From Deltaproteobacteria bacterium (GTDB taxonomy: Bacteria; Desulfobacterota; Binatia; UBA9968): DNA of 63,922 bases. Each line of letters starts with the position of its first letter. Position 1 is the stretch's first letter. Shown here piece after piece: positions 1-63,922 of the stretch. Location: contig SHYW01000011.1 in the NCBI GenBank assembly GCA_009692615.1, forward strand, positions 1 through 63,922, in the 5' to 3' direction. A program made the position numbers and the translations under genes. A model generated the notes under the pieces. It was given only the letters and a program-made list of their open reading frames with translations. It was not told the DNA's origin and searched no databases.

Positions 1-85
1 CGGCCTCAACCACGGTGATCTCGCTGCGATATACTCGTTGAATTACGTCTAGTCGTTTCTCGTCTTTCATTGTCAGGGTTGTCAT
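1..85 (-). CDS. Transposase N-terminus, cut by window edge
   Basis: The reverse strand opens a frame at 85 that runs off the left edge, beginning MTTLTMKDEKRLDVIQRVYR and continuing SEITVVEA. A basic N-terminal helix-turn-helix opening of this kind (VIQRV...S.ITVVEAA) is typical of DDE transposases of the ISNCY and IS481 groups. Only about 28 residues are visible, so the family is not certain. An AGGG motif lies 7 bases before the ATG. The tandem repeats just upstream (93-134) look like the matching insertion-sequence end. Confidence 0.5.
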   Translation of the reverse strand, partial: MTTLTMKDEKRLDVIQRVYRSEITVVEA

Positions 86-92
86 CCTTCCA

Positions 93-134
93 CCCTGACA
101 TAATTACGTTGCCGTTAACCCCTGACATAATCAC
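93..134. repeat. Tandem terminal repeats of an insertion sequence
   Basis: CCCTGACATAATTAC (93-107) and CCCTGACATAATCAC (120-134) are two direct copies 27 bases apart, with one mismatch. They lie directly upstream of the partial transposase. The inverted form TGTCAGG occurs at 71-77. Repeated transposase-binding sites at an insertion-sequence end are a reasonable reading. The other end of the element is outside the window. Confidence 0.5.
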
Positions 135-163
135 TTTGCTACAACAAAACGATTCTCCGCGCG

Positions 164-193
164 TTGACACTCCGCGCGCACTAGCGATAGATT
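164..193 (+). promoter_or_regulatory. Possible sigma-70 promoter for the bicupin gene
   Basis: TTGACA (164-169, a perfect -35 match) is followed after 18 bases by TAGATT (188-193, 4 of 6 matches to TATAAT). The -10 box ends 29 bases before the ATG at 223. The position is sensible and no other candidate lies between the insertion-sequence end and the gene. No transcript data support it. Confidence 0.4.
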
Positions 194-222
194 AGCGGTC
201 AATTCAACACGAGGAGAAAAAC

Positions 223-1284
223 ATGGCCGACGCACATGCCGTTCCAGAAACCCCTGAAGTCATCGCTCTACACAAACGCCTGGCGGAATATTCCCTCGGC
301 GGCCACTGGCAGTCGCGCGAGCAGAACGCCAACTTAGTGCCGTACCTTTGGCCGTGGTCGGCGATTTATTCCTGCTTGATCGAGTCCGGCGAGGTGATCA
401 AGCTCGGCGGCATCGACGACGCCGCCAAACGGCGCACGGTGCAGCTGGTCAATCCGTCTTTGACATTGAAAAAGTCCACCAGCCGGACGATTCAAATGTC
501 GATCCAGCTCGTCAAGCCTGGCGAGCGTGCCGAATGCCACCGTCATACCGCCGATGCGCTGCGCTTCGTCGTCGAAGGCGACGGCACCGGCTACACCAAC
601 GTCGAAGGCGAGCAGATGCTCATGGAGCCCGGCGATTTGGTGCTCACGCCCAATTGGACCTGGCATGACCACTACAACTGCAGCACGAAAAATCTCGTTT
701 GGCTCGATGTGTTGGATGCCCAACTGACCGGTTATCTCGATGCCAACTTTCACGAGAACTACGCCGAGGGCCCGGCGCAGCCGATCGTCAAACCAGACGG
801 CTACGGCCGCCATCAATACGGCGCGATTCGCCCGCGCATGAACAACGCCAGCAACGCCGCGCTACCTTACAACTACAAATGGCGCGACGCGTACCGATCG
901 CTGAACGAAATCGCCGCCGCCGGCCAACGCGATCCCCACGACGGCGTCCTGCTCGAATACGCCCATCCGATCACCGGTGGACCGACCATGCCGACCATCG
1001 GCTGCTGGCTGCAAATGGTCCCGCCGGGCGAAAGCACGACGCCGCATCGCCACACCAGCAGCACGATCTACCACGTCGTCCAAGGCGCCGGCGTCACCAA
1101 CGTCGGACAAAAAAAAGGCGCCGGCAAAGAATTGTCCTGGGGCGCCCACGATTGTTTCTTCGTGCCGTCATGGAACTGGCACCATTTCGAAAACAAGTCG
1201 AAGACCGAACCGGCGATCATCTTTTCCGTCACCGACCGGCCGGTGCTGGAGAGCTTGGGACTGTTCAGAGAAGAAGCGGCGTAG
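223..1284 (+). CDS. Bicupin dioxygenase, gentisate 1,2-dioxygenase-like
   Basis: The 353-residue protein has two cupin domains. The N-terminal barrel carries HRH at 106-108 followed by WHDH at 147-150, which are the expected Fe(II) ligands of gentisate and 1-hydroxy-2-naphthoate dioxygenases. The C-terminal barrel repeats HRH at 275-277. The length is close to the usual 340-370 residues. Such enzymes open the ring of gentisate-type aromatic acids in the cytoplasm; the true substrate is not fixed by sequence. The start is supported by GAGGAG 8 bases before the ATG. It stands alone on this strand between an insertion-sequence end and a broken Fic gene. Confidence 0.8.
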   Translation: MADAHAVPETPEVIALHKRLAEYSLGGHWQSREQNANLVPYLWPWSAIYSCLIESGEVIKLGGIDDAAKRRTVQLVNPSLTLKKSTSRTIQMSIQLVKPGERAECHRHTADALRFVVEGDGTGYTNVEGEQMLMEPGDLVLTPNWTWHDHYNCSTKNLVWLDVLDAQLTGYLDANFHENYAEGPAQPIVKPDGYGRHQYGAIRPRMNNASNAALPYNYKWRDAYRSLNEIAAAGQRDPHDGVLLEYAHPITGGPTMPTIGCWLQMVPPGESTTPHRHTSSTIYHVVQGAGVTNVGQKKGAGKELSWGAHDCFFVPSWNWHHFENKSKTEPAIIFSVTDRPVLESLGLFREEAA

Positions 1285-1299
1285 AAGATCAAAACGATC

Positions 1300-1370
1300 A
1301 ACCACGAAATACGCGAACGAAACGAACCCATGAAATTTTTCCGTGAATCTATTTCGTGTGTTTCGTGGTT
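1300..1370. repeat. Hairpin repeat, CACGAA family
   Basis: Arms AACCACGAAATACGCGAA (1300-1317) and ATTTCGTGTGTTTCGTGGTT (1351-1370) are imperfect inverted copies. It is a diverged member of the same family as the arms at 6551, 13181, 46240 and 60379. It may also act as a transcript end for the bicupin gene, but there is no T-run. Confidence 0.7.
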
Positions 1371-1391
1371 AGTCCCTATATTTAGCAAAGC

Positions 1392-2162
1392 ATGGATGAG
1401 CTGTTAGCCGCGATCGCAGCCAAGAAAGCGCAACTCGACAAGCTACGCACCTTGTCACGAGAGGTTTTGCTCGCGCTGTAGAAATCCTACGACGTCGATC
1501 TGACCTACACTTCCAACGCTATCGAAGGCAACACGCTGACGTTGCGCGAAACCGCGGAACTCATCGAGCATGGCATCACCGTCGGCGGCAAGCCGTTGCG
1601 CGACCACCTCGAAGCTGTCGATCATTACAACGCGGTGTTGTGGATGCGCGAATGCGCGGCGAAAACGAATCCTATCGATGAACACATGGTATGCGAACTC
1701 CATCGACGCATCGTCGCCCGCAGCCAGCCGGAAATTGGCGGAATCTATAGCACACTGCCGCGCCGTATCGCCGGTTCGCCTGTCGTTTTTCCGAACCCTG
1801 CGAAGATTCCGCAATTGATGAAGGAGTTCGGCGCATGGCTAGTACAGGCAGAACCGCTACCCGCGCGAAGCTTCGATGGCCATTTTCGCTTAGTAGCGAT
1901 CCATCCGTTCAGCGACGGCAACGGCCGCACCGCCCGCTTGCTGATGAACTTAATATTACTTCGCTCAGGCTATCCGCCAGTGGCAGTGCGCCCGGAAGAT
2001 CGCAAGATCTATCTCGACGCACTCGAACACGCGTCTTTAAGCGACGACCTCAACCCATTTCAGACGTTCATGCATCAGAGATTGGATTCCACATTGGAGG
2101 AATACTTGATTTCCCTGAAGGACGCGCAACCCGCGCAATCGGAATCCGACAAACGATCTTAG
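1392..2162 (+). pseudogene. Fic family AMP-transferase, interrupted by amber codon
   Basis: One frame from ATG 1392 to 2162 encodes a Fic protein if a single TAG (1479-1481, codon 30) is read through. The catalytic loop HPFSDGNGRTAR (core H at codon 171 of the full frame) is a perfect Fic motif for transfer of AMP or another phosphate-containing group to target hydroxyls. SNAIEG at codons 41-46 matches the class II inhibitory motif (S/T)xxxE(G/N), and it lies after the stop. The first start after the stop is TTG at 1542, which would give a 206-residue protein without the inhibitory motif. CAG to TAG is the simplest origin of the stop. The gene is either dead or makes an unrestrained short form. 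Confidence 0.8.
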
Positions 2163-2284
2163 CCCGAGGCGGCGATCAAAATGACCCTCAAGGATCCAAG
2201 TCTTTCAAACCTACGCAATAGCCGCGTCGTTGATGTGCTTGAATTGGTAGGGTGTGCTTCGCGCACCGGTCGGTCTGGCAAAAT

Positions 2285-2400
2285 CTCTCGCAAAGGCGCA
2301 GCGATCGGAGAAGAAGAAGCGAATTTGTTTGTCTACTGTTATTCTTTTTTTCCGAACTTGGCGTCTTTGCGCCTTGGCGAGAGAAACTTCCGAATCCGAA
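2285..2400. repeat. Hairpin repeat, CGCAAAG family
   Basis: Arms CTCTCGCAAAGGCGCA (2285-2300) and GCGTCTTTGCGCCTTGGCGA (2361-2380) are inverted copies around an A/T-rich loop, and TTCCGAA follows the right arm as in the copies at 15031 and 15989. The gene-free stretch 2163-2556 holds only this hairpin and the next one. Confidence 0.75.
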
Positions 2401-2457
2401 CGCCTTCAACTTCCGAGAAGTTTGCGCGAGCCGCGCAAATTTATAACTATAGTAGAA

Positions 2458-2516
2458 TGAAGGGCACGAACTTCGGAGATTTGGCCATCCGAACCCTTCG
2501 TGACCTTCGTGGTGAG
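2458..2516. repeat. Hairpin repeat, CACGAAG family
   Basis: The left arm GGGCACGAACTTCGG and the right arm CCGAACCCTTCGTGACCTTC are an imperfect inverted pair ending in TTCGTGGTGAG. The central TTCGGA...CCGAA core is shared with the copies at 6551 and 60379. Confidence 0.7.
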
Positions 2517-2556
2517 TTACACGCCGGATAAACTACCAACCACGTGAGACGATCCA

Positions 2557-4080
2557 CTAGCGTGCCCGCGCTTTGAGATCCCAGCCGTAGGCGTCCTCAC
2601 CGGGATTGGCCTTGAAGTCGAACTTGTTACTGACTCCCTGCAAACCTTGATATTGGTACAACCATGCCATCGGCGCTTCGTCCATCAATAACGACATCGC
2701 CTTCTGCAACAGCTTCACGCGTTGGGCGGGATCGAAACTCGCTTGCTCGGCGTCCAGCGCGGTGTCCACCGCCGGGTTGGAGTACTCCAGACGCTTGGTG
2801 ACTCCGGTGCGAAAATACTGGTGCAGATATTCGCTCGGATCGACCACCGCGCCGCGGCCGAAGATATACATGGCAACTTTGCCGTTCTGAATGGCGGCGA
2901 AACCGCTGTCTTGATCCTGGGTGCGCAGTTTGGCGCGGATGCCGACGGTGCCGAGCATACCGGCGATCGCTTCAGCGACATCCTTGACCTTGTTGTACTG
3001 TCCGAGCGGCACCAGGAAGTCGACCTCGAAGCCGCTGGCGAAGCCGGCCTGCGCCAGCAATTTTTTCGCCTTCGCGGGATCGATATTGTATTTGGGACGG
3101 ATCTCCGAGCTGTAGCCATACTGATCCGGTCCTACCGGCGCGTCCATCGGATAGGCGAATCCCTTGAGCACATTCTGCGTCAGCGCCTTGCGGTCGATGG
3201 CGTAGTTGATCGCCTGGCGCACCAGTTTGCTTTGGAACTGCGGCACCGAAGCGTGCATGCCCAGAAACATAATATTGATCGTCCGCGCGCTCTCGATGCG
3301 CGCCAGGCCGGTGACACGCGGCGCGCTCTCCGGCGGCACATTCGAGATCAGGTCCACTTCCTTGTTCAACAGCGACGTGATCGCCACCTCCGACTCGGGA
3401 ATGTTGCGAAAAACAATTTCATCCACCGTCGGCTTGTGATCGCTGTGCGAATACGCGGGATTCTTTTCGACCACGAACCACTGGCCCCGCACCCATTCCT
3501 TGAACTTGTAGGGCCCAGTGCCCAGTGCCAGCTTATCAGCGGCGGCGGCGCCCAAGCGATCGTAAGCGGCCTTGTTGGTGATAAAACGCTGGCCCAGGCG
3601 GAACAACAGCGCGGCGTCCGGTTTCTTGGTGTGCAAGCGCACGGTCAATGGGTCCACCGCTTCGATGGCATCGACATGGGCGATGGATGTGACCTGTTTG
3701 CTATCGGGATCTTTCTGAATGCGCGTGAAGGAATGCACCACATCGGCGGAAGTAAACTCGCTGCCGTCGTGAAACTTGATACCCTTCTTGAGCTTGATCA
3801 GCCATGTGCTCGGATCGGGATTGCTCCACGACTCGGCGAGGATCGGCACGATGCGTTTCTTGCTCCAGCTCCACTCCGCCAGCGGTTCGATGACATGTTT
3901 CCAGGTCGGATAGATCTGCGTCGTCGAGTGGCCGTAAGGATTCAGCGTCTCTACCTGCACGCCCGGCAGAGCGATGGAGGCGCTAACCTTTTGATCGGTC
4001 TTCGCGGCGGCCAGCGCTTGGCCACCGAACGAATACAGGACAGACAAGACAGACAAAATTAATAAATGAAATTTTACCAT
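2557..4080 (-). CDS. Peptide/opine-type ABC substrate-binding protein (SBP family 5)
   Basis: The 507-residue protein begins with a signal peptide (about residues 1-24, ending ALAAA) and continues as a family 5 extracellular solute-binding protein. Recognisable segments are LNPYG near residue 46, LKKGIKFHDGSEFTSADVVH near 97-116, LGTGPYKFKEW near 186 and the C-terminal YQYQGLQGVSNKF. The length is normal for DppA/OppA-like proteins. It should act in the periplasm or on the outer membrane face, delivering a peptide or similar solute to an ABC permease. No permease or ATPase is encoded nearby. GAGGT lies just before the ATG. It stands alone, with the insertion debris at 4.1-4.9 kb upstream. Confidence 0.85.
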   Translation of the reverse strand: MVKFHLLILSVLSVLYSFGGQALAAAKTDQKVSASIALPGVQVETLNPYGHSTTQIYPTWKHVIEPLAEWSWSKKRIVPILAESWSNPDPSTWLIKLKKGIKFHDGSEFTSADVVHSFTRIQKDPDSKQVTSIAHVDAIEAVDPLTVRLHTKKPDAALLFRLGQRFITNKAAYDRLGAAAADKLALGTGPYKFKEWVRGQWFVVEKNPAYSHSDHKPTVDEIVFRNIPESEVAITSLLNKEVDLISNVPPESAPRVTGLARIESARTINIMFLGMHASVPQFQSKLVRQAINYAIDRKALTQNVLKGFAYPMDAPVGPDQYGYSSEIRPKYNIDPAKAKKLLAQAGFASGFEVDFLVPLGQYNKVKDVAEAIAGMLGTVGIRAKLRTQDQDSGFAAIQNGKVAMYIFGRGAVVDPSEYLHQYFRTGVTKRLEYSNPAVDTALDAEQASFDPAQRVKLLQKAMSLLMDEAPMAWLYQYQGLQGVSNKFDFKANPGEDAYGWDLKARAR

Positions 4081-4629
4081 GGCACCTCTGCTCCCAACAT
4101 TTCTTCAATCTTCGAAACCCAAACAGAATTAGCTCTTGAGCTACACGCGCTCAATTTGTCGCCGGCATAACCGCTATCCCGCGCGGCCCCCTCGATATGT
4201 TTGCCGTGGCACTTTGTCAAATATTACCAAAATCGTCGACTCCCGCCGTGAGCATGCATATCACGACACAGCTTCTCCAACAGCAATGGTAAACTCATAT
4301 CTCTCACAACCCAGCAGGGAGTCAAGGTGTTCAGGGTCGGACTTTTACGTCACAACAAACTGAAAAGAAAGTCTAGAAATGGAAGTCTGACCCGCAATCC
4401 TCAATGAACTCAATCCGAAGGAAATACAGGGAAAGAAGAAACTTCTTTTCACAGGAACCTCTGTGCCTGCTTGACCTGTCGGCTAATGGGCGCCCCCAAT
4501 CACTGACCGCGGACGATGACGTGGTAGAGAAGTCCGGTCGCGAAGACTCTGGGACGGCGGGCCATGAGGAGGGATTAACAGAAACACGGGATCAATGTCA
4601 AGATTGTAATGAATGTTATGTCTGACCCC
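4081..4629. other. Gene-free stretch with mobile-element debris
   Basis: Nothing convincing is encoded here. Two copies of GTCTGACCC-like sequence (near 4386 and 4620) lie beside the transposase remnant at 4630-4851, and resemble the flank sequence often found near REP-associated transposases. The short open frames in this stretch have no recognisable protein features. Confidence 0.4.
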
Positions 4630-4851
4630 AAATCCCTCGTACGAATCCCTCGAAGCAACAGAATGTAATTCGTCATCAAACACCAAGCAAGAACATCGAC
4701 ACCGAAGCGGTTCAATTCTTCGGCCATAAAATCCAAGTAGGAACTTTTCTCACTATCGCTTTGGAAAATAGGAATGGACCGCACGCCCCCGCTGCGTGAC
4801 GTGATGAGGAGAACCAGACGCTACAACCCTGGAAATTCGCGCCGTGCGCAA
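4630..4851 (-). pseudogene. REP-associated tyrosine transposase (Y1/RAYT) remnant
   Basis: On the reverse strand, 4851-4786 reads RISRVVASGSPHHVTQRG, the standard opening of REP-associated tyrosine transposases. A frameshift near 4785 moves to the frame from 4784, which reads FQSDSEKSSYLDFMAEELNR and then FGVDVLAWCLMTNYILLL. The last segment corresponds to the catalytic HUH region, normally CLMPNHVHLL, with the essential histidines lost here. The catalytic tyrosine part is absent. So this is a dead, truncated copy. It is relevant because REP-like hairpins of the sort these enzymes move are abundant in the window. Confidence 0.8.
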
Positions 4852-4887
4852 ACCCTAGTAGAGCCCAATGCCTTCAGCCAAGAACAA

Positions 4888-4910
4888 ATTGTATTGTGTC
4901 CCCGGAATTC
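4888..4910 (+). repeat. Conserved end sequence shared with 40332-40350
   Basis: GTATTGTGTCCCCGGAATT (4891-4909) is repeated exactly, on the other strand, at 40332-40350. Here it lies 37 bases beyond the N-terminal side of the transposase remnant. It is probably an end of a former transposase-bearing element. Confidence 0.6.
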
Positions 4911-4912
4911 TA

Positions 4913-5401
4913 TCAGAGGTCAGATGATACGACCGGTGCAAGCATCCTATGCCGCGCCCACAATGTTAACGCAGGCCCCCAAATTGGGAACGCTACATAA
5001 CCCTGGTACATCAAACCTCCGCTTGATATTCCAGATGCGGCCGCAATGCTGGCTGCGTTTGGCGAATGTGCCCAAAGCCACCCAACGGCCAATACGTATA
5101 CGACTTCAAGAACCACAACCGCCAATAGAACAAAAGGCCAGTTGATTTTCTTTCGAATCAGTTGAACTCCAGTTACAAGGAGGAGCAGGTAAAGCACGGC
5201 ACAGATCGCAGACATCCTGTAGAACATGACGTAGAACTTTGAAAGGTCAGCTTTCTGCCCGAATCCTTCCAGTGTCACTGAATAATCCAAAATAAGTGTC
5301 GAATAGTTAGACCAAAGTCCAAGAGCCGCAAGTATGATCGTTGTGAGACCCACAACCATTAATGCGCACTGCGGTATTTTCCTGGTGGTACTTTCGCCCA
5401 T
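4913..5401 (-). CDS. Small membrane protein of unknown function
   Basis: The 162-residue protein has about four hydrophobic segments (roughly residues 12-30, 60-85, 88-110 and 135-152) and no recognised catalytic motif. The ATG at 5401 follows the stop of the upstream amidohydrolase by two bases (TAA AA ATG), and its AGGT ribosome-binding sequence lies inside the last codons of that gene. The two are therefore very likely translated from one message. The C-terminal part is only 60 bases from the old transposase debris. I do not recognise the family. Confidence 0.6.
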   Translation of the reverse strand: MGESTTRKIPQCALMVVGLTTIILAALGLWSNYSTLILDYSVTLEGFGQKADLSKFYVMFYRMSAICAVLYLLLLVTGVQLIRKKINWPFVLLAVVVLEVVYVLAVGWLWAHSPNAASIAAASGISSGGLMYQGYVAFPIWGPALTLWARHRMLAPVVSSDL

Positions 5402-5403
5402 TT

Positions 5404-6528
5404 TTACAACCTATACAGCTCCGCCGCGTTTTTCCACAACACTCGTTCGCGTGCTTCCGCCGATACTCCCTTGAAACAATGATCGATGGTTTCCTTAGTG
5501 CGCGGCCAGGTCGAATTGGCCAGCGGCAGATTCGCCGACCATAGGATGCGATCGGCGCCAATGTAATCGGTGAACGGCGCGACCGGATCGTACCAAGAAT
5601 TAAAAAAGCACTGGCGCTTGAACATTTGCAGAGGCGTGAGGTCGTAGCCTTCGCGGTGAAGGCCGTCATGTTCGAATTGATGATCGGCCCATTCTAAATA
5701 GAGCATGCCCCAACTGAGCGCACTCTCGGCTAACACCAAGCGCAGTTTCGGGTGGCGCAGCAAGACCCGCGAAAACGAGTAAAGCGAAATAACGAACACG
5801 CTCGACACCGGCTTGGTCGCCGCGTCGACCGCCGCGGCCAGCGCCGGCTTCATCTTCGGCGGCAGCGGTGATTGTAATTCCGGCGAGCCGCCGGCGTGGA
5901 GACAGACCGGCACGTTCAATTCTTCGCACACCGACCAGAGCGGGTCATATTCCGGACCGCTGATATGCGGAACGTTGCGCAGATGCATGGGCAAGGACGG
6001 CAAGATCACGCCGCGATGACCGCGCGCAACCGCGCGCTTGATCTCGGCGATCGCCGCTTCCACCGGCCAGATCGGCACCAGACACTGCGGAATGAAACGC
6101 TTGCTGGCGCTGGCCCATTCGTCGATCAGCCAATCGTTGTAAGCTTGCACGCAGGCGATCTCCAACTCGGAATCTTGCAAGCGGCCAAACGTCTCGCCCG
6201 CCAAACCAGCCACGGTCGGGTAGAGAACAGAATAATCGATGCCCGCCGAGTCCATCGCCTTCAACCGTTCGGAAGGCGTGTACGCCGGCGCCGGCACGTC
6301 GGCCCAGCGTTTGGGATCTTCATTGCGATCCGCCATCAAGGCGCCAGCCCGCGCACTGCGGCCGTCGAGAAGCATTTGGCCGTCGACGAACCATTGCTCG
6401 CTGCCATCCTTCGCTTTGACTAAATGCGGCACCCGATCGGCAAATTTTTTCTCGACACGATTTATCCACAGCTTGGGCGTCTCCTGAACATGATCGTCGA
6501 CGCTGATAAAGCCATATTTCAAATGCAT
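5404..6528 (-). CDS. Amidohydrolase family 2 (ACMSD-like) metal-dependent hydrolase/decarboxylase
   Basis: The 374-residue protein has the amidohydrolase_2 TIM-barrel pattern: an N-terminal ISVDDH metal-binding stretch (residues 8-13), VCLHAGG in the middle (about 230-236) and a late S-A-N-L-P-L segment where many relatives have SDFPH. Relatives include aminocarboxymuconate-semialdehyde decarboxylase and hydroxybenzoate decarboxylases, so it may remove CO2 from, or hydrolyse, a ring-derived acid. The replacement of the usual late Asp-x-Pro-His by Asn-Leu-Pro-Leu is a departure that may change metal handling. AGGAAGG precedes the ATG. It is probably co-transcribed with the small membrane protein downstream and the second amidohydrolase upstream. 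Confidence 0.75.
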   Translation of the reverse strand: MHLKYGFISVDDHVQETPKLWINRVEKKFADRVPHLVKAKDGSEQWFVDGQMLLDGRSARAGALMADRNEDPKRWADVPAPAYTPSERLKAMDSAGIDYSVLYPTVAGLAGETFGRLQDSELEIACVQAYNDWLIDEWASASKRFIPQCLVPIWPVEAAIAEIKRAVARGHRGVILPSLPMHLRNVPHISGPEYDPLWSVCEELNVPVCLHAGGSPELQSPLPPKMKPALAAAVDAATKPVSSVFVISLYSFSRVLLRHPKLRLVLAESALSWGMLYLEWADHQFEHDGLHREGYDLTPLQMFKRQCFFNSWYDPVAPFTDYIGADRILWSANLPLANSTWPRTKETIDHCFKGVSAEARERVLWKNAAELYRL

Positions 6529-6550
6529 GCAAACCTTCCTCTCTAAAACT

Positions 6551-6636
6551 GTTCACCACGAAGTTCACGAAGGACACGAAGGGTTCGGATTATTTTTACT
6601 CCGAACTTCGTGCTCCTGGTGTCCTTCGTGGTGAGG
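6551..6636. repeat. Hairpin repeat, CACGAAG family
   Basis: The left arm starts TTCACCACGAAGTTCACGAA (6552-6571) and the right arm ends GTGTCCTTCGTGGTGAG near 6634, with a TTCGGA...TCCGAA core. It lies between two co-oriented amidohydrolase genes, so it would be transcribed as a strong stem within their message. Confidence 0.8.
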
Positions 6637-6661
6637 TCGGCTTTTCTCCCCAAAGAAACAC

Positions 6662-7810
6662 TTAGGCAGGTAACACCGCGTCGATCTTGTACAGCCGCAC
6701 GGCGTTCTCGTATTGCATCTTACGCCGGTCGGCTTCGGGCACGCCGGTGAGCACGCGCTCGACCTCGCGCCAAGAGTGCGGATAGTACGACGCCACGTGC
6801 GGAAAATCCGACTCCCACATGATGTTGTCGACGCCGATGTCGTCGCGCAGCTTGATGCCTTCGGCCTCGAACCAAAAGTTCACGTACATCTGCCGGCGCA
6901 CGATTTCGCTCGGCCTCGTGGTGATGCCTTCGGTCCACAAGTGGCGGCTCTCCCACTCGTGATCGCAGGTGGCGATCACGTAGTTCAAGCTGCCGACGCC
7001 GGCCTCGGGAAACACGCTGATCAAGCCGGAAAACTTTTCGGTGATGCCGGAAAAAATAAATTGCGGCACGATCTGCGCCGGCGTCACCGCCGAAGTCGCG
7101 GTCTGCGCCGAGTGCGCCTGGCGCGGCGAGTAACCGCTCCACTTGCGCACCGACGCGCCCGCGCTCAATCCGGCTGAGCCGTGAAAATGAATCGGCAGCT
7201 CCAGCGCCTGACAAACATCCCAAACCGGATACCAGTAAGGATCGGTGATGTGCGGCAAGCCCTTGGGCATCTCGCCCATCAAGTTGACGCCGCGATGGCC
7301 CGCCGCCGCGGCGCGCGCGAGCTCGCGTTTGATCGCTTCCGGCGAACTCAAGTACGGCACGATCGCCAAGGGCACATAGCGGTCGCTGACGCGATACCAT
7401 TCGGCCAGCGTGTCGTTGTAAGCGCGCACGACATCCAACTCGTACTCGACATCGCCGAACTCGAAGAACGTGCCGCCGGGCGGGTTGGGAAACAGCACTT
7501 CGGCGTCGACGCCGTCGGCATCGAGCATCGCCAAGCGCGCCTTGGGATCGTGATAGGCCTTGGGAATTTCTTCGTAGAGCTGCGGATAGGTCGGAAACGG
7601 CTCGCCCATCAACGCCGGGCAATTGGCGACATCGCCATGACGCACCTCGCCGTACACGGTCCAGCGGTCGATGCGCTTGCCGTCTTCTTTAGTCTCAACG
7701 ATCTTGGGAATCTTATCGCCCCATTTAGTCGCGAACATGCGATGCGTAAAATCGCCGCGGTCGAAACCCGCGTGGGAATCCGCGCTGATGAGTTTATGTT
7801 TGATCTGCAT
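6662..7810 (-). CDS. Amidohydrolase family 2 metal-dependent hydrolase
   Basis: The 382-residue protein has LISADSHAG at residues 7-15 (first metal-binding motif), PIHFHGSAG near 205 and a late WESDFPHVASYYPHS segment with the expected Asp. All three are standard for the amidohydrolase_2 family of decarboxylases and hydrolases. Unlike the neighbour at 5404, the late SDFPH motif is intact. GGAGGG precedes the ATG by a normal distance. The two genes are only distantly alike, so they probably act on different compounds rather than being a fresh duplication. Confidence 0.8.
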   Translation of the reverse strand: MQIKHKLISADSHAGFDRGDFTHRMFATKWGDKIPKIVETKEDGKRIDRWTVYGEVRHGDVANCPALMGEPFPTYPQLYEEIPKAYHDPKARLAMLDADGVDAEVLFPNPPGGTFFEFGDVEYELDVVRAYNDTLAEWYRVSDRYVPLAIVPYLSSPEAIKRELARAAAAGHRGVNLMGEMPKGLPHITDPYWYPVWDVCQALELPIHFHGSAGLSAGASVRKWSGYSPRQAHSAQTATSAVTPAQIVPQFIFSGITEKFSGLISVFPEAGVGSLNYVIATCDHEWESRHLWTEGITTRPSEIVRRQMYVNFWFEAEGIKLRDDIGVDNIMWESDFPHVASYYPHSWREVERVLTGVPEADRRKMQYENAVRLYKIDAVLPA

Positions 7811-8170
7811 TGTCCCTCCGAAAATCTAAATCAGTAGTGGCCTACGGCCACTCTACCAAGTCATATGTACTATTATTTCGAGAATCCAGACCACCAATGC
7901 TTCGCCACTAGGCGTGTCGCGACACGCCCCCTACACAGGAATTGCTCTGGGTCTCTTGCAGTTACTGCAAATGGCATCTTCTACTCTGTGATCTCTGTAA
8001 TACTATCCATGATAATTTTCGCGCCTTGCGCAAATTTTCTGTGTAGCCGATCCGAAGGGCGACCAGCCGGTCGCCCCTACGTCCCTTTTGTGGCCTTTGC
8101 ATTCTTTGCGGCCAATCTTCTTCGGTTGCGGCTTTGCCGCGCTAGGCCCTCTGTGGTGAATAGTCTTCCT
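7811..8170. other. Gene-free stretch with palindromes
   Basis: No gene is evident. It holds three compact palindromes: AGTGGCCTACGGCCACT (7836-7852), GGCGTGTCGCGACACGCC (7911-7928) and GGGCGACCAGCCGGTCGCCC (8056-8075). The last belongs to the GGCGACC family seen at 51189 and 54907. CTTTGCGGCCAATC near 8108 recurs at 23117 and 59100. Confidence 0.6.
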
Positions 8171-9595
8171 TCACCTTTTGCCGATGGTCGCCAGCAGCTC
8201 GCCCCACTTCGCTTGCAGCTTCTCACGATCTTCAACGCCAAACACATTGGTCTTGGCGAACTGCTCGCGCCAGGCGAACGGCTTGCAAGCGTTGATCAAC
8301 ATTCTGCCAACCGTCAGATCGCCTTCGGCGCGCCGCGCCGGCGAGACGCGCGGATCGAGATCGGCGGTCCAAGCATCGCGAACAACGTCGACGGCGGTCG
8401 TCGGATCGACGCGCGTGCACATCGCCCACAGAACTTCTTCTTGATTGGTCGGATCGATGTCGTCGTCCACCGTCACGTAGTAAGTCTTCATGTCGCCATG
8501 GCGGAAACCCGCCGCGGTGATCAGCGCTTGCTTGGCGTGGCCGGCGTAGCGCTGCTTGAGCGACACGACGGTGAGCAGGCCGTTGTAAAATCCCCACACG
8601 CCGTGCACGTCGGTGATGCCGGAGCGTTCGAGATGCTCCCAAAGATGGACGTAGTTGGTGAAGTTGCTCCAGTTGATCGGCCGCAGCGGCGGCGCGCCGG
8701 CGATGATCGGATTGTCACGGTAGTAAATGCGCTTGATACGCACCACCGCTTCCGGTCCCTGATGCGTGTAATAGCCCGGCCACTCGCCGAAAGGTCCTTC
8801 GACGGCGGTCTCTTCGCTCTCCGGTGGAATTTCGCCTTCGATGACGATCTCGGCGTGGGCCGGCACGGGTAAATTCGTCAGCGGCAACTCGACGACATCG
8901 ACGGGACTGCCGCGGTACGCGCCGGCGAGTTCATATTCGGAAGTCCCAAACGGCGGCGACATCGACGCGGTCATCCAGGTGACCGGTTCGCAGCCGAACA
9001 CGACGGCCACCGGCGCGGCTTTTCCCGCGCGCCAATATTTTTGCGCGAGAATGCGTCCGTGTTTTTGCGGATTGATCCACAAGCTGACGCGATCGCGCCG
9101 CTGGATCATCGCGCGGTAACAACCCATGTTGACCCAGCCCGCTTCGGGATCGCGCACAATCACCATGTCCTGAGTGCCGATGTAGCGGCCGCCGTCGCCC
9201 GGATGCCAACGCGGCGCGGGGAAACTTTCGATGTTAACGGCGGCGCCTTCTTGAATGTTAGAAAGAATCGGTCCGTCTTTGACAACCCGCGCGGGAATCG
9301 GTTTCGAATCGGCGCGCTTGTCGCGCCAGCGCCGCAGTAATTCCAGCGGATGAATATCGAGCGGCAATCCCATCGCCAAAGCGAAGCGGCGTAGCGTGCG
9401 ATTAGCGTTCGCGGCAACCCGAAAGCCGGCGGGGAAACCAGCGAATTTATCGAACAGCACCATCGGTCCATTCTTCTCAGCCGTAAGTTCAGTCAAGCCG
9501 CCAACATCCAGCTCCAAATCCGCGCCATCGACATGCAACACTTCGCCGACCGCGTCCGCCGCTTTGATGAAATCGCCCAATGAATCGAATGCCAT
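8171..9595 (-). CDS. UbiD family decarboxylase
   Basis: The 474-residue protein is a full-length UbiD-type decarboxylase, which uses prenylated FMN to remove or add CO2 on aromatic or unsaturated acids. EGPFGEWPGYY at residues 266-276 supplies the two glutamates five residues apart of the E-R-E catalytic set, and the preceding R and W residues near 165-175 fit the cofactor site. No UbiX-type prenyltransferase, needed to make the cofactor, is in the window. GGAGGAG lies directly upstream of the ATG. It follows the molybdenum hydroxylase gene by 88 bases, so the two may act in sequence on one aromatic substrate. Confidence 0.85.
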   Translation of the reverse strand: MAFDSLGDFIKAADAVGEVLHVDGADLELDVGGLTELTAEKNGPMVLFDKFAGFPAGFRVAANANRTLRRFALAMGLPLDIHPLELLRRWRDKRADSKPIPARVVKDGPILSNIQEGAAVNIESFPAPRWHPGDGGRYIGTQDMVIVRDPEAGWVNMGCYRAMIQRRDRVSLWINPQKHGRILAQKYWRAGKAAPVAVVFGCEPVTWMTASMSPPFGTSEYELAGAYRGSPVDVVELPLTNLPVPAHAEIVIEGEIPPESEETAVEGPFGEWPGYYTHQGPEAVVRIKRIYYRDNPIIAGAPPLRPINWSNFTNYVHLWEHLERSGITDVHGVWGFYNGLLTVVSLKQRYAGHAKQALITAAGFRHGDMKTYYVTVDDDIDPTNQEEVLWAMCTRVDPTTAVDVVRDAWTADLDPRVSPARRAEGDLTVGRMLINACKPFAWREQFAKTNVFGVEDREKLQAKWGELLATIGKR

Positions 9596-9613
9596 TTCTC
9601 CTCCGCATAAAAC

Positions 9614-9688
9614 GGTAAGGGGTAAAGGGTGAGGCGTAAGACGTAAGGCGTCCTCCCAGCCTAAACCCCTTACCCTTCACCCTTTACG
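9614..9688. repeat. Hairpin repeat, GTAAGGGGTAAAGGG family
   Basis: GGTAAGGGGTAAAGGGTGAG (9614-9633) and CCCTTACCCTTCACCCTTTA (9667-9686) are inverted copies. The right arm reaches into the last codons of the molybdenum hydroxylase gene, so the hairpin spans its stop codon. Confidence 0.7.
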
Positions 9689-11909
9689 ATTTCTTCGCGC
9701 GCAGCGCGGCGTAAACCTTTTCCGCCGTGATCGGCAGATCGCGAATGCGCACGCCGACCGCGTCTTCAATCGCATTGGCGATCGCCGGCGCCACCGGCGA
9801 GATCGGATTCTCGCCGATGCCTTTGACTTTGTACGGTCCGACGCCGCTGCTGCTCTCGACGAGCACGGTTTTGAGCGCGGGAATATCTTTGACGTTGGGA
9901 ATTTTATATTCGCCAAAGTTGGCCACTTCGACTCTGCCGTCTTGCACTGGCAAGTATTCGATCAAACCGTAGCCGACGCCTTGCATCACGCCGCCATCAA
10001 TCTGGCCCTGATGGCCGACCGGGTTCATGATCACGCCGGTGTCATGCGCCGTGGTCAATTTGCGTAGCGTCACTTCGCCGGTATCCGGATCGACGGAGAC
10101 TTCGGCGACCTGCGCGGCGAACGCCGTCACCGGCGAGTGCTCTTCGTCTTTGTTGACCGCCTCGCCAACAATGGCGCGGCCGACGCTTAATAATAATTCG
10201 CACCAGCGCCGACGCTGTTTCGATTTCTTGTCAACCAAGTGCTCGCCGTCGAGGGCGATGTCGGCTTTCGACCAACCCAATAAATTTTTCGCCAAAGCGA
10301 AAAGTTTTTCTCGCGCATCGCAGGCCGCAGTGAACGCCGCGCCGCTGGCGACTCTTGTGCCGCGGCTGCCGCCGATGCCGGAATCGAAGGACGCGCCCAA
10401 GTCCGTATCCAAAGTGTCGATGCGAAACTCTTCCGGATCGCAGTGGAGTTCCTCCGCGGCGATTTGCCGAAGCGTCGTGTAAGTGCCCGTGCCTTGCTCG
10501 AACAAGCCCGTGTGGATCACCATCGTGCCATCGGCGTTGAGAGAAATCTGCAGCGCCGTGTTGCCGCCGCCCGGTCCGCGATAGCCCATGGCGACGCCGC
10601 GGCCGACGTTTTTTGCTTTCGGTGAATTGTAACCCGCGGCGTTCACCGCGGCATTGAGCGTCTCCTTGGCTTTGATGGCGCGATAGTGGCTGCCGGTGAG
10701 CGTCTCGTCGCCTTCGACCATCAAATTTTTCAAGCGAAACTTCACCGGGTCCATGCCGACTTTGCGCGCCACACAATCGATGTGCGATTCCGCCGCGAAT
10801 ACGCCTTGGGGTTCGCCCGGCGCGCGCATCTGGCCGCCGGGAATATTGTTGGTGTAGACGCGAGAGACGGCGATGCGCGCATGCGCCGCGCGATAACAGC
10901 CGCCCGCATGGCCGACGCCGCCGATCACCGCGCCGGGACGAAAGCCGCCGTAGGCGCCGGCATCGAGATAGGCTTCCATCTCGTGCGCGACGATGGTGCC
11001 GTCGCGCGTCACGCCCGTCTTCAATCGCATGACGGCGGCGTGGCGAGGCGCGCCGGCGATAAACTCTTCGCGGTACTCCATCACCATCTTCACCGGCCGG
11101 CCGCTGCGCTTGGCGAGTAAGTAACAAATCGGCTCGTCGATGGGCGCGCCCTTGCCGCCGAAGTCGCCGCCGATAGCGACCGGATTGACGCGAATTTTTT
11201 CCTTAGGCAGATCGAAGGCCGCGGCCATGCTCGACTTCAAACCCTGCGGCACCTTGCAAGGCGACCACATTTGAATGCGCTCCTGCTCGTCGATCCAAAC
11301 CAGACAGCAGTGCGGTTCGAGAAACGCCTGATGCACCCGCGGCACAGTGTAAGTATTCTCGACGATGACGTCGGCCTCGGCGAAACCTTGACTGATATCG
11401 CCGCGGGTAAAAACGTCCTGCACGAAAGCGTTGGTTGGCTTGTCGAATTGCTTGGGCAAACCTTTGTAACTGTTGACGTTGGGATGAATCAGCGGCGCTC
11501 CCTCTTTAGCTGCCGCCACCGGATCGAACACCGCCGGCAATTCTTCATACTGAACGTCGATCAACTCCAGCGCCTGCTCGGCTTGCTCCAGCGTATCGGC
11601 GGCAATGGCGGCAACCCGCTCGCCGATGAAGCGCACCGAATCCTGCGCCAGCACGGAAATATCCCGATAGCGCCGGCCGTAGAGAATGCCGCGGACATCG
11701 TTGCCGGTGAGCACCGCGCGCACGCCCGGCGCTTTTGCCGCCCGGCTGGTGTCTAATTTAACAATGCGCGCATGGGCATGGGGACTACGCAAACATTTCG
11801 CCCACAAAGTTCCCGGCAGCAACACGTCCGAAGTGTAATGCGCATCGCCCGTGACTTTGCCGGTATTGTCGATGCGCGGTGTGGATTGACCGACGACTTG
11901 GTAGCTCAT
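9684..11909 (-). CDS. Xanthine dehydrogenase/CO dehydrogenase-type molybdopterin-binding large subunit
   Basis: The 741-residue protein matches the large, molybdenum-cofactor subunit of xanthine dehydrogenase, aldehyde oxidase and 4-hydroxybenzoyl-CoA reductase-type enzymes. It has the N-terminal a/b hammerhead (residues about 10-115), GGDFGGKG near 248, the RAPGEPQ loop near 363 and the catalytic glutamate at E700 in GIGENPISP. The family hydroxylates or dehydroxylates aromatic rings and aldehydes. The iron-sulfur and FAD subunits that normally lie alongside are missing on both sides. AAGGAG precedes the ATG. It sits between a TAXI binding protein and UbiD on the same strand. Confidence 0.85.
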   Translation of the reverse strand: MSYQVVGQSTPRIDNTGKVTGDAHYTSDVLLPGTLWAKCLRSPHAHARIVKLDTSRAAKAPGVRAVLTGNDVRGILYGRRYRDISVLAQDSVRFIGERVAAIAADTLEQAEQALELIDVQYEELPAVFDPVAAAKEGAPLIHPNVNSYKGLPKQFDKPTNAFVQDVFTRGDISQGFAEADVIVENTYTVPRVHQAFLEPHCCLVWIDEQERIQMWSPCKVPQGLKSSMAAAFDLPKEKIRVNPVAIGGDFGGKGAPIDEPICYLLAKRSGRPVKMVMEYREEFIAGAPRHAAVMRLKTGVTRDGTIVAHEMEAYLDAGAYGGFRPGAVIGGVGHAGGCYRAAHARIAVSRVYTNNIPGGQMRAPGEPQGVFAAESHIDCVARKVGMDPVKFRLKNLMVEGDETLTGSHYRAIKAKETLNAAVNAAGYNSPKAKNVGRGVAMGYRGPGGGNTALQISLNADGTMVIHTGLFEQGTGTYTTLRQIAAEELHCDPEEFRIDTLDTDLGASFDSGIGGSRGTRVASGAAFTAACDAREKLFALAKNLLGWSKADIALDGEHLVDKKSKQRRRWCELLLSVGRAIVGEAVNKDEEHSPVTAFAAQVAEVSVDPDTGEVTLRKLTTAHDTGVIMNPVGHQGQIDGGVMQGVGYGLIEYLPVQDGRVEVANFGEYKIPNVKDIPALKTVLVESSSGVGPYKVKGIGENPISPVAPAIANAIEDAVGVRIRDLPITAEKVYAALRAKKS

Positions 11910-11925
11910 AAAAACTCCTTAGAAA

Positions 11926-12003
11926 ATTGGAGTGATGGAGTATTGGAGTACGGGAGTATTGCTGGTCCGAGAACCCATCACTCCATTACTCCATTACTCC
12001 AAT
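11926..12003. repeat. Hairpin of short tandem ATTGGAGT units
   Basis: ATTGGAGTGATGGAGTATTG (11926-11945) and the inverse ACTCCATTACTCCATTACTC (11980-11999) are each built of repeated (A/T)TGGAGT units, so the element is both tandem and inverted. It fills nearly all of the gap between the TAXI gene and the molybdenum hydroxylase gene. Confidence 0.75.
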
Positions 12004-12004
12004 C

Positions 12005-12985
12005 TTACAGATACCCCTTCGCCCGATAATACTTCGCCGCGCCCGGATGGAGCGGCACGCGCAACGGACATTTCTCCGTGCTGTGACAAAGATTTTTCAT
12101 ATTGAGCGGCCGGTCATCGTCGACGGGAATAATTTTTCGCCGTTCGTCGATGGTTTGCGCCGCGGCGTAGGCGACGCGATTGGGCAGCCACTTGTGCGTG
12201 ACTAACGCCCAACCGCTGTAGTCGATGGTCAAGATATCTTCTTTTAATTGTTTGAAACGCTTCTTCGGCAACACAGCCCGGCTGTAGCCCATCGCTTCGA
12301 GTTTTTTCACGATCGCCGGTTCGATGGGAATGATCTCGTAGCCGTTCGCCAGCGCGAGATCGAGCCAGCCGCCCTCGGTACTCACGCCTTCGTCGAAGAT
12401 CGCCGTCAGCGTCCGTTTCTTGATCGCAGTCATCCGCTCCTGAGCGAAGGGTCGTCCGCACTCTTGCACTCGCCCGCCCCACTTTTTGATTTGTTCGAAT
12501 GAGAAACCGTAGAAGCCGAGAATCGTCGCGATCGCAAAGTAAGTGCCGTTGTCGACGCCGGACAAGCGCGTCGAGACATGCAGCGGAATCTTTCGCCGCA
12601 CGATGTCGGTCAACGATTTCACGCCCAAATCCTTCGACACCACCAACGCGATACGATCCCACGACGGGAAGCAGCCGAGCACGCGCAGCTCCAGCTTCTG
12701 CTTATAATAACCTTTGCCGCGGTAAGCCATGGCGACCATCGCCGACGGATTGACGTAAGCGATATCGACGCGGCGCATGCCGACTTCCAGCGGCGCGCGC
12801 ATGCCGCCATAAACATCGCCGTTGATGCCGATGCGAAACTCCAGCGGCCCGCTGTCTTTCTTGCCGGCGGTGAGCGCGACATGCAGTTGGGTCGCCAATT
12901 GATCCGAGCACTTGGTGAAAATGCCCGCGGCAAGTTCTAAACCGGTGGTGGCTCTGATTTGCGGCGGCGCGAGATTGGTCATCAT
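12005..12985 (-). CDS. TAXI-family TRAP transporter solute receptor without signal peptide
   Basis: The 326-residue protein has the TAXI pattern, including GLELAAG at 15-21, VDIAYVNPSAMVAMAY near 73, SWDRIALVVSKDLGVKSLTD near 108 and the C-terminal LHPGAAKYYRAKGY. TAXI proteins normally bind small carboxylates in the periplasm for a TRAP permease. No signal peptide is visible at the start given, and no DctM-type permease is near. A GAGAGGG sequence lies about 11 bases before the first ATG, so the start is not firm. Either the protein is cytoplasmic, or a signal sequence has been lost. Confidence 0.75.
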   Translation of the reverse strand: MMTNLAPPQIRATTGLELAAGIFTKCSDQLATQLHVALTAGKKDSGPLEFRIGINGDVYGGMRAPLEVGMRRVDIAYVNPSAMVAMAYRGKGYYKQKLELRVLGCFPSWDRIALVVSKDLGVKSLTDIVRRKIPLHVSTRLSGVDNGTYFAIATILGFYGFSFEQIKKWGGRVQECGRPFAQERMTAIKKRTLTAIFDEGVSTEGGWLDLALANGYEIIPIEPAIVKKLEAMGYSRAVLPKKRFKQLKEDILTIDYSGWALVTHKWLPNRVAYAAAQTIDERRKIIPVDDDRPLNMKNLCHSTEKCPLRVPLHPGAAKYYRAKGYL

Positions 12986-13291
12986 AATCGTTCATCCCTC
13001 TCATTTCACGCCCAGGTTGAAATGTCACCAGCGGAACCTACATGGAGCCGATGATAACTGTCAATCAACGCCGCACTGTTGATAACGGAGCCGCGAATGT
13101 TGACGATGGCCGCGTCGCGGCCAAATTTCTCAAACAGCTTTAGATGCTGCGCCCGCTCAGGCGCCGCCGGAAGAAAGATTAAACCACGAGACACACGAAA
13201 ATCACGAAACTCTGAGAACCTTTTCGTGTCTTTCGTGGTTAAGAAGACTTTTCTGAGCGATCACGCGGAAGCGTGAGGTTGGCGCGAAGGA
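12986..13291. other. Gene-free stretch with CACGAAA hairpin
   Basis: An imperfect inverted repeat, AACCACGAGACACACGAAAA (13182-13201) against TTTTCGTGTCTTTCGTGGTT (13221-13240), belongs to the CACGAA family. A 62-codon open frame lies beside it on the reverse strand at 13006-13194, but it has no ribosome-binding site or known motif. Nothing else is seen. Confidence 0.6.
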
Positions 13292-13573
13292 TTATTTCTG
13301 GACAGCACGTTCTTTAGTAAGTCGCTCGGCGATCCACATGGCGACTAAATGGCGCGTATGGATTTGCTTGTTTCGAGCTATGCGCTTCAAGCGGTTCAGC
13401 GTCTGCTCGTCGAGAGCGACCGTGAGCATCTTTGGCGGTGGCCTCCGAAGACGGACTTTCACGGGCTGAGCATCGCCGAATAATCGCGCAAACTCCCCGT
13501 CGGAAAGTTTGTCCCATCCGGCCGCTACACGTCTCAAAGCCCGGGTTTGCGCCGCGGTCAACTTCTGCGCCAT
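13292..13573 (-). CDS. Orphan ribbon-helix-helix antitoxin-like protein
   Basis: The 93-residue basic protein ends with MLTVALDEQTLNRLKRIARN followed by KQIHTRHLVAMWIAERL, a ribbon-helix-helix pattern (beta strand then two helices) of CopG/BrnA type. Such proteins bind DNA as dimers and usually neutralise a neighbouring toxin and repress their own promoter. No toxin gene precedes or follows it: the upstream 90 bases are empty, and downstream is a hairpin. AGGT lies 7 bases before the ATG. It may be an antitoxin left behind after loss of its partner. Confidence 0.55.
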   Translation of the reverse strand: MAQKLTAAQTRALRRVAAGWDKLSDGEFARLFGDAQPVKVRLRRPPPKMLTVALDEQTLNRLKRIARNKQIHTRHLVAMWIAERLTKERAVQK

Positions 13574-13665
13574 TGCTGATACCTAGCACAAGGAAATATG
13601 GGTTTCGAGTCTTTATCGGACCGGGCGTACACTGCAACCCGTCCCTACGTTCTGACAAGCAGACC

Positions 13666-14910
13666 CTAAATAATCTCCGCCGCTTTGAGTTCCGCCAATT
13701 TCTCCTTGGAGAAACCCAACTCGCCGCAGTAAATCGCTTCGTTGTCTTCGCCCAACTTGCGGCCGAGAAAATCCACCGAACCGGGGGTGTCGGAAAATTT
13801 CGGCACGACATTCTGCACGATCGCCTCACCGAGGTCGGGGTCGGGGACGCGCACCATCGCTTCGCGGGCGCGGTATTGGATATCGCGAAAGGCGTCTTCC
13901 ATGTCGAAGACGGCTGAATAGGCGACGCCATGCTTGTCGAAATGCTCGATCACTTCGTCGCGCGTGTGCTGTTCGATCCAGGCGCCGACGACGCCATTGC
14001 ACTCGATGGAATTTTCTACCCGCGCCGAATTGTCGAGAAATTTAGGATCGGTCGTCATATCTTTGCGCCCGATCGCTTCGGCCAAGCGCAACCAAACGCT
14101 CTGCGTGCTCGCGGCCAGAGTTAAATATTTACCGTCCTTGGTTTTGAACATGGAACTCGGCGCCACGTAGGCGACGCGATTACCGGTGCGATGATGCACG
14201 GTTTTCATCTGATCGTACTGGATCGGATCGAAGTCCAAGAAACGAAACACCGCTTCGAACAAACCGAGATCGATCACCTGCCCGCTACCGCCATGCTGAT
14301 CGCGATGATAAAGCGCCATCATGATCGACAGCGAACCGAATATGCCAGCGATCAAATCGCCAAGAGGATAGCCTGGCGACATCGGCGGGCCGTCCGGCTC
14401 GCCGATCAAATTGGTCAGCCCACTCATCGCTTCGGCGACCCGGCCGAAGCCGGCGCGATTTTTGTACGGCCCGGTCTGACCGAAACCGGAGATGCGCAGC
14501 ATGATGATGCGCGGATCGATGCCACGCAGCACGTCGGGACCGATGCCCCATTTTTCGAATGTTCCTGGGCGATAATTTTCGACGACAACATCCTGGCCTT
14601 TGACAATCTGGCGAAAAATCTCGCCGCCCTCGGGCTTACCAAGATCGAGAGTGATGCAGCGTTTATTGCGCGCCACCGACTTCCACCATAGCGGGATGCC
14701 GTCCATGATCGGTTCGAGCTTGCGCTGGCCGTCGCCATTTTTCGGATGTTCGATCTTGATCACTTCAGCGCCGAAGTCGGCGAGCAGCACCGTCGCGAAC
14801 GGCGCCGCCACCATGTTGCCGGCGTCGATCACGCGCACGCCCTTGAGCGGTTTGTTGACGCTCATCTTGGTCAATGGAAAATCGTAGTGTTCTTTAATGT
14901 AGTCAGCCAT
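13666..14910 (-). CDS. CaiB/BaiF-type CoA-transferase (family III)
   Basis: Family III CoA-transferase moving CoA between carboxylic acids in the cytoplasm. From the start chosen (14910, giving MADYIKEHYDFPLTKMS) the protein has about 414 residues. It shows GVRVIDAGNMVAAPFATVLL (24-43), the EVIKIEHP segment and the catalytic aspartate D185 in YPLGDLIAG, which forms the acyl-aspartyl intermediate. A longer frame to 15042 adds 44 hydrophobic residues unlike the family and is rejected. No strong ribosome-binding site is seen for the chosen start. Two relatives lie at 45014 and 46725. Confidence 0.85.
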   Translation of the reverse strand: MADYIKEHYDFPLTKMSVNKPLKGVRVIDAGNMVAAPFATVLLADFGAEVIKIEHPKNGDGQRKLEPIMDGIPLWWKSVARNKRCITLDLGKPEGGEIFRQIVKGQDVVVENYRPGTFEKWGIGPDVLRGIDPRIIMLRISGFGQTGPYKNRAGFGRVAEAMSGLTNLIGEPDGPPMSPGYPLGDLIAGIFGSLSIMMALYHRDQHGGSGQVIDLGLFEAVFRFLDFDPIQYDQMKTVHHRTGNRVAYVAPSSMFKTKDGKYLTLAASTQSVWLRLAEAIGRKDMTTDPKFLDNSARVENSIECNGVVGAWIEQHTRDEVIEHFDKHGVAYSAVFDMEDAFRDIQYRAREAMVRVPDPDLGEAIVQNVVPKFSDTPGSVDFLGRKLGEDNEAIYCGELGFSKEKLAELKAAEII

Positions 14911-15030
14911 GAATGGATTTACGCCTCGTTTTTGAATCGCCACATTGTACACATAAAAATTAGCGGAAATAAACCAACCGGAGCGGATCGAGAGGATCAC
15001 GTCAAAGAGCTTCGGTCCTGGAAATTTAAC

Positions 15031-15117
15031 CGCAAAGGACACAAAGAGCGCAAAGTTCGGAGTTTATTATTTCTTACCTTTGCGTCTTTGCGCCTTTGCG
15101 AGAGTAATTTCCGAACC
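15031..15117. repeat. Hairpin repeat, CGCAAAG family
   Basis: CGCAAAGGACACAAAGAGCG (15031-15050) and TTTGCGTCTTTGCGCCTTTG (15079-15098) are inverted copies with an AGTTCGGAGTT core and TTCCGAA after the right arm. It lies in the divergent gap between the CoA-transferase and the citryl-CoA-lyase-like gene. Confidence 0.8.
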
Positions 15118-15185
15118 GGGTTGACCGCAACGACCCGGCTGGCCTATATCCAGTGCAGCAAATTAATTTTCTGGAGGAAACGAAA

Positions 15186-15965
15186 ATGGCAGAACCGGCA
15201 AAAATCGTCACCGGCATCGGCAAGGCCGACCTGCACCGCATATTGGTGCGCGGCTATGACTTGAACAAAGACTTGGTCGGCAAGATCACTTTCACCGACA
15301 TGACCTCGCTGATCCTGCGCGGCCGCTTGCCCACCGCCAACGAGGCGCGAATGCTCGACGCGCTGATGGTCATCTTGGTCGAGCATGGCATGATCTCTCA
15401 TGTGGTTGCGGCGCGCTTGATCTATCATTGCGCCCCGGAAGCGATGCAAGCCGCGGTGGCCGCCGCGCTATGCGGCGCCGGCAGCGTCCATCTCGGCTCG
15501 TCGGAGTGGTCGGCAAAGATGCTGCTCGACGCACTGCCCAACGACACCCAGAACCCCGAGAACGATGCCGTCGCGACCAAAATCATCGACGACTACACGA
15601 CGCGCAAGCAGCGCATACCGGGCATCGGCCATCGCACCCACGCCGAAGGCGATCCGCGCGCCGAGACTTTATTTAACATCGCCAAAGACACCGGCGTCTA
15701 CGGCAAGTATTGCGAGCTGATCCAGTGCCTATCCAAACGGTCGAGCGAACGGCGCAAACGGCTGATCCCGGTCAACGTCACCGGGGCCATCGCCGCCATC
15801 GCACTGGACATGGGTTACCCTTGGCAAATTACCAAGGCTTTCGCGTTGATCGGCCGCACGCTCGGCGCCATCGGCCACATCGCCGAAGAAATTCAAAACC
15901 CCATGGCGCCGCAAATCGATCTCGCCATCAAACAAGCGCTGGTCTACGAACCGGTGCGAGGCTAG
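15186..15965 (+). CDS. Citryl-CoA lyase / citrate-synthase-like protein
   Basis: The 259-residue protein has the small-domain citrate synthase fold. LVGKITFTDMTSLILRGRLP (31-50) matches the N-terminal helices of stand-alone citryl-CoA lyases, and IPGIGHRTHAEGDPR (about 143-157) has the GxGH catalytic histidine and substrate-binding arginine region. It is much shorter than true citrate synthase (about 430 residues), as expected for lyases that cleave or form C-C bonds of acyl-CoA adducts. The ATG at 15186 is chosen because GGAGG lies 7 bases upstream; an in-frame GTG at 15153 has none. It heads a plus-strand cluster with an enoyl-CoA hydratase and Rieske oxygenases. Confidence 0.75.
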   Translation: MAEPAKIVTGIGKADLHRILVRGYDLNKDLVGKITFTDMTSLILRGRLPTANEARMLDALMVILVEHGMISHVVAARLIYHCAPEAMQAAVAAALCGAGSVHLGSSEWSAKMLLDALPNDTQNPENDAVATKIIDDYTTRKQRIPGIGHRTHAEGDPRAETLFNIAKDTGVYGKYCELIQCLSKRSSERRKRLIPVNVTGAIAAIALDMGYPWQITKAFALIGRTLGAIGHIAEEIQNPMAPQIDLAIKQALVYEPVRG

Positions 15966-15988
15966 CACAGGTTTCGAGACCGGAAATT

Positions 15989-16075
15989 ACTCTCGCAAAG
16001 GCGCCAAGCACGCAAAGTTCGGAACTTCTTAGTTCCTATCCTTAGCGCCTTTGCGTCTTTGCGAGAGATATTCCG
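15989..16075. repeat. Hairpin repeat, CGCAAAG family
   Basis: ACTCTCGCAAAGGCGCCAAG (15989-16008) and GCGCCTTTGCGTCTTTGCGA (16045-16064) are inverted copies, with AAGTTCGGAACTT at the core and ATTCCGAA after the right arm. It is the closest relative in the window of the copy at 15031. Confidence 0.8.
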
Positions 16076-16163
16076 AAGCCCGGTTGCATTTTCCTTCACC
16101 CCATCGCCAATTTGAACCCCGCAAGGCTTTCTGATGTAATGCGCGAAACTGAAGGAGAAACGA

Positions 16164-16925
16164 ATGAGCTACCAAAATATTTTGACCGAGCGCATCGACA
16201 AAGTCGCGCTCGTCACGCTTAACCGGCCGGAAAAACTCAATGCGCTCAGCTACGAACTCGCCTGCGATCTCGAGGAAGAACTCGGCAAGATTGAAAATGA
16301 CGACAGCGTTCACGTGGTGGTGTTAACCGGCGCCGGGCCGCGCGCCTTCACCGCCGGCGGCGACATTCATCAAATGGTGAAATCGACGCCGGAAGAAATG
16401 GCCGCGCGCACCGATCAACGGCGCGAGATGAACTGGCATCTGGCGACGTTTACCAAACCGATCATCGGTGCCATCAATGGACTAGCCTACGGCGCCGGCG
16501 CGCAGTTGACGACCATGCTCGACATTCGCATCGGCTGCGAACACGCCGAGATTCAATTTCTCGCGGCGAAATACGGCCGGGCCAATTCCACATGGTCGCT
16601 GCCGCTGGTCGTCGGCATGCCCAAAGCCAAAGAGCTGCTCTACACCGGCCGGCCGATCAAAGCCGAAGAAGCCCTCAGCATCGGCTTGCTCAACCAAGTA
16701 GTTCCCTGCGCGAATTTGTTGACCAGCGCCATCGACATGGCCAAACAGATCGGCGCCAATGACCCACGCATGGTCCAGGGCATTAAGAAATTACTCGACG
16801 ACGACGTCGGCGCCCCCTGGCGTGAACGTTTCGACAACGAACAGAGCGCGCGCAAGAACAAACTCAAAGCCAACTCGCCGAAAGAAGGCTTCAAAGCATT
16901 TTTGGATCGCAAAGGAATCCGCTAG
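16164..16925 (+). CDS. Enoyl-CoA hydratase/isomerase family protein
   Basis: The 253-residue crotonase-fold protein hydrates or isomerises unsaturated acyl-CoA. Visible family features are VTLNRPEKLNAL (17-28), the first oxyanion-hole segment FTAGGDIHQM (62-71) and the second, INGLAYGAGAQL (100-111). The usual second catalytic glutamate position near 130-140 is not clear, so the exact reaction is open. AAGGAGAAACG precedes the ATG. It follows the citryl-CoA-lyase-like gene by 198 bases, filled largely by a hairpin repeat. Confidence 0.85.
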   Translation: MSYQNILTERIDKVALVTLNRPEKLNALSYELACDLEEELGKIENDDSVHVVVLTGAGPRAFTAGGDIHQMVKSTPEEMAARTDQRREMNWHLATFTKPIIGAINGLAYGAGAQLTTMLDIRIGCEHAEIQFLAAKYGRANSTWSLPLVVGMPKAKELLYTGRPIKAEEALSIGLLNQVVPCANLLTSAIDMAKQIGANDPRMVQGIKKLLDDDVGAPWRERFDNEQSARKNKLKANSPKEGFKAFLDRKGIR

Positions 16926-16965
16926 ATGTATCTTTCGCAATTCGCGCGACTAACCAGTTGCAATT

Positions 16966-17073
16966 CCGTCATACCGGCGCAGGCCGGTATCCATCTTTGT
17001 CTTCGGTTCACCAGCATCAACCTGGATGCCGGCCGGAGTCTATCCTGAGCGCCGTCGAAGGGCCGGCATGACG
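16966..17073. repeat. REP-like hairpin with an inserted short repeat
   Basis: CCGTCATACCGGCGCAGGCC (16966-16985) pairs with CTGGATGCCGGCC and GGCCGGCATGACGA (17021-17073). The right arm is split by about 22 bases containing TCCTGAGCGCCGTCGAAGG. That inserted sequence resembles GTCCTGAGCAAAGTCGAAGG, found inside another hairpin family at 22942. Confidence 0.75.
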
Positions 17074-17097
17074 ATCTAACGCACCAGGAGAACTCCC

Positions 17098-18252
17098 ATG
17101 TCCCTCAGCGTCGCTGAAAACGAACTGATCACTCACGTCGGCCCCGGCACGCCGGGCGGCGAAATGATGCGCCGCTATTGGCATCCCATCGGCTTCGCCA
17201 GCGAACTCAAAGGCCGGCCGCTACGCCGCCGATTGCTCGGCGAAGACCTCGTGCTATTCCGCGACGATCGAGGCCAGCTCGGCATTCTCACCTTGCGTTG
17301 TCCGCATCGCGGCACGTCGCTGGAGTTCGGCCACATCGAAGACGGCGGCCTGCGCTGCTGCTATCACGGCTGGCTGTTCGCCACCGACGGCAAGATCATG
17401 CAAATGCCCGGCGAGCCGGCGGACAGCACTTACAAAGACCGCATCAAGCAAAAAGCCTACAAGCTCGAAGAGCTGGGCGGCTTGCTGTTCGCCTATCTCG
17501 GTCCCGAACCCGCGCCGCTCTTGCCGCGCTGGGATGTGATGATTCGCGAGGACGGCGTGCGCGCCCTTGCCGGCCGGGTGATGCACTGCAATTTTTTACA
17601 GGCGGTGGAAAACAGCGTCGATCAACATCATTTCAAATGGCTCCATCGCACGCCGAAAACGCGCCTGTGGTCGAATGAAAAACTAACCTCCGATCCGTTC
17701 GACTATGGGATCAAAGCGACTTTCACTCGCACCGTCAGCCAAGGCTCGTTCATGACCAAAAGTTTTTTCCTATTTCCCAACATGAACAAGGTCGGTTACC
17801 ACTTGAACGAAGACCACCCCGCCGCCTTCGCGGCGACCCATGAAGGCTACGAAGCGCTGCGCTGGCGTGTGCCGGTGGACGACACCAACACGATGCATTT
17901 CACGCTTTACTTCGCGCCGATTGTGAATGGCAAAGTCACGGCGAAAATCCCCAAGGATCAATCGGCGGAAGGTTTAGGCGACAGCGTACTCGGCAAATAC
18001 CGTTGGGATGAAGAGACCAACTGGATCGCCCGCGGCGATCAAGACCGCTGCGCCCAAGAAAGCCAAGGACCGATCTTCGACCGCAGCGGCGAACACCTCG
18101 GCGTCTCGGATGAAGGCGTGATCCAGCTGCGCCGCATGTTTAGGGAATGCATCGAGGCCGTGCAGAACGGCCAAGACCCCGTCGGCATCGTCCGCAATCC
18201 CGAGGTCAACAAAATGATCACCATCGTGCCGGGGGAAATTAAAGTTGCGTGA
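17098..18252 (+). CDS. Rieske non-heme iron oxygenase, catalytic subunit
   Basis: The 384-residue oxygenase has a Rieske [2Fe-2S] site (C68-P-H70 and C87-C-Y-H90) and a mononuclear iron site of the form DxxHxxxxH (D175, H178, H183). It resembles phthalate 4,5-dioxygenase-type and other one-component-alpha oxygenases that hydroxylate or demethylate aromatic acids. The protein starts with the signature ENELITHVGPGTPGGEMMRR, shared with the genes at 19710 and 51312. CAGGAG precedes the ATG. No reductase or ferredoxin gene is near, so electrons must come from a partner encoded elsewhere. Confidence 0.85.
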   Translation: MSLSVAENELITHVGPGTPGGEMMRRYWHPIGFASELKGRPLRRRLLGEDLVLFRDDRGQLGILTLRCPHRGTSLEFGHIEDGGLRCCYHGWLFATDGKIMQMPGEPADSTYKDRIKQKAYKLEELGGLLFAYLGPEPAPLLPRWDVMIREDGVRALAGRVMHCNFLQAVENSVDQHHFKWLHRTPKTRLWSNEKLTSDPFDYGIKATFTRTVSQGSFMTKSFFLFPNMNKVGYHLNEDHPAAFAATHEGYEALRWRVPVDDTNTMHFTLYFAPIVNGKVTAKIPKDQSAEGLGDSVLGKYRWDEETNWIARGDQDRCAQESQGPIFDRSGEHLGVSDEGVIQLRRMFRECIEAVQNGQDPVGIVRNPEVNKMITIVPGEIKVA

Positions 18253-18284
18253 TGTTGTCCCATGGGTCAAGAAACTTTCCGATT

Positions 18285-18370
18285 CGTCATACCGGCGAAA
18301 GCCGGTATCCATCCTTGTCCTTAGGTTCGCCGGCAAAAGCCTGGATACCGGCCTGCGCCGGTATGACGGA
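18285..18370. repeat. REP-like hairpin, CGTCATACCGGCG family
   Basis: CGTCATACCGGCGAAAGCCG (18285-18304) and GGATACCGGCCTGCGCCGGT (18343-18362) are two outward-facing palindromic units ending in ATGACGGA. They form a classic paired REP structure between the Rieske gene and the binding-protein gene. Confidence 0.8.
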
Positions 18371-18450
18371 ATAGGACGCGGGTGAGTCTAGTATTGTGAA
18401 TTTTTGAATTCATCGAATTGGAATTGAACAGCAACACTTCGGAGAAAAGT

Positions 18451-19542
18451 ATGAAACAGTCCGTCATCGGAGTTTTCCAGCTCAGTGGTCCGCTGCTCGC
18501 GCTATTTCTCTTCGGCGCGTCTCATCTAAACGCCGCCGACACGCTGCAATCGCTCATCGCCGGTGCGAAAACCGAAGACGAAATCACTTTCATCGCCGGC
18601 GCGCAGACCTTCGGCGGACGCAAAGGGCTGGCCGATCTCGAAGCGGCATTCAACAAACGTTTCGCCCTCAAGAGCAAAATCAATTTCGCCGCCGGTCCCG
18701 ACATGAACGCCCGCGCGGCGCGTCATATCACCGAGATCAAAGCCGGGCGCAAAGTCTCCTCCGACATTTTCCTCGGCTCCCAGTCGCATCAGGCGCTGCT
18801 GCACAAAGAAAACGCCCTGGAGAAAGTAAACTACGCCGGCCTCTTTTCTTGGGTGACCAAGGAGATGGAAATCTTTCCTGGCGAAACCGTGCTGACCTAC
18901 ACATCGCCCAACGGCATCGTCTACAACAAAGATTTGATTCCCAAAGACAAGGCGCCGAAGAATTACGCCGATCTCGTTGACCCGAAGCTGAGTCCCACTT
19001 GGGCCGGCAAGATTGCGATTCCGCCTTACGTCGCCTGGCTCGCCGAACTCTCTCTCGTCTGGGGAGCGGACAAGGTAAAAGATTACGCGCGCAAGCTCGT
19101 GGCGATTAGCGGCGGGCGCTTGCGCTACAGCGAAGAAGAGCGGGTCGTCAGCGGTGAGTTTCCCATCATGGCGAACTTTGGCGATGCGCTTAGCGCGATG
19201 TGGTCATGGCAGCCCAAAGGCGCGCCGCTGGTCGCCTTGCCCGGCGTCTCGCCGATCAACACCGACTATTTTCAGTTGAGCGTGCCGAAAAATGCCGTCC
19301 ATCCCAACTCGGCAAAACTTTTCGCCGCCTTCATGACTACGCGCGAAGCTCAAGACATCATGCAGAAGCACGAATCGCGCAGCTCCCATTTGGTCGAGGG
19401 CACGTTGATGCAAAAATACCTCAAGGATAACAAAGTCGCCGTGCAAGAGCCCAAACTGTCGATCAGCTACTATCTTAAGAACGAAGACGCCGAAGGATTA
19501 CAGTTCAAAGAGGAGCTGGCGAAAATTTTGAAAGGGTCATGA
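18451..19542 (+). CDS. Extracellular solute-binding protein, family 1 (iron/polyamine-like)
   Basis: The 363-residue protein has a signal peptide (MKQSVIGVFQLSGPLLALFL onward to about 30, cleaved near NAADT) and a family 1 or 8 type periplasmic binding fold. Visible segments include SNGIVYNKDL-like SPNGIVYNKDLIPKDKAPKN near 155 and ANFGDALSAMWSW near 234. The start at 18451 is preferred, since GGAG lies 7 bases upstream, over an ATG 33 bases earlier. It is sandwiched between two Rieske oxygenase genes on the same strand, suggesting it binds their substrate or a related acid. No permease genes are near. Confidence 0.75.
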   Translation: MKQSVIGVFQLSGPLLALFLFGASHLNAADTLQSLIAGAKTEDEITFIAGAQTFGGRKGLADLEAAFNKRFALKSKINFAAGPDMNARAARHITEIKAGRKVSSDIFLGSQSHQALLHKENALEKVNYAGLFSWVTKEMEIFPGETVLTYTSPNGIVYNKDLIPKDKAPKNYADLVDPKLSPTWAGKIAIPPYVAWLAELSLVWGADKVKDYARKLVAISGGRLRYSEEERVVSGEFPIMANFGDALSAMWSWQPKGAPLVALPGVSPINTDYFQLSVPKNAVHPNSAKLFAAFMTTREAQDIMQKHESRSSHLVEGTLMQKYLKDNKVAVQEPKLSISYYLKNEDAEGLQFKEELAKILKGS

Positions 19543-19556
19543 GAAGTCAAAAGAAT

Positions 19557-19641
19557 CCCTCGATACGCGCTGCGCGCTACTCGGGAAATCGGTCGACTTG
19601 AATCCGATTCCCCGAGTAGGACCGAAGGTCCGTATCGAGGG
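19557..19641. repeat. Hairpin repeat, CTCGATACGCGC family
   Basis: CCCTCGATACGCGCTGCGCG (19557-19576) begins the left arm, which continues CTACTCGGGAAATCGG. The right arm reads CCCCGAGTAGGACCGAAGGT and ends CGTATCGAGGGG near 19641. Two further copies lie at 52668 and 52845. Confidence 0.8.
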
Positions 19642-19709
19642 GCCTTTACACCTGAGCAGCGCAAAACACTGGACACTGATTCAAACGAACTAAACCAGGA
19701 GCGAAAACC

Positions 19710-20843
19710 ATGTTGTCCAAAGAAGAAAACCAACTGATCACCCACGTCGGTCCCGGCACGCCGGCCGGACAAATGATGCGCCGTTATTGGTGGCCGGTGG
19801 GTTTTTCCGAACATGTCAAAACCAAAGGCAGTCCGGTGCGCGCGCGCTTGCTCGGCGAAGACTTCGTGCTGTTCCGCGACGGCGCGGGAACTCTCGGCAT
19901 GGTCGATCTGCATTGCTCCCATCGCGGCACCTCTCTTGAATTTGGACGGGTGGAAGAGAACGGCATCCGCTGCTGCTACCACGGCTGGCTCTACGATGTG
20001 AAAGGCAAATGTCTGGAGCAGCCGGCGGAACCGGCGGACAGCACTTTCAAAGAGCGCATCCAACATCCCGCGTACAAAGTCCAAGAGCTCGGCGGCTTCA
20101 TCTTCGCTTACATCGGCCCCGATCCCGAGCCGCTGATGCCGCGTTACGATTTGCTGCTCGAAGAAAATGGCGAGCGCGTTATCGGCGCCGGCACGGAATA
20201 TTGCAACTGGCTGCAGCGCGCAGAAAATTCCGTCGATCAAACTCATCTAGTCGCGCTGCACGCCCCCGAGTATCCGCATATGGCGCTCAAGCGGCCGGAG
20301 ATCGGCTGGGAAAAAACCGCCTACGGCGCCAAGATCACCATGCACGTGCCCGGAGTGTCGAAACCGAAACATTCGCATTGGGTCTTTCCGTCGCACACGC
20401 GCCACACCACCGCGCGCAAAGGACGGATTCCCGACCACGCGATTCGCTTTCGCGTGCCCACCGATGACACCATGACGGCGACCTACTGGCTGCGCTTTAC
20501 GCCCTACACGGGCGAGGATCGCGGCAAACCGCTGGTGCTTAAAACCATCGGCTTCGAAGACGACAAGCCCGGCGTTTACACCCGCGTCGACGACGGTTGG
20601 TGGGGTGTCGCCTCCCACGACCAAGACCGCGTCGCCCAAGAAAGCCAAGGGCCGATCTACGATCGCAGCAAAGAACATCTTGGCGCGTCGGATGAAGGAG
20701 TGATTCTTCTGCGCAACTTGATCAAGGAATCCATCGAAGCCGTACAGCAGGGCAAAGATCCGTTCTGGATTCTGCGCCAACCGGAGCAAAACGAGCGCAT
20801 CACCTTCGACGCCAGCATGGCCGAGATCGGCGCGCTGGGATAA
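19710..20843 (+). CDS. Rieske non-heme iron oxygenase, catalytic subunit
   Basis: The 377-residue protein is a close relative of the oxygenase at 17098. It has the Rieske ligands C69-S-H71 and C88-C-Y-H91 and the iron ligands D176, H179 and H184. The middle part differs (for example a shorter loop after residue 190), so the two probably take different substrates. ACCAGGAGCG precedes the ATG. The cluster Rieske, binding protein, Rieske is all on one strand with hairpin repeats in both gaps. No ferredoxin or reductase is encoded nearby. Confidence 0.85.
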   Translation: MLSKEENQLITHVGPGTPAGQMMRRYWWPVGFSEHVKTKGSPVRARLLGEDFVLFRDGAGTLGMVDLHCSHRGTSLEFGRVEENGIRCCYHGWLYDVKGKCLEQPAEPADSTFKERIQHPAYKVQELGGFIFAYIGPDPEPLMPRYDLLLEENGERVIGAGTEYCNWLQRAENSVDQTHLVALHAPEYPHMALKRPEIGWEKTAYGAKITMHVPGVSKPKHSHWVFPSHTRHTTARKGRIPDHAIRFRVPTDDTMTATYWLRFTPYTGEDRGKPLVLKTIGFEDDKPGVYTRVDDGWWGVASHDQDRVAQESQGPIYDRSKEHLGASDEGVILLRNLIKESIEAVQQGKDPFWILRQPEQNERITFDASMAEIGALG

Positions 20844-20891
20844 GCCCGGCGCTAGCTACTTACTTCACCGACCGCGGCAAAACATTGGGCG

Positions 20892-21884
20892 CTATAGATT
20901 GATCTCCGTCGAATAAAAACTTTCCAGCAGCCGTTTGCGCAGCGCCGCGTCGCCGCCGGGGAGGCGGTCGAACTTGGTGGTTTGATCGGTTTTACTTAGA
21001 ATGCGCCGGCCTTCTTCATCTTCGGCCATGCCGAGCAAGATCGTTTCCAAGCGACTTGCGGTCGCGATGGCGAGATCGGCGCGCACCGAAACCAAATGGC
21101 GCGGAAATTTTTCGGTCTGGCCCAAAATATTAATGTCGGCCTTCTCCTTCGCACCCAAGTGCGCGTAATCGTCATCACTGAAGGCACCGGCGTCGGCCCG
21201 CTTGGTCATCACCGCGTCGAACAATTTTTCCTGCGAATGGGCGAAAAAATAATGTAGCTGCGCCGGTGAGGCATTGGCGTCGAACTCTTTTTTCTCGGCG
21301 AGCTTGAGGCCGCGCCGCTGGAGAAAAAACTTCGCCATCAGATAACCCGAAGTCGAACCGGGATCTTCGAAGGCGATGGGTTTGCCGCGCAGGTCGTCGA
21401 TCCTTCTGATGCCGCTGTCCTGTCGGACAAAAATCAAACTTTGATACTCCGCGAGGCCGCCCTTCCAACGGCGCAGCAGCGTCTTGCCGGCGTCGTGCAC
21501 GTAGTTGATCGTGTAGGTCGGATAGACGCTCTCCATGTAGAAGTCGACGCGCTTTTGTTCCAGAAGCTTGACCAGCTCAAAGGGCGTCGGTGCGACCACC
21601 ACCTTGGCTTCGAGGTTCGAACCCGGCGCCAGCTTGCGCGCCACATACGTTACTAAATCGCGAAAATGTTCTTCGATGGCCGTACGGTTGATTTCCGACA
21701 CCAATCCCAAATTGAGCGTTTTCACCGCCGCCTGATTGCCGTTCTGCGCGTGGGCGTCACTGCGCCAACCGAACGCGACCGACAATGTCATGGTGAACAA
21801 CAGCCGCCAGCCGACTACTTTTCCAAAGTAGCGCAAAGTTCTTGACGCCATCGAGGGATTTCTCGTAGAGATGTTCATAGTCAT
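20892..21884 (-). CDS. PhnD-type phosphate/phosphonate substrate-binding protein
   Basis: The 330-residue protein has a long N-terminal signal region (to about residue 46, ending DAHAQ) and a PhnD-like fold: TPFELVKLLEQKRVDFYMES (98-117), YQSLIFVRQDSGIRRIDDLR near 145 and AFEDPGSTSGYLMAKFFL near 170. PhnD proteins bind phosphonates, phosphite or related anions, but many orphan relatives bind other solutes. No phnC or phnE partner is present. Several in-frame starts occur in the first 12 codons with weak ribosome-binding sites. It converges with the Rieske gene. Confidence 0.8.
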   Translation of the reverse strand: MTMNISTRNPSMASRTLRYFGKVVGWRLLFTMTLSVAFGWRSDAHAQNGNQAAVKTLNLGLVSEINRTAIEEHFRDLVTYVARKLAPGSNLEAKVVVAPTPFELVKLLEQKRVDFYMESVYPTYTINYVHDAGKTLLRRWKGGLAEYQSLIFVRQDSGIRRIDDLRGKPIAFEDPGSTSGYLMAKFFLQRRGLKLAEKKEFDANASPAQLHYFFAHSQEKLFDAVMTKRADAGAFSDDDYAHLGAKEKADINILGQTEKFPRHLVSVRADLAIATASRLETILLGMAEDEEGRRILSKTDQTTKFDRLPGGDAALRKRLLESFYSTEINL

Positions 21885-21937
21885 TAGGCTCTACAAGATT
21901 GCTGGAAACTTGGCAAGAATAGAATTACGGAGGTCTC

Positions 21938-22813
21938 ATGCGCATCGCACTTGGATTACCTAGCCGCATCGCTAACGCCTCGGGCGCGTTGATGCTCGAA
22001 TGGGCCACCCGCGCCGAGCAAGGTCCGTTCTCCAGTTTGGTGGTCACCGATCGCGTCGTATCGCAAGCTCTCGAACCGTTGTCGGTGCTGGCCATGGCCG
22101 CGGGCGCGACAAAAAGAATTCGGCTGATGACCAGCGTGGTCATCGGTCCGACGCGCGAAACGACCTTGCTGGCGCGCCAAGCCGCGACCATTGACACGCT
22201 GTCCGCCGGCCGACTGACGTTGGGCGTCGGCATCGGCGTGCGTAAGAACGACTATCTCGCCAGCGGAAATAATTTTCATCGCCGCGGCCGTTTGTCGGAA
22301 GATCAATTCGCGCTGCTGCGCCGGCTCTGGGCGGGCGAAAAGTTATCCGAGGAAACCGGACCCATCGGCCCACCGGCAGTTCATCCCAGCGGACCCGAAC
22401 TACTTATCGGCGGCTACGTGCCGGCCATCGCCCAGCGTATCGGCAAGTGGGGCGACGGCTACATGGCGCCGGGCGGCGGCGAACCGGAAGCGATGGCGAA
22501 AATGTGGCGGGATATTCAACAAGCGTGGAAAGAAAACCAACGCCAAGGCCAGCCGCGCTGGGTCGGCGCCAGCTACTTCGCGCTGGGACCCAACGCCAAC
22601 GATCACGCGGCGCGCTATATCAACGCCAACTACGGCTACAATCCCGAGCTCGCAAAGCGCAGACTCAGCGCGCTGCCGACCACTGACGAAAAGTTGATCG
22701 AAGCGATCCAGCGCCAAGCCGACATGGGCGTCGACGAATTTATTCTCCGCCCCTGCGCCGAAGATCTCGACCAAATGGACCGCCTCGCCGAAGTCGCGGC
22801 GAAAATCGTTTGA
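21938..22813 (+). CDS. LLM-class flavin-dependent oxidoreductase
   Basis: The 291-residue protein has the bacterial luciferase-like TIM barrel: MRIALGLPSRIAN at the start, TSVVIGPTRETTLLARQAAT (65-84), LSAGRLTLGVGIG (88-100) and GGYVPAIAQRIGKWGDGYM near 150-170. These enzymes use FMN or F420 to oxidise small organics such as sulfonates, nitriloacetate-like compounds or ketones. The length is at the short end for the class. CGGAGG precedes the ATG. It is divergent from the PhnD-type gene with a 53-base gap, so a shared promoter region is likely. Confidence 0.85.
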   Translation: MRIALGLPSRIANASGALMLEWATRAEQGPFSSLVVTDRVVSQALEPLSVLAMAAGATKRIRLMTSVVIGPTRETTLLARQAATIDTLSAGRLTLGVGIGVRKNDYLASGNNFHRRGRLSEDQFALLRRLWAGEKLSEETGPIGPPAVHPSGPELLIGGYVPAIAQRIGKWGDGYMAPGGGEPEAMAKMWRDIQQAWKENQRQGQPRWVGASYFALGPNANDHAARYINANYGYNPELAKRRLSALPTTDEKLIEAIQRQADMGVDEFILRPCAEDLDQMDRLAEVAAKIV

Positions 22814-22833
22814 ACTGCGGTGGGTTTTTAATC

Positions 22834-23128
22834 CGTCATACCGGCGCAGGCCGGTATCCATCCCCGATCGAGATTGCTGTAGGGGCAAGGCGCGCCTTGC
22901 CCTCCTGGATTTTCAAGTTCAGATTTTTCTCTCGCAAAGCATGTCCTGAGCAAAGTCGAAGGGGCGCAAAGACGCCAAGTGACGGGCAAGGCCCGTCATC
23001 CCGAGTGGAGGCGAGGGATCTCAGAAATATTTCTCCCTTCGGTCGAAATGACGGCTTTCCCGATCGTTCGCGCCTTTGCGCCTTTGCGGGAAATCATCCG
23101 ATGTCTTTTCTTGCGTCCTTTGCGGCCA
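22834..23128. repeat. Nested cluster of at least four repeat families
   Basis: From left to right: a half REP unit, CGTCATACCGGCGCAGGCCG (22834-22853); GTAGGGGCAAGGCGCGCCTT (near 22881); the CGCAAAG hairpin left arm from 22929, interrupted by GTCCTGAGCAAAGTCGAAGG (22943-22962); a separate hairpin from GACGGGCAAGGCCCGTCATC (22981) to AAATGACGG (23054), lying in the loop; then the CGCAAAG right arm (23070-23090). CTTTGCGGCCAATC follows near 23117. This is the only content of the gene gap 22814-23135. Confidence 0.75.
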
Positions 23129-23135
23129 ATCAGCA

Positions 23136-24140
23136 TCACCGCCTACTCAGCCCCGAGAAAAAACCGCTTTGCTCAATGCGCCGCACGAACGACGCGTCGA
23201 AGATTGCATTGGCATCGGTCTGCTTGGCTTGCGGATACTGCAACGAAAGAATATCCAAACCGCTGCGGATCACTGACAGCAAAGGCGTCGGCACCAGCTC
23301 CATCTCAGCGAGCGTGTTCTGATAGGTCTCTTCAAGAATCTCGTCGGCCGCGCCGCGCAGGTTCTTGCGCATGACCGCCAGGCTCTTCTCTTTCTGAGTT
23401 TTAAAAATATACAGTCCTTCGATCAGAGTTTTCAGGAAACGCTCGATCAGCTCAGGATTTTTCACGACTGTCTGGCGCAACGTCGTAACCGTGTTAGACG
23501 GATACGTGATGCCGAGCTTTTCGTAATTGACCAGCTCGCGAAAACCCAACTTCTTGGCGCTCAAATTGAGCGGCATGTTAAGCGGCGCGGCGTCGACGAT
23601 GCCGCGCTCCAAGGTTTGCAAACCGAGCGCGGGTTCGCCGACGACCAAAAGCTTTACGTCGCGGTCGGGAACCAGTCCCAGCTTCGCGCGCAAAACATAT
23701 CTGATGATCGAATCGGAGATCGAACCGGCGCGGCCGACGCCGATGGTCTTGCCGCGCAAATCTTCAGGACTTTTGATCTCCGGCTTTGAATAGATCGCGC
23801 CGCCGACTTTGTTCATGAAGTTGGCGACGATCACTTGATCCTTGGCGCCGACGATGTGCGAAGTCAGCGCGCCGCTGCCGGTGGCGATGACGATCGGCAC
23901 ATCGCCGCTCATCAGCAACTGCTGCGGCCGCATTCGGCCGGCGTAAACCGCTTTGAGATCGATGCCGTATTTCTTGCCGAGGCCGTCCTCCACGGCGATC
24001 CACATCGGCGTGTAATGGCCGGAGAAGGAAGCGTAGCCGACTGTGACAGGATCCAATTGCGTTGCCGCGACGGCGCTCGCGACGAAAGTCGAATACCAGC
24101 CAAGGACAGCTACAAGACAGAGAATGATTCCAAGCATCAT
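23136..24140 (-). CDS. NMT1/THI5-type ABC substrate-binding protein
   Basis: The 334-residue protein has a signal peptide (about 1-26, ending SAVAATQ) and the two-lobed SsuA/TauA/NMT1 fold: GYASFSGHYTPMWIAVEDGL near 35, TSHIVGAKDQV near 93 and DLRGKTIGVGRAG near 127. It should bind a small organic solute in the periplasm. It is clearly paralogous to the genes at 30855 and 31898, which share RPQQ, TSHIVGxKDQV, a VPDRDVK element and an LSLQYPQAKQTDA-like tail. No permease or ATPase is near. Confidence 0.85.
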   Translation of the reverse strand: MMLGIILCLVAVLGWYSTFVASAVAATQLDPVTVGYASFSGHYTPMWIAVEDGLGKKYGIDLKAVYAGRMRPQQLLMSGDVPIVIATGSGALTSHIVGAKDQVIVANFMNKVGGAIYSKPEIKSPEDLRGKTIGVGRAGSISDSIIRYVLRAKLGLVPDRDVKLLVVGEPALGLQTLERGIVDAAPLNMPLNLSAKKLGFRELVNYEKLGITYPSNTVTTLRQTVVKNPELIERFLKTLIEGLYIFKTQKEKSLAVMRKNLRGAADEILEETYQNTLAEMELVPTPLLSVIRSGLDILSLQYPQAKQTDANAIFDASFVRRIEQSGFFSGLSRR

Positions 24141-24157
24141 CGCTCACCGCCAGTTAA

Positions 24158-24245
24158 TTCGTCATGCCGGCGGAGGCCGGCATCCATCTTGGCATTCGCT
24201 TCACCCGCAAAAACTTGGATTCCGGCCTGCGCCGGAATGGCGGAA
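24158..24245. repeat. REP-like hairpin, paired units
   Basis: TTCGTCATGCCGGCGGAGGC (24158-24177) and GGATTCCGGCCTGCGCCGGA (24217-24236) are inverted REP units of the CGTCATACCGGCG family. They lie between the ASKHA gene and the NMT1-type gene. Confidence 0.8.
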
Positions 24246-24307
24246 TGAAGAGCAACTGCTGGTCGACGAATTCCGCACCCGCCTGAATACCGCCGAGGGT
24301 CATTCAT

Positions 24308-25756
24308 CTATGTTCGCGTCGCCACCGGCGCGATATAGCGCTTGAATAATTGCAACGCCACCTGCGGCATCGTCTCCGACAAAAGCCCAACGGCGTAAAG
24401 TAAGTAAGACGAATCCAAAAATAATTGCGGATCGCGCGGCCGTAGCGCTTGCACGCCGTGCCGATCGGCGTCCGAGCGCTGGGCTAGGATGTAACCGGCG
24501 TGGGGATTGTGCACGAAGACGCCGCCGATGCCGATTAACGTGCGCGTGTCGCGCATGTCTTTGCCATAATGCACCCACGCCTCGCCTTCGCGCGCGACCA
24601 CGCGCTCGCGCCGGCCGACGTGGCGCTCGACGGCGATGGTGACGGCGTTATTGGCCAGCACCGCGTCCGCGGCGATGTGCCACTTTTCCAGCGGCACCGT
24701 GCCGGTCTCTTGGGTGATCTGTTCGATGTAGTCGTTTAGCTGTTCGCGCTCGACGACGGCATCGGGAAATCCATCGCGCAAATCGTCGAGCAGTTTGTCC
24801 AAGCCGACGCGCCCAACAATTGTCGCGGCGTTGAAACGAATTCCCAGATCGCCTTCGACGGTTCGTTTCGCATAGGACTCAGCCAATCCTTGAGCGATGA
24901 CGTTTTCACCCTGCGGCTGACCGTAGCCGATGGAATGAACGTCAGTGGTCGCGCCGCCGACGTCGACGACCAACATGTCGCCCCAGCCTTTTTCCTCGCC
25001 CGTGCCGTCGGCGCCGATGCGCACTCCTTGCAGCACCGCCATCGGCGTCGGCAAAACCACCGGCACCATGCCGGTCAACGCGTCGAGCCCCTTCGCGTGG
25101 GTGATCCGGGCCATAAAAATTTCCCGAATCGCTTCGCGCGCCGCTTCCACCGCCAGCTTGCCCGCTTTGGGCATGACGTTATCGACGACGATCGCTTCTT
25201 TGCCATGTTGTTTCAATTCAGCGGCAACTTGGTCGGTGACGGCTGAATTGCCCGCGACGACAATCGACACCGAAAGCATTGAGCGCGCCAACAGACGAGC
25301 GTTGTGCAAAATAGTTTCGCTATCGCCGCCGTCGACGCCACCGGTCAGCAGGATCATGTCGGGGCGAAGCGCTTCGATCTCTTTAATCTTGTCATCGCTG
25401 AGCTTGAACGCGGTGGAGCCGACGATCTTGGCGCCGGCGCCGAGCGCCGCTTGATTCGCCGCTTCGACGGTCAAGCCGGGAACGTTGCCGACAACCGCAA
25501 TGCGCAAACCTCCCGCCGCGCTGCTCGAAGCCAAAACTTTATTGCCGGCGAGCATCGACAAATCTTTCGGCTGCGCGTCGAATATAGAATGCTTTTCGTG
25601 CAGCAACGTCAGCGCGCGCAGCAACCCTTCGCGCACGTCGGTCGACACCGTCGAAGGCGATTGGCTCCGGCCAATGACTTGCGCCCGAGTCAAATCGACA
25701 GCCGTGACCTTGGTAAACGTGCTGCCGAAATCGATGAGGATGGCGAGTGGGTTCAT
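24308..25756 (-). CDS. Glutamate-mutase-L (MutL) type ASKHA-fold protein
   Basis: The 482-residue protein is an ASKHA-fold ATPase of the MutL/GlmL type, not the DNA-repair MutL. It has phosphate-binding segments ILIDFGSTFTKVTAVDL (6-22) and MLVVDVGGATTDVHSIG (about 261-277), and LTGGVDGGDSE near 137. In glutamate fermenters this protein is encoded between the two glutamate mutase subunits and is thought to reactivate or chaperone the B12 enzyme. Neither MutS nor MutE, nor any B12 mutase, is in the window. A related role for another enzyme, or ornithine/acetone-carboxylase-like activation, is possible. Confidence 0.75.
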   Translation of the reverse strand: MNPLAILIDFGSTFTKVTAVDLTRAQVIGRSQSPSTVSTDVREGLLRALTLLHEKHSIFDAQPKDLSMLAGNKVLASSSAAGGLRIAVVGNVPGLTVEAANQAALGAGAKIVGSTAFKLSDDKIKEIEALRPDMILLTGGVDGGDSETILHNARLLARSMLSVSIVVAGNSAVTDQVAAELKQHGKEAIVVDNVMPKAGKLAVEAAREAIREIFMARITHAKGLDALTGMVPVVLPTPMAVLQGVRIGADGTGEEKGWGDMLVVDVGGATTDVHSIGYGQPQGENVIAQGLAESYAKRTVEGDLGIRFNAATIVGRVGLDKLLDDLRDGFPDAVVEREQLNDYIEQITQETGTVPLEKWHIAADAVLANNAVTIAVERHVGRRERVVAREGEAWVHYGKDMRDTRTLIGIGGVFVHNPHAGYILAQRSDADRHGVQALRPRDPQLFLDSSYLLYAVGLLSETMPQVALQLFKRYIAPVATRT

Positions 25757-25860
25757 GGGAGAATCGGATCAATGAAAAATAAAAAATGTAAAATTAAAAA
25801 AATCCTCGGCTCGAAGCCGCGGGATTCGAACAATGTCGAATGGAAGTTGACTACCCTTTC

Positions 25861-26017
25861 CGTCATTCCCCCGAACGCGGGAATCCAGGCGAGGGCGGAC
25901 ACGCAGGTCCGCCCCTACAGAAAAAACCTGGATGCCCACTTTACCGTCACCCCGGTGAAAACCGGGGTCCATCCCCATCCCCTTCAGATGGATACCGTTC
26001 TCCAACGGTATGACGGA
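25861..26017. repeat. Array of REP-like half units
   Basis: CGTCATTCCCCCGAACGCGG (25861-25880), ACCTGGATGCCCACTTTACC (25926-25945), GTCACCCCGGTGAAAACCGG (25946-25965) and GGATACCGTTCTCCAACGGT (25990-26009) are REP units in alternating orientation. A GGGCGGAC...GTCCGCCC stem (25893-25914) sits between the first two. They fill most of 25757-26045. Confidence 0.75.
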
Positions 26018-26045
26018 CCTTTCCCGATAGAAACATTCACTGACC

Positions 26046-27036
26046 TCACTTTCTAACTTGATTCGCCCGCGCCAGCAGTTCGTATGGAAGCGTGATTCCA
26101 ATTTGTTTCGCTGCCTGCAGGTTAATGATGAATTCAAACCTCATCGCCTGCTGTACAGGCAACTCGGCAGGTTTCGTTCCCTTGAGGATTCTGTCTACGT
26201 AGTGGGCTGCCTTGCGGAACAGGTCATCGAAGTCCGCCCCGTAGGACATAAGACCGCCCTCATCGACAAACTCCTTCTGGAAGTAAATAGCCGGCAACCG
26301 GTATTTGACGGCAAGCTCGACGATCCGCTTTCTTTCCGCGAAAAAGTTGCGAGCGCCGGTCGTCATAATCGCGCCCACCTGCTTCTGCTTGGCGGTTTTA
26401 AAGGCGCTCTCTAAACCTTTGGCGTCGACTTGAGTCGCGATCTCCTCCAATTTTAGCTTCAGAAACAAAGCCGCAGGCCTGAGCTCTTTTAGCTGGAGGT
26501 CTGTTATTATGCTGGTTCCCAGCGGCCGCAGAAGCCCAACTCGGCTGAGCTTGGGGACTGCGTCCTTGAGTATCTCTAGCCTTTTGGTATTTAGCTCGGG
26601 CGATAAATTCGAGAAACCGGTGACATTGCCCCCCCGGCCGCGCCAGGCTGGCAACCAAACCTGCACCCACGGGGTCCGCAACGTTCGCCATCACGATGGG
26701 AATGGTAGTCGTGACGCTCTTGGCCGCTAACGCCGACGGTCCCGATGCGACCAAAATCAAATCAAGCTTAAGTCGAACCAGCTCCGCCGCAAGCTCACGC
26801 AGGCGCTCATTCTTTTGCTCGGCATATCGGTACTCAATGGTGAGATTCTTTCCCTCGATCCAGCCGAGCTTGCGCAGCTCCTGCCGGAACACCTCCAAGA
26901 GCCCTGCGCTACTAGAAGCAGTGCTTGGATCCAGCAAACCGATGCGAAAGATTTTCCCCGACTGCTGCGCCTCGGCGAGAGAAGCAGTCGTCAGAAAGAA
27001 AGTTGTCAGCAGCCGGATGGCGGTTCTTCTATTCAT
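26046..27036 (-). pseudogene. ABC_sub_bind (PF04392-type) binding protein, frameshifted
   Basis: Two overlapping frames together make one complete binding protein. The N-terminal part from ATG 27036 (MNRRTAIRLLTTFFLTTASL, a signal peptide) runs to PVGAGLVASLARPGG. The remainder, NVTGFSNLSPELNTKRLEIL onward to the C-terminal ITLPYELLARANQVRK, is in the next frame. The join falls in a run of seven Gs (26629-26635, read as Cs on the plus strand); six would restore the standard SLARPGGNVTGFS. GGAG lies 5 bases before the ATG at 27036. The change may be a real inactivation, reversible slippage, or a sequencing error in a homopolymer. Confidence 0.85.
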
Positions 27037-27149
27037 TTTATCTCCACAACTTTTCATTCTTCACTTCTTACGACCCACGATCGCTTCACAAAGAAAAATC
27101 CGAAAGTCTTACTGTTGCCTATTGCCTATTGCCTGATGCCTTCTTCATT

Positions 27150-28196
27150 TCATTTCGCCGACGCGATCATGCGGTACAGATCCATGATGCGTTTGTCGCG
27201 CAGCGTGGTTTCGACGTCGCGGTTCAAGTCCGCGCCGCGGATCAAGCCGATCTCCAGGCCGAGCTTGTCGGCTTCTTTTAAAAACTGCTCGTCCTTGGTC
27301 ATCGCCGCGAAGGCGTCGCGCAGCTCTTTCACCCGATCCGCCGGCACTCCGGGCGGCAGCGCTATCGCTCGGCCGATGTTCTGCGCCGCGGCGAGCGCGC
27401 TCAGCAAACCTTTACTGCCCGCCGGCGCAAGCTCGGCTATACTCGGCACTCCCGGCACTCGCGGGTCGCGGACTTTTCTCGACGTCACCAGCGGCGTGAT
27501 ATAGCCGCTCTTAAGCCATTCCCGTTTGGTCGCCATGAGCGAACCGGTTCCTTGGGCGCGGCCGTCGAGCGCGCCGCGTTCGATGTCGAGCAAGATTTCC
27601 GGCGTGCCCGGATATCCTGGGATCACGCGAAAATCCAGACCGAGAATCTGCTCCACCACCTTGACGACAAAGTTGCTGGTGTGGTCAAGGGACTGCGCGC
27701 CCATGCGCGGCTGCTTGCCTTCCTTGTTGGCTTTTTTGATCAGCTCCAAGCTCGCGTACGGCGTCGCGGATCTAACGTAAACCGTCTGCGCTTCGTCGAG
27801 CGCCTGGCCGATGTAAATAAATTTCTCCAGATCGAACTTGATGGCATCGTTGTGTCCGGCCACGGCGAAGATCGCGCCGGTGTTGATGTTGCTCATCGTC
27901 AAACCGTCCGGTTTGCGCAAATTATAAAGTTCGTTAACGGCGATCAGTCCGCCGGCGCCGGGCTTGTTGACGACGAGAATCGACGGCTTGCCGGGAATAT
28001 ACCTTTCCAGATGGCGCGCGAGCAGCCGCACGGTCTGATCGGTCCCGCCCCCCGGCGAAGAGCCGGCGAACAGGGTGATCGTCTTGCCGGCGTAAAAACT
28101 TTTGGCTGGTTGCGCGCGCAGCGGTGAAGCCGCGAGCAGGCCGAAGAAAAACACGCAGACAAAAATCTTAAGTGTAATTCTTGCTGTCGTTTGCAA
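27150..28196 (-). CDS. Tripartite tricarboxylate transporter (TctC/Bug) binding protein
   Basis: The 348-residue protein has a signal peptide (1-28, ending PLRAQ) and the Bug-family fold: FYAGKTITLFAGSSPGGGTD (34-53), a ligand-loop NKPGAGGLIAVNELY near 77-91 and the closing segment ALPPGVPADRVKELRDAF. Bug proteins bind carboxylates such as citrate, malate or aromatic acids and feed a TctAB permease, which is not encoded here. Orphan Bug genes are common in some bacteria. It is on the minus strand ahead of the frameshifted ABC_sub_bind gene. Confidence 0.85.
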   Translation of the reverse strand: MQTTARITLKIFVCVFFFGLLAASPLRAQPAKSFYAGKTITLFAGSSPGGGTDQTVRLLARHLERYIPGKPSILVVNKPGAGGLIAVNELYNLRKPDGLTMSNINTGAIFAVAGHNDAIKFDLEKFIYIGQALDEAQTVYVRSATPYASLELIKKANKEGKQPRMGAQSLDHTSNFVVKVVEQILGLDFRVIPGYPGTPEILLDIERGALDGRAQGTGSLMATKREWLKSGYITPLVTSRKVRDPRVPGVPSIAELAPAGSKGLLSALAAAQNIGRAIALPPGVPADRVKELRDAFAAMTKDEQFLKEADKLGLEIGLIRGADLNRDVETTLRDKRIMDLYRMIASAK

Positions 28197-28201
28197 ATTC
28201 C

Positions 28202-28239
28202 GCCCTCACCCTAACCCTCTCCCACTTCGTGGGCGAGGG
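28202..28239. repeat. Hairpin repeat, CCCTCACCCT/CTCGCCC family
   Basis: GCCCTCACCCTAACCCTCTC (28202-28221) is followed by CCACTTCGTGGGCGAGGG. The same sequence, inverted, occurs at 54868-54906, and a diverged copy at 56132-56171. Confidence 0.8.
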
Positions 28240-28313
28240 AACAAATCAACGATCGCCAAATCTGGAATTTGGAATCTGCAATTTGAAATCTGAGATGCCG
28301 AGCGCAGCTCGGC

Positions 28314-29354
28314 CTAATATCCCCAGCGCGTCTCAACGGTTTTGAGGCGCTGAAACTCTTCGTCTAATTCTTTGCGGCCGCGCAGCTCTTTAAACGCTTC
28401 GTCGACCAGATCCTGCGCGACAACGTCCTTGATCGCGGGGACGTTATAGTTAAGCTCGCCCAACCGCTCTTCCTCTTTGAGCATGTCTGCGAAGCCAGTG
28501 GCGCGGCCGTTGAGTGGAAACGGCATCGCTTCCAAATCGCGCAGGCTGCGGGCATGGGGGTTGGCGCGCTCCTCTGGGTCCGGGCTCGACAAGCGCAAGC
28601 GCTTTTCGAGCCGGTTGATGTACTCGTAGTTCCTCGGCATGTCGCGCACGAACCAGTAGGAACGGATCATGCCTTTGAGAAAGGCTTTGACCATATCCGG
28701 CCGCTCTTCGAGGATTTTCCCAGTCGCCGCGATGATCCGTTCGGGACGGCCGTCGGGATATTGATCCGCCGGCGAGACCAAAATGTTGCAGCCTTCTTTG
28801 AGCAAATCTTCGGCGTACCACGGCGGCACCGGCGCGCATTCGACCCGGCCGCTGCGGATCGCTTCGACATGCAGTTGGGAGGCCACGCCGAGGCGCACCC
28901 ACTCGACATCCTTCTCTAGATTCAACCCGGCTTTGACCAACTGAATCTGAATCGCCCAGTGGCGAATGCTGTTGTAGTCGCTGATGCCGACGCGCTTGCC
29001 TTTGAGTTCCGCCAGCGACTTGATATGCGGCGGCGCCACCCAGACGTTGGTATGTTGGTTGCGCCAGCCGGCGATGATGTAGAGATCGGCGCCGCGCGCG
29101 CGCTGATAGAACACCGTGCGCGACTGCACGTCCAAGGCGATGTCCACCGACTTTTCTTTCATCGCCTGGGAGATGCCGAGCTTTTCCAAACCGAACGGCA
29201 CCATGGAATCGGTGAGCAGCTCATAGGCATGGGAGCCGCTGTCGTTCTTCAAACCTTCGTCGTAAAAAAAGTTCATCTCATGTGCCGTCCGCACCGGCAC
29301 TTGATGCAGCATATGATAACAAGTCGGCGCAATGCGCAGTTTTCCATCAAGCAT
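28314..29354 (-). CDS. NMT1/SsuA-like binding-fold protein without signal peptide
   Basis: The 346-residue protein has the periplasmic-binding type II fold (AELKGKRVGISDYNSIRHWA near 114-133; CAPVPPWYAEDLLKEGCNIL near 175) but begins MLDGKLRIAPTCYHMLHQVP with no signal sequence. Cytoplasmic enzymes of this fold exist: 4,5-dihydroxyphthalate decarboxylase is related to NMT1-type proteins. An enzymatic role is therefore as likely as transport. The C-terminal region (residues 245-346) is charged and unlike ordinary binding proteins. The ribosome-binding site is weak (AGTGAG). It lies between the Bug protein and a DUF2007-like gene. Confidence 0.6.
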   Translation of the reverse strand: MLDGKLRIAPTCYHMLHQVPVRTAHEMNFFYDEGLKNDSGSHAYELLTDSMVPFGLEKLGISQAMKEKSVDIALDVQSRTVFYQRARGADLYIIAGWRNQHTNVWVAPPHIKSLAELKGKRVGISDYNSIRHWAIQIQLVKAGLNLEKDVEWVRLGVASQLHVEAIRSGRVECAPVPPWYAEDLLKEGCNILVSPADQYPDGRPERIIAATGKILEERPDMVKAFLKGMIRSYWFVRDMPRNYEYINRLEKRLRLSSPDPEERANPHARSLRDLEAMPFPLNGRATGFADMLKEEERLGELNYNVPAIKDVVAQDLVDEAFKELRGRKELDEEFQRLKTVETRWGY

Positions 29355-29417
29355 TTTAGTTTCTCACTTCCCTGGATTTTTCAGCGAATGTTAATTTCAG
29401 TCGCGAGCTCGTCCATA

Positions 29418-29795
29418 TCAATAAAAAAGCCACAGCGCCAACAACCCGGCGAGGGAAATAAGCGTGACAACCTCCAGCGCAGTTCGCTTCCAACCGGTAA
29501 GAGCGAAAGTAATGCGCGGCACATGCTTCGGCTTAGCTTCTATCGGCGCACTGGTGCTAACTTCGTCGCCACCATCACGCAGCAACGGCAACGCCCGCGC
29601 GACATCTTGCCGCTGCACCTGAACTTTGATCTCGCCAGTGCCAAGTGCGCCAGTCGCCGCATCCCGGTCGTCGACCAGCAAACACTCGATCTTCGCGGCT
29701 TCCAGCTTGGCGGCGATCAGCCGCGCTTCTTGGCGCCGATGCACCGTCGCGATGGTGATGTAGCCGAGCTTTGAATTGTCCGCTGCGTGGGCCAT
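29418..29795 (-). CDS. DUF2007-like protein with C-terminal membrane anchor
   Basis: The 125-residue protein has an N-terminal region (residues 10-75) of DUF2007 type: YITIATVHRRQEARLIAAKL, ECLLVDD and IKVQVQRQDVARALPLL, a small ferredoxin-like domain of unknown role. One hydrophobic helix (VVTLISLAGLLALWLFY) ends the protein, so it is probably tail-anchored with the domain in the cytoplasm. It overlaps nothing and lies 15 bases after the family 1 binding-protein gene upstream (stop at 29811), so the two may share a message. Confidence 0.6.
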   Translation of the reverse strand: MAHAADNSKLGYITIATVHRRQEARLIAAKLEAAKIECLLVDDRDAATGALGTGEIKVQVQRQDVARALPLLRDGGDEVSTSAPIEAKPKHVPRITFALTGWKRTALEVVTLISLAGLLALWLFY

Positions 29796-29810
29796 GGTCT
29801 GCTCACCTTT

Positions 29811-30827
29811 CTACTTGCCAAAATAATTTCTGAACTCGTCGAGATATTTTTTATAACTGACCTGCACTTCTTCCATCGCCAACGGCAGGATCTTCTCCGC
29901 GTTGATCTCTTTGAACGCCGGGTCCAAACCGGCGACGTTGCTGCGGCCCGGTAGCCGCTGTTCGCGCGCCAACAACTCGGCGACCTGGTCGGAGAGCATG
30001 AAGTCGATCAAAAGCTTGGCCGAGTTGGGATGAGGCGGACGCTTGGCGATCTGCAACGTCGCCGGCTGCACCACCAGCGGATCGGGATTCTTGATCCAGT
30101 CCACCGGCGCGCCTTTTTTCTTGAGCATCTCGGCGGCGTGGCCGCGGCCGATGTAGACGGCGAACTCACCGGCGGCGAGCAACGCATTGCCGCGGGCTGA
30201 AGATTCCGAGCGCGGTTCATGCTTCGACAACGCTTGCATGAGCTGCTTGCCCTTCTCCGCGCCGTAGCGCTTCATCATGCCGGCGTACCAGGTTACTTGC
30301 TCCTGTTCCACCGCCAGCCGTCCTTTGTATTTCGGATGGGCGAGATCGGGCCAATCCCGCGGCCGCTCGCTGGCGGGAATCAACTTGGTGTTGTAGATGA
30401 TCGTCATCGGATTGTAATAGAGCGTCGTCCACAAACCGTTCTTGTCCTTGAACGCCGGCGCAAAGTTCTTGCTCTCCGGCGAAAGATAAGAACCGGCGAT
30501 GCCCTGCTCGATCAACACTTGCGTATGAAACCCACCGCCAAAGTTGAGCACGTCGACTAAATATTTTTTGGCGCGGTACTCGGTCATCAAGCGCTGCAAC
30601 ATCTTATCGCTGTCGGCCTTGTACTGCTTGACCCGGAGAAATGGATATTTGCTTTCGAACAGCTTCCAAACGTTCTGCGCCGTATCCGTGCGCAACGTCA
30701 CGTAAGCTTCGATCTCGCCGCCCTCTTTCTTCGCCGCCTCGACAATCTTCGGATCGCTAACCTGCGCGTAAGCGCTCGCCGCCAAGGCAATCTGCCCACT
30801 TACGATCACGCCAATCATCCCACGCAT
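29811..30827 (-). CDS. Extracellular solute-binding protein, family 1 (Fe3+/thiamine-like)
   Basis: The 338-residue protein has a signal peptide (1-21, ending ASAYAQ) and the AfuA/FbpA-like fold: KEGGEIEAYVTLRTDTAQNV near 34-53, LWTTLYYNPMTIIYNTKLIP near 132-151 and HPNSAKLLIDFMLSDQVAEL near 266. The ATG at 30827 is preferred because GGAGG lies 6 bases upstream; the ATG 24 bases earlier has none. Related genes are at 37677, 43837 and 60475. No partner permease is encoded nearby. Confidence 0.8.
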   Translation of the reverse strand: MRGMIGVIVSGQIALAASAYAQVSDPKIVEAAKKEGGEIEAYVTLRTDTAQNVWKLFESKYPFLRVKQYKADSDKMLQRLMTEYRAKKYLVDVLNFGGGFHTQVLIEQGIAGSYLSPESKNFAPAFKDKNGLWTTLYYNPMTIIYNTKLIPASERPRDWPDLAHPKYKGRLAVEQEQVTWYAGMMKRYGAEKGKQLMQALSKHEPRSESSARGNALLAAGEFAVYIGRGHAAEMLKKKGAPVDWIKNPDPLVVQPATLQIAKRPPHPNSAKLLIDFMLSDQVAELLAREQRLPGRSNVAGLDPAFKEINAEKILPLAMEEVQVSYKKYLDEFRNYFGK

Positions 30828-30854
30828 GGCAACCTCCAAAATTCTGACCACTGA

Positions 30855-31842
30855 CTATTTCTTATAAAGCGCTCGGATAAACCCACTATCATCCAATTTC
30901 TTCACAAACGACGGCTCGACGATCAAAGTCGCATCGGTTTGCTTGGCCTGCGGATATTGTAGCGAAAGCATGTCCAAGCCGGCTTTGACCACTGCCAATG
31001 ACGGATAGGGCGCCTCGTCGATAGTGGCGCGCGTCTGTTGATAAGATTCTTCCAAAATATCTTCGTCGGCGCCTTTCATGTAGCGCCGAAACACCGCCAT
31101 GGTCTTGGCCTTGTTGGACTTGAAGATGGAGATCCCTTCAATCAGACATTTTAAAAATTTCTCCACCAAGTCGGGATTGCTGGCGACGGTTTGGCGCAAC
31201 ACCACAACGCTCGTGTACGGATACTCGACCCCGAGTTTATCGAAGCTTGCGAGTTCGTGAAATCCAGCGTTGCGGGCGATGAACAAGTGCGGAATCGACA
31301 TCGCCGCGTTCCAACGCTTGCAAGCCGAGAAAAGGTTCGCCAGTGGGCAGCAACTTCACGTCCCGGTCGGGAATAAGTCCGAACTTGCTGCGCAAAACAT
31401 ATCTCACCGTGGCATCCAAAAACGCCGCCGGCCGGCCAGTGGCGATGGTCTTGCCTTTCAGATCTTCAACGCTTTTGATTTCCGGCTTGGCGAATAGCGA
31501 TGTGCCAATTTTGTTGGTGATCGTCGCGACCAACACCTGATCCTTGATTCCCACGATGTGAGAAGTCATCGTGCCGGTGCCCGAGGCAATGACGATGGGC
31601 ACCTCGCCGGTAGCGAGCTGCTGCTGCGGCCGCACCCGGCCGGCATAAATCGCCTTCAAATCCAAACCGTACTTAAGCCCAACATGCTCCTCGACCACGA
31701 TCCAAAGCGGCGCGTAGGTCGCCGTGATATTCGAATAGCCAACAGTCAAAGGTTCGAGTCGCGCGGCGCCAAAGGCATCGAAGCCCACAAGCAACACAGG
31801 AACGAACAGCAAAATCGAACCAAAACACTTTCGCCCATCCAT
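30855..31842 (-). pseudogene. NMT1-type substrate-binding protein broken by a short deletion
   Basis: Two frames join near 31302. The first (ATG 31842, GAGG 8 bases upstream, MDGRKCFGSILLFVPVLLVG) runs through TSHIVGIKDQV to FLGLQALERG. The second resumes at MSIPHLFIARNAGFHELAS and ends RALYKK. Compared with the intact neighbour at 31898, which reads LERGVVDAAGMSAPYMF, codons for about VVDAA are missing; 4 bases stand where 18 are expected, so 14 bases are lost. The flanking GGCG could have mediated the deletion. The protein is closely related to those at 23136 and 31898, and only the intact copies should work. Confidence 0.85.
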
Positions 31843-31897
31843 CACATTACCTCGTGCGAAATCTCCGAACTTCTGACAACTGCCCACTGACCACTGA

Positions 31898-32920
31898 CTA
31901 CTTCCGATTATAAAGCCCCCTAATAAACCCGCTATCGTCAATCTTCTTCATAAACGAGCCATCGACCATGGCGCTCACATCGGCCTGCTTCGCCTGGGGA
32001 AATTGCGGCGTCAACATTTCCAGAGCATTTTTAAATACCGCCAACGTCGGATGCGGCGCTTCGTCCAGCGTCGCCACGGTGTGCTGGTAGGTCGCGTCGA
32101 GGATTTCGTCGCTGCTGCCGCGCTGATACTTGGCCAAAACCGCCATGCCTTTCTGCTTGTCGGTTTTGATGATGTGCGTGCCTTCGATCAAACACTTCAA
32201 AACTTTCTCGATCAACTCCGGCTGTTTGGTCAAGAGCGGCCGCAGTACCGTCACCGTCGAGTAAGGATAGGTCACGCCAAGATTGTCGTAGTTGGCGATC
32301 TCGCGAAACCCCATCTTGCGCGCGACGAACATATACGGCGCCGACATCCCCGCCGCGTCGACCACGCCGCGCTCTAGCACTTGAATCGCCAGCGCCGGCT
32401 CGCCGGTGGGCATGAACTTCACGTCGCGATCCGGCACCAAGCCGAACCGGCTCTGCAGCACATAGCGGGTCATGACATCTTGAAACGCGCCGGGCCGGCC
32501 GGTGGCGACGAGTTTGCCTTTCAACTCTTCGACGCTCTTGATGTTCTGGCGGGAAAAAATTGCCGAGCCTACTTTATTCGTGATGGTCGCCACCATCACC
32601 TGATCTTTGACGCCGACGATATGCGAAGTCATGGCGCCGGTGCCGGTGGCCAAAACGAACGGCACATCGCCGCTGGCAAGTAATTGTTGCGGCCGCACCC
32701 GTCCCGCGTAAATCGCCCGCACATCTAAACCATACTTAGCGCCCAAGTGCTCCTCCACCGCCACCCACAACGGCGCGAAAGCGCCCGCGAAAGTGGAATA
32801 GCCGATGGTCACCGGTTCGAGCTTGGTCGCGGCGAATAGACGCGACGTTGTGAATAAGAAAGCGAGAACGACGAATAGCGCAGCGTGGAGTTTTTCTACA
32901 AGCATGTTTCGATTTGCCAT
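31898..32920 (-). CDS. NMT1/THI5-type ABC substrate-binding protein
   Basis: The 340-residue protein has a signal peptide (about 1-30, ending RLFAATK) and the same fold and motifs as the gene at 23136: GYSTFAGAFAPLWVAVEEHL, RPQQLLASGDVP, TSHIVGVKDQV, VPDRDVKFMPTGEPALAI. It lies 55 bases upstream of its broken paralogue on the same strand, so the pair looks like a tandem duplication of which one member has decayed. No transporter partner is near. Confidence 0.85.
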   Translation of the reverse strand: MANRNMLVEKLHAALFVVLAFLFTTSRLFAATKLEPVTIGYSTFAGAFAPLWVAVEEHLGAKYGLDVRAIYAGRVRPQQLLASGDVPFVLATGTGAMTSHIVGVKDQVMVATITNKVGSAIFSRQNIKSVEELKGKLVATGRPGAFQDVMTRYVLQSRFGLVPDRDVKFMPTGEPALAIQVLERGVVDAAGMSAPYMFVARKMGFREIANYDNLGVTYPYSTVTVLRPLLTKQPELIEKVLKCLIEGTHIIKTDKQKGMAVLAKYQRGSSDEILDATYQHTVATLDEAPHPTLAVFKNALEMLTPQFPQAKQADVSAMVDGSFMKKIDDSGFIRGLYNRK

Positions 32921-33017
32921 CGTGGTGCGGCCAAGTCAATCGGTGAGGGCGAAGTCGTATCACGTATAATAAATCGTCAATAACTGAACAACCCTCGGCT
33001 CCAAGTCGACTCCCCTT

Positions 33018-33112
33018 CCGTCATTCCCATGAAAACGGGAATCCAGGCGAGGGCGAGTCGCGACCCGCCCTACGGCAAAAAACCTGGATACCGGCTTTCA
33101 CCGGTATGACGA
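33018..33112. repeat. REP-like hairpin, paired units
   Basis: CCGTCATTCCCATGAAAACG (33018-33037) and GGATACCGGCTTTCACCGGT (33086-33105) are inverted REP units with a GGGCGAGTCGCGACCCGCCC stem in the loop (33050-33070). Confidence 0.75.
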
Positions 33113-33157
33113 TTCGGTTTATCTTTGTTGCTGCAAACACGGCTCCGATTCGTTTCA

Positions 33158-34045
33158 CTAACCTTTGGCCGAAACTTGCTTTGTCTGAATCTCTGCTCCG
33201 ATATCGATTTGCAGTAAATCTTCGCCGACCAGCAACGGTCCGTCATATCTTTTTCGCGTCGCCGGGATCAAGTCCTGCGCCGTCGCGCTACCGAACAAGA
33301 GCAAATGATTGTAAACCGCCAGTTTCGGTTTTGTCCGGGCGAAGACTTCGCCGGCTTGCTCGGGGGTCGTGTGGTTGGCGCCGATTCTTTTCAATTGCTT
33401 GGGATCTTCCGCGGCGCCGCCGGCCACCGCCGTCACTTCATGAACCAAGAGATCGACGCCTTGGGCATGGCGAATCAAGTTTTCATTGAATGTGGTATCG
33501 CCCGACAACACCACCGCGCGATTTTGGTAATCGATACGGTAACCGAAGGCCGGTAATTCCTCGCCGCCGTGATCGACTTCGAAGGCGCTGATCTTGACGC
33601 CATCGCCGTCGAAGACCACGCCTTCGGAAATTTCCTGCGGCGCCAACTGCACCCCATCCGATTGATAACTTTTACTGCGCACGCGAATATCGACGTGAAA
33701 CGCCAGCGGCAGATGCTCCATCATCTGCCGCGTCCCCACCGGTCCGTAAACCGCCAGCGGCTGAGCGCGCATGCCCCAAGGCCGGCCGATCCAACCGGTC
33801 AACCAGAGATCGGGAAATCCGACGACATGATCCGAATGATGGTGGGTTAGAAACAATCCGTTGATGTCGCTGAACGGAATGGCCAGCTGATGCAGCCGCT
33901 GCATGGCGCCTCGGCCGGCGTCGAAAATAAATTTTTGCCCGCCGACTTCCACCAGCGTGCTCGGTCCGAAGCGATCCAAGCGCGGCGGCGGCGCGCCGGT
34001 GCCGAGAAGCGTCACGCGAAAAATATTGTCATTGGTTTGCGCCAT
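33158..34045 (-). CDS. Metallo-beta-lactamase-fold hydrolase (RNase Z/arylsulfatase-like)
   Basis: The 295-residue protein has VTLLGTGAPPPRLDRFGPST (11-30) and the metal-binding HHHSDH (68-73), followed by later ligands in EVDHGGEE (about 156) and VVLSGDTTFNE (about 178), VHEVT (about 199) and NHLLL near 247. This arrangement is that of the ribonuclease Z/AtsA branch of the fold, which includes lactonases and aryl-sulfate hydrolases. Cytoplasmic; no signal peptide. The upstream binding-protein gene is on the same strand, 60 bases away. A lactone or ester from ring cleavage is a plausible substrate, but that is inference. Confidence 0.8.
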   Translation of the reverse strand: MAQTNDNIFRVTLLGTGAPPPRLDRFGPSTLVEVGGQKFIFDAGRGAMQRLHQLAIPFSDINGLFLTHHHSDHVVGFPDLWLTGWIGRPWGMRAQPLAVYGPVGTRQMMEHLPLAFHVDIRVRSKSYQSDGVQLAPQEISEGVVFDGDGVKISAFEVDHGGEELPAFGYRIDYQNRAVVLSGDTTFNENLIRHAQGVDLLVHEVTAVAGGAAEDPKQLKRIGANHTTPEQAGEVFARTKPKLAVYNHLLLFGSATAQDLIPATRKRYDGPLLVGEDLLQIDIGAEIQTKQVSAKG

Positions 34046-34105
34046 ACTGTGCTCCGTAACTTCTACGCTGGAAAATTTTAAGTAACGCCAATGCGGCCGC
34101 CAAAC

Positions 34106-35053
34106 TTATTTGAATTTGATGCCAAGCTCCGTTTGCGCCGCGCGTAACGCGGACAGATCGACAAAGTCGCTGACGAGCGTAGCTTGTTTGAGTTCGAGCA
34201 ATTCCTTGGTGTCCTGCACGACCAAGCCAAGCCCGTCCATCGGAATCCCACCGTCGGCGTTGTAAACCCGCCAGATCGAGTCGTAAGTCGCCGCGGCGAT
34301 CTCCGCGCCGGCGCGCTGCCATTCCATGAGAAACTTGATCGTGCCGTCGCGATTGCTGCGAATATAACCGTTGGCCTTGATGCCGGCTTTGATCATTCTT
34401 TTGATCTCGTCCGGTTTGTCCTTTAGCCGCTTGGCGTGAATCGCCAGACCGCTCTGCGGAAAGCTCAGCAGCTCATGAGTGCGCGCGAGCACTATGTAGC
34501 CGAGCTTTTTCCCCTCGACATCGAAGGGCGGCGGCACCATCGCGCCGTCGGCCAATCCTTGTTTCATCAACGCCAAGCGCGCCTGGGCCGCGCCCACCGA
34601 CAGAAATTTGATCTCCTTATCGGGATTGAGCTTGGCTTGTTGGAGAATCATCCGGGCGATGCGCGTCGGCGCGCCGTTGACCGCGCCCACAGCGATGGTC
34701 TTGCCGGCGAGATCGCTAAGCGTTTTCACTCTGGCGTGGCTCAACAGCAGCAACGTCGACGACGGCTCGAAACAAGCGACGATCTTCAGCGGCAAGCCGG
34801 CGAGCGCGCCGCGAATGCCTTGCGGAATGCCCACCGTGTAGTCGATATCGCCGCTGGTCAGCGCGGCCAACGCCGCGTTGCCGCGAATGAGCACGATCTC
34901 GCCATCGATGCCTTCCTGTTTGAGCAAACCGAGCTTTTGCGCCAATGGAAAAGTAATAAATTGCCCGCCCACGTCCGGCACCGCCAAGCGAATTTTATCC
35001 GCTGCGTCCGCCAACGTTAACGGCAGCAAAAACCAGAGAATTAGTAGGAACAT
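34106..35053 (-). CDS. NMT1-type ABC substrate-binding protein
   Basis: The 315-residue protein has a short signal peptide (MFLLILWFLLPLTLADAADK) and the two-lobed fold (AQKLGLLKQEGIDGEIVLIR, SDLAGKTIAVGAVNG, LLSFPQSGLAIHAKRLKDKP). The upstream binding protein at 35067 ends 13 bases before this ATG, so the two are probably co-transcribed and perhaps work as a pair. The ribosome-binding site is weak. No permease is near. Confidence 0.8.
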   Translation of the reverse strand: MFLLILWFLLPLTLADAADKIRLAVPDVGGQFITFPLAQKLGLLKQEGIDGEIVLIRGNAALAALTSGDIDYTVGIPQGIRGALAGLPLKIVACFEPSSTLLLLSHARVKTLSDLAGKTIAVGAVNGAPTRIARMILQQAKLNPDKEIKFLSVGAAQARLALMKQGLADGAMVPPPFDVEGKKLGYIVLARTHELLSFPQSGLAIHAKRLKDKPDEIKRMIKAGIKANGYIRSNRDGTIKFLMEWQRAGAEIAAATYDSIWRVYNADGGIPMDGLGLVVQDTKELLELKQATLVSDFVDLSALRAAQTELGIKFK

Positions 35054-35066
35054 CGTTAGTCGCCAG

Positions 35067-36068
35067 TCACTTCGCGGCCAACAGCGATTTCACGAAGCCG
35101 CTCTGATCGAGCTCGCGCACCAAGCGGTTGTCGAAAAAATCTTCGGGCTTGGCGCCCTTCGCTTTGGGCGTGGTTCTTTCTAAATCCTGCAGCAATCCGG
35201 GAATCCCCGCCGGATAGGGCGGCACGGTGAAGCCGTTCTTGATGCTCAACTCATAGGTTTCGTCGAGCACTTCTTTATCTTCGGTGCGAAAATATTTACC
35301 CATGGTCTTGATCGCGAAGGCGCGGTCTTTCATGCCACGCACCGCGCCTTCGATATAAGCGCGCAGAAAGCGCCGGGCGATGTCTTCGTTGGCTTTTAAA
35401 TAGCGCCGCGTCGTCACCACGCCGTTGACGTGATACTCGACGTCGAGTCCGGTCAGATCCATCAAGTCTCTCAACTTCAAGCGCTTGGCTTGCAGCGTCG
35501 CTGGCGGACTGATCGCCGCCGCGTTGACCCTGCCCGCGGCCATCGCCGTCACGGTTTCCGCCGGCCCGCCGGTCTGCACCATGGTCACGTCGCGGTCCGG
35601 CTCGAGACCCGCCTTGCGTAGCGCGATGCGCGATGCCAGATCGGACTGGGTGCCGAAGCGCGTCACGCCGAAAACTTTGCCTTTCAAATCCTCCATGCGC
35701 GCGATGTTCGCCTGGCCGTAAATCCACCAGTTAAATTTTTTCACGATAGTCGCAAGAATCACCGTGTCGGTTCCCGATAGCGCGGCTTGAATCGGCCCGG
35801 CGCCGCCGGCTTGAATGATCGGCAGCTCGCCGGAAAGCATCGCTTGGATCGCCAGTGAGCTGCCGGGAATGCTGATCACCTCGACGTTGAGTCCGTGCTT
35901 CTCGTAAAAATTTCCTTCCTTGGCGAACCAAATCGACATCTGCGCCGCCGACGCCGAGCCGCCGCCGACACGAAGCTTGTCGAGTTTTTTCTCTTGCGCC
36001 TGTAACGAAAGCGAAGCAAAACAAATCGCGGCAATAGTAATGCAAGTTGCGACTTGGCAAATCTTCAT
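35067..36068 (-). CDS. NMT1-type ABC substrate-binding protein
   Basis: The 333-residue protein has a signal peptide (1-24, ending LSLQAQEKK) and typical features: FAKEGNFYEKHGLNVEVISI (48-67), DLKGKVFGVTRFGTQSDLAS near 127-146 and PDRDVTMVQTGGPAETVTAM near 157-176. GGGAGATCCC precedes the ATG. It shares the DDSVVREL-like tail pattern (FFDNRLVRELDQSGFVKSLL) with the gene at 41351. It heads a two-gene unit with the binding protein at 34106. Confidence 0.85.
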   Translation of the reverse strand: MKICQVATCITIAAICFASLSLQAQEKKLDKLRVGGGSASAAQMSIWFAKEGNFYEKHGLNVEVISIPGSSLAIQAMLSGELPIIQAGGAGPIQAALSGTDTVILATIVKKFNWWIYGQANIARMEDLKGKVFGVTRFGTQSDLASRIALRKAGLEPDRDVTMVQTGGPAETVTAMAAGRVNAAAISPPATLQAKRLKLRDLMDLTGLDVEYHVNGVVTTRRYLKANEDIARRFLRAYIEGAVRGMKDRAFAIKTMGKYFRTEDKEVLDETYELSIKNGFTVPPYPAGIPGLLQDLERTTPKAKGAKPEDFFDNRLVRELDQSGFVKSLLAAK

Positions 36069-36389
36069 GGGATCTCCCGAGATTAGTGAAACGATTTATC
36101 TTCTCACCTATAGCACAGGCAAACCCATTTTTGTCGAGAGACTGATGACGGCGATCAGGATATTCGTCTGGATTTGCACTTCGACTGACGGATCTCCATG
36201 GGCACGACGACCATTAGCACACGGATGAGAACAATCGACGAATTTTCACTCCGTCATTCGAGTGAAAACCGGAATCCATGAATTTGAATCCTAGATGGAC
36301 ACCGGCCTTCGCCGGTGTGACGCTGACTGGGTTAAGCGTTTTTAAACGATCGAGACGCTGGTGATCGGCAACTATTGGGGGATCGCCTT
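36069..36389. other. Gene-free stretch with REP-like hairpin
   Basis: CCGTCATTCGAGTGAAAACC (36251-36270) and GGACACCGGCCTTCGCCGGT (36297-36316) form a paired REP unit ending GTGACG. Nothing else recognisable is present, and the two flanking binding-protein genes face the same way. Confidence 0.65.
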
Positions 36390-37133
36390 TTAATTCGCGG
36401 CCGACGGCGCGATCGACACGCCTTGGACGCCGGCTTTCTTGATCGCCTGGGCGACGAAGCCTGAGGCTTTCACGTCTTCGATAAATTCGCGCAGATATTT
36501 CACCGCATCGCCGCGCCCCTTGACGATGCCGAGGGATTGTTGGATCGCCATGAAGCGTTCGGGAAAAATCCGCCCACCGGGAACCTTCGGCAGATTCATT
36601 TCGAGATGTTGGCGCACGCCGGCGAGCACGTCGACTTTGCCGGACGTGATCAAGTCGATGGCGCTGTTCTGGCTCGACGCCCGCACCAACTGCGCTTTTT
36701 TCAACTCGCGGCTCAAGAATAAATCGTAAGCGCTCTTGCCCGACACGCCGACCCGAATGCCGTCGCGATCGACGTCGGCGTTGACGCGCAGCGCCGAGCC
36801 GGCCGGCGCGAGATACACGCCTTCGATTTCAATGTAAGGCGGCGCGAAGTCGATTTCTCCGGCGCGTCCCGGATCGACGGCGAGAAACGCGACATCCCAA
36901 GCGCCGGTTTTGGCCGCGTCGAACATTTTGCCCGCCGCCTCGAAGCCGACAAGCTCAACCTCCACGCCGATGCGCCGGCCGATCTCCCGGCCAAGATCCA
37001 CCGCCACCCCGCGCAGCTCGCCGCTGGCGGGATCTTTGCTCGCGAGCACGAGGTTGCCAGAGTTGATGCCGACGCGCAGTTTGCCGGTCGGCGCCAGAGC
37101 GGAAATGAGGGAAGGATTTATCATCGGGACCAT
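36390..37133 (-). CDS. Amino-acid-type (family 3) solute-binding protein without signal peptide
   Basis: The 247-residue protein matches bacterial extracellular solute-binding protein family 3: GKLRVGINSGNLVLASKDPA near 17-36, LRGVAVDLGREIGRRIGVEV near 40-59, DFAPPYIEIEGVYLAPAGS near 94 and GFVAQAIKKAGVQGVSIAPS at the end. Family members bind amino acids or opines in the periplasm. No signal sequence precedes the mature-like start. It may be cytoplasmic, or the signal-bearing start may have been lost. It is alone, with no permease. Confidence 0.75.
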   Translation of the reverse strand: MVPMINPSLISALAPTGKLRVGINSGNLVLASKDPASGELRGVAVDLGREIGRRIGVEVELVGFEAAGKMFDAAKTGAWDVAFLAVDPGRAGEIDFAPPYIEIEGVYLAPAGSALRVNADVDRDGIRVGVSGKSAYDLFLSRELKKAQLVRASSQNSAIDLITSGKVDVLAGVRQHLEMNLPKVPGGRIFPERFMAIQQSLGIVKGRGDAVKYLREFIEDVKASGFVAQAIKKAGVQGVSIAPSAAN

Positions 37134-37223
37134 CCATTTCTCTTCGGTTGAATAGAATGACGCTAGCGAGTTCGGAACCGAGCGTCAAGCATGCGATGCG
37201 CTGGTCAGTTTTTAACTCGTAAG

Positions 37224-37589
37224 CTACGCGCGCGTGAGCAGTTCGAGCAAGTGGCCGTCGGGGCCGTGAAAGTAAACGCCGCGTCCGCCCTTGCGCGTAT
37301 TCAACTGGCGATTCGTCGGACTGCGCGGCTCGCTACCCCATGTAAGGCCGGCGTCCTGGATACGCTGAAAGATCGCATCGAATTCTTCGTCGCTGACATG
37401 AAACGCATAGTGATGCGGTTCGAACGACTCGGCGTCATCGAAGTCGAGTGTCAGCTCATCGTTAACCCGCACCGGCGCGAAGTGTCCCTTAGGTCCGTCG
37501 TAGTTGAGACCAAAAATCTTCGCGAACAAACTCGCCGCGGCATCTTTGTCCTTGGCCGGCACAATCGTGTGATTCAGCTTGATCGACAT
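37224..37589 (-). CDS. VOC-family (glyoxalase-like) protein
   Basis: The 121-residue protein (MSIKLNHTIVPAKDKDAAAS) has the beta-alpha-beta-beta-beta VOC module: LNHTIVPAKDKDAAASLFAK, HHYAFHVSDEEFDAIFQRIQ (about 58-77) and GVYFHGPDGHLLELLT at the end, with a metal-type H near residue 5 and a late Glu. The VOC fold includes ring-cleavage dioxygenases, glyoxalases and antibiotic-binding proteins; the role here is open. GGAGGG lies 5 bases before the ATG at 37589; a longer frame to 37613 has none. Confidence 0.75.
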   Translation of the reverse strand: MSIKLNHTIVPAKDKDAAASLFAKIFGLNYDGPKGHFAPVRVNDELTLDFDDAESFEPHHYAFHVSDEEFDAIFQRIQDAGLTWGSEPRSPTNRQLNTRKGGRGVYFHGPDGHLLELLTRA

Positions 37590-37676
37590 GATCCCTCCTT
37601 TTGAATCGTTCAATCGTTCAGAAACGACACTGATGACTCCGCAAGAAATTTATTTTCAACAGGCTCTCGGCGCGCG

Positions 37677-38690
37677 TCACTTCACGCCGAAAATTTCCTG
37701 ATAGAGTTTGATATAGCGATCGAAGTCGTCGTAAATTTCCGGCGCGGTAAACGCCGGCGTCACGCCTTGCAACAACGTCGGCGGATCGGGCGGAGTGTCG
37801 CTGCGATCGGGAATTCGTTTGAGCCCGCGCACAACCTCTTGGCCGCGCCGCGACAGCATGAAATCGATGAACAGCTTCCCCGCGTTCGGATGGGGCGACT
37901 TCGCGGACAGTCCCACGGGATGGAGATTCGCGAACGACGGCGCCAGCGGCACCCACTCCACCGGCGCGCCGCCGGCCTTGAGAGAGTCGAAGTTGTGCAT
38001 ATACGAAGTGAGCGTGCCGTTGAACTCGCCGGCGGCAACCAGTTGGGCCAACAGCGTTCGACCGCCGCGCAGGTTGGGCTGTTGCGCCGCCAACGCGCGC
38101 ATGAAGCTCAACCCTTTCTCTTTTCCCATCCCGCTGATCGTCGCGGTGAACCATTCATAGGCGCGGCTTTCGATGCCGACTTGTCCTTTCCACGCCGGCT
38201 TGAGCAGATCTTCATGCGTTCGCGGAATGTTCGCCTTGGAGACAAGCCTAGTGTTAAAACCAAAAACGCCGTAGGTGGTATAGTTGGAAGTCCAAAAACC
38301 CTGAGGATCTTTGAAACCATCGCGAAAGAATTTCCGCTCCGGCGAGTCGTACGCAGCCAGCAACCCCCGTTTCTTGAGTAGATAACCATAAAACCCGGTC
38401 GTCGAAACTACATCCCAAAGCGGCTTCCCCGCCCGCGATTCGATCAGAATCTTCTCCATCATCTGGGAATCGGTCGTGCGCTCAAACTGGACGTCGACCT
38501 TGGGATATATTTTCTTGAAACTATCGGTCAGTGCTTTGCTGTCCGAAGCGTTGGCGGTGGTATAGAAAACTAACCTGCCCTCCGCTTCCGCTTTATCCTT
38601 CCACTCCGCGGCGACTGAAGTCCAAGGTGAAAAGCATACGCAGCCAAGTAGAAACGCCCAGGCCAGCATCAACTGCCATTTTCTCATCAC
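37677..38690 (-). CDS. Extracellular solute-binding protein, family 1
   Basis: The 337-residue protein has a signal peptide (1-28, with LLGC at 14-17 that could be a weak lipobox) and the iron/polyamine-like fold: AEGRLVFYTTANASDSKALT near 35-54, FWTSNYTTYGVFGFNTRLVS near 132-151 and HPNAGKLFIDFMLSRRGQEV near 264. GAGGAAG precedes the ATG. The same HPN-AKL-IDFMLS signature appears in the genes at 29811, 43837 and 60475, forming one paralogous set in this window. Confidence 0.8.
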   Translation of the reverse strand: MMRKWQLMLAWAFLLGCVCFSPWTSVAAEWKDKAEAEGRLVFYTTANASDSKALTDSFKKIYPKVDVQFERTTDSQMMEKILIESRAGKPLWDVVSTTGFYGYLLKKRGLLAAYDSPERKFFRDGFKDPQGFWTSNYTTYGVFGFNTRLVSKANIPRTHEDLLKPAWKGQVGIESRAYEWFTATISGMGKEKGLSFMRALAAQQPNLRGGRTLLAQLVAAGEFNGTLTSYMHNFDSLKAGGAPVEWVPLAPSFANLHPVGLSAKSPHPNAGKLFIDFMLSRRGQEVVRGLKRIPDRSDTPPDPPTLLQGVTPAFTAPEIYDDFDRYIKLYQEIFGVK

Positions 38691-38723
38691 GCATCTTCCT
38701 CAAAGAATTTCTAATACAGATCC

Positions 38724-39681
38724 TTATGAGGGTCCCGTCGTGAAAAAGAAGCGCTGTGGAGTAACCGGTTTCGGCTGGCCAAGTCCGCGAAATGCTCGTG
38801 TCAAATCGTATTTTTCCAAACCTACACTCGGGTTTACGCTTATTGAGTACCGTTGATTTGGTTTAAGCCCCAAAGTCAGAGGAACAACAAATGTGCGATT
38901 GTCTCGCCAGTAAACGCCGCCTTCACTGCAGGTACGCCCTGCGACCGCGTTAGGATAAAATGCCGGTGAACAACCAAAATTCCAGGAATTTGACATGGGC
39001 TGATCGAAAACAACGACGATCTCTGTAAGTGAAGCCGGGACGTTTTCGCTCCCGTCCTCGGGGATCGTGTGAACTGGTTTCGATGGGGTCCCTGTCGGGA
39101 CCGCTTGTCCAATCTTTTTTTTCTCATTGTCGGTATTCTGCTGCTCAGCCGGAACTTTAGCGACGAGCATATACTCTCGTAGCTCGAAGGATGTTGCTGT
39201 ACTCTCGGTCTTCCTACTTACAACATTTTTCACATCCGGTGCATACCACAACGTCCACTCACCACAGCCCCGCTCTTTGTTGGCGATAACGGCGCACGAG
39301 CATTGGCACTCAAAGGCTCCGAATGTGCCAGCCAAACGCTGTAACAACGCATTCCGTGCGCACAGGGACGCGTGGCGCTTTACTACTTGGGTCCGACTGT
39401 CCAATTCTTAAACTTTCACCATCGTAGCGCCACGTTTTACCTATCCAAAGGGGAAATTCTATATTAGCGGGGCGTGCGGTGTTTTTTCGTGTTGTGGCAT
39501 TTCCGAACTGATAAACCCAGTAGTCACCACGTTGTAGTATTGGAGACTCAGCAACTGGTCCTTTGTAATTTTCCGGCGGAGTCGCAGCCAAAATTGTGAG
39601 AGAATAACTTAACCCGATAGCAAGACAAAGTAGCCGACACCATGTAGTCCTAAAATATGCCGCAGCAAAAATCTTTTTCAT
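38724..39681 (-). pseudogene. Secreted Big_5 (Ig-like) domain protein, frameshifted
   Basis: The N-terminal frame from ATG 39681 (AAGGAG 6 bases upstream; MKKIFAAAYFRTTWCRLLCL then LAIGLSYSLTIL, a signal peptide) reads PENYKGPVAESPILQRGDYW and WIGKTWRYDGESL. It ends at 39310. The next frame carries LAGTFGAFECQC, TLWYAPDVKNVV and then a bacterial Ig-like domain (IPEDGSENVPASLTEIVVVF, then DQPMS). The two belong together, since AGTF-AFE-WYAPEVK is one continuous domain elsewhere. The break lies near 39325-39345. The protein should be secreted, of unknown function. It was probably inactivated recently. Confidence 0.7.
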
Positions 39682-39762
39682 TTTCACTCCTTCAGACTCC
39701 GCGAAACACAAGTGGGGGCGGAAGTGTATTCTAGAATAGAGATTCGTGTCACCTTACTTGAT

Positions 39763-40296
39763 CTACACCTTTCTCTTCAGCGGACTCGGCAGACTGCTCA
39801 ACAACGAACTGAACATTGTCGGATCGAATCCCACCGCGAATCCCGTCAATGAAAGCAGACCCGCAACGCGAGCGTACTGGTCGGGGCTCGTACTCTCGAA
39901 AAGCTTTTCCCCCGGAGTCCCGATGGCAACGCCGGCAATGTACAGGAGAAAGACGACAAAGCTTCTAAACATACTGGCGATCGGATTCTCGGTCCGGTAG
40001 GCCATAGAAATCGTCACCAGTTGATGATTTCCATCACCGCCCGCTTCTACCTGCGGTTCATAATCGCGAAAGGTGAGCCGACTGGAAATCCCACCCAGCA
40101 GTCCCGCCAAGCAGGTAAGCGTGACCACGTTCGTGTAAGTGTACAGCAACCCCGCCATAAAAAAATTATGAACCGTGAAGGATTTCATCAGCGCCTCGCG
40201 GTAGGCAATTGACGGAACCATCAACCCCGCCGCAAACAATAAAACCCACGCGACCACGCAAAACATACCCATCGCCAAATGCAGTGGCTTGTTCAT
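39763..40296 (-). CDS. Membrane protein of unknown function
   Basis: The 177-residue protein has four hydrophobic segments (about 7-30, 42-67, 108-127 and 138-160) and no known motif. AAGGAG lies about 10 bases before the ATG. It follows the shared 19-base sequence at 40332-40350 in the same relative way that the small membrane gene at 4913 follows the copy at 4891, though the two proteins are not alike. Confidence 0.55.
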   Translation of the reverse strand: MNKPLHLAMGMFCVVAWVLLFAAGLMVPSIAYREALMKSFTVHNFFMAGLLYTYTNVVTLTCLAGLLGGISSRLTFRDYEPQVEAGGDGNHQLVTISMAYRTENPIASMFRSFVVFLLYIAGVAIGTPGEKLFESTSPDQYARVAGLLSLTGFAVGFDPTMFSSLLSSLPSPLKRKV

Positions 40297-40331
40297 CTAG
40301 TGGTTACTCCTTAGAAACTTTCCGCCTGCAC

Positions 40332-40350
40332 AATTCCGGGGACACAATAC
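40332..40350 (-). repeat. 19-base sequence shared with 4891-4909
   Basis: AATTCCGGGGACACAATAC is the exact reverse complement of 4891-4909. The first copy lies beside a REP-associated transposase remnant. Here no transposase is seen. Confidence 0.6.
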
Positions 40351-40386
40351 TAATTTCACGACATCTGTCCTTTACGACTCGTTACA

Positions 40387-40524
40387 TCATCGCGCAAAGA
40401 TCTTCTTGAAGAACCCTTCTTTCTCCAGCTCCTTCACCACACTATCGTCGAAAAACTGCTCTGGTTTATATTTTTTCGCTTCCGGTCGGGTTTGGGCGCG
40501 GGGTCGAGAACGAGCTTCAAAAAT
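40387..40524 (-). pseudogene. Duplicated 3' fragment of a substrate-binding-protein gene
   Basis: About 137 bases match the last 45 codons of the intact gene at 41351-41488, with roughly 8 substitutions and a small indel near 40500. The stretch encodes the same tail (KPEQFFDDSVVKELEKEGFF then KKIFAR and a stop). No upstream part is present. This fragment and the intact gene are direct repeats flanking the two-gene HNH cassette. Confidence 0.85.
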
Positions 40525-40540
40525 CCTTCCTCGCCGGAAC

Positions 40541-40957
40541 TTAACTCGCAGGTGGATGTCTCCCTCGTAGAATCTCTTCCGCGCGTATTGCCAATATTAA
40601 CGGACGATTCATCCGAAGCGCCGCGACAGTTGCCCTACCCGTGGGAGTCAATCCAATAACACGCGGTCCCGCCCAACGAAAGTGATCGTGCCTGCGCTGG
40701 CGACGCGGATGAAACAAGGCCACTCTACGGCCGCTTTGTGGGTCGAAAGCTGAACGTCGGGCCTCTTTGCGCAATGAACATGAGACACATGCGAGGGCCA
40801 AATTTTCAGCGACGGATGAGCCACCGGCCGCCTTCGGTAAGATGTGGTCGATATGGAACGTGGCTTCTTGGCTATCCTGCGACAATCCGCAATATTCGCA
40901 TCGATCTCCCGCCCGCATCACAACCAAGTGACGCAATCAAGCAGGAACGCTGCTCAT
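40541..40957 (-). pseudogene. HNH endonuclease, interrupted early by TGA
   Basis: The protein has C13-x-x-C16, FHIDHILPKAAGG, N45 and C50-x-x-C53 (counted from the TTG start at 40936), the zinc-stabilised HNH nuclease fold, followed by FRWAGPRVIGLTPTGRATVA. The original start appears to be ATG 40957, overlapping the stop of the upstream gene as ATGA. Codon 7 (40937-40939) is TGA in MSSVPA-stop-LRHLV, probably from CGA. Without readthrough, translation could restart at TTG 40936 and still give the whole nuclease domain. The gene pair is a cassette that I know from other bacteria. Confidence 0.75.
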
Positions 40958-41190
40958 GATTTTTTCGCGCGCCGATGGCTGCTTGCGCGCCGAGCCCGCA
41001 AGCGGAGAAGTGTAAGTAGCTCGGAGAGATTTACCAGGCCCTGCGCTTCATTCCGTTCGGCGGCAGTCAACCGTTCGCCGTTGTCTTGACGATCCAGCAA
41101 GAACTGGAGACGCGTGTCGACGGCCGGCGGCAAGCGAAACTTCGCTAAATCTTCTGGCACTTCCATCTGAAAAGCGACCATTTGTGACAT
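40954..41190 (-). CDS. Small protein paired with HNH endonuclease
   Basis: The 78-residue protein (MSQMVAFQMEVPEDLAKFRL, then PPAVDTRLQFLLDRQDNGER, then LTAAERNEAQGLVNLSELLT) is helical and matches a family that commonly precedes HNH genes of the type downstream. GGGAG lies 5 bases before the ATG at 41190; a longer frame to 41202 is less likely. Its TGA stop overlaps the presumed ATG of the HNH gene (ATGA), which implies coupled translation. It may be the antitoxin-like partner of a toxin-like nuclease, or a control subunit. No function is proven. Confidence 0.65.
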   Translation of the reverse strand: MSQMVAFQMEVPEDLAKFRLPPAVDTRLQFLLDRQDNGERLTAAERNEAQGLVNLSELLTLLRLRARRASSHRRAKKS

Positions 41191-41350
41191 GTCATCTCCC
41201 ACTAGATTTTAGTCTTGCGGTATCATACCAGGCCGCAATGAACATGTCTCTCCTACCGACCGGCCCTATTCAGGACGATGTCGAATCGATATCGACTGCC
41301 GTGCATTCACGGGCGATCGGTTGTTTTTTACTTTCGTCGCTGGCCCCCCT

Positions 41351-42355
41351 TCACCGCGCAAATATCTTCTTGAAAAACCCTTCCTTCTCCAGCTCCTTCA
41401 CCACACTGTCGTCGAAAAACTGCTCCGGTTTATATTTTTTCGCTTCCGGTCGGGTTTGGGCGCGGTCTTCGAGGACGAGCTTGAACATTTCGGGATCGAG
41501 ATTGGGGATGCGTTCGATCACGTCGACGCCGAACTGCCAACTCGCTTCGAGAATTTCGGCGTCGTCGGTGTGGAGAAACTTGGCGAGCGCTTTCTTGCTG
41601 CCCTCTATGTCCTTTTGCAGCATGGCGACGCCTTCGGAATAGCCGGCGATGAAATTCTTGACGATCTGGCGGTGCGCGGCGAGATAAGATTTGCGCACGA
41701 CGATGCCGACGTGGGGAAAGCTGAGACCGATGGTTTTCGGCGGAATCTGAATTCTCGCTCCCGCTTTGAGCGTCTTTTGTAGCGCCGGCGGCGTCATCGG
41801 CGCGGCAAAGATCCGCCGCGCTTCGATGCCCGCAGCGAGCTCCGGCTGGTCACCCATTTGTAACAGCGGCACATCTTTGTCGGGCTCAAGGCCGGCCTTC
41901 TTCAAAATATAGCGCATCGTAAAATCAGTGGACGAGCCGAAGCGGGTGATGCCTACCGGTTTGCCGCGCAAATCTTGAATCGATTTTATCTCCGGTTGAA
42001 CTACAATGTAGAAGGCGGGAATGTTGACCATGCCCGCCACCGCGACCAGATCCGCGCCGCCGAAATCGGCGTCGACCACTCCGCTGCCTCCTGCTGTCGC
42101 GATCTGATTCTCTCCCGCCATCATGGTCTGGATCACCTGCGCTGCGCCCGCAGTGTAACTGAGATTCACATCGAGCCCATATTTACGGAACAGGCCCAAC
42201 TCCTGCGCGACGTAAAGCGCGGCATGATCGCCGGCCAACGACGCATAGATCGCATTGATCCGCTCCAGCGCGGACTGCGCGTAGAGATCGCCCCGCGCGA
42301 TCAGTAGACCGAGAACTAATGACAAACAGAGCTTGATGATTTTTTTTGACTGCAT
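41351..42355 (-). CDS. NMT1-type ABC substrate-binding protein
   Basis: The 334-residue protein has a signal peptide (MQSKKIIKLCLSLVLGLLIA and up to DLYAQ) and the two-lobed fold: LGLFRKYGLDVNLSYTAGAA near 53-72, DLRGKPVGITRFGSSTDFTM near 131-150 and LEPDKDVPLLQMGDQPELAA near 158-177. GGAG lies 10 bases before the ATG chosen (42355). The last 45 codons are repeated in a fragment at 40387. It lies just downstream of the cassette that separates it from that fragment. Confidence 0.85.
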   Translation of the reverse strand: MQSKKIIKLCLSLVLGLLIARGDLYAQSALERINAIYASLAGDHAALYVAQELGLFRKYGLDVNLSYTAGAAQVIQTMMAGENQIATAGGSGVVDADFGGADLVAVAGMVNIPAFYIVVQPEIKSIQDLRGKPVGITRFGSSTDFTMRYILKKAGLEPDKDVPLLQMGDQPELAAGIEARRIFAAPMTPPALQKTLKAGARIQIPPKTIGLSFPHVGIVVRKSYLAAHRQIVKNFIAGYSEGVAMLQKDIEGSKKALAKFLHTDDAEILEASWQFGVDVIERIPNLDPEMFKLVLEDRAQTRPEAKKYKPEQFFDDSVVKELEKEGFFKKIFAR

Positions 42356-42403
42356 AACTTGCTCCATTGAGAACGAACGCTATAGAGCCAGGACAAAGCT
42401 AGG

Positions 42404-42766
42404 TCAAACTTTCCAGCCCGGCGATAGATCCACCCGCGTGCCCACCGGATCGAGAATAAAGGTTTCGGCGAAGCGTCCGTCCTTAGGCAGCTTGTCCGTG
42501 CCGCCGGTAGCACCGTTGCCTTTGGCGGTGCTAACCGCGCCCTTGACGTCTTCCACTTGCATGCCGAAGTGAAAAATCCCCTCGCGCCGGTTGCGCGCCG
42601 GCAGGATCGCCAAATTGATATGGCCGTCGGAAAGATAAATCGCCGAGCCGTTCTCCGTCGGCTCGCCGCTGCGCGCGACCTCGTTGAGACCGAAAGAGGA
42701 CTTATAAAACTCCGCCAGTTTCTCAGTGTCCTTGGTCAGTAATGCGATATGTCCTATGCGTGCCAT
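42404..42766 (-). CDS. VOC-family (glyoxalase-like) protein
   Basis: The 120-residue protein shows the VOC module: RIGHIALLTKDTEKLAEFYK (3-22), INLAILPARN near 51 and FHFGMQVEDVKGAVSTAKGN near 64-83, ending ETFILDPVGTRVDLSPGW. A metal-type H5 or H6 and the late Asp are in place. It may be a glyoxalase, epimerase or dioxygenase-like protein. The ATG follows AGGAGAATACC on the reverse strand. It sits between two binding-protein genes. Confidence 0.8.
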   Translation of the reverse strand: MARIGHIALLTKDTEKLAEFYKSSFGLNEVARSGEPTENGSAIYLSDGHINLAILPARNRREGIFHFGMQVEDVKGAVSTAKGNGATGGTDKLPKDGRFAETFILDPVGTRVDLSPGWKV

Positions 42767-42813
42767 GGTATTCTCCTTTTGTCTTTGGTCGTTAATTTCG
42801 AATTAAGATATCA

Positions 42814-42834
42814 CTCTCGCAAAGCATGTCCTGA
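42814..42834. repeat. Truncated CGCAAAG arm with CATGTCCTGA junction
   Basis: CTCTCGCAAAGCATGTCCTG (42814-42833) is identical to 22929-22948, including the junction between the CGCAAAG arm and the inserted CATGTCCTGA sequence. The rest of the hairpin is absent. Confidence 0.8.
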
Positions 42835-42842
42835 TCCCATCT

Positions 42843-43832
42843 TTACTTCCTATACAGTTGCTCGATCAAACCGCTCTTCTCGATGTCCCGAAAAAAACTC
42901 CCGTCGACGAAATCCGCAATGGCGAAACTCTTCACCTTGGGATCGGGTTCGCGTTCGAGCACGGCGGCGAGCGCTTTTTCGTTGGGTCCGGGCAGCCGTT
43001 CCATCAATTCGATCGACTCGTCGTAAAGATAACCGGCTTCCTCGGCGTTCAAGCCGCCCATATATTTCTGCATCAACGCCACCGACCCAGTGCGATTGGT
43101 TTTGAGATAGTGAATCGATTCGACAAACGAGCGCATGAGCCGCTCGACCACGCTACGCCGGCGTTGAATCTGGCTGCGTAGCGTCGCGAAGGTGCCGGAG
43201 GGCGAGAGAATTTTTAGATCGGCGGCGCTGGTGATGTAGCGCGCGCCGGCGCGCTCGGCGGTGAGCAGCGCCAGGCCGCCGAGAATAGCCGCTTCTAACT
43301 TGCCCGCGGACAACGCCGCGGCGACTTGTGGGTGACCGCCGAGCTGCAACAGTTGCACGTCTTTGTCTGGCCGCAGACCGACCTTCATCAAAGCGTTGCG
43401 CGCAAAGGTGTCGGCTTCCGAACCGTATTGTGACACACCGATGGTCGCGCCTTTGACGTCTTCCAGCCGGCGGATTTTCGAAGTGCGGCTGACCATCAGC
43501 TTTTGTCCCGAGACATTGGCGCTAGCGCCGAGTATCGCCACGTCCGCGCCGCGCACCCGCGCGCGCGTCAGCGCGGTGACGCCGGCGAACACAACGTCGA
43601 CATCGCCAGACATCAAGGTTTGCACCAGGCGCGGACTGCCGGGAATCAGCAAAATCTCGGCTGTCAAATCGTACTTGTTGAGCAAGCCCAATTCCTTAGC
43701 GATAAACGGCATCGATTGCGACAGGCTTGGACTGACATACGCCACGCGCAATTTGTCGGCGCCGATGCCGACTTCAGCGCGACCCAGAAGAGCGAAGGCA
43801 GCGAGCAGTGAAATTGCGAGTTTAGTTTTCAT
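42843..43832 (-). CDS. NMT1-type ABC substrate-binding protein
   Basis: The 329-residue protein has a signal peptide (1-25, ending VGIGADK) and typical segments: AYVSPSLSQSMPFIAKELGL (31-50), DVKGATIGVSQYGSEADTFA near 124-143 and LRPDKDVQLLQLGGHPQVAA near 153-172. Its ATG lies 4 bases after the stop of the upstream binding-protein gene (43837), so the two are almost certainly translated from one message. The pairing of an NMT1-type and a family 1 protein is unusual. Confidence 0.85.
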   Translation of the reverse strand: MKTKLAISLLAAFALLGRAEVGIGADKLRVAYVSPSLSQSMPFIAKELGLLNKYDLTAEILLIPGSPRLVQTLMSGDVDVVFAGVTALTRARVRGADVAILGASANVSGQKLMVSRTSKIRRLEDVKGATIGVSQYGSEADTFARNALMKVGLRPDKDVQLLQLGGHPQVAAALSAGKLEAAILGGLALLTAERAGARYITSAADLKILSPSGTFATLRSQIQRRRSVVERLMRSFVESIHYLKTNRTGSVALMQKYMGGLNAEEAGYLYDESIELMERLPGPNEKALAAVLEREPDPKVKSFAIADFVDGSFFRDIEKSGLIEQLYRK

Positions 43833-43836
43833 GATC

Positions 43837-44844
43837 TCAATAAGGCTTCATGACTTTGCGCCACTCATCTTGGTAGTGTGGCAACTTTTCTAAATACTGC
43901 GGCCAATCGATCTCGCCATAGCGCAGTTTGCGCAAGCGCTCGTTGGCCAGCGTGACATCGGTGCGGCCGACGCTGACGCCGACCTCGTTGGCGTAATAAT
44001 CTTGCACTTCTTTGGAAAGAATATAATCGATCCACAACTTGCCGGCGTTGGCATGGGGCGCGCGGCGCGCTAGCGCTAGAGCGTTGGGCGGATTGGGAAA
44101 CAGCGGCTCCATGGCGACCCAATCCACCGGCGCGCCTTTCTTGCGAATCTCCTCGCCGGCGGCGATGCGCATAGTCGGCGCCAGCGCCCATTCGCCGGCA
44201 GCCAACAATTCCGCCGCCAGCTGGCGGCCGCGGCGGAACTCGACATTTTGCTTGGCCAGCGCGCGGATGAATTCCGACGCCCGCTTTTCGCCCATCACAT
44301 GGGCCAGCACCATGTACCAATCGTCATCGGTCTGATCTAAACCGATGTGGCCTTTCCATCGGGGCAGGAGCAGATCGTCGTAACTCTTCGGCACGTCGGC
44401 CGCCGCCACCAGCTTGCGGTTGTATCCGATCACCGCGATGGTCGAGTACTGCGCCGTCCACACGCCTTGCTTGTCTTTGTAGCTCGGGCGAATGAACTTT
44501 CTTTCCGGCGAATCGTAGACGGCAAAATTATTTTTCTTGGCGGTCCAATACATCTCCGAGCCGCTCAAGTTGACGACGTCGACGACATGACGCCCGGCAG
44601 TGTATTCGGTGTCAAAACGTTGAGCGATCTTTTCCGCGCCGGCGCGGTAGTATTCGACTTTGATGAACGGATATTTCCTGTTAAATCCTTGCGCCAAGCG
44701 ATTCATCACCGGCGCCTGGGTGGTCGCGTAGGTCAGCAACTCCTTTTCCGCTTTCGCGCCTTCGACGATCTGGGGCATCGTCTGAGCCGCGGCCAACGAT
44801 GGAATTGAAATCGACAACGCCAACAGCACAACGAGTTTGCTCAT
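43837..44844 (-). CDS. Extracellular solute-binding protein, family 1
   Basis: The 335-residue protein has a signal peptide (MSKLVVLLALSISIPSLAAA then QT) and the fold seen at 29811: EKELLTYATTQAPVMNRLAQ near 33-52, VWTAQYSTIAVIGYNRKLVA near 131-150 and HANAGKLWIDYILSKEVQDY near 263. AGGAG lies 7 bases before the ATG at 44844; a longer frame to 44877 is rejected. It forms a two-gene unit with the protein at 42843, and is divergent from the CoA-transferase at 45014. Confidence 0.85.
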   Translation of the reverse strand: MSKLVVLLALSISIPSLAAAQTMPQIVEGAKAEKELLTYATTQAPVMNRLAQGFNRKYPFIKVEYYRAGAEKIAQRFDTEYTAGRHVVDVVNLSGSEMYWTAKKNNFAVYDSPERKFIRPSYKDKQGVWTAQYSTIAVIGYNRKLVAAADVPKSYDDLLLPRWKGHIGLDQTDDDWYMVLAHVMGEKRASEFIRALAKQNVEFRRGRQLAAELLAAGEWALAPTMRIAAGEEIRKKGAPVDWVAMEPLFPNPPNALALARRAPHANAGKLWIDYILSKEVQDYYANEVGVSVGRTDVTLANERLRKLRYGEIDWPQYLEKLPHYQDEWRKVMKPY

Positions 44845-45013
44845 GCCTTCTCTCCTCACGCCAACGATACTAACCAAGCCAGCGCCACTTTGTAAATCAA
44901 AAACTCCTTGCGATTAACAAAACGCGAAACTTCCGCATCGCCGCCTTGACACTCTTATTTCATCCAAGTAAGAATCGCCACGAATCAAGTTACATTTCGC
45001 ACTGAGGAATTTC

Positions 45014-46219
45014 ATGGCAACTCCATCAGGACCGCTAACCGGTTATCGTGTGCTCGATTTGGGCGGACCGCTAAGCCTGCACTGCACCAAACTGCTCGCC
45101 GACATGGGCGCCGACGTGATCAAAGTCGAGCCGCCTGCGGGCGACGAATCGCGCCGCATGCCGCCGTTCAAAAACGACTCGCCGCACGCCGAAACCAGTC
45201 TCTACTTCCTGCACTTCAACACTAACAAGCGCGGCATCACGCTTGACGTCGAGAAACCCGACGGCCGGGCGATCCTGCTCGAACTGTGCAAGAAGGCCGA
45301 TGTCATCATTGAAACCTATCGGCCGTCGCGCGCCAAAGAGCTGCGTTTGACCTATCAAGATTTGAGCGCGGTCAACCCGGCGTTAGTCGTCGCATCGATC
45401 ACGCCCTTCGGCCAAAGCGGTCCGTGGAAAGATTACAAAGCCAATGACATGGCCGGTATCGCGCTCGGCAACTTGCTTTATCTCGCCGGTGAACCGGGCG
45501 AGCCGCCGTTGCAGCCGCCGGGAGAAATCGCCTATGGCATGGCGTCGACCTACGGCGCCTTCGGCATCGCCGTGGCGCTCTATCACCGGCTCGACAGCGG
45601 CAAAGGCCAGCACATCGACGTGTCCATGCACGAATGCGGCGGCCACATCGCCGGCTACTTCATTCCCAACTTCGGTTACACCGGCGACAAACCGGCGCGC
45701 GCTTCGCGTAAGGGCGAAGAGACCGATCTTTACGATCCTTACAAAACTAAAAATGGTTACGCCCGTATCTTCATCATTCCCGTCGAGCAATGGCGCCGCT
45801 TAGTCGACTGGATGGGCAAGCCAGCGTCGATCTCCGGACCGGACTTCGAAAAAATGGCGTACCGGCGCAAACATCCCGAGATCGTCGTCGGCGCCATCGC
45901 CGAATTCTGCGCCCGCTACACCAAGGAAGAACTTTACGAAGAAGGCCAGAAGCGGCGCATCGCCGTGACGCCGATCAACACCGCCGGCGAATTTATCGAA
46001 ATGGAACAGACCAAAGCCCGCGGCCTGTTCGTCGACATGGAACATCCGGTGATCGGCAAGTACAAGCAGTTTGGCGTCGTGCCGCGCCTGATGGATTCTC
46101 CCGGCGCCATCCACCGCACCGCGCCGCTGCTCGGCGAGCATAATAAAGAAATTCTCAGCGGCGAGCTGGCAATGACCAACGACGACCTGGTCGCGCTGCG
46201 CGCCGAAGGCGTGATCTGA
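45014..46219 (+). CDS. CaiB/BaiF-type CoA-transferase with altered active site
   Basis: The 401-residue protein is a full-length family III CoA-transferase: GYRVLDLGGPLSLHCTKLLA (10-29), ADVIKVEPPAGDESRR, LYFLHFNTNKRGITLDVEKP and LLGEHNKEIL near the end. Aligned with the other two members of the window on the ALYHR/ALIQR anchor (14 residues after the catalytic Asp), position 174 is Tyr (PPGEIAYGMAST) instead of Asp, with Glu171 three residues before it. Catalysis through an acyl-aspartate would therefore be impaired or shifted. Weak ribosome-binding site (GAGGAATTTC). It begins a plus-strand cluster ending at 48878. Confidence 0.8.
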   Translation: MATPSGPLTGYRVLDLGGPLSLHCTKLLADMGADVIKVEPPAGDESRRMPPFKNDSPHAETSLYFLHFNTNKRGITLDVEKPDGRAILLELCKKADVIIETYRPSRAKELRLTYQDLSAVNPALVVASITPFGQSGPWKDYKANDMAGIALGNLLYLAGEPGEPPLQPPGEIAYGMASTYGAFGIAVALYHRLDSGKGQHIDVSMHECGGHIAGYFIPNFGYTGDKPARASRKGEETDLYDPYKTKNGYARIFIIPVEQWRRLVDWMGKPASISGPDFEKMAYRRKHPEIVVGAIAEFCARYTKEELYEEGQKRRIAVTPINTAGEFIEMEQTKARGLFVDMEHPVIGKYKQFGVVPRLMDSPGAIHRTAPLLGEHNKEILSGELAMTNDDLVALRAEGVI

Positions 46220-46239
46220 AGCAAACAGCCGGGGAAAAG

Positions 46240-46696
46240 ATTCACCACGAAGGACACGAAGTTCACGAAGGGATTACGTAATAATAAGTGAAATTCGATG
46301 AACTATCGAATAAAGTCCTTGGCTGTGCAATCGAGGTGCACAAAGAACTAGGGCCTGGATTGCTCGAATCGACTTATGAGCAGTGCTTAGCCTATGAATT
46401 GAATCGAGCCCATGTTCCGTTCCGACTCCAAGTGGGATTTCCAGTTGAGTATAAAAACACCAGGCTTGATTGTGGATACCGGATTGACCTACTGGTCGAC
46501 GATCAACTTATTGTTGAGTTGAAAAGCGTAGAACAGTTACTCAAAATTCATGAGGCGCAAATTTTAACTTATATGAGACTTGCGAAGGTAAGAGTGGGAC
46601 TGTTGATCAACTTCAACGTGCCGTTATTGAAAAAGGGAATTAAGCGATTTCTTCTATAGTTTTTACTTCGTGTCCTTCGTGTCCTTCGTGGTGAAT
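46240..46696 (+). mobile_element. GxxExxY element bounded by 31-base inverted repeats
   Basis: 46240-46270 and 46666-46696 are inverted copies of one another with 29 of 31 positions identical; both begin ATTCACCACGAAGGACACGA reading inward. They enclose only the GxxExxY gene. The total is 457 bases. The first 20 bases after the A are the same as the hairpin arms at 60379, which hold no gene. This looks like a tiny element carrying a nuclease-fold gene. Whether it moves is inference. Confidence 0.6.
46288..46659 (+). CDS. GxxExxY protein (PD-(D/E)XK nuclease fold, PF13366 type)
   Basis: The 123-residue protein has the defining G24-x-x-E27-x-x-Y30 motif (GLLESTY) and the nuclease-like D67...E77-x-K79 pattern (RIDLLV...IVELKS), in the order expected for the PD-(D/E)XK superfamily. 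The family is usually of this size and has no established role. The start is GTG at 46288 (MKFDELSNKVLGCAIEVHKE), which matches the family's usual N-terminus; the ribosome-binding site is weak. It lies between two CoA-transferase genes, inside 31-base inverted repeats, and base composition is lower in G+C than its neighbours. Confidence 0.85.
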   Translation: MKFDELSNKVLGCAIEVHKELGPGLLESTYEQCLAYELNRAHVPFRLQVGFPVEYKNTRLDCGYRIDLLVDDQLIVELKSVEQLLKIHEAQILTYMRLAKVRVGLLINFNVPLLKKGIKRFLL

Positions 46697-46724
46697 AGAA
46701 TCATTAAATCTAAGGAACAAATCT

Positions 46725-47933
46725 ATGTCGCAACTACCTTTAGAAGGCATCCGCGTTATCGAGCTTACCACCGGCGCCGCCGGCCCCACGGTCGCCCGCG
46801 TGTTGTGTGAATTCGGCGCGGAAGTGATCCGCTGCGAAACTCGGCTGCGCGGCGACGGCCATCGCGGCGAAGATCCCAAGCTGTGGAACAAGAAGCCCGA
46901 CTTCATGAAACTCCAGCGCGGCAAGAAGTCTTTCACGGTCAACATGTCGACGCCCAAAGGCCGCGAACTGGTTAAAGAGTTGGCGAAAAAGTCCGACGTG
47001 CTGGTGGAAAACTTCGGCCTCGGCATTCTCGAAAAGTGGGGTCTCAACTGGCCCGATCTACAGCTGATCAATCCGAACATTATTTTGATCCGCGTCAAAG
47101 GCATGGGCTGCACCGGTCCCCACGCCGCCGATCTCACCTACGGTCCCAACGTCGGCAACACCATGGCGACAACTTATTTATGGAATTATCCCGGCGCGAC
47201 CACGGCTACCGCGGAGCCGCGCACGCAGCATCCCGATTTCATGGGCGGCGTCACCGGCGCCTTCGGCGTGGTGCTCGCGCTGATTCAGCGCAAAAAAACC
47301 GGCCGCGGCCAGTGGATCGACAGCGCCCAGCAGGAAATCGGCGCATCGTTGCTCGGACCGAAGTATCTCGAATACACCGTCAACAAACGCGAGCCGCAAC
47401 CGGAAGGCAACCGCAGCTTAGTCGCCGCGCCCTACGGACCCTACCAATGCAAAGGCGACGACCGTTGGTGCGTCATCTCGGTTTACAACGACGATGAATG
47501 GCAGCGCTTCGCCGCGCTGTTGGAAAAATCCGGCCTCAAGCGCGACGCCAAGTTCGCTACCCATCTCGACCGCGTGCGCCACAAAGACGAACTCGACAAA
47601 TGGGTCACGAGCTGGACGCTGAAGCATGATCCCTACGAAATCATGGAGCTGGTCCAAGGCGTCGATGTCTGCGCCGCCGTGGTGCAAGACGTCGAAGATC
47701 AATTCAAAAACGACAAGCAGTACGCCGCCACCGGCTTTCTAGTGAACATGACCGAACCGGAGGCCGGCGACGTGGTCACCGAAAATGTTCCCATGCGCAT
47801 GTCGCTCACGCCAGGCCGAGTACGCGGCGTCGCACCGCTGATGGGCGAACACACCCACGAGATCGCGCGCAACTTGCTCGGTCTTAGCGACGATGAGATT
47901 AAGAAATTGGATGATGAGAAGGTACTTTATTAA
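46725..47933 (+). CDS. CaiB/BaiF-type CoA-transferase (family III)
   Basis: The 402-residue protein has GIRVIELTTGAAGPTVARVL (8-27), EVIRCETR, VNMSTPKGRELVKELAKKSD and the catalytic aspartate D171 in HPDFMGGVTG. Unlike the neighbour at 45014, the catalytic position is intact, so the pair may act together (one active, one modified) or on different acids. It moves CoA to a carboxylate in the cytoplasm. The interrupting GxxExxY element suggests the two transferase genes were once adjacent. Confidence 0.85.
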   Translation: MSQLPLEGIRVIELTTGAAGPTVARVLCEFGAEVIRCETRLRGDGHRGEDPKLWNKKPDFMKLQRGKKSFTVNMSTPKGRELVKELAKKSDVLVENFGLGILEKWGLNWPDLQLINPNIILIRVKGMGCTGPHAADLTYGPNVGNTMATTYLWNYPGATTATAEPRTQHPDFMGGVTGAFGVVLALIQRKKTGRGQWIDSAQQEIGASLLGPKYLEYTVNKREPQPEGNRSLVAAPYGPYQCKGDDRWCVISVYNDDEWQRFAALLEKSGLKRDAKFATHLDRVRHKDELDKWVTSWTLKHDPYEIMELVQGVDVCAAVVQDVEDQFKNDKQYAATGFLVNMTEPEAGDVVTENVPMRMSLTPGRVRGVAPLMGEHTHEIARNLLGLSDDEIKKLDDEKVLY

Positions 47934-47946
47934 AAAACAGAATCCC

Positions 47947-48019
47947 GTAGTCAGGATTCAGAATTCAGAAGCTTGGTTCCGAAACTTCTGAATTCTGGCT
48001 ACTGACTTCTGAATTCTGC
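47947..48019. repeat. Hairpin repeat, CAGAATTCAGAAG family
   Basis: GTAGTCAGGATTCAGAATTC (47947-47966) and CTTCTGAATTCTGGCTACTG (47985-48004), with a second CTTCTGAATTCTG at 48006, form an inverted repeat containing two EcoRI-like GAATTC cores. It fills the gap between the CoA-transferase and the hydratase. Confidence 0.75.
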
Positions 48020-48035
48020 AACTACGGAGGAAGAA

Positions 48036-48878
48036 ATGGCAGAACCAGGACCCCTATGTATTTACGAGAAGCGCGATCCGCATATCGCGATCATCAAGCT
48101 CAACCGCCCGGAGAAGAAAAACTCGATCAGCCGCGATCTCTACTGGGCCCTCGATGCGGCGTGGCACAAGGCCAAGGAGGATGACGACGTTTGGTCGATC
48201 ATTCTGACCGGCAGTGCCGACTCTTTTTGCTCCGGCGGCGATTTGAAAGAGAACATCGCCTTTGCCCGCGGCGAAATGACCGGGCCGCGCTCCGGCCCGC
48301 GCGGCTATTCCAGCCTGCGCCCGCTGCAAATGCACAAGCCGATCATCGCCGCCATCAACGGCTACGCGGTCGGCGGCGGCTTTAGTTTGGCGCTCTCCTG
48401 CCATATCCGTTACTGCGTGCCGGCATCGAAATTTGGCTGCTCCGAAGTGCGCTGGTCCCATCTCGCCGCCTGGCCGAGCTATGTCGCCCAACTGCCCAGC
48501 GGTTGGGCCTACTGGTTCGCTCTCAGCGGCCAGATGATCGACGCCGACACGGCGTTTCGTCTTGGGTTAGTGCAAAAAGTTTGCGCGCCAGAAAAACTGC
48601 TCGACGACTGCATCGAACTGGCGACCACGATCAACCGCAACGGCCGGCTGATCGCCCAACACACCATCGAGTTCATCGAAGACAAATTTCTCTACGAGAT
48701 CCAGGGCTGGGAAAAGGGCTTCGAAGTGCACCGCGAATTCTACGCCCATCTGCGCAACAGCAAAGACTACGACGAAGGCTCAGCCGCCTTCGCCGAACGG
48801 CGCAAACCGGAGTTCGCGGCGGAGTATTATAACGAGAAAACCAAACTGCCCGGCGTGCCCGAGCCGGTTAAGAAGTAG
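48036..48878 (+). CDS. Enoyl-CoA hydratase/isomerase family protein
   Basis: The 280-residue crotonase-fold protein shows IAIIKLNRPEKKNSISRDLY (17-36), the oxyanion segment FCSGGDLKENIAF (64-76) and INGYAVGGGFSLALSCHIRY (107-126). Compared with the gene at 16164 it has a longer helical C-terminus (residues 235-280). It hydrates or isomerises an acyl-CoA, probably the product of the CoA-transferases upstream. GGAGGAAG precedes the ATG. A strong terminator follows directly. Confidence 0.85.
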   Translation: MAEPGPLCIYEKRDPHIAIIKLNRPEKKNSISRDLYWALDAAWHKAKEDDDVWSIILTGSADSFCSGGDLKENIAFARGEMTGPRSGPRGYSSLRPLQMHKPIIAAINGYAVGGGFSLALSCHIRYCVPASKFGCSEVRWSHLAAWPSYVAQLPSGWAYWFALSGQMIDADTAFRLGLVQKVCAPEKLLDDCIELATTINRNGRLIAQHTIEFIEDKFLYEIQGWEKGFEVHREFYAHLRNSKDYDEGSAAFAERRKPEFAAEYYNEKTKLPGVPEPVKK

Positions 48879-48898
48879 TCGACATCAATGCCATGACA

Positions 48899-48945
48899 AA
48901 CGGCGTGAACGATCCGAGCAATTCGAATCGTTCACGCCGTTTTTT
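48899..48945 (+). terminator. Rho-independent terminator
   Basis: AACGGCGTGAACGAT (48899-48913) and ATCGTTCACGCCGTT (48927-48941) are perfect inverted copies around a 13-base loop, followed by a T-run (48940-48945). It ends the plus-strand cluster 45014-48878, 20 bases after the hydratase stop. Confidence 0.9.
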
Positions 48946-48964
48946 GTTGTAGTGCCGAAATAGC

Positions 48965-48991
48965 GTAGGGGCGAAAAATCTTTCGCCCTTC
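48965..48991. repeat. Hairpin repeat, GTAGGGGCG family
   Basis: GGGGCGAAAAATCTTTCGCC (48967-48986) is a compact inverted repeat of the same style as GGGGCGACC at 51189 and 54907, beginning with GTAGGGGCG. Confidence 0.7.
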
Positions 48992-49013
48992 ATTCGCCCA
49001 TCGCGCCGACCAA

Positions 49014-49451
49014 CTATCCTTTTGCGACCTGCTCGTAGCTCGGCTCGGGCATCCCAGCTTTCCACGTCGGATCGCGCAGCTCCAAGCGATTGCCGCTGGG
49101 ATCGAAGAAGTAAAGCTCTCGTCCGGGGAAATAGCCGCCCTTACGATAGTAAAGCTCGTCAATCTTAACGTTCTGTTCCTTAAAAATCTTGCAGGCCTGG
49201 TTGATCGTCTCCGGCGCCACTGTAAAAGAATGGTGCACGTTGCGCTCCTCGACGAAGTTCTTGTCAACGCCGTCCGAACGCGTGCACAGCAAGATATTGT
49301 GATCGCCGACATTGAAGCAAGACATGCCGGAAGTACCGAGCCGCCCAAGATGCTTCAAGCCCAGCAGATCGCCATAAAACTTCTCCGACTCGTCCAGATT
49401 GTTGACTGGAATCGACCAATGAGTCACGCCTTCGATTTTGATTTGTCCCAT
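49014..49451 (-). CDS. VOC-family (extradiol dioxygenase/glyoxalase-like) protein
   Basis: The 145-residue protein has VTHWSIPVNNLDESEKFYGD (9-28), FNVGDHNILLC near 46, VHHSFTVAPETINQACKIFK near 71-90 and GGYFPGRELYFFDPSGNRLE near 104-123. H11, H72 or H73 and E123 are in the right places for metal ligands of the single VOC domain. It may open or rearrange a ring. CAGGAGG lies 6 bases before the ATG. It faces the plus-strand cluster across the terminator. Confidence 0.8.
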   Translation of the reverse strand: MGQIKIEGVTHWSIPVNNLDESEKFYGDLLGLKHLGRLGTSGMSCFNVGDHNILLCTRSDGVDKNFVEERNVHHSFTVAPETINQACKIFKEQNVKIDELYYRKGGYFPGRELYFFDPSGNRLELRDPTWKAGMPEPSYEQVAKG

Positions 49452-49522
49452 AAAAACCTCCTGTTAATATGCCCCCTATTTGCGCCGACCGGTTGGACGA
49501 TGTCAACCCTCACGACTCATTC

Positions 49523-50323
49523 CTACGGAAAGTTTAATGACGTTCGTTTCGGCGCATCTTCCTCAAACGATCCGTTGAGGTATTCCACCGAGTTCACGTC
49601 CACGAAAGCGAGCATCTTTAACTGATCGGCAAACCTCGCGCGATCGAAACTGATCGTGACCGGCTCGCTGACCGGTGCGCGGTAAGTGCCAAAGACTTTG
49701 TCCCAAAACGGCCAGTCGGAATAGTTGCCGGCGTGGACCCCGCGTTGATGGTGCAAGATGTGTTCTTCGGGCCGTTGGATAAAGTAGCCGGCCCATTTCG
49801 GCGTGTCCACATTCCAGTGCGGGAATAAGGTCATGAAGAACTGAAACACGCCGGTAACGACGACCGCGCGCGGATCAAGACCGAGCAGGAATGCCGTGAC
49901 GAGAATACTCGACGTTGTGGAACAAATTACATCCAGCGGATGCGCCACCAGCGCGCTCGGGATATCGACCCGCGCCACGCCATGATGCAGCTGATGGACC
50001 ATGCGCCAGAGCATATTAAACTGGTGCTGGCTGCGGTGATACCAGTAAGTGATGAAGGTATTCACCGGAAACCAAATCACGATACCGCCAATCACACCCC
50101 AAGCTTCGCCATTCAGCAATCGATGCTCGCGCAACCACTTTCCAGGAACAACCAGCGACCAGAGCTGAGCCACGATGATAAAAACTAACATGACACCGAG
50201 ACCGATCCACAACCAACCACGATAAAACTGAAACTGCCGCGCCGGCCGCTTGTGTTCGACGCTCAGCATGAGAACCAACGTGATGGACATGACCACCACC
50301 ACGAGAATTTGCCGCGACTCCAT
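49523..50323 (-). CDS. Sterol desaturase/fatty acid hydroxylase family membrane protein
   Basis: The 266-residue membrane protein has the histidine boxes of the di-iron hydroxylase superfamily: HxxxH at 96-100 (YHRSQH), HxxHH at 110-114 (HQLHH) and EHILHHQ late (about 195-201). Helices span about 8-22, 36-58, 76-94 and 140-165. Such enzymes hydroxylate or desaturate lipids or related substrates. The start is not marked by a strong ribosome-binding site. It is between a VOC gene and a dienelactone hydrolase gene on the same strand. Confidence 0.85.
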   Translation of the reverse strand: MESRQILVVVVMSITLVLMLSVEHKRPARQFQFYRGWLWIGLGVMLVFIIVAQLWSLVVPGKWLREHRLLNGEAWGVIGGIVIWFPVNTFITYWYHRSQHQFNMLWRMVHQLHHGVARVDIPSALVAHPLDVICSTTSSILVTAFLLGLDPRAVVVTGVFQFFMTLFPHWNVDTPKWAGYFIQRPEEHILHHQRGVHAGNYSDWPFWDKVFGTYRAPVSEPVTISFDRARFADQLKMLAFVDVNSVEYLNGSFEEDAPKRTSLNFP

Positions 50324-50396
50324 GACAAGTCCTGATCTAGATTCTAACCAACGTTTTGCGCGCTATCTTGAGCAACCATTCTCAGTCGGTCAGACC

Positions 50397-51107
50397 TCAG
50401 CCAACTAAATGCCGGCTGAAAAACTCCGTCGCTCTCGGCCACGACAACGCCGCGGCATGCGGCCGATAATTTATCGAGCCGCTATTGACGAACGCATGCG
50501 CAGCGCCGGCGTAGGAGTGAAACTCGTGCGGCTTGCCGAACTTGGTCAGCTCGGCGTCGAGCTTGCGCATATCTTCTGGCGAGGGATTTTGATCCTCGGC
50601 GCCGAAGTGGCCTTGGATCGGGCAGCCGATCTCGCTTGTGCGGTCGAAGGGTGTCGGCCCGGCTTCGCCGTACGGCATCATCGTGCTGCTGCCGTAAAAC
50701 ATCACGCCGGCTTTCAAATCTTTACTCGCTGCCGACATTAGATAAACCAGCCGCCCGCCCATGCAAAAGCCGACGATGCCTAAGCGGCCGCCGTCGACTT
50801 GTTTATGATTCTCGAGAAATCCGATGGCGCCTTCGATGTCGCGAATGATCGACGGATCGCGCAAGCGCGACTTTCGCACCGGGTTTTCGTCTTTACAGTC
50901 AGGTCCATCGCGATGATAGAGGTTGGGTGCGACGGTCGCATAACCTTGCAGCGCCAACATATGCGTCGTGTCTTTGACGAAATCTTCCATGCCCGATTGC
51001 CCATGCACGACAACGATGCCCGGCACGGTCCGATCGCTCGCCGGCAAACTCACATAAAGCGGCATGTCGCTATTATCGACTCGAACGTTCGCCCAACTGC
51101 TAGCCAT
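50397..51107 (-). CDS. Dienelactone hydrolase family protein
   Basis: The 236-residue alpha/beta hydrolase has the dienelactone-hydrolase triad: Cys115 in GFCMGGR, Asp172 in FGAEDQNPS and His204 in GAAHAF. Dienelactone hydrolase opens lactones made during degradation of chlorinated or hydroxylated aromatics. The ATG at 51107 follows GGAGG at 6 bases, and a longer frame to 51119 is rejected. It is cytoplasmic, with no signal peptide. Location next to a VOC protein and a Rieske oxygenase fits a ring-degradation route. Confidence 0.85.
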   Translation of the reverse strand: MASSWANVRVDNSDMPLYVSLPASDRTVPGIVVVHGQSGMEDFVKDTTHMLALQGYATVAPNLYHRDGPDCKDENPVRKSRLRDPSIIRDIEGAIGFLENHKQVDGGRLGIVGFCMGGRLVYLMSAASKDLKAGVMFYGSSTMMPYGEAGPTPFDRTSEIGCPIQGHFGAEDQNPSPEDMRKLDAELTKFGKPHEFHSYAGAAHAFVNSGSINYRPHAAALSWPRATEFFSRHLVG

Positions 51108-51188
51108 ATTCGCCTCCATTTTTCTCGTTTCATTGTATTAATGAATTGCCGATCGCTGTGCAAGCAATTCTTCCGACATTGTTCAGCT

Positions 51189-51211
51189 GTAGGGGCGACC
51201 GGCGGTCGCCC
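51189..51211. repeat. Hairpin repeat, GTAGGGGCGACC family
   Basis: GTAGGGGCGACCGGCGGTCG (51189-51208) is nearly a palindrome. It is the same as the inverse of 54910-54931 and lies in the divergent gap between the dienelactone hydrolase and Rieske genes. Confidence 0.75.
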
Positions 51212-51311
51212 ACTTCGCACAATCGCGAACCACCAACAGCGATTGCCGACAACCGACGGACGATGATACAACTAATCCAACAATCCAAAATCTAAAATCC
51301 AAAATAAGAAG

Positions 51312-52589
51312 ATGCTCTCTCCCGAAGAAAACGCTCTACTCACCCACACCGGCCCCGGCACGCCGGCGGGAAATTTATTGCGCCGCTACTGGCATCCGGT
51401 GGCGCTTGTCGAAGAGTTGCCGAGCGATGGCGCGCCGCTGCCGGTCAAGATCATGAGCGAAGACCTCGTTCTGTTTCGCGGCGACGATGGCCAACTCGGC
51501 CTGCTCGGCCAGTTCTGCTCGCACCGCCGCGCCGACTTGAGCTACGGCCGGGTCGAAGACGGCGGGCTGCGCTGCCTGTACCATGGCTGGTTATTCGACC
51601 GCCAAGGCAACTGCGTCGAGCAACCCTGCGAGCCGCCGGACCGGCGCTTTTGCGAGAAGGTGCATCATCCGGCGTATCCTTGCCAAGAACGCGCCGGCGT
51701 GGTCTTCGCTTACATGGGACCGGGCGAGCCGCCGCTCTTGCCCAACTACGAACCGCTGGTGGCGCCGGCCGGCCATGTACTGGTCTCGAAATTTTATCAT
51801 GAGTGCAATTTCTTTCAGGCCAACGAAGGCAATCTCGATCCCAGCCACGTTTCTTATCTGCACCGCCAAGCCAACGTGCCGGAAAATTTGAAACGCCCCG
51901 TCACCGGCAGCGACGGCAAACTGCCGCTGGCGCTCTACGACGCCGACATGGCGCCGCGCATCGACGCCGAAGAAACCGATTACGGCGTGCGCATCTTCTC
52001 GCTGCGCAACGTCGACGGCCGGACGTTTTTCCGCGTGACTAACTACGTGTTTCCCAACAAGGCGACGATCCCAGGGCCGATGTCGGGCGATGGTTACAAT
52101 CTTTACTGGCATGTCCCCATCGACGACACGCACCATTGGCGTTACGACTTCGTCTTTCGCCGCAGCAGCCCAATGGAACAACGCGACATCGAGCGCGACA
52201 AAGAAATTTTGGACGAACTCGGCCATGGCTTCCGCCCTAAACGGAATAAGAGCAACCGTTATTTGCAGGACCGCGAGGCGATGAAGAGCTGGAGCTTCTC
52301 CGGCATGGGACGAATCTTCAACGTCCACGACGTCGCCATCGTCGAAGGCGCCGGTGAGATCGTCGACCGTAGCAAGGAATTCCTAGGCCCGAGCGACAAA
52401 GCGATCATCGTCGCGCGACGCCAGCTCTTGCGCGCGATCCGCGACGTCGAAGCCGGCGGCGAAGGCCCGCACGTGATCCGCGAGCAGAGCGCCAACCGCT
52501 TTCCACAACTGACGGTGGAGTCCGAAGTGCTCGCCGTCGGCGCCGACTGGCAGGCGCACTGGCAGAAGCGCTTGACTGAATTGCGCTGA
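51312..52589 (+). CDS. Rieske non-heme iron oxygenase, catalytic subunit (diverged)
   Basis: The 425-residue oxygenase has Rieske ligands C69-S-H71 and C88-L-Y-H91, and iron ligands D176, H179 and H184 (GNLDPSHVSYLH). It is about 45 residues longer than the relatives at 17098 and 19710, with the added part mainly after residue 250. Its starting segment ENALLTHTGPGTPAGNLLRR is shared with them, so all three belong to one subgroup. There is no good ribosome-binding site, and no reductase or ferredoxin is encoded nearby. Confidence 0.85.
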   Translation: MLSPEENALLTHTGPGTPAGNLLRRYWHPVALVEELPSDGAPLPVKIMSEDLVLFRGDDGQLGLLGQFCSHRRADLSYGRVEDGGLRCLYHGWLFDRQGNCVEQPCEPPDRRFCEKVHHPAYPCQERAGVVFAYMGPGEPPLLPNYEPLVAPAGHVLVSKFYHECNFFQANEGNLDPSHVSYLHRQANVPENLKRPVTGSDGKLPLALYDADMAPRIDAEETDYGVRIFSLRNVDGRTFFRVTNYVFPNKATIPGPMSGDGYNLYWHVPIDDTHHWRYDFVFRRSSPMEQRDIERDKEILDELGHGFRPKRNKSNRYLQDREAMKSWSFSGMGRIFNVHDVAIVEGAGEIVDRSKEFLGPSDKAIIVARRQLLRAIRDVEAGGEGPHVIREQSANRFPQLTVESEVLAVGADWQAHWQKRLTELR

Positions 52590-52597
52590 CGCCCCTT

Positions 52598-52930
52598 CCG
52601 TCATTCCGGCGACGGCCGGAATCCAGGCGGGGTGGACGGTGGATCGCGACCCTCTACCACGTAGCGCCCCTCGATACGCGCTGCGCGCTACTCGGGGAAT
52701 CGGATTTACCACCTAGTATCCTGAGTAGGACCGAAGGTCCGTATCGAAGGATGTTCCGAATCTAGCAGAACGTCTTTCCGGCGCAGGCCGGAATCCAGGG
52801 GTGGCTGTGGAGCGCTGGGCGCTCGCTACCCGTTGCCGCAAAACGCCTCTCGCTATGCGCTGCGCGCTACTCGGGGAATCGGATTTGTGACCGATTATCC
52901 TGAGTAGGACCGAAGGTCCGTATCGAAGGA
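52598..52930. repeat. Twofold array of REP half unit plus CTCGATACGC hairpin
   Basis: A REP half (CCGTCATTCCGGCGACGGCC, 52598) and a CTCGATACGCGC hairpin (52668-52750) are followed by the same pair again (GTCTTTCCGGCGCAGGCCGG near 52772; hairpin 52845-52930). The two hairpins differ in the loop and in a few arm positions. The arrangement fills the gene-free stretch 52590-52938, where nothing else is seen. Confidence 0.8.
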
Positions 52931-52938
52931 CGCCGCAC

Positions 52939-53898
52939 TTACGGTTTCCACCCCTCCAGCTTCAGTTCACCGTGAATTTTTCTCGCCAGCGTGAAATCGA
53001 AAAACTTTCCGATCGCGATATCCTTGCGCCCGATTCTTTCGAGCAGCGGCGCCATCACACGTCTTTGCAGATCGTCATTGAGAATGCCTTCCGGCGTCAG
53101 CGCCGGCTTAACTAGATCGTAAATCCTCGCCGCCAAGTCCTCCGACGACTTGGCGTTGCGCGCGAGAATCGGTACGGCACCGCTGCGATTGGTCGAATAG
53201 TAAACAAGTCCGCGAATCGTCGCGCGCAAAAATTTCTCCACCAACGCCGAATCCGATTGCAACAAACCATCGCGCGTGACGATGGCGCCTTGAAGCTGGA
53301 TGATGTCGGAAGCGATAAACGACATCAGCTCGCGAAAGCCCTGTTCGGCGGCGCTGATGTTATGTGGAAAGGTCATCATCGCCGCATCCACTGCGCCGTT
53401 GGACAACGCGCCAAGCCGCGTCGCCGTGGTGCCGATAGCTAGCACCGCCGTGTCATGATTTTCGTCCATGCCGTTTTTGCGAAACAGCTCGCGCAGCGCC
53501 GAATCTCCCGCCGCGCCCAGACTCGACACCGCGACTTTCTTGCCGGCAAGCTCGCGCACGCTGCGAATATTCTGCCGCGAGTAGAGCCAAAACATCGGCT
53601 TGTGAAAGCTGCTGAGCACGACTTTAACCGGCGCGCCTTGCAGCCCCGCCTGCAGCGCCGCCGTCGGCACCGTGGTGAACTCGACACCTCCGGCGATCAG
53701 AGCCTGATTCGCCACCCCGCCGCGCATGAGAATCAGATCGACTTCCAAGCCTTCTTTTTGAAAGTAGCCGCGCTCCCGCGCGATATAGAGCGCGCTCTGG
53801 GTCACGTCGAGCACGGGAACGCCGACGGAAATTTTACGCGCCTGGCAAGGCACGGCAAGCAGCAACGAAAACATCAGCGCCTGGCAAAGACATTTCAC
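52939..53898 (-). CDS. NMT1-type ABC substrate-binding protein
   Basis: The 319-residue protein (start GTG 53898, with GGAG 9 bases upstream: VKCLCQALMFSLLLAVPCQA as signal peptide) has the fold: GVPVLDVTQSALYIARERGY, VRELAGKKVAVSSLGAAGDS and HDTAVLAIGTTATRLGALSN. A longer frame to 53958 adds 20 residues without signal character. It should be periplasmic. It is divergent from the gene at 54031, and no permease is near. Confidence 0.8.
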   Translation of the reverse strand: MKCLCQALMFSLLLAVPCQARKISVGVPVLDVTQSALYIARERGYFQKEGLEVDLILMRGGVANQALIAGGVEFTTVPTAALQAGLQGAPVKVVLSSFHKPMFWLYSRQNIRSVRELAGKKVAVSSLGAAGDSALRELFRKNGMDENHDTAVLAIGTTATRLGALSNGAVDAAMMTFPHNISAAEQGFRELMSFIASDIIQLQGAIVTRDGLLQSDSALVEKFLRATIRGLVYYSTNRSGAVPILARNAKSSEDLAARIYDLVKPALTPEGILNDDLQRRVMAPLLERIGRKDIAIGKFFDFTLARKIHGELKLEGWKP

Positions 53899-54030
53899 AA
53901 CAAGGTTCTCCGATTTTTGGTTTCGCCGGATGATACACGCCGCATCGAAGTTGCTCAAGAAAAATACTTTCCCTGCGACTTAGCGCTTGCGCCAAAGCTA
54001 ATTTTCGAAATATGATCCGCTTCAGTCACC

Positions 54031-54840
54031 ATGAGTATACGAATCCCGGCAACCATCATATTCATGATAGCGTCATTGCTGCACAGTTCCGCGCTGCTGG
54101 CGCAAACTACGCGCAAACTCGAAGCGGTTACCCTCGGCCTCTCCGCCAAGCACGTGCTCAATCTGCCGATCTATCTCGCCCAGCGCCATGGCATTTTTGA
54201 AAGCGAAGGCTTCGACTATAAACCGATCACGACCAAGACCAATACCGCTATCGCTGCCTTGGTCTCCGGCGATCTCGATTACATCACGGCGTTCAACTCC
54301 GGTCTCAGCGCAGCGCTTGGCGGCGCTCCGTTGGTCGCCGGCTACATCTCCACCCTCGACGTCACCCAAGGCATGGTCGCGCTCTTCTCCGGCACCGTCG
54401 CCGCGGCTACGCTGTCGCCGCCCTACGATTCCATCGCCGTGCGCAAGGGCTACAACCGCTTAGTCTTAGGATCGGAAGTGTTGCCGCGCTTCGTCGAAAA
54501 CGGCTTGGTCATGCGCCGGGCGAAGCTGCGCGACAACCCGGATCAAGTACGCCGCTTTCTCCGCGCCATGATCCGCGGCTTGCACTTCGCCATGGACCAT
54601 CCCTCCGAGTCCGTCGCGCTGATCCAAAAAGACTGGAACCTCGATCGAGAAACCGCGCAAACTGCATACGACGCGGCGCTGCCGACCTACAATCTACGCG
54701 GCGAAGTAAGCGACGAACTGATCGCCGCATTGATCAAACGCGCCCAGCAAGATGCCAAGATCACCGAGTCAAAATTTGCCCCGAAAGATTTCGTCGACTG
54801 GAACATCGTGCGCGGCATCCTGCGCGAGGTGAAGCGTTAA
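54031..54840 (+). CDS. NMT1-type binding protein missing a middle segment
   Basis: The 269-residue protein has a signal peptide (1-24, ending ALLAQTT) and starts as a normal NMT1-type protein: LSAKHVLNLPIYLAQRHGIF and GDLDYITAFNSGLSAALGGA. After GGAPLVAGYISTL it jumps directly to TVAAATLSPPYDSIAVRKGY, skipping the usual block of about 60 residues that holds the hinge and the DLKGKxxGV segment. The frame is kept open. The deletion should destroy the ligand cleft. Either the gene is decaying, or the product has another job. Confidence 0.7.
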   Translation: MSIRIPATIIFMIASLLHSSALLAQTTRKLEAVTLGLSAKHVLNLPIYLAQRHGIFESEGFDYKPITTKTNTAIAALVSGDLDYITAFNSGLSAALGGAPLVAGYISTLDVTQGMVALFSGTVAAATLSPPYDSIAVRKGYNRLVLGSEVLPRFVENGLVMRRAKLRDNPDQVRRFLRAMIRGLHFAMDHPSESVALIQKDWNLDRETAQTAYDAALPTYNLRGEVSDELIAALIKRAQQDAKITESKFAPKDFVDWNIVRGILREVKR

Positions 54841-54867
54841 CTAAAATTGTCCGCCCGCAATTCTTTT

Positions 54868-54931
54868 CCCCTCGCCCACGAAGTGGGAGAGGGTGAGGGT
54901 GAGGGCAAGGGCGACCGCCGGTCGCCCCTAC
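54868..54931. repeat. Two hairpins, CTCGCCC and GGCGACC families, side by side
   Basis: CCCTCGCCCACGAAGTGGGA (54868-54887) followed by GAGGGTGAGGGTGAGGGC matches 28202-28239 inverted. It runs straight into AGGGCGACCGCCGGTCGCCC (54908-54927), matching 51189-51211. The two families therefore abut here. Confidence 0.8.
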
Positions 54932-54981
54932 GAGAGAACCTGCGAACTACTACTGGCAGAAATGAATTTCACGGAGGACCC

Positions 54982-56109
54982 ATGATCATCGATGCCGACG
55001 GCCACACCCAGATACCGACGGAAGTCTTCGACAAGTATCTCGACAAAGAGTTCTATCGCCAGCGGCCGCGCTTCGTCACCTACGACGACGGCCGCGGTTT
55101 CTATCTGATCGAAGGACGGATTATCAGCAAGCCCTTCGGTTGGGGTCCAGGCACGCCGGGCAGCATCGCCAACTCGACGCCGACCATCGCCACCAAGGAT
55201 ATCGATCTGAGCAACGTGCCGGGGCGTTTGGCCGATCTCGATCTCGAAAACATCGACGTACAAGTGATCTATCCCAACGTCTTGATGTCGATCAACAGCT
55301 GGGAGCATGCCGGATTGGCCGGCGCCTGCGCCCGTGCTTACAACGATTGGATCGCCGAGAAATGCGCCCAAGCCGGCGGTCGCCTGCGCTTCGCCGCGGT
55401 CGTCGCCCTGCAAGATCCCAAAGCCGCCGCCGAAGAACTCAAGCGCGCGATGAAAAATCTCGGCGCCGTCGGCGTCATGGTCACCGGCACCATCGGCACG
55501 CGAACTCTCGATCATCCCGATCTCTATCCCTTCTGGGAAGCGGTGGAGCAGCTCGACGCCGGCGTCGGCGTGCACACAGTCACGGGAATGTATCCAACCG
55601 TCGGCCAGGAATTGTTCGATCACTTCTGGGGCGCCAAAGCGGTATCGATGCCGCTGACGTTAACGACGGCAATGGTCTCACTGGTCGGCGGCGGCATCGT
55701 CGATCTATTTCCAAAAATCCGCTTCGGCCTGCTCGAAACCGGCTGCGGCTGGCTGCCCTACTGGATCGAAAGAATGGACGAGATGCACGAGCGCGGCGAA
55801 AAAAACCCGCGCATGTACGACGGCATTTTAAATCGTAAACGGCCGAAGAACCGGATCAAGCCCAGCGAGCTGTTCGCCACCGGCCGCATGGTCGTCTCCT
55901 GCGAGCCCGGCGAAATCATGCTGCCCGCCGTCATCGGCGCCGCCGGCGATAATTGCATCATGTACGCATCCGACTATCCTCACGGCGACAGCAAATGGCC
56001 GGAAACCGTTTCGAGGATTCGCAGCGCCGGCTTTTCCGCGGAAACACAACAACGCATCTTAGGCGACAACGCCGCGCGCCTGTACAACCTGAAACAACCG
56101 TTAAGCTAA
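54982..56109 (+). CDS. Amidohydrolase family 2 metal-dependent hydrolase
   Basis: The 375-residue protein starts MIIDADGHTQIPTEVFDKYL with the D-x-D-x-H opening of the amidohydrolase_2 family, and has VGVHTVTGMYP near 200 and the late MYASDYPHGDSKWPE (about 330) with the family Asp and His. It probably decarboxylates or hydrolyses a cyclic acid. The ATG at 54982 follows GGAGG at 5 bases. A frame opening at 54847 would add 45 residues from repeat sequence and is rejected. It is followed after 89 bases by a binding-protein gene. Confidence 0.85.
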   Translation: MIIDADGHTQIPTEVFDKYLDKEFYRQRPRFVTYDDGRGFYLIEGRIISKPFGWGPGTPGSIANSTPTIATKDIDLSNVPGRLADLDLENIDVQVIYPNVLMSINSWEHAGLAGACARAYNDWIAEKCAQAGGRLRFAAVVALQDPKAAAEELKRAMKNLGAVGVMVTGTIGTRTLDHPDLYPFWEAVEQLDAGVGVHTVTGMYPTVGQELFDHFWGAKAVSMPLTLTTAMVSLVGGGIVDLFPKIRFGLLETGCGWLPYWIERMDEMHERGEKNPRMYDGILNRKRPKNRIKPSELFATGRMVVSCEPGEIMLPAVIGAAGDNCIMYASDYPHGDSKWPETVSRIRSAGFSAETQQRILGDNAARLYNLKQPLS

Positions 56110-56131
56110 AAATTCCAGTTCATAATCCGAT

Positions 56132-56171
56132 CCCCTCGCCCATTCCGAAGAGAGAGGGCGAGGGTGAGGGC
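56132..56171. repeat. Hairpin repeat, CTCGCCC family (diverged)
   Basis: CCCCTCGCCCATTCCGAAGA (56132-56151) is followed by GAGAGGGCGAGGGTGAGGGC. It is related to the copies at 28202 and 54868, but the loop differs. Confidence 0.75.
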
Positions 56172-56198
56172 AAGAATCTAATTCAAGGTACAATCGCG

Positions 56199-57179
56199 AT
56201 GACAAAACCAACCCGTAGTCTTGTCGTTATCTTTTTCGCTTTCTCTCTTTACTCTCAAAGCTTTTCCATCGCCTCCGCCCAAACCAAAGTCATCGTCGGC
56301 CTGTCCACACTCAACTCGCGAGTCTCGCCGCTGTGGATCGCGCAGGAAAAAGGCTTCTTCGCCAAACAAGGCCTCGACGTTCTCCTGGTGCTGACCCGAC
56401 TATCTCAACCCGCCATCGCCGGCCTACTCGCCGGCGAACTGCAAATGGTCTACGGCGGTTCCAATACTTCACTCGGCGCAGCTGCCAGCGGCGCCGAACT
56501 CAAGATCCTCGCCATGATGTCGAACAAGTTGACCTACGAATTGATCGCCCGGCCGGGCATCAACAAATCCGAAGATTTGCGCGGCAAGCGCTTCGGCACC
56601 GGCGGCATCGGCGGCAGTTTATGGATGGGCGCGCTCTTGGGATTGGAACATTTAGGTCTGGACGCCACGCGCGACAACATTTCGCTGATGATTGTCGGCG
56701 ACCAGACCAACAACGCCGTAGCCCTCGAAGCCGGCAACATCGACGTGACGACGTTGGACGGCGTCTACACGCATCGGTTGAAACAAAAAGGCTTCAAGGT
56801 CATCGCCGAGTTCGGCAAAGCCAACATCCCGTTTCCCGGCCAAGGCATCGTCGTCTCGCGCGCCTTTCTGCAGAAGCAGGGAAACATCGTCGAGAGTTTT
56901 TTGAAAGGTCTAGTCGAAGGAATCCAGTTCAGCCTGGCGCCGGCTAATAAAGCCGCCGTGATCAAAACCATGACCGCCCGCCTGCGCATCCCCGACCCCG
57001 CCAGCGCCGAAGTCGGCTACCAAGACATTATCGCCGGCGTCGAAGCCAGACCGCTGCCGTCCGTCGAAGCCCTACGCAACGTTCAGCGCTTGATGAAAGT
57101 ACAGAACCCCAAGGTGGGATCGCTCAAAGTCGAAGAATTGATCGACGATCGAATTATGCGCAAGCTTTTGGGGAGCTAA
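56199..57179 (+). CDS. NMT1-type ABC substrate-binding protein
   Basis: The 326-residue protein has a signal peptide (MTKPTRSLVVIFFAFSLYSQ up to SIASAQT) and the fold: VGLSTLNSRVSPLWIAQEKG, SEDLRGKRFGTGGIGGSLWM and DVTTLDGVYTHRLKQKGFKV. AAGG lies 10 bases before the ATG at 56199. A frame opening 246 bases earlier overlaps the amidohydrolase gene in another frame and is rejected. It is probably co-transcribed with that amidohydrolase and may import its substrate. Confidence 0.85.
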   Translation: MTKPTRSLVVIFFAFSLYSQSFSIASAQTKVIVGLSTLNSRVSPLWIAQEKGFFAKQGLDVLLVLTRLSQPAIAGLLAGELQMVYGGSNTSLGAAASGAELKILAMMSNKLTYELIARPGINKSEDLRGKRFGTGGIGGSLWMGALLGLEHLGLDATRDNISLMIVGDQTNNAVALEAGNIDVTTLDGVYTHRLKQKGFKVIAEFGKANIPFPGQGIVVSRAFLQKQGNIVESFLKGLVEGIQFSLAPANKAAVIKTMTARLRIPDPASAEVGYQDIIAGVEARPLPSVEALRNVQRLMKVQNPKVGSLKVEELIDDRIMRKLLGS

Positions 57180-57200
57180 CTGCGGTATCGCAAGTTTTTT
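57179..57200 (+). terminator. Possible rho-independent terminator
   Basis: ACTGCG (57179-57184), loop GTAT, then CGCAAGT (57189-57195) with one bulged base, followed by a T-run (57195-57200). It directly follows the stop of the binding-protein gene, and the next gene is convergent. The stem is weak. Confidence 0.45.
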
Positions 57201-57273
57201 AATCTTTGCTATCTCACCCGACTTAGATGACCGGCAACCGCTTGCTGATCGATCGTACCGCCACGATGCCGAC

Positions 57274-58329
57274 TCAGACTGCCACTCTCGATTGAGTCCC
57301 TCTCTTTTCACACTCCGCGAGAAAAGCGCGATGAATTTCCGGATCCTGATCTTTGTACTCGATCTGCGTTCCCCCCGACTTGATGTCTTGATCGGTCTTT
57401 GAAAGGTCTTCGACCTGATAGGTGAAGCCCCACGGTTTCAAAGCAAGGTAGCGCACGGGTTCCGGTGAAGGATTGAAGTGCTGGTGAAACCAATTCGCCG
57501 GCGGCACGAAGAGACTTCCGGGACGCCAGTCGATGCGGATGCGCGGCTGCCCTTCCTGCCAAAGATACGAGTAGCCCGCGCCGGAAAGAATCACCAGGTG
57601 CGCGCCCGGCCCGTGTCGATGGCCGCGCGGGTAAGTGCCGGACGGATACTGCTCGAGGTGGGCGCTCATCGTATTGCAGGCTAGATGGAGCCGGATGCCC
57701 GTGGCGCCTTGCCCTCTCAAACTGCGATCCTTGAGTCCGAAGTCGCGCACGTCCGCGATGAGATTGGACTCCCAAGTCCGGTGGCTGGCGACTTCTCTGC
57801 CCTTGCCGCTGTAATAGCCTTCTTCGTCGTTGAAGCGGTCGCGGAATTCAAAACCGTTGCTGAAAATAAAATCGAGATTGCGAAAACGATTGACCATCTG
57901 AGGCGCATCGGTGAGGGCAACCAAGCGCGCGGTCTCGCTCCCCTGGGCATTGAAGTGTTGGTGCCAGGCGTTTAGCGGCGGCGAAAACAGGCTGCCCTCC
58001 TGCCACTCGAAAGTCTGCTTGCGCGATCCTTGATGCCAAACGCTCGTCGCGCCGCGACCTTTGACGACATAAATCAATTGCTCGAAGAGGTAGCGCTGCG
58101 GCAGACTCTCGCTCCGCGGCGCCAGCTCCAGCACATACGACCCACAGGTGCGCGACGAGCCGACCAGATTGATGAACGAGCCGCGCACGCCGGAGCGTTT
58201 CCACGGCGCTACTGGAATCGCGGTCAGATCTTCGACGCAATGGCCGCGTAAAATCGGTATTTCCTCCTGCTCCTGCCACAAATCGTAGGGTGTCTTGTCG
58301 GAGTAAGCTGCTGCTTGAGTCAAATCCAT
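57274..58329 (-). CDS. Bicupin protein, putative dioxygenase
   Basis: The 351-residue protein has two cupin domains. The first has LFEQLIYVVKGRGATSVWHQ (81-100) and AWHQHFNAQG; the second has the HRHGPGAHLVILSGAGYSYL segment (about 237-256) and WFHQHFNPSPEPV. The HRHGPG metal site is intact in the second barrel; the first has Gln and Arg where many members have His, so only one site may bind metal. The relative at 61611 has HRH-like residues in both. AAGGGA lies 7 bases before the ATG. Likely oxidises a small organic acid, but the function is not proven. Confidence 0.7.
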   Translation of the reverse strand: MDLTQAAAYSDKTPYDLWQEQEEIPILRGHCVEDLTAIPVAPWKRSGVRGSFINLVGSSRTCGSYVLELAPRSESLPQRYLFEQLIYVVKGRGATSVWHQGSRKQTFEWQEGSLFSPPLNAWHQHFNAQGSETARLVALTDAPQMVNRFRNLDFIFSNGFEFRDRFNDEEGYYSGKGREVASHRTWESNLIADVRDFGLKDRSLRGQGATGIRLHLACNTMSAHLEQYPSGTYPRGHRHGPGAHLVILSGAGYSYLWQEGQPRIRIDWRPGSLFVPPANWFHQHFNPSPEPVRYLALKPWGFTYQVEDLSKTDQDIKSGGTQIEYKDQDPEIHRAFLAECEKRGTQSRVAV

Positions 58330-58417
58330 GGCAAATCCCTTTTTGACAAACTTTTCCGAAAATTCTTCGCGCTCTTCTAGTGTGGTGGAAACGAACTACG
58401 CTTAACAACGGCCATGG

Positions 58418-58455
58418 CTCCTCCCCCTTTGAAAAAGGGGGATCGAGGGGGATTT
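58418..58455. repeat. Hairpin repeat, CCTCCCCCTTTGAAAAAG family
   Basis: CTCCTCCCCCTTTGAAAAAG (58418-58437) is followed by GGGGATCGAGGGGGATTT, an inverted repeat. The rest of 58330-58558 holds no gene. Confidence 0.7.
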
Positions 58456-58558
58456 GAATTCCACGCAGTCAGCCCCCCCTTCCCGAGTTTACGAAAGGCG
58501 GGAATACAGCCGAATCTCGCACCAATGAATTCAGCGAGCTTCTGATGCAGGACACCAA

Positions 58559-58960
58559 TCAGTATCGCGCAAGAATCTCAGCTTCCCGTCGCGTGAGTTG
58601 ATCGGCGAGCGCGGTCTGATCGACTTTATCGGCCACCGCGTCAAATCCCGCTTGCTTGATCAGCGCCGGCAGCCGGGTCTTGAGCTGGGTCAAAGTCCAG
58701 CGCACCGAGTCGTCGATACCTTCGTCTTTCATCTTGAACGCCGCGGCTTCGCCGCCGTTGGGACCGATGTGATAGTGGGGATTATTGTAGAAACAGTCGA
58801 AGCGCAAAATTCTCACTTCCTCGCCGGTGCCGGCGCTCGTGACGTCGAAGGTTAACCCTTCATCGTTGCCGCCCAGTCCATGCCGATGCACGATGGTCAC
58901 CCGCATACCGGGTTGATCGATCACGATCGGCTCCATTTTCAACTTGCTTTGTGGTTCCAC
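58559..58960 (-). CDS. Small protein of unknown function
   Basis: The 133-residue protein starts with GTG at 58960, 7 bases after GGAGGG, and is rich in charged residues. It has MRVTIVHRHGLGGNDEGLTF, FDCFYNNPHYHIGPNGGEAA and a helical C-terminus ending RREAEILARY. The histidines (HRHGLGG, PHYHIG) suggest a metal site, but no named family is certain. It lies between a bicupin and an amidohydrolase gene on the same strand and may belong to their pathway. Confidence 0.6.
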   Translation of the reverse strand: MEPQSKLKMEPIVIDQPGMRVTIVHRHGLGGNDEGLTFDVTSAGTGEEVRILRFDCFYNNPHYHIGPNGGEAAAFKMKDEGIDDSVRWTLTQLKTRLPALIKQAGFDAVADKVDQTALADQLTRREAEILARY

Positions 58961-59137
58961 CGCTCGGCCCTCCTGTTATGATGACGATAATCTGCGCGGA
59001 TCATTACGTCTTTGATTTCTACCTGTCAAATGAAGATAAACGGGCGCGATGAATCGTGCCCCTACTAATTCCGTTTTCTATTTTTGCGACTTTTGCGTTC
59101 TTTGCGGCCAATCCTTCCGAACCTGACTTGGAATCCG

Positions 59138-60301
59138 CTAGACCGCGTCGAGATGAAAAAACTTCACGGCGTTGCCCGCCGCCATCGCCTGTTTTTCATT
59201 TTCCGGCACGCCGGCAAATTGTTCTTCCATCAGCTCCAGCGATTTCGGCCAGCGCGTCACGATGTGCGGAAAATCGGTAGACCACATTACCTTGTCCACG
59301 CCGACCATATGGCGCAGCTGGATGCCGATGGGATCGTCGAAGACGCCCCAGTGAGCGTGCTCGCGGAGATATTCGCTCGGTAATTTTTTCAGCTGCGGCA
59401 AGCCCAGGAGTTTCTCGGCCCAATGACGATTGACCTTATAAGTCTGGTCCATCTGCTGATAGAAGTAAGGAATCCAGCCGATGTTGTTCTCGGCCCAGAA
59501 AATTTGCAGCTTGGGAAAGCGGTCGAACACGCCGGTAAAAATCAACTGCGTCGCCTCCACCGCGCCGCAGTGATAAATCCCCTGGCGCGCGAGCCGCTGA
59601 AGAAAATCGAAGGGGCGGTCTTCGCCCTGGGGATCTTTGGGATACTTCATCAAATAGACATCGCGCTCGTCGGTGCGGCGCGGAAACGACGTGTGGATCG
59701 TGATCGGCATATCGAGATCGATGGCCGCGGCGTAGAACTTGTCGTCTTCCGGCGTGGGAAAACTTTTACCGCTCGGGAACGTGTGCAAACGCGCCGCTTT
59801 AAAACCTTTTTCTTTGCAGCGCTTCAACTCGGCGACGTTGTCGTCGGCGCCGATGTCCGGCATGACGGCGACGCCGATCAAGCGGTCGCCATCGACGGCG
59901 CAATACTCTTCGATGAAATAGTCGTTGAACGCTTGCACGATGGCGAGAAACGCGTCGCGGTCTTTGATCTTGGAGTTGCGCGCTTCGCTGGCGAAAAGTA
60001 ATTCACCGTCGACACCGTCGGCGTCTTGCTCTTTCAACCGCTGCTGCGGTGAGCCGGCGCCGACCGAATGTTCGAAGTCGAGATGGGTGGGATTGAAATT
60101 TTCCGGCCCTTTGCCGGCGAACAAATTGGTGCCGCGATATTCCAGCGGCTGCCCTTCGTCGACGATGGCGTCGCGCCCGTCGGCGAGCTTGATCCGCCGC
60201 GGCGCGCGGGCGCGAAACTTCGCCGGCACCCGGTGCGTCCAAGTTTCCGGCAGGCACTCGAAATGACTATCGGCGGAAAAATATCGGTACTTGCGCGCCA
60301 T
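59138..60301 (-). CDS. Amidohydrolase family 2 metal-dependent hydrolase
   Basis: The 387-residue protein has FSADSHFECLPETWTHRVPA (8-27, metal-binding opening), PITIHTSFPRR near 205 and WSTDFPHIVTRWPKS near 342 with the intact TDFPH late motif. It is the best-preserved amidohydrolase here and should bind a metal. Like its relatives it probably removes CO2 from, or hydrolyses, a cyclic compound. The start is not marked by a strong ribosome-binding site (GGAGGAACTGTTTCA, 13 bases). Confidence 0.85.
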   Translation of the reverse strand: MARKYRYFSADSHFECLPETWTHRVPAKFRARAPRRIKLADGRDAIVDEGQPLEYRGTNLFAGKGPENFNPTHLDFEHSVGAGSPQQRLKEQDADGVDGELLFASEARNSKIKDRDAFLAIVQAFNDYFIEEYCAVDGDRLIGVAVMPDIGADDNVAELKRCKEKGFKAARLHTFPSGKSFPTPEDDKFYAAAIDLDMPITIHTSFPRRTDERDVYLMKYPKDPQGEDRPFDFLQRLARQGIYHCGAVEATQLIFTGVFDRFPKLQIFWAENNIGWIPYFYQQMDQTYKVNRHWAEKLLGLPQLKKLPSEYLREHAHWGVFDDPIGIQLRHMVGVDKVMWSTDFPHIVTRWPKSLELMEEQFAGVPENEKQAMAAGNAVKFFHLDAV

Positions 60302-60378
60302 TGAAACAGTTCCTCCTCGGGTCTCTCATCGAATGATCTGTCTAATATGTGAATAGCGTGCCATGAGCAGAAAGATAT

Positions 60379-60452
60379 TTCACCACGAAGGACACGAAGA
60401 GCACGAAGTTCGGAGTTAAAATTTTCGAACCCTTCGTGTCCTTCGTGGTGAA
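60379..60452. repeat. Gene-less hairpin with the same ends as the GxxExxY element
   Basis: TTCACCACGAAGGACACGAA (60379-60398) and its exact inverse TTCGTGTCCTTCGTGGTGAA (60433-60452) form a perfect pair around a 34-base loop containing TTCGGAG. The 20-base arm is identical to 46241-46260, an end of the GxxExxY element. Confidence 0.85.
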
Positions 60453-60474
60453 TAGTTATTTTAACAACTCGCAA

Positions 60475-61551
60475 CTACGGCACAAGAATATCCTTCATGA
60501 TCTTTTCCATCGGCTTCGACACCAGCTCGGACTGCTCCGGGCCGACGATCAACAATGGAATGCCGCGTTCTTCCAGGTTATTGAGTTCGTCATACACGGA
60601 TTTGACGCCCTTGCGCCCGGACAACCTGCCAGTAGACGCGAGAATCTTCGCGCCCTCCATCGACTTCATGAAGTCGACGAACAGCGCCGCGGCGTGGGGA
60701 TTCTTCGTGTTCGTGTAAATCCCGATGGCGCCGCTGATATGCGCCGGCGTCGGATTGGGAAACACCAGCGCCGCCGGACAACCGCCCTGCTTCATGCGCA
60801 GGAGTCCATCGGGATAGATCTCCACAGCGACTTTGAATTCCCCGGCGCACAACAACTGCGCTTGCAAGGTGTGGCCGCGCCGAACGATGGCACCATGTTT
60901 GACCAAGCCGTCGACAAAGGCGCGGGTCTTTTGCTCGCCCCAAGCGGTCAACCAACCCATCAGCGCGCGCTCTGGCTCCATGTCGATGGACAGTGCGCCC
61001 TTCCACTTGGCATCGAAAAGATCGTCGTAACTTTTGGGCGCGTCTTCCTTGCGCACCAGCTTGGTGTTGTAGGCGATGGTCGACACACCCAAGCTGTCGG
61101 CATGCCAATAGCCGTCCTTGTCAGTATACTCCTTGCCGAGGTTCACCGACTCTGGCGAGTGGTAGCGCACCCAGATGCCGGCGCGCTTGAGGGTCATGAC
61201 GTTTTCCGTGCCGACCAGCATTGCGTCGGTGTCCAATTGACCAGCCCTATGCTCGGTCAAGGTGCGAAACACCAGCTTATTTCCGCTGCCGCGCCAGTAC
61301 TCGGCTTTGATAAACGGATAGCGCTTCATGAAGCCGGCGGTGTGGGCACCGAGCAGCGCGGCGTTGGATACGCCGTAGAATTTGAACGCGCCTTCTTTGC
61401 GCGCGCCATCTTCGAGCCGTTTCTGCCGCTGCGGCGCCGGCAGCTTATTGATCTCGCTGTAGAGCGCTTCGACCGACGCGCCGCGAGCCGTTCCCGGCCC
61501 AATACCCGTGAACCAAAGCAACACAGCCGCCAATGCCAGGACCTTCATCAT
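60475..61551 (-). CDS. Extracellular solute-binding protein, family 1
   Basis: The 358-residue protein has a signal peptide (1-25, ending GTARGA) and the fold seen at 29811: ARKEGAFKFYGVSNAALLGA near 50-69, YWHADSLGVSTIAYNTKLVR near 147-166 and NPHAAALFVDFMKSMEGAKI near 283. It lies beside a bicupin gene upstream on the same strand, and a REP-like hairpin separates it from the amidohydrolase downstream. No permease is near. Confidence 0.8.
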   Translation of the reverse strand: MMKVLALAAVLLWFTGIGPGTARGASVEALYSEINKLPAPQRQKRLEDGARKEGAFKFYGVSNAALLGAHTAGFMKRYPFIKAEYWRGSGNKLVFRTLTEHRAGQLDTDAMLVGTENVMTLKRAGIWVRYHSPESVNLGKEYTDKDGYWHADSLGVSTIAYNTKLVRKEDAPKSYDDLFDAKWKGALSIDMEPERALMGWLTAWGEQKTRAFVDGLVKHGAIVRRGHTLQAQLLCAGEFKVAVEIYPDGLLRMKQGGCPAALVFPNPTPAHISGAIGIYTNTKNPHAAALFVDFMKSMEGAKILASTGRLSGRKGVKSVYDELNNLEERGIPLLIVGPEQSELVSKPMEKIMKDILVP

Positions 61552-61610
61552 GCTTGATGCTCCGTTGCGATCCCTATCTCTATCTCAACTCTTTGTCTCA
61601 ATCTTGCGCA

Positions 61611-62702
61611 TCACTTCATCGTGCAGTGCGGATGATAATCCATCTTGCAGCGCGCGCCGGCGCTTTTCATCGCGATTTCGAATTCGGCGTGGATCTGCGG
61701 ATCTTCATCGTCGTACTCGATCTGATCGCCGCCTTCTTTGACGCTCTTATAAACGTAGGCCTTGCCGCCGGCCTTGGGTTTGTCGCTGCCCCAGCCGATG
61801 GCGAGAAAGAACACCGGCTCGGCGCTGCCGTTGAAATGTTGATGAAACCACATTTCCGGCGGCACGAACACGCTGCCCGGCCCCCATTCGACGCGCTCCA
61901 ACGGTTTATTTTCATGCCACAAGATCGAGTAGCCGGTGCCGCGAATGATCAACACGTGGATGCCCGGGCCATGGCGGTGCGCTTTTTTATAAGCACCCAC
62001 GCCCCAGTGGGAGACGTGAGACTTCACCGTCTGCTTGACCATGCGGAACACCGTGCTCCTGGCGCCGCCGCCGCGGTCGAAACCGCCGGAGTAAGTCTCG
62101 CACACGCGCACGTCGGCGACGAAGTTGGTCGCCCACTGCTGCGCCGGCGCGGCCTGCTTGAAGTAACCCTCTTCGGAGTTGTAACGGTCTTTGAAGACAA
62201 ACGGATTCTCGAAGACGAATTCATAGTTGTTGAACGTGTCGATCACCCGCGGCGCGCTGGTCATGGCGATGTAGCGCGCCGAATCCAAACCGGACGCGTT
62301 ATGATGTTCATGCCAAGCGTTCATCGGGATCGCGAAATAGCTGCCCTCTTGCCACTCGAAGGTCTCTTTGCGAGCAGGATCGATCCACACCGAAGTGGCG
62401 CCCTGGCCTTTGAGTATGTAAATCGTTTCTTCGAATAAATGGCGGTGCGCCTTGAGCGATTTCCCCGGCGGGATTTCGGCGATGTAGGAATCGTTGAAGC
62501 CGCCGGTGCCTTCTAAATTGAGAAACGCCGCCAAGCCGGTGCCGCTCGATTTCCAGGGCGCCAACTCGACTGCGTTGACATCCTTGATCGCCAAACCACG
62601 ATAGGTCGGTAGCCCTTCGTCTTTTTTCCATTGCTCGTAGGGCGAGATGTAAGCGACCCGCTCTTTAACTTCATCTTCCGCCGTGACTGGTGTGTCTGCC
62701 AT
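61611..62702 (-). CDS. Bicupin protein, putative dioxygenase
   Basis: The 363-residue protein has two cupin domains: HRHLFEETIYILKGQGATSV (about 86-105) with AWHEHHNASG, and HRHGPGIHVLIIRGTGYSIL (about 242-261) with WFHQHFNGSAEPV. The His-x-His metal ligands are present in both barrels. It is clearly paralogous to the gene at 57274 (shared EWQEGS, NAWH, HRHGPG, WFHQHFN), while the bicupin at 223 is a more distant relative. GGAGG lies 9 bases before the ATG. Ring-cleaving oxygenase activity is likely but unproven. Confidence 0.8.
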   Translation of the reverse strand: MADTPVTAEDEVKERVAYISPYEQWKKDEGLPTYRGLAIKDVNAVELAPWKSSGTGLAAFLNLEGTGGFNDSYIAEIPPGKSLKAHRHLFEETIYILKGQGATSVWIDPARKETFEWQEGSYFAIPMNAWHEHHNASGLDSARYIAMTSAPRVIDTFNNYEFVFENPFVFKDRYNSEEGYFKQAAPAQQWATNFVADVRVCETYSGGFDRGGGARSTVFRMVKQTVKSHVSHWGVGAYKKAHRHGPGIHVLIIRGTGYSILWHENKPLERVEWGPGSVFVPPEMWFHQHFNGSAEPVFFLAIGWGSDKPKAGGKAYVYKSVKEGGDQIEYDDEDPQIHAEFEIAMKSAGARCKMDYHPHCTMK

Positions 62703-62774
62703 TATGGTTTCCTCCGTTTAAAATTTCCTAAAATTAAATGCCCTAAACTTCTTTGCATTCTTTGCCACTGTAAC

Positions 62775-63734
62775 CTATCGCGATTTCAACACCTCTTCCA
62801 ACACCGACTCGTCGATGAAGTCATTGGGGTTGCGCTTGGCCGCGCCCGCCAACTTCGGTTCCAGCGTGGCGAGAAATTCGCCGATGCCGTCGCGTTCCGT
62901 GCGCAGCGTATCGGAAATACTGCGCACGAAATAATCGTAGGTCTTCAACGCCTCGGCCTTGGAGCCGACGTGAATATACTTTTCGATCACCCGTAGCGTC
63001 GCCTCCCGATTGTTTTTCATCAGCCGCACTGACTCGACGTAGGCGCGCAGATAGCGGCGCACGCCGTCGCGCCGCTCTTTCATGTCGCGCTTGCGCACGA
63101 TGATGGATAATTCCGGATAGCGCATGCCCATGACGCCAAGATCGCCGAGACGGCTGTAGCCCTGAGCTTCGGCGACGAACAAACCGGGCGGCGACATGAT
63201 CGTCGCCGAGATCGCGCCGCGCTCCAGCGCGGTAAGACGATTTTTCTCCCCGCCGAGCTGCAAGAAGGTCACGTCGCGATCGGGATTCATACCGTTTTTC
63301 TTGAGCGCGAAGCGCAGGCCGATGTCGTTGTTACCGCCGAAGCTGGCGATGCCGAGTTTCTTACCGCGCAGATCGTTATAACTTTTGACGTCCTTGGCGC
63401 CGATCACGCCGCCCGACATGGAGTTTGACGGCGTCGCGATGATCGTCACCTCGGCACCGCTCAAGCTCGCTTGCACCGGCACCCCGCCGCTCACGTGGGC
63501 GAAGTCCAAACCGCCGGACAGCAGTGCCTGCATGCTCTTCGAGCCGCCGGAGATCAATACCGGGTCCACTTCCAAGCCGGCTTTTTTAAACTCGCCGGTA
63601 TCCAACGCGATCCAGAATGGAATGTTGAATCCGGCGATGCCCGGATAACTCGCCGTGACCCGCGATTGCGCGTGCAACATGCTGGACATGAGCGTCAGGG
63701 AAATGAGCAACAAGGTAATAGCGATCGATTTCAT
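62775..63734 (-). CDS. NMT1-type ABC substrate-binding protein
   Basis: The 319-residue protein has a signal peptide (MKSIAITLLLISLTLMSSML then HAQ) and the fold: FNIPFWIALDTGEFKKAGLE (36-55), LRGKKLGIASFGGNNDIGLR near 122-141 and MNPDRDVTFLQLGGEKNRLT near 148-167. It is on the same strand as, and 72 bases downstream of nothing but, the window's right edge. The bicupin at 61611 follows it, so these may be co-transcribed. No permease is near. Confidence 0.85.
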   Translation of the reverse strand: MKSIAITLLLISLTLMSSMLHAQSRVTASYPGIAGFNIPFWIALDTGEFKKAGLEVDPVLISGGSKSMQALLSGGLDFAHVSGGVPVQASLSGAEVTIIATPSNSMSGGVIGAKDVKSYNDLRGKKLGIASFGGNNDIGLRFALKKNGMNPDRDVTFLQLGGEKNRLTALERGAISATIMSPPGLFVAEAQGYSRLGDLGVMGMRYPELSIIVRKRDMKERRDGVRRYLRAYVESVRLMKNNREATLRVIEKYIHVGSKAEALKTYDYFVRSISDTLRTERDGIGEFLATLEPKLAGAAKRNPNDFIDESVLEEVLKSR

Positions 63735-63922
63735 CGTGATGATTGATTAGCAACTTGCGCGCTCACCATATTCAAGGAACCTCTGAACAACTGCCCTGGA
63801 AGCAGGGCAGCGGAGGATAGATCGTTTTTTTCGTAATGAGTTACAGTTTTTGCGAAGTTATATCAGATTACATTTTGCTCTCGTGGTTAATAGGGTCCTT
63901 AGTTTTGCCTCGATTTGCCCCC
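63735..63922. other. Right edge, no gene seen
   Basis: The last 188 bases hold no gene or repeat that I can identify. CTGCCCTGGAAGCAGGGCAG near 63789 is a small palindrome. The base composition falls in G+C compared with the genes before it. Confidence 0.4.

Follow-up and report, generated by a model that had tools for sequence, protein, structure and literature searches.

A 24-nt DNA unit nested within bacterial palindromic repeats: a probable ultra-short mobile element

GTAG REPs and REPINs are mobilised by RAYTs, and the double-hairpin elements and GC clusters of fungal mitochondria are tiny, thought to be mobile and in some cases inserted in one another. Another class, the CGTC-tagged REPs, comprises short hairpins from several phyla, often arranged as facing dimers, for which the text of PMC3733652 gives no dedicated transposase; that paper describes REP dimers within palindromes in A. 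variabilis, T. roseum and H. neapolitanus, and the RPEs of R. conorii are stated to have a CGTC tag. REPs also serve as targets for insertion sequences, which in the text of Tobes and Pareja (2006, PMC1525189) include IS1397, IS621, ISPpu9, ISPpu10 and others.

The locus considered here lies in a contig of a Deltaproteobacteria bacterium (SHYW01000011.1), the whole 63,922-nt stretch of which is referred to below as the window. A gap of 322 nt between the convergent open frames 21938-22813 (+) and 23136-24140 (-) contains a mosaic of short repeats consisting of a CGTC-type REP, a perfect palindrome and the CGCAAAG palindrome B (Table 1), the last being imperfect and having its left arm opened by CTCTCGCAAA at 22929-22938. 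By reading, the REPs named A and D have the hallmarks of CGTC REPs, namely CGTC, an AT-start stem, a CCA-like tail and facing dimers: CGTCATACCGGCGCAGGCCGGTATCCA is present at both 22834 and 16967 and the facing pair occupies 22994-23053, with D ending in ATCT, not CCA.

The initial annotation described this region as repeats nested inside repeats, with an insert in the left arm of the CGCAAAG hairpin and a different hairpin in its loop, and both were indeed seen, the nesting being further borne out by empty copies of B in the same window (Table 1; a third unit-free CTCTCGCAAAGGCGC lies on the minus strand at 15090). Comparison of the occupied B element with the empty ones of the window gives a difference of exactly 24 nt, which corrects the length of 20 nt first quoted for the insert. 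The unit can be written as GCMTGYCCTGAGC-NNN-GTCGAAGG, and its site in B is CGCAAA^GGCGC. We regard the insert, with a probability of roughly 0.7, as a discrete ultra-short mobile unit which is inserted precisely before a purine, at hairpin tips, in B and sometimes in genes, and which is also multiplied as a passenger of other repeats.

Table 1. Positions of the repeats and of the nested units in the window.
Feature	Position	Strand	Remarks
CGTC-type REP (A), CGTCATACCGGCGCAGGCCGGTATCCA	22834..22860	+	CGTC class after PMC3733652 (text)
Perfect 20-nt palindrome, GGGCAAGGCGCGCCTTGCCC	22883..22902	none	
CGCAAAG palindrome B with nested elements	22929..23094		left arm from 22929, right arm about 23070-23094
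24-nt unit, GCATGTCCTGAGCAAAGTCGAAGG	22939..22962	+	interrupts left arm of B
CGTC-type REP dimer (D), left member	22994..23021	+	in loop of B
CGTC-type REP dimer (D), right member	23030..23053	-	in loop of B, opposite orientation
REP dimer (A)	16967..17073		right member with unit relative in loop
28-nt unit relative, CGGAGTCTATCCTGAGCGCCGTCGAAGG	17034..17061	+	in apical loop
Truncated junction copy, CTCTCGCAAAGCATGTCCTGA	42814..42834	+	
B copy without unit, empty site CTCTCGCAAAGGCGC	2285..2382		plus-strand CTCTCGCAAAGGCGC
B copy without unit, empty site	15990..16067		plus-strand CTCTCGCAAAGGCGC

Boundaries of the unit and its insertion sites

Methylomonas sp. DH-1 has the unit on its closed plasmid NZ_CP014361.1, in frame within the CDS WP_054758358.1, where it is translated as ACPERSRR; the same stretch is present on NZ_AP019778.1 of M. 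koyamae, and the two records therefore represent one event. A paralogous module approximately 2.4 kb downstream can be aligned to either side of the insert (67% identity over 138 residues), and precisely the eight residues are absent from it; at the DNA level it has 1 base where the gene has 25, with no duplication. This paralogue is an independent check of the 24-nt boundaries. Assembly error, which had been named as a possible source of the junctions, is unlikely because many genomes, and two closed isolate plasmids as well, contain the unit.

Among the fetched loci, tolerant matching of GCMTGYCCTGAGC-NNN-GTCGAAGG yielded 178 occurrences in 75 different contexts (6+6 nt), a set that leans towards CGCAAA contexts because many of the loci came from the CGCAAAG pattern (119 stretches). 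The target-site duplication that had been suggested around the CCTGAGC insert was looked for and none was seen: in the 75 contexts a 2-nt identity was found 5 times (6.7 expected), a 3-nt identity once (0.24 expected) and a 4-nt identity not at all. In a scan of viral contigs, selected independently of context (62 stretches, 58 distinct sites), the base to the right of the unit was G at 47 of the distinct sites, A at 11 and C or T at none. With the unit taken out, a GAGC-N3-G(T)CGA tip is re-formed at 6/58 of these sites, compared with 0, 1, 1, 0, 0 and 1 for six shifted positions. At one locus (L498), of two facing hairpins separated by 18 nt, one carries the unit at its tip and the other is empty. 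Open frames surround 44 of 60 viral-contig units, which says little because the G+C content is high. Two exact scans for orthologous empty sites of two viral-contig insertions found none, including none from a near-identical genome, and the phage records gave no useful empty site.

Within the window CCTGAGCNNNGTCGAAGG occurs exactly twice (17044 and 22945) and, with up to three mismatches, nine times versus 2.3 expected, a number reached by 0 of 100 shuffles; the whole source genome has 42 exact copies versus 0 for the reversed pattern. A related sequence had been placed in the right arm of the REP hairpin at 16966: it is present, though not in an arm, since it stands in place of the apical loop in the right-hand REP (17024-17073), the structure of which is GGATGCCGGC, 28 nt, GCCGGCATGACG, with a junction common to four loci of the source genome (L037, L050, L194 and L227). 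Likewise, the recurrence of the arm/insert junction at 42814 holds for the first 21 nt (CTCTCGCAAAGCATGTCCTGA), where the match ends, leaving a truncated copy. At 42830-42838 this copy breaks between CCTGA and TCCC, as does a cassette junction at L343, an agreement of four bases that may be due to chance. Elsewhere in the window, a further A-type CGTC REP dimer (18285-18368) has no nested unit, and a 108-nt direct repeat (52599-52930; 85% identity, spacing 179) adjoins CGTC-type REPs and contains a variant tip, TATCCTGAGTAGGACCGAAGG, in both copies.

The unit or longer relatives with the same tip are found in apical loops of the REP at 17024-17073, of a MITE family of the source organism's bacterial family, of viral-contig hairpins and in three-level nests. 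A general rule that the unit is always inserted at a hairpin tip was nevertheless not supported by flanking-stem tests over all sites, which gave p=0.79 in the source genome (14 classes), p=0.02 in G043 (11 classes) and no excess in G041 (3 classes). In the viral-contig set the mean flanking stem was not above that of shuffles, and stems of at least 6 bp were present at 4/58 sites versus 0.75 expected (largest shuffle 4). The insertion site in B is no clear hairpin tip, nor is that in Methylomonas, at which no hairpin was seen. Matches in Sinorhizobium, located at the end of a coding region which in some records is that of 3-methyl-2-oxobutanoate hydroxymethyltransferase, were taken as chance. 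Short tandem-like repeats (CAAAACTCAAAAC; ATTGGAGA) enclose the tip units of L285 and L292 (named Omnitrophota/other genomes and G043) and might have arisen as target duplications or by chance.

Multiplication within host repeats

In the source genome, by reading, the tip is carried by several classes of host, including B, a second CGCAAAG-like context, the loop of the A REP (4 loci), D-type REPs, a CACGAAG repeat and others, with constant junctions and different NNN. The same B/unit junction is shared by 14 B copies (14/15 tolerant matches, chosen loci), and this partly supports the proposal that the composite spread after the insertion, though the unit also occurs in non-B hosts. Repeated insertion at a preferred site may also have taken place, given these other hosts and one B element in another genome (L078) with two consecutive units that have different NNN. 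As for relatives, the whole composite is absent from the orthologous gap at two of the three congener loci read: in G003 the gap has 46 nt between matched flanks (346 in the window) and no B composite, and in G004 it has an unrelated REP dimer and again no B composite. G002 has a different right neighbour, and there the motif is carried by other B and CACGAAG composites. The B composite would be one case of a unit multiplied as the passenger of a host repeat, the spread of the composite being part of the story.

The tip also forms T3, a paired family with ends CTAGCAGGNTGCTGAAAAA and two facing hairpins. T3 is classed as a MITE family by its terminal inverted repeats CTAGCAGGNTGCTGAAAAA, which it has in common with an element coding for a DUF772/DDE_Tnp_1 transposase in G023 (C431, locus L386), the only candidate parent among the genomes searched and one that we take to be IS5-like; no relative was found in the source genome at E<=1e-30. 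Anchoring on the terminal repeat, the matches of which were sampled as 30 loci and 58 chosen stretches (a subset of the matches), gave 97 unique segments; 55 were scored as T3 and 42 were left out as falling below the threshold or as other elements with the same ends. Inserts of at least 18 nt are present in 14 of the 55, from six genomes, and in 12 of these 14 they are at an apical loop (11 by the aligner, and L387 by reading, the aligner having placed it elsewhere). In L411 and L415 the insert is in a stem, where L387 has a second one. With junction classes assigned by eye, six of seven are at the loop plus or minus 3 nt (p=2e-4), one of the six by reading; the aligner alone gives 5/7 (p=0.003). 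Two MITE copies with the unit at the loop (L349, L374) match the empty consensus once it is excised, and L445 and L387 are, by reading, nests three deep. Separately, a cassette of ~57-60 nt (CCCTCGACAGGCTCGGGACTAAAGG...) is found at the T3 hairpin loop in L343 and L358 of the source genome and in L392 of G007, with the same junction in two genera.

Could the unit be a passenger only, having entered B and each host repeat once, with all later copies moved by host machinery? The constancy of the junction within each host class, the match between the MITE ends and the presumably IS5-like element of G023, and the sharing of NNN by close pairs in some genomes (in one other genome the three closest pairs have identical NNN, with 0/9 NNN sites differing) would all be explained in this way. 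This reading is nonetheless quite improbable, as the 75 different contexts, the 58 distinct viral-contig sites and the insertion in a gene need many separate insertions. The suggestion of a hypermutable NNN was also dropped, being inconsistent between genomes and other flank columns being equally variable: differences between close pairs for NNN versus flank were 0.53 vs 0.11 (17 pairs) and 0.19 vs 0.08 (12 pairs) in two genomes, 0 vs 0.085 in a third (3 pairs) and 0.67 vs 0.09 in a fourth (one pair).

The tip motif and its distribution

The motif TGAGC-NNN-GTCGA occurs 75 times in the source genome versus 6 for the reversed control, and 48 of the 75 have at least three complementary pairs outward from the T-A pair (shuffled flanks average 28, maximum 36), two-base loops also being common among the matches listed. 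Among 160 flank classes, complementarity at stem pairs 1-3 was seen in 96, 109 and 86, where the shuffled means are 69, 62 and 52, and each exceeds all of 500 shuffles; pairs 4 and 5, at 32 and 46 of 160, show no clear excess. Folding parameters give no stable hairpin for the lone 24-nt unit, and tandem G-A pairs, which such parameters do not show, may lie below a three-base loop at the tip.

Motif and control were counted in 15 genomes, chosen as holding the composite or being the source genome itself. Several phyla include genomes with a strong enrichment of the tip motif: motif/control counts were 70/2 in Sphingomonas and 8/2 in a Sphingomonadaceae MAG; 50/7 in Ardenticatenaceae, 11/2 in a Chloroflexi MAG, 160/1 in Aquidulcis and 40/14 in Chloroflexaceae; 159/2 in a Planctomycetota MAG; 19/1 and 10/1 in two Omnitrophota MAGs; and 39/12, 100/8, 170/9 and 28/2 in a Proteobacteria MAG, Syntrophobacter, a deltaproteobacterial MAG and an uncultured bacterium, respectively. 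Neomarinimicrobiota, at 5/5, has no excess. Small excesses prove little because the reversed control is too low, the median in the same class outside the source family being 28 for the motif versus 8 for the control.

A constant tip with a covarying stem, in a mosaic that at 22834-23128 lies between convergent genes, might also suggest a protein-binding or RNA element, kept by selection near genes and nested only incidentally. We consider this very improbable in view of the 0 Rfam matches in 16800-23400, the variation in the number of motif matches from 13 to 192 among 17 genomes of the family, and the two of three congener loci in which the orthologous gap has no composite.

Possible mechanism and known systems

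The ends are precise, no duplication is seen, a purine follows on one side, loops are frequent landing places and the sequence resembles a hairpin, all of which points to the joining of single-stranded DNA. The unit, with its constant tip, short covarying stem and variable triplet, would move as single-stranded hairpin DNA, and an enzyme acting in trans, perhaps of the HUH type, would join it into exposed loops of single-stranded DNA, an idea that we put forward only tentatively. It is found precisely inserted and without target-site duplication before a purine, mostly G, at the tips of REP, MITE and REPIN hairpins, even those of its own kind, at CGCAAA^GGCGC of B and sometimes in genes, and the spread of the B, T3 and REP composites adds to its copy number. 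Insertion without target-site duplication is a feature shared with IS200/IS605-like (HUH) elements.

No enzyme mobilising the unit was found among the genomes searched. The source genome has two Y1 transposase genes, with no REP-like flank by reading, one of which has a unit-like tip about 0.2 kb upstream. A Y1 transposase as the driver gained no support, its number within the family being uncorrelated with the number of motifs (Spearman -0.002, n=17); over 118 genomes the coefficient is 0.34, uncorrected for kinship. By reading, the Y1 gene at L061 (G000 C78) seems to be flanked by long inverted repeats (GTCAGACTTGCCTAA...) and not by REPs, resembling the TIR type in the text of PMC3733652.

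Template switching, in which a strand growing during replication stalls at the tip of a hairpin, goes on to copy a different hairpin and then returns, would need no transposase. It would make nested hairpins mere replication accidents and would account for loop junctions, the lack of duplication, both orientations and nests of nests, as well as for a deletion in L362 the ends of which are, by reading, the two loops of one MITE copy. Accidental copying should, however, give ragged ends, whereas unrelated contexts, among them a gene with no hairpin, show identical 24-nt ends, which makes this explanation unlikely. By analogy with what has been proposed for REPs, we would prefer HUH-like single-strand insertion to template switching, albeit with low confidence.

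That a 24-nt DNA without a gene is an independent mobile element in several phyla, inserted precisely before a purine by some enzyme that favours hairpin tips, has in our view slightly less than an even chance of being correct. If this holds, 24 nt is enough for a mobile DNA of bacteria, among the shortest mobile DNA units known, and the unit offers a marker, simple to search for, of an insertion activity common to distant phyla. It would also account for hairpins within hairpins, which repeat annotation would break up as if the pieces were unrelated, and for extra stretches of eight residues in predicted proteins, since 24 is a multiple of three and a unit entering a gene in an open frame adds eight residues. 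A testable question is raised by this, namely what inserts REP-like hairpins, both the unit and the CGTC REPs as presented in the text of PMC3733652.

Compared with described systems, A and D of the window begin with CGTCAT, like CGTC-tagged REPs, whereas the unit has a short stem, keeps its tip and not its foot, and is nested inside REP loops. Its consensus, GCMTGYCCTGAGCNNNGTCGAAGG, has no CGTC tetranucleotide at an end and, with covariation clear for pairs 1-3 only, differs from the CGTC REP stem of 8-9 bp with an AT start; nesting of this kind in REP loops was not met in the running text of PMC3733652. A search of the literature with motif strings, eight-residue peptides and subject words (figures and most subscription journals lying outside its scope) gave no paper recognisable by title or abstract as a description of the unit. 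Judged by terminal inverted repeats plus target-site duplication, the unit is not a MITE (4-nt duplication in 0/75 contexts). With GTAG REPs and REPINs, the subject of PMC2817692 and PMC3116915, it shares being a short non-autonomous hairpin present in many copies, although its consensus is without the GTAG tag of the GTAG REP/RAYT system. For the insertion sequences in the text of PMC1525189 REPs are likewise landing sites, but those guests are complete elements that have a transposase, and the present one has 24 nt and no gene. Rickettsia palindromic elements, named in the text of PMC3733652, are also palindromic repeats that occur in frame within genes, and the unit differs from them in lacking the CGTC tag given there for R. 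conorii.

The double hairpins and GC clusters of fungal mitochondria are organellar and are likened to the unit by description. We place the unit among the short interspersed palindromic repeats and keep open the bolder reading, that of a mobile element of 24 nt.
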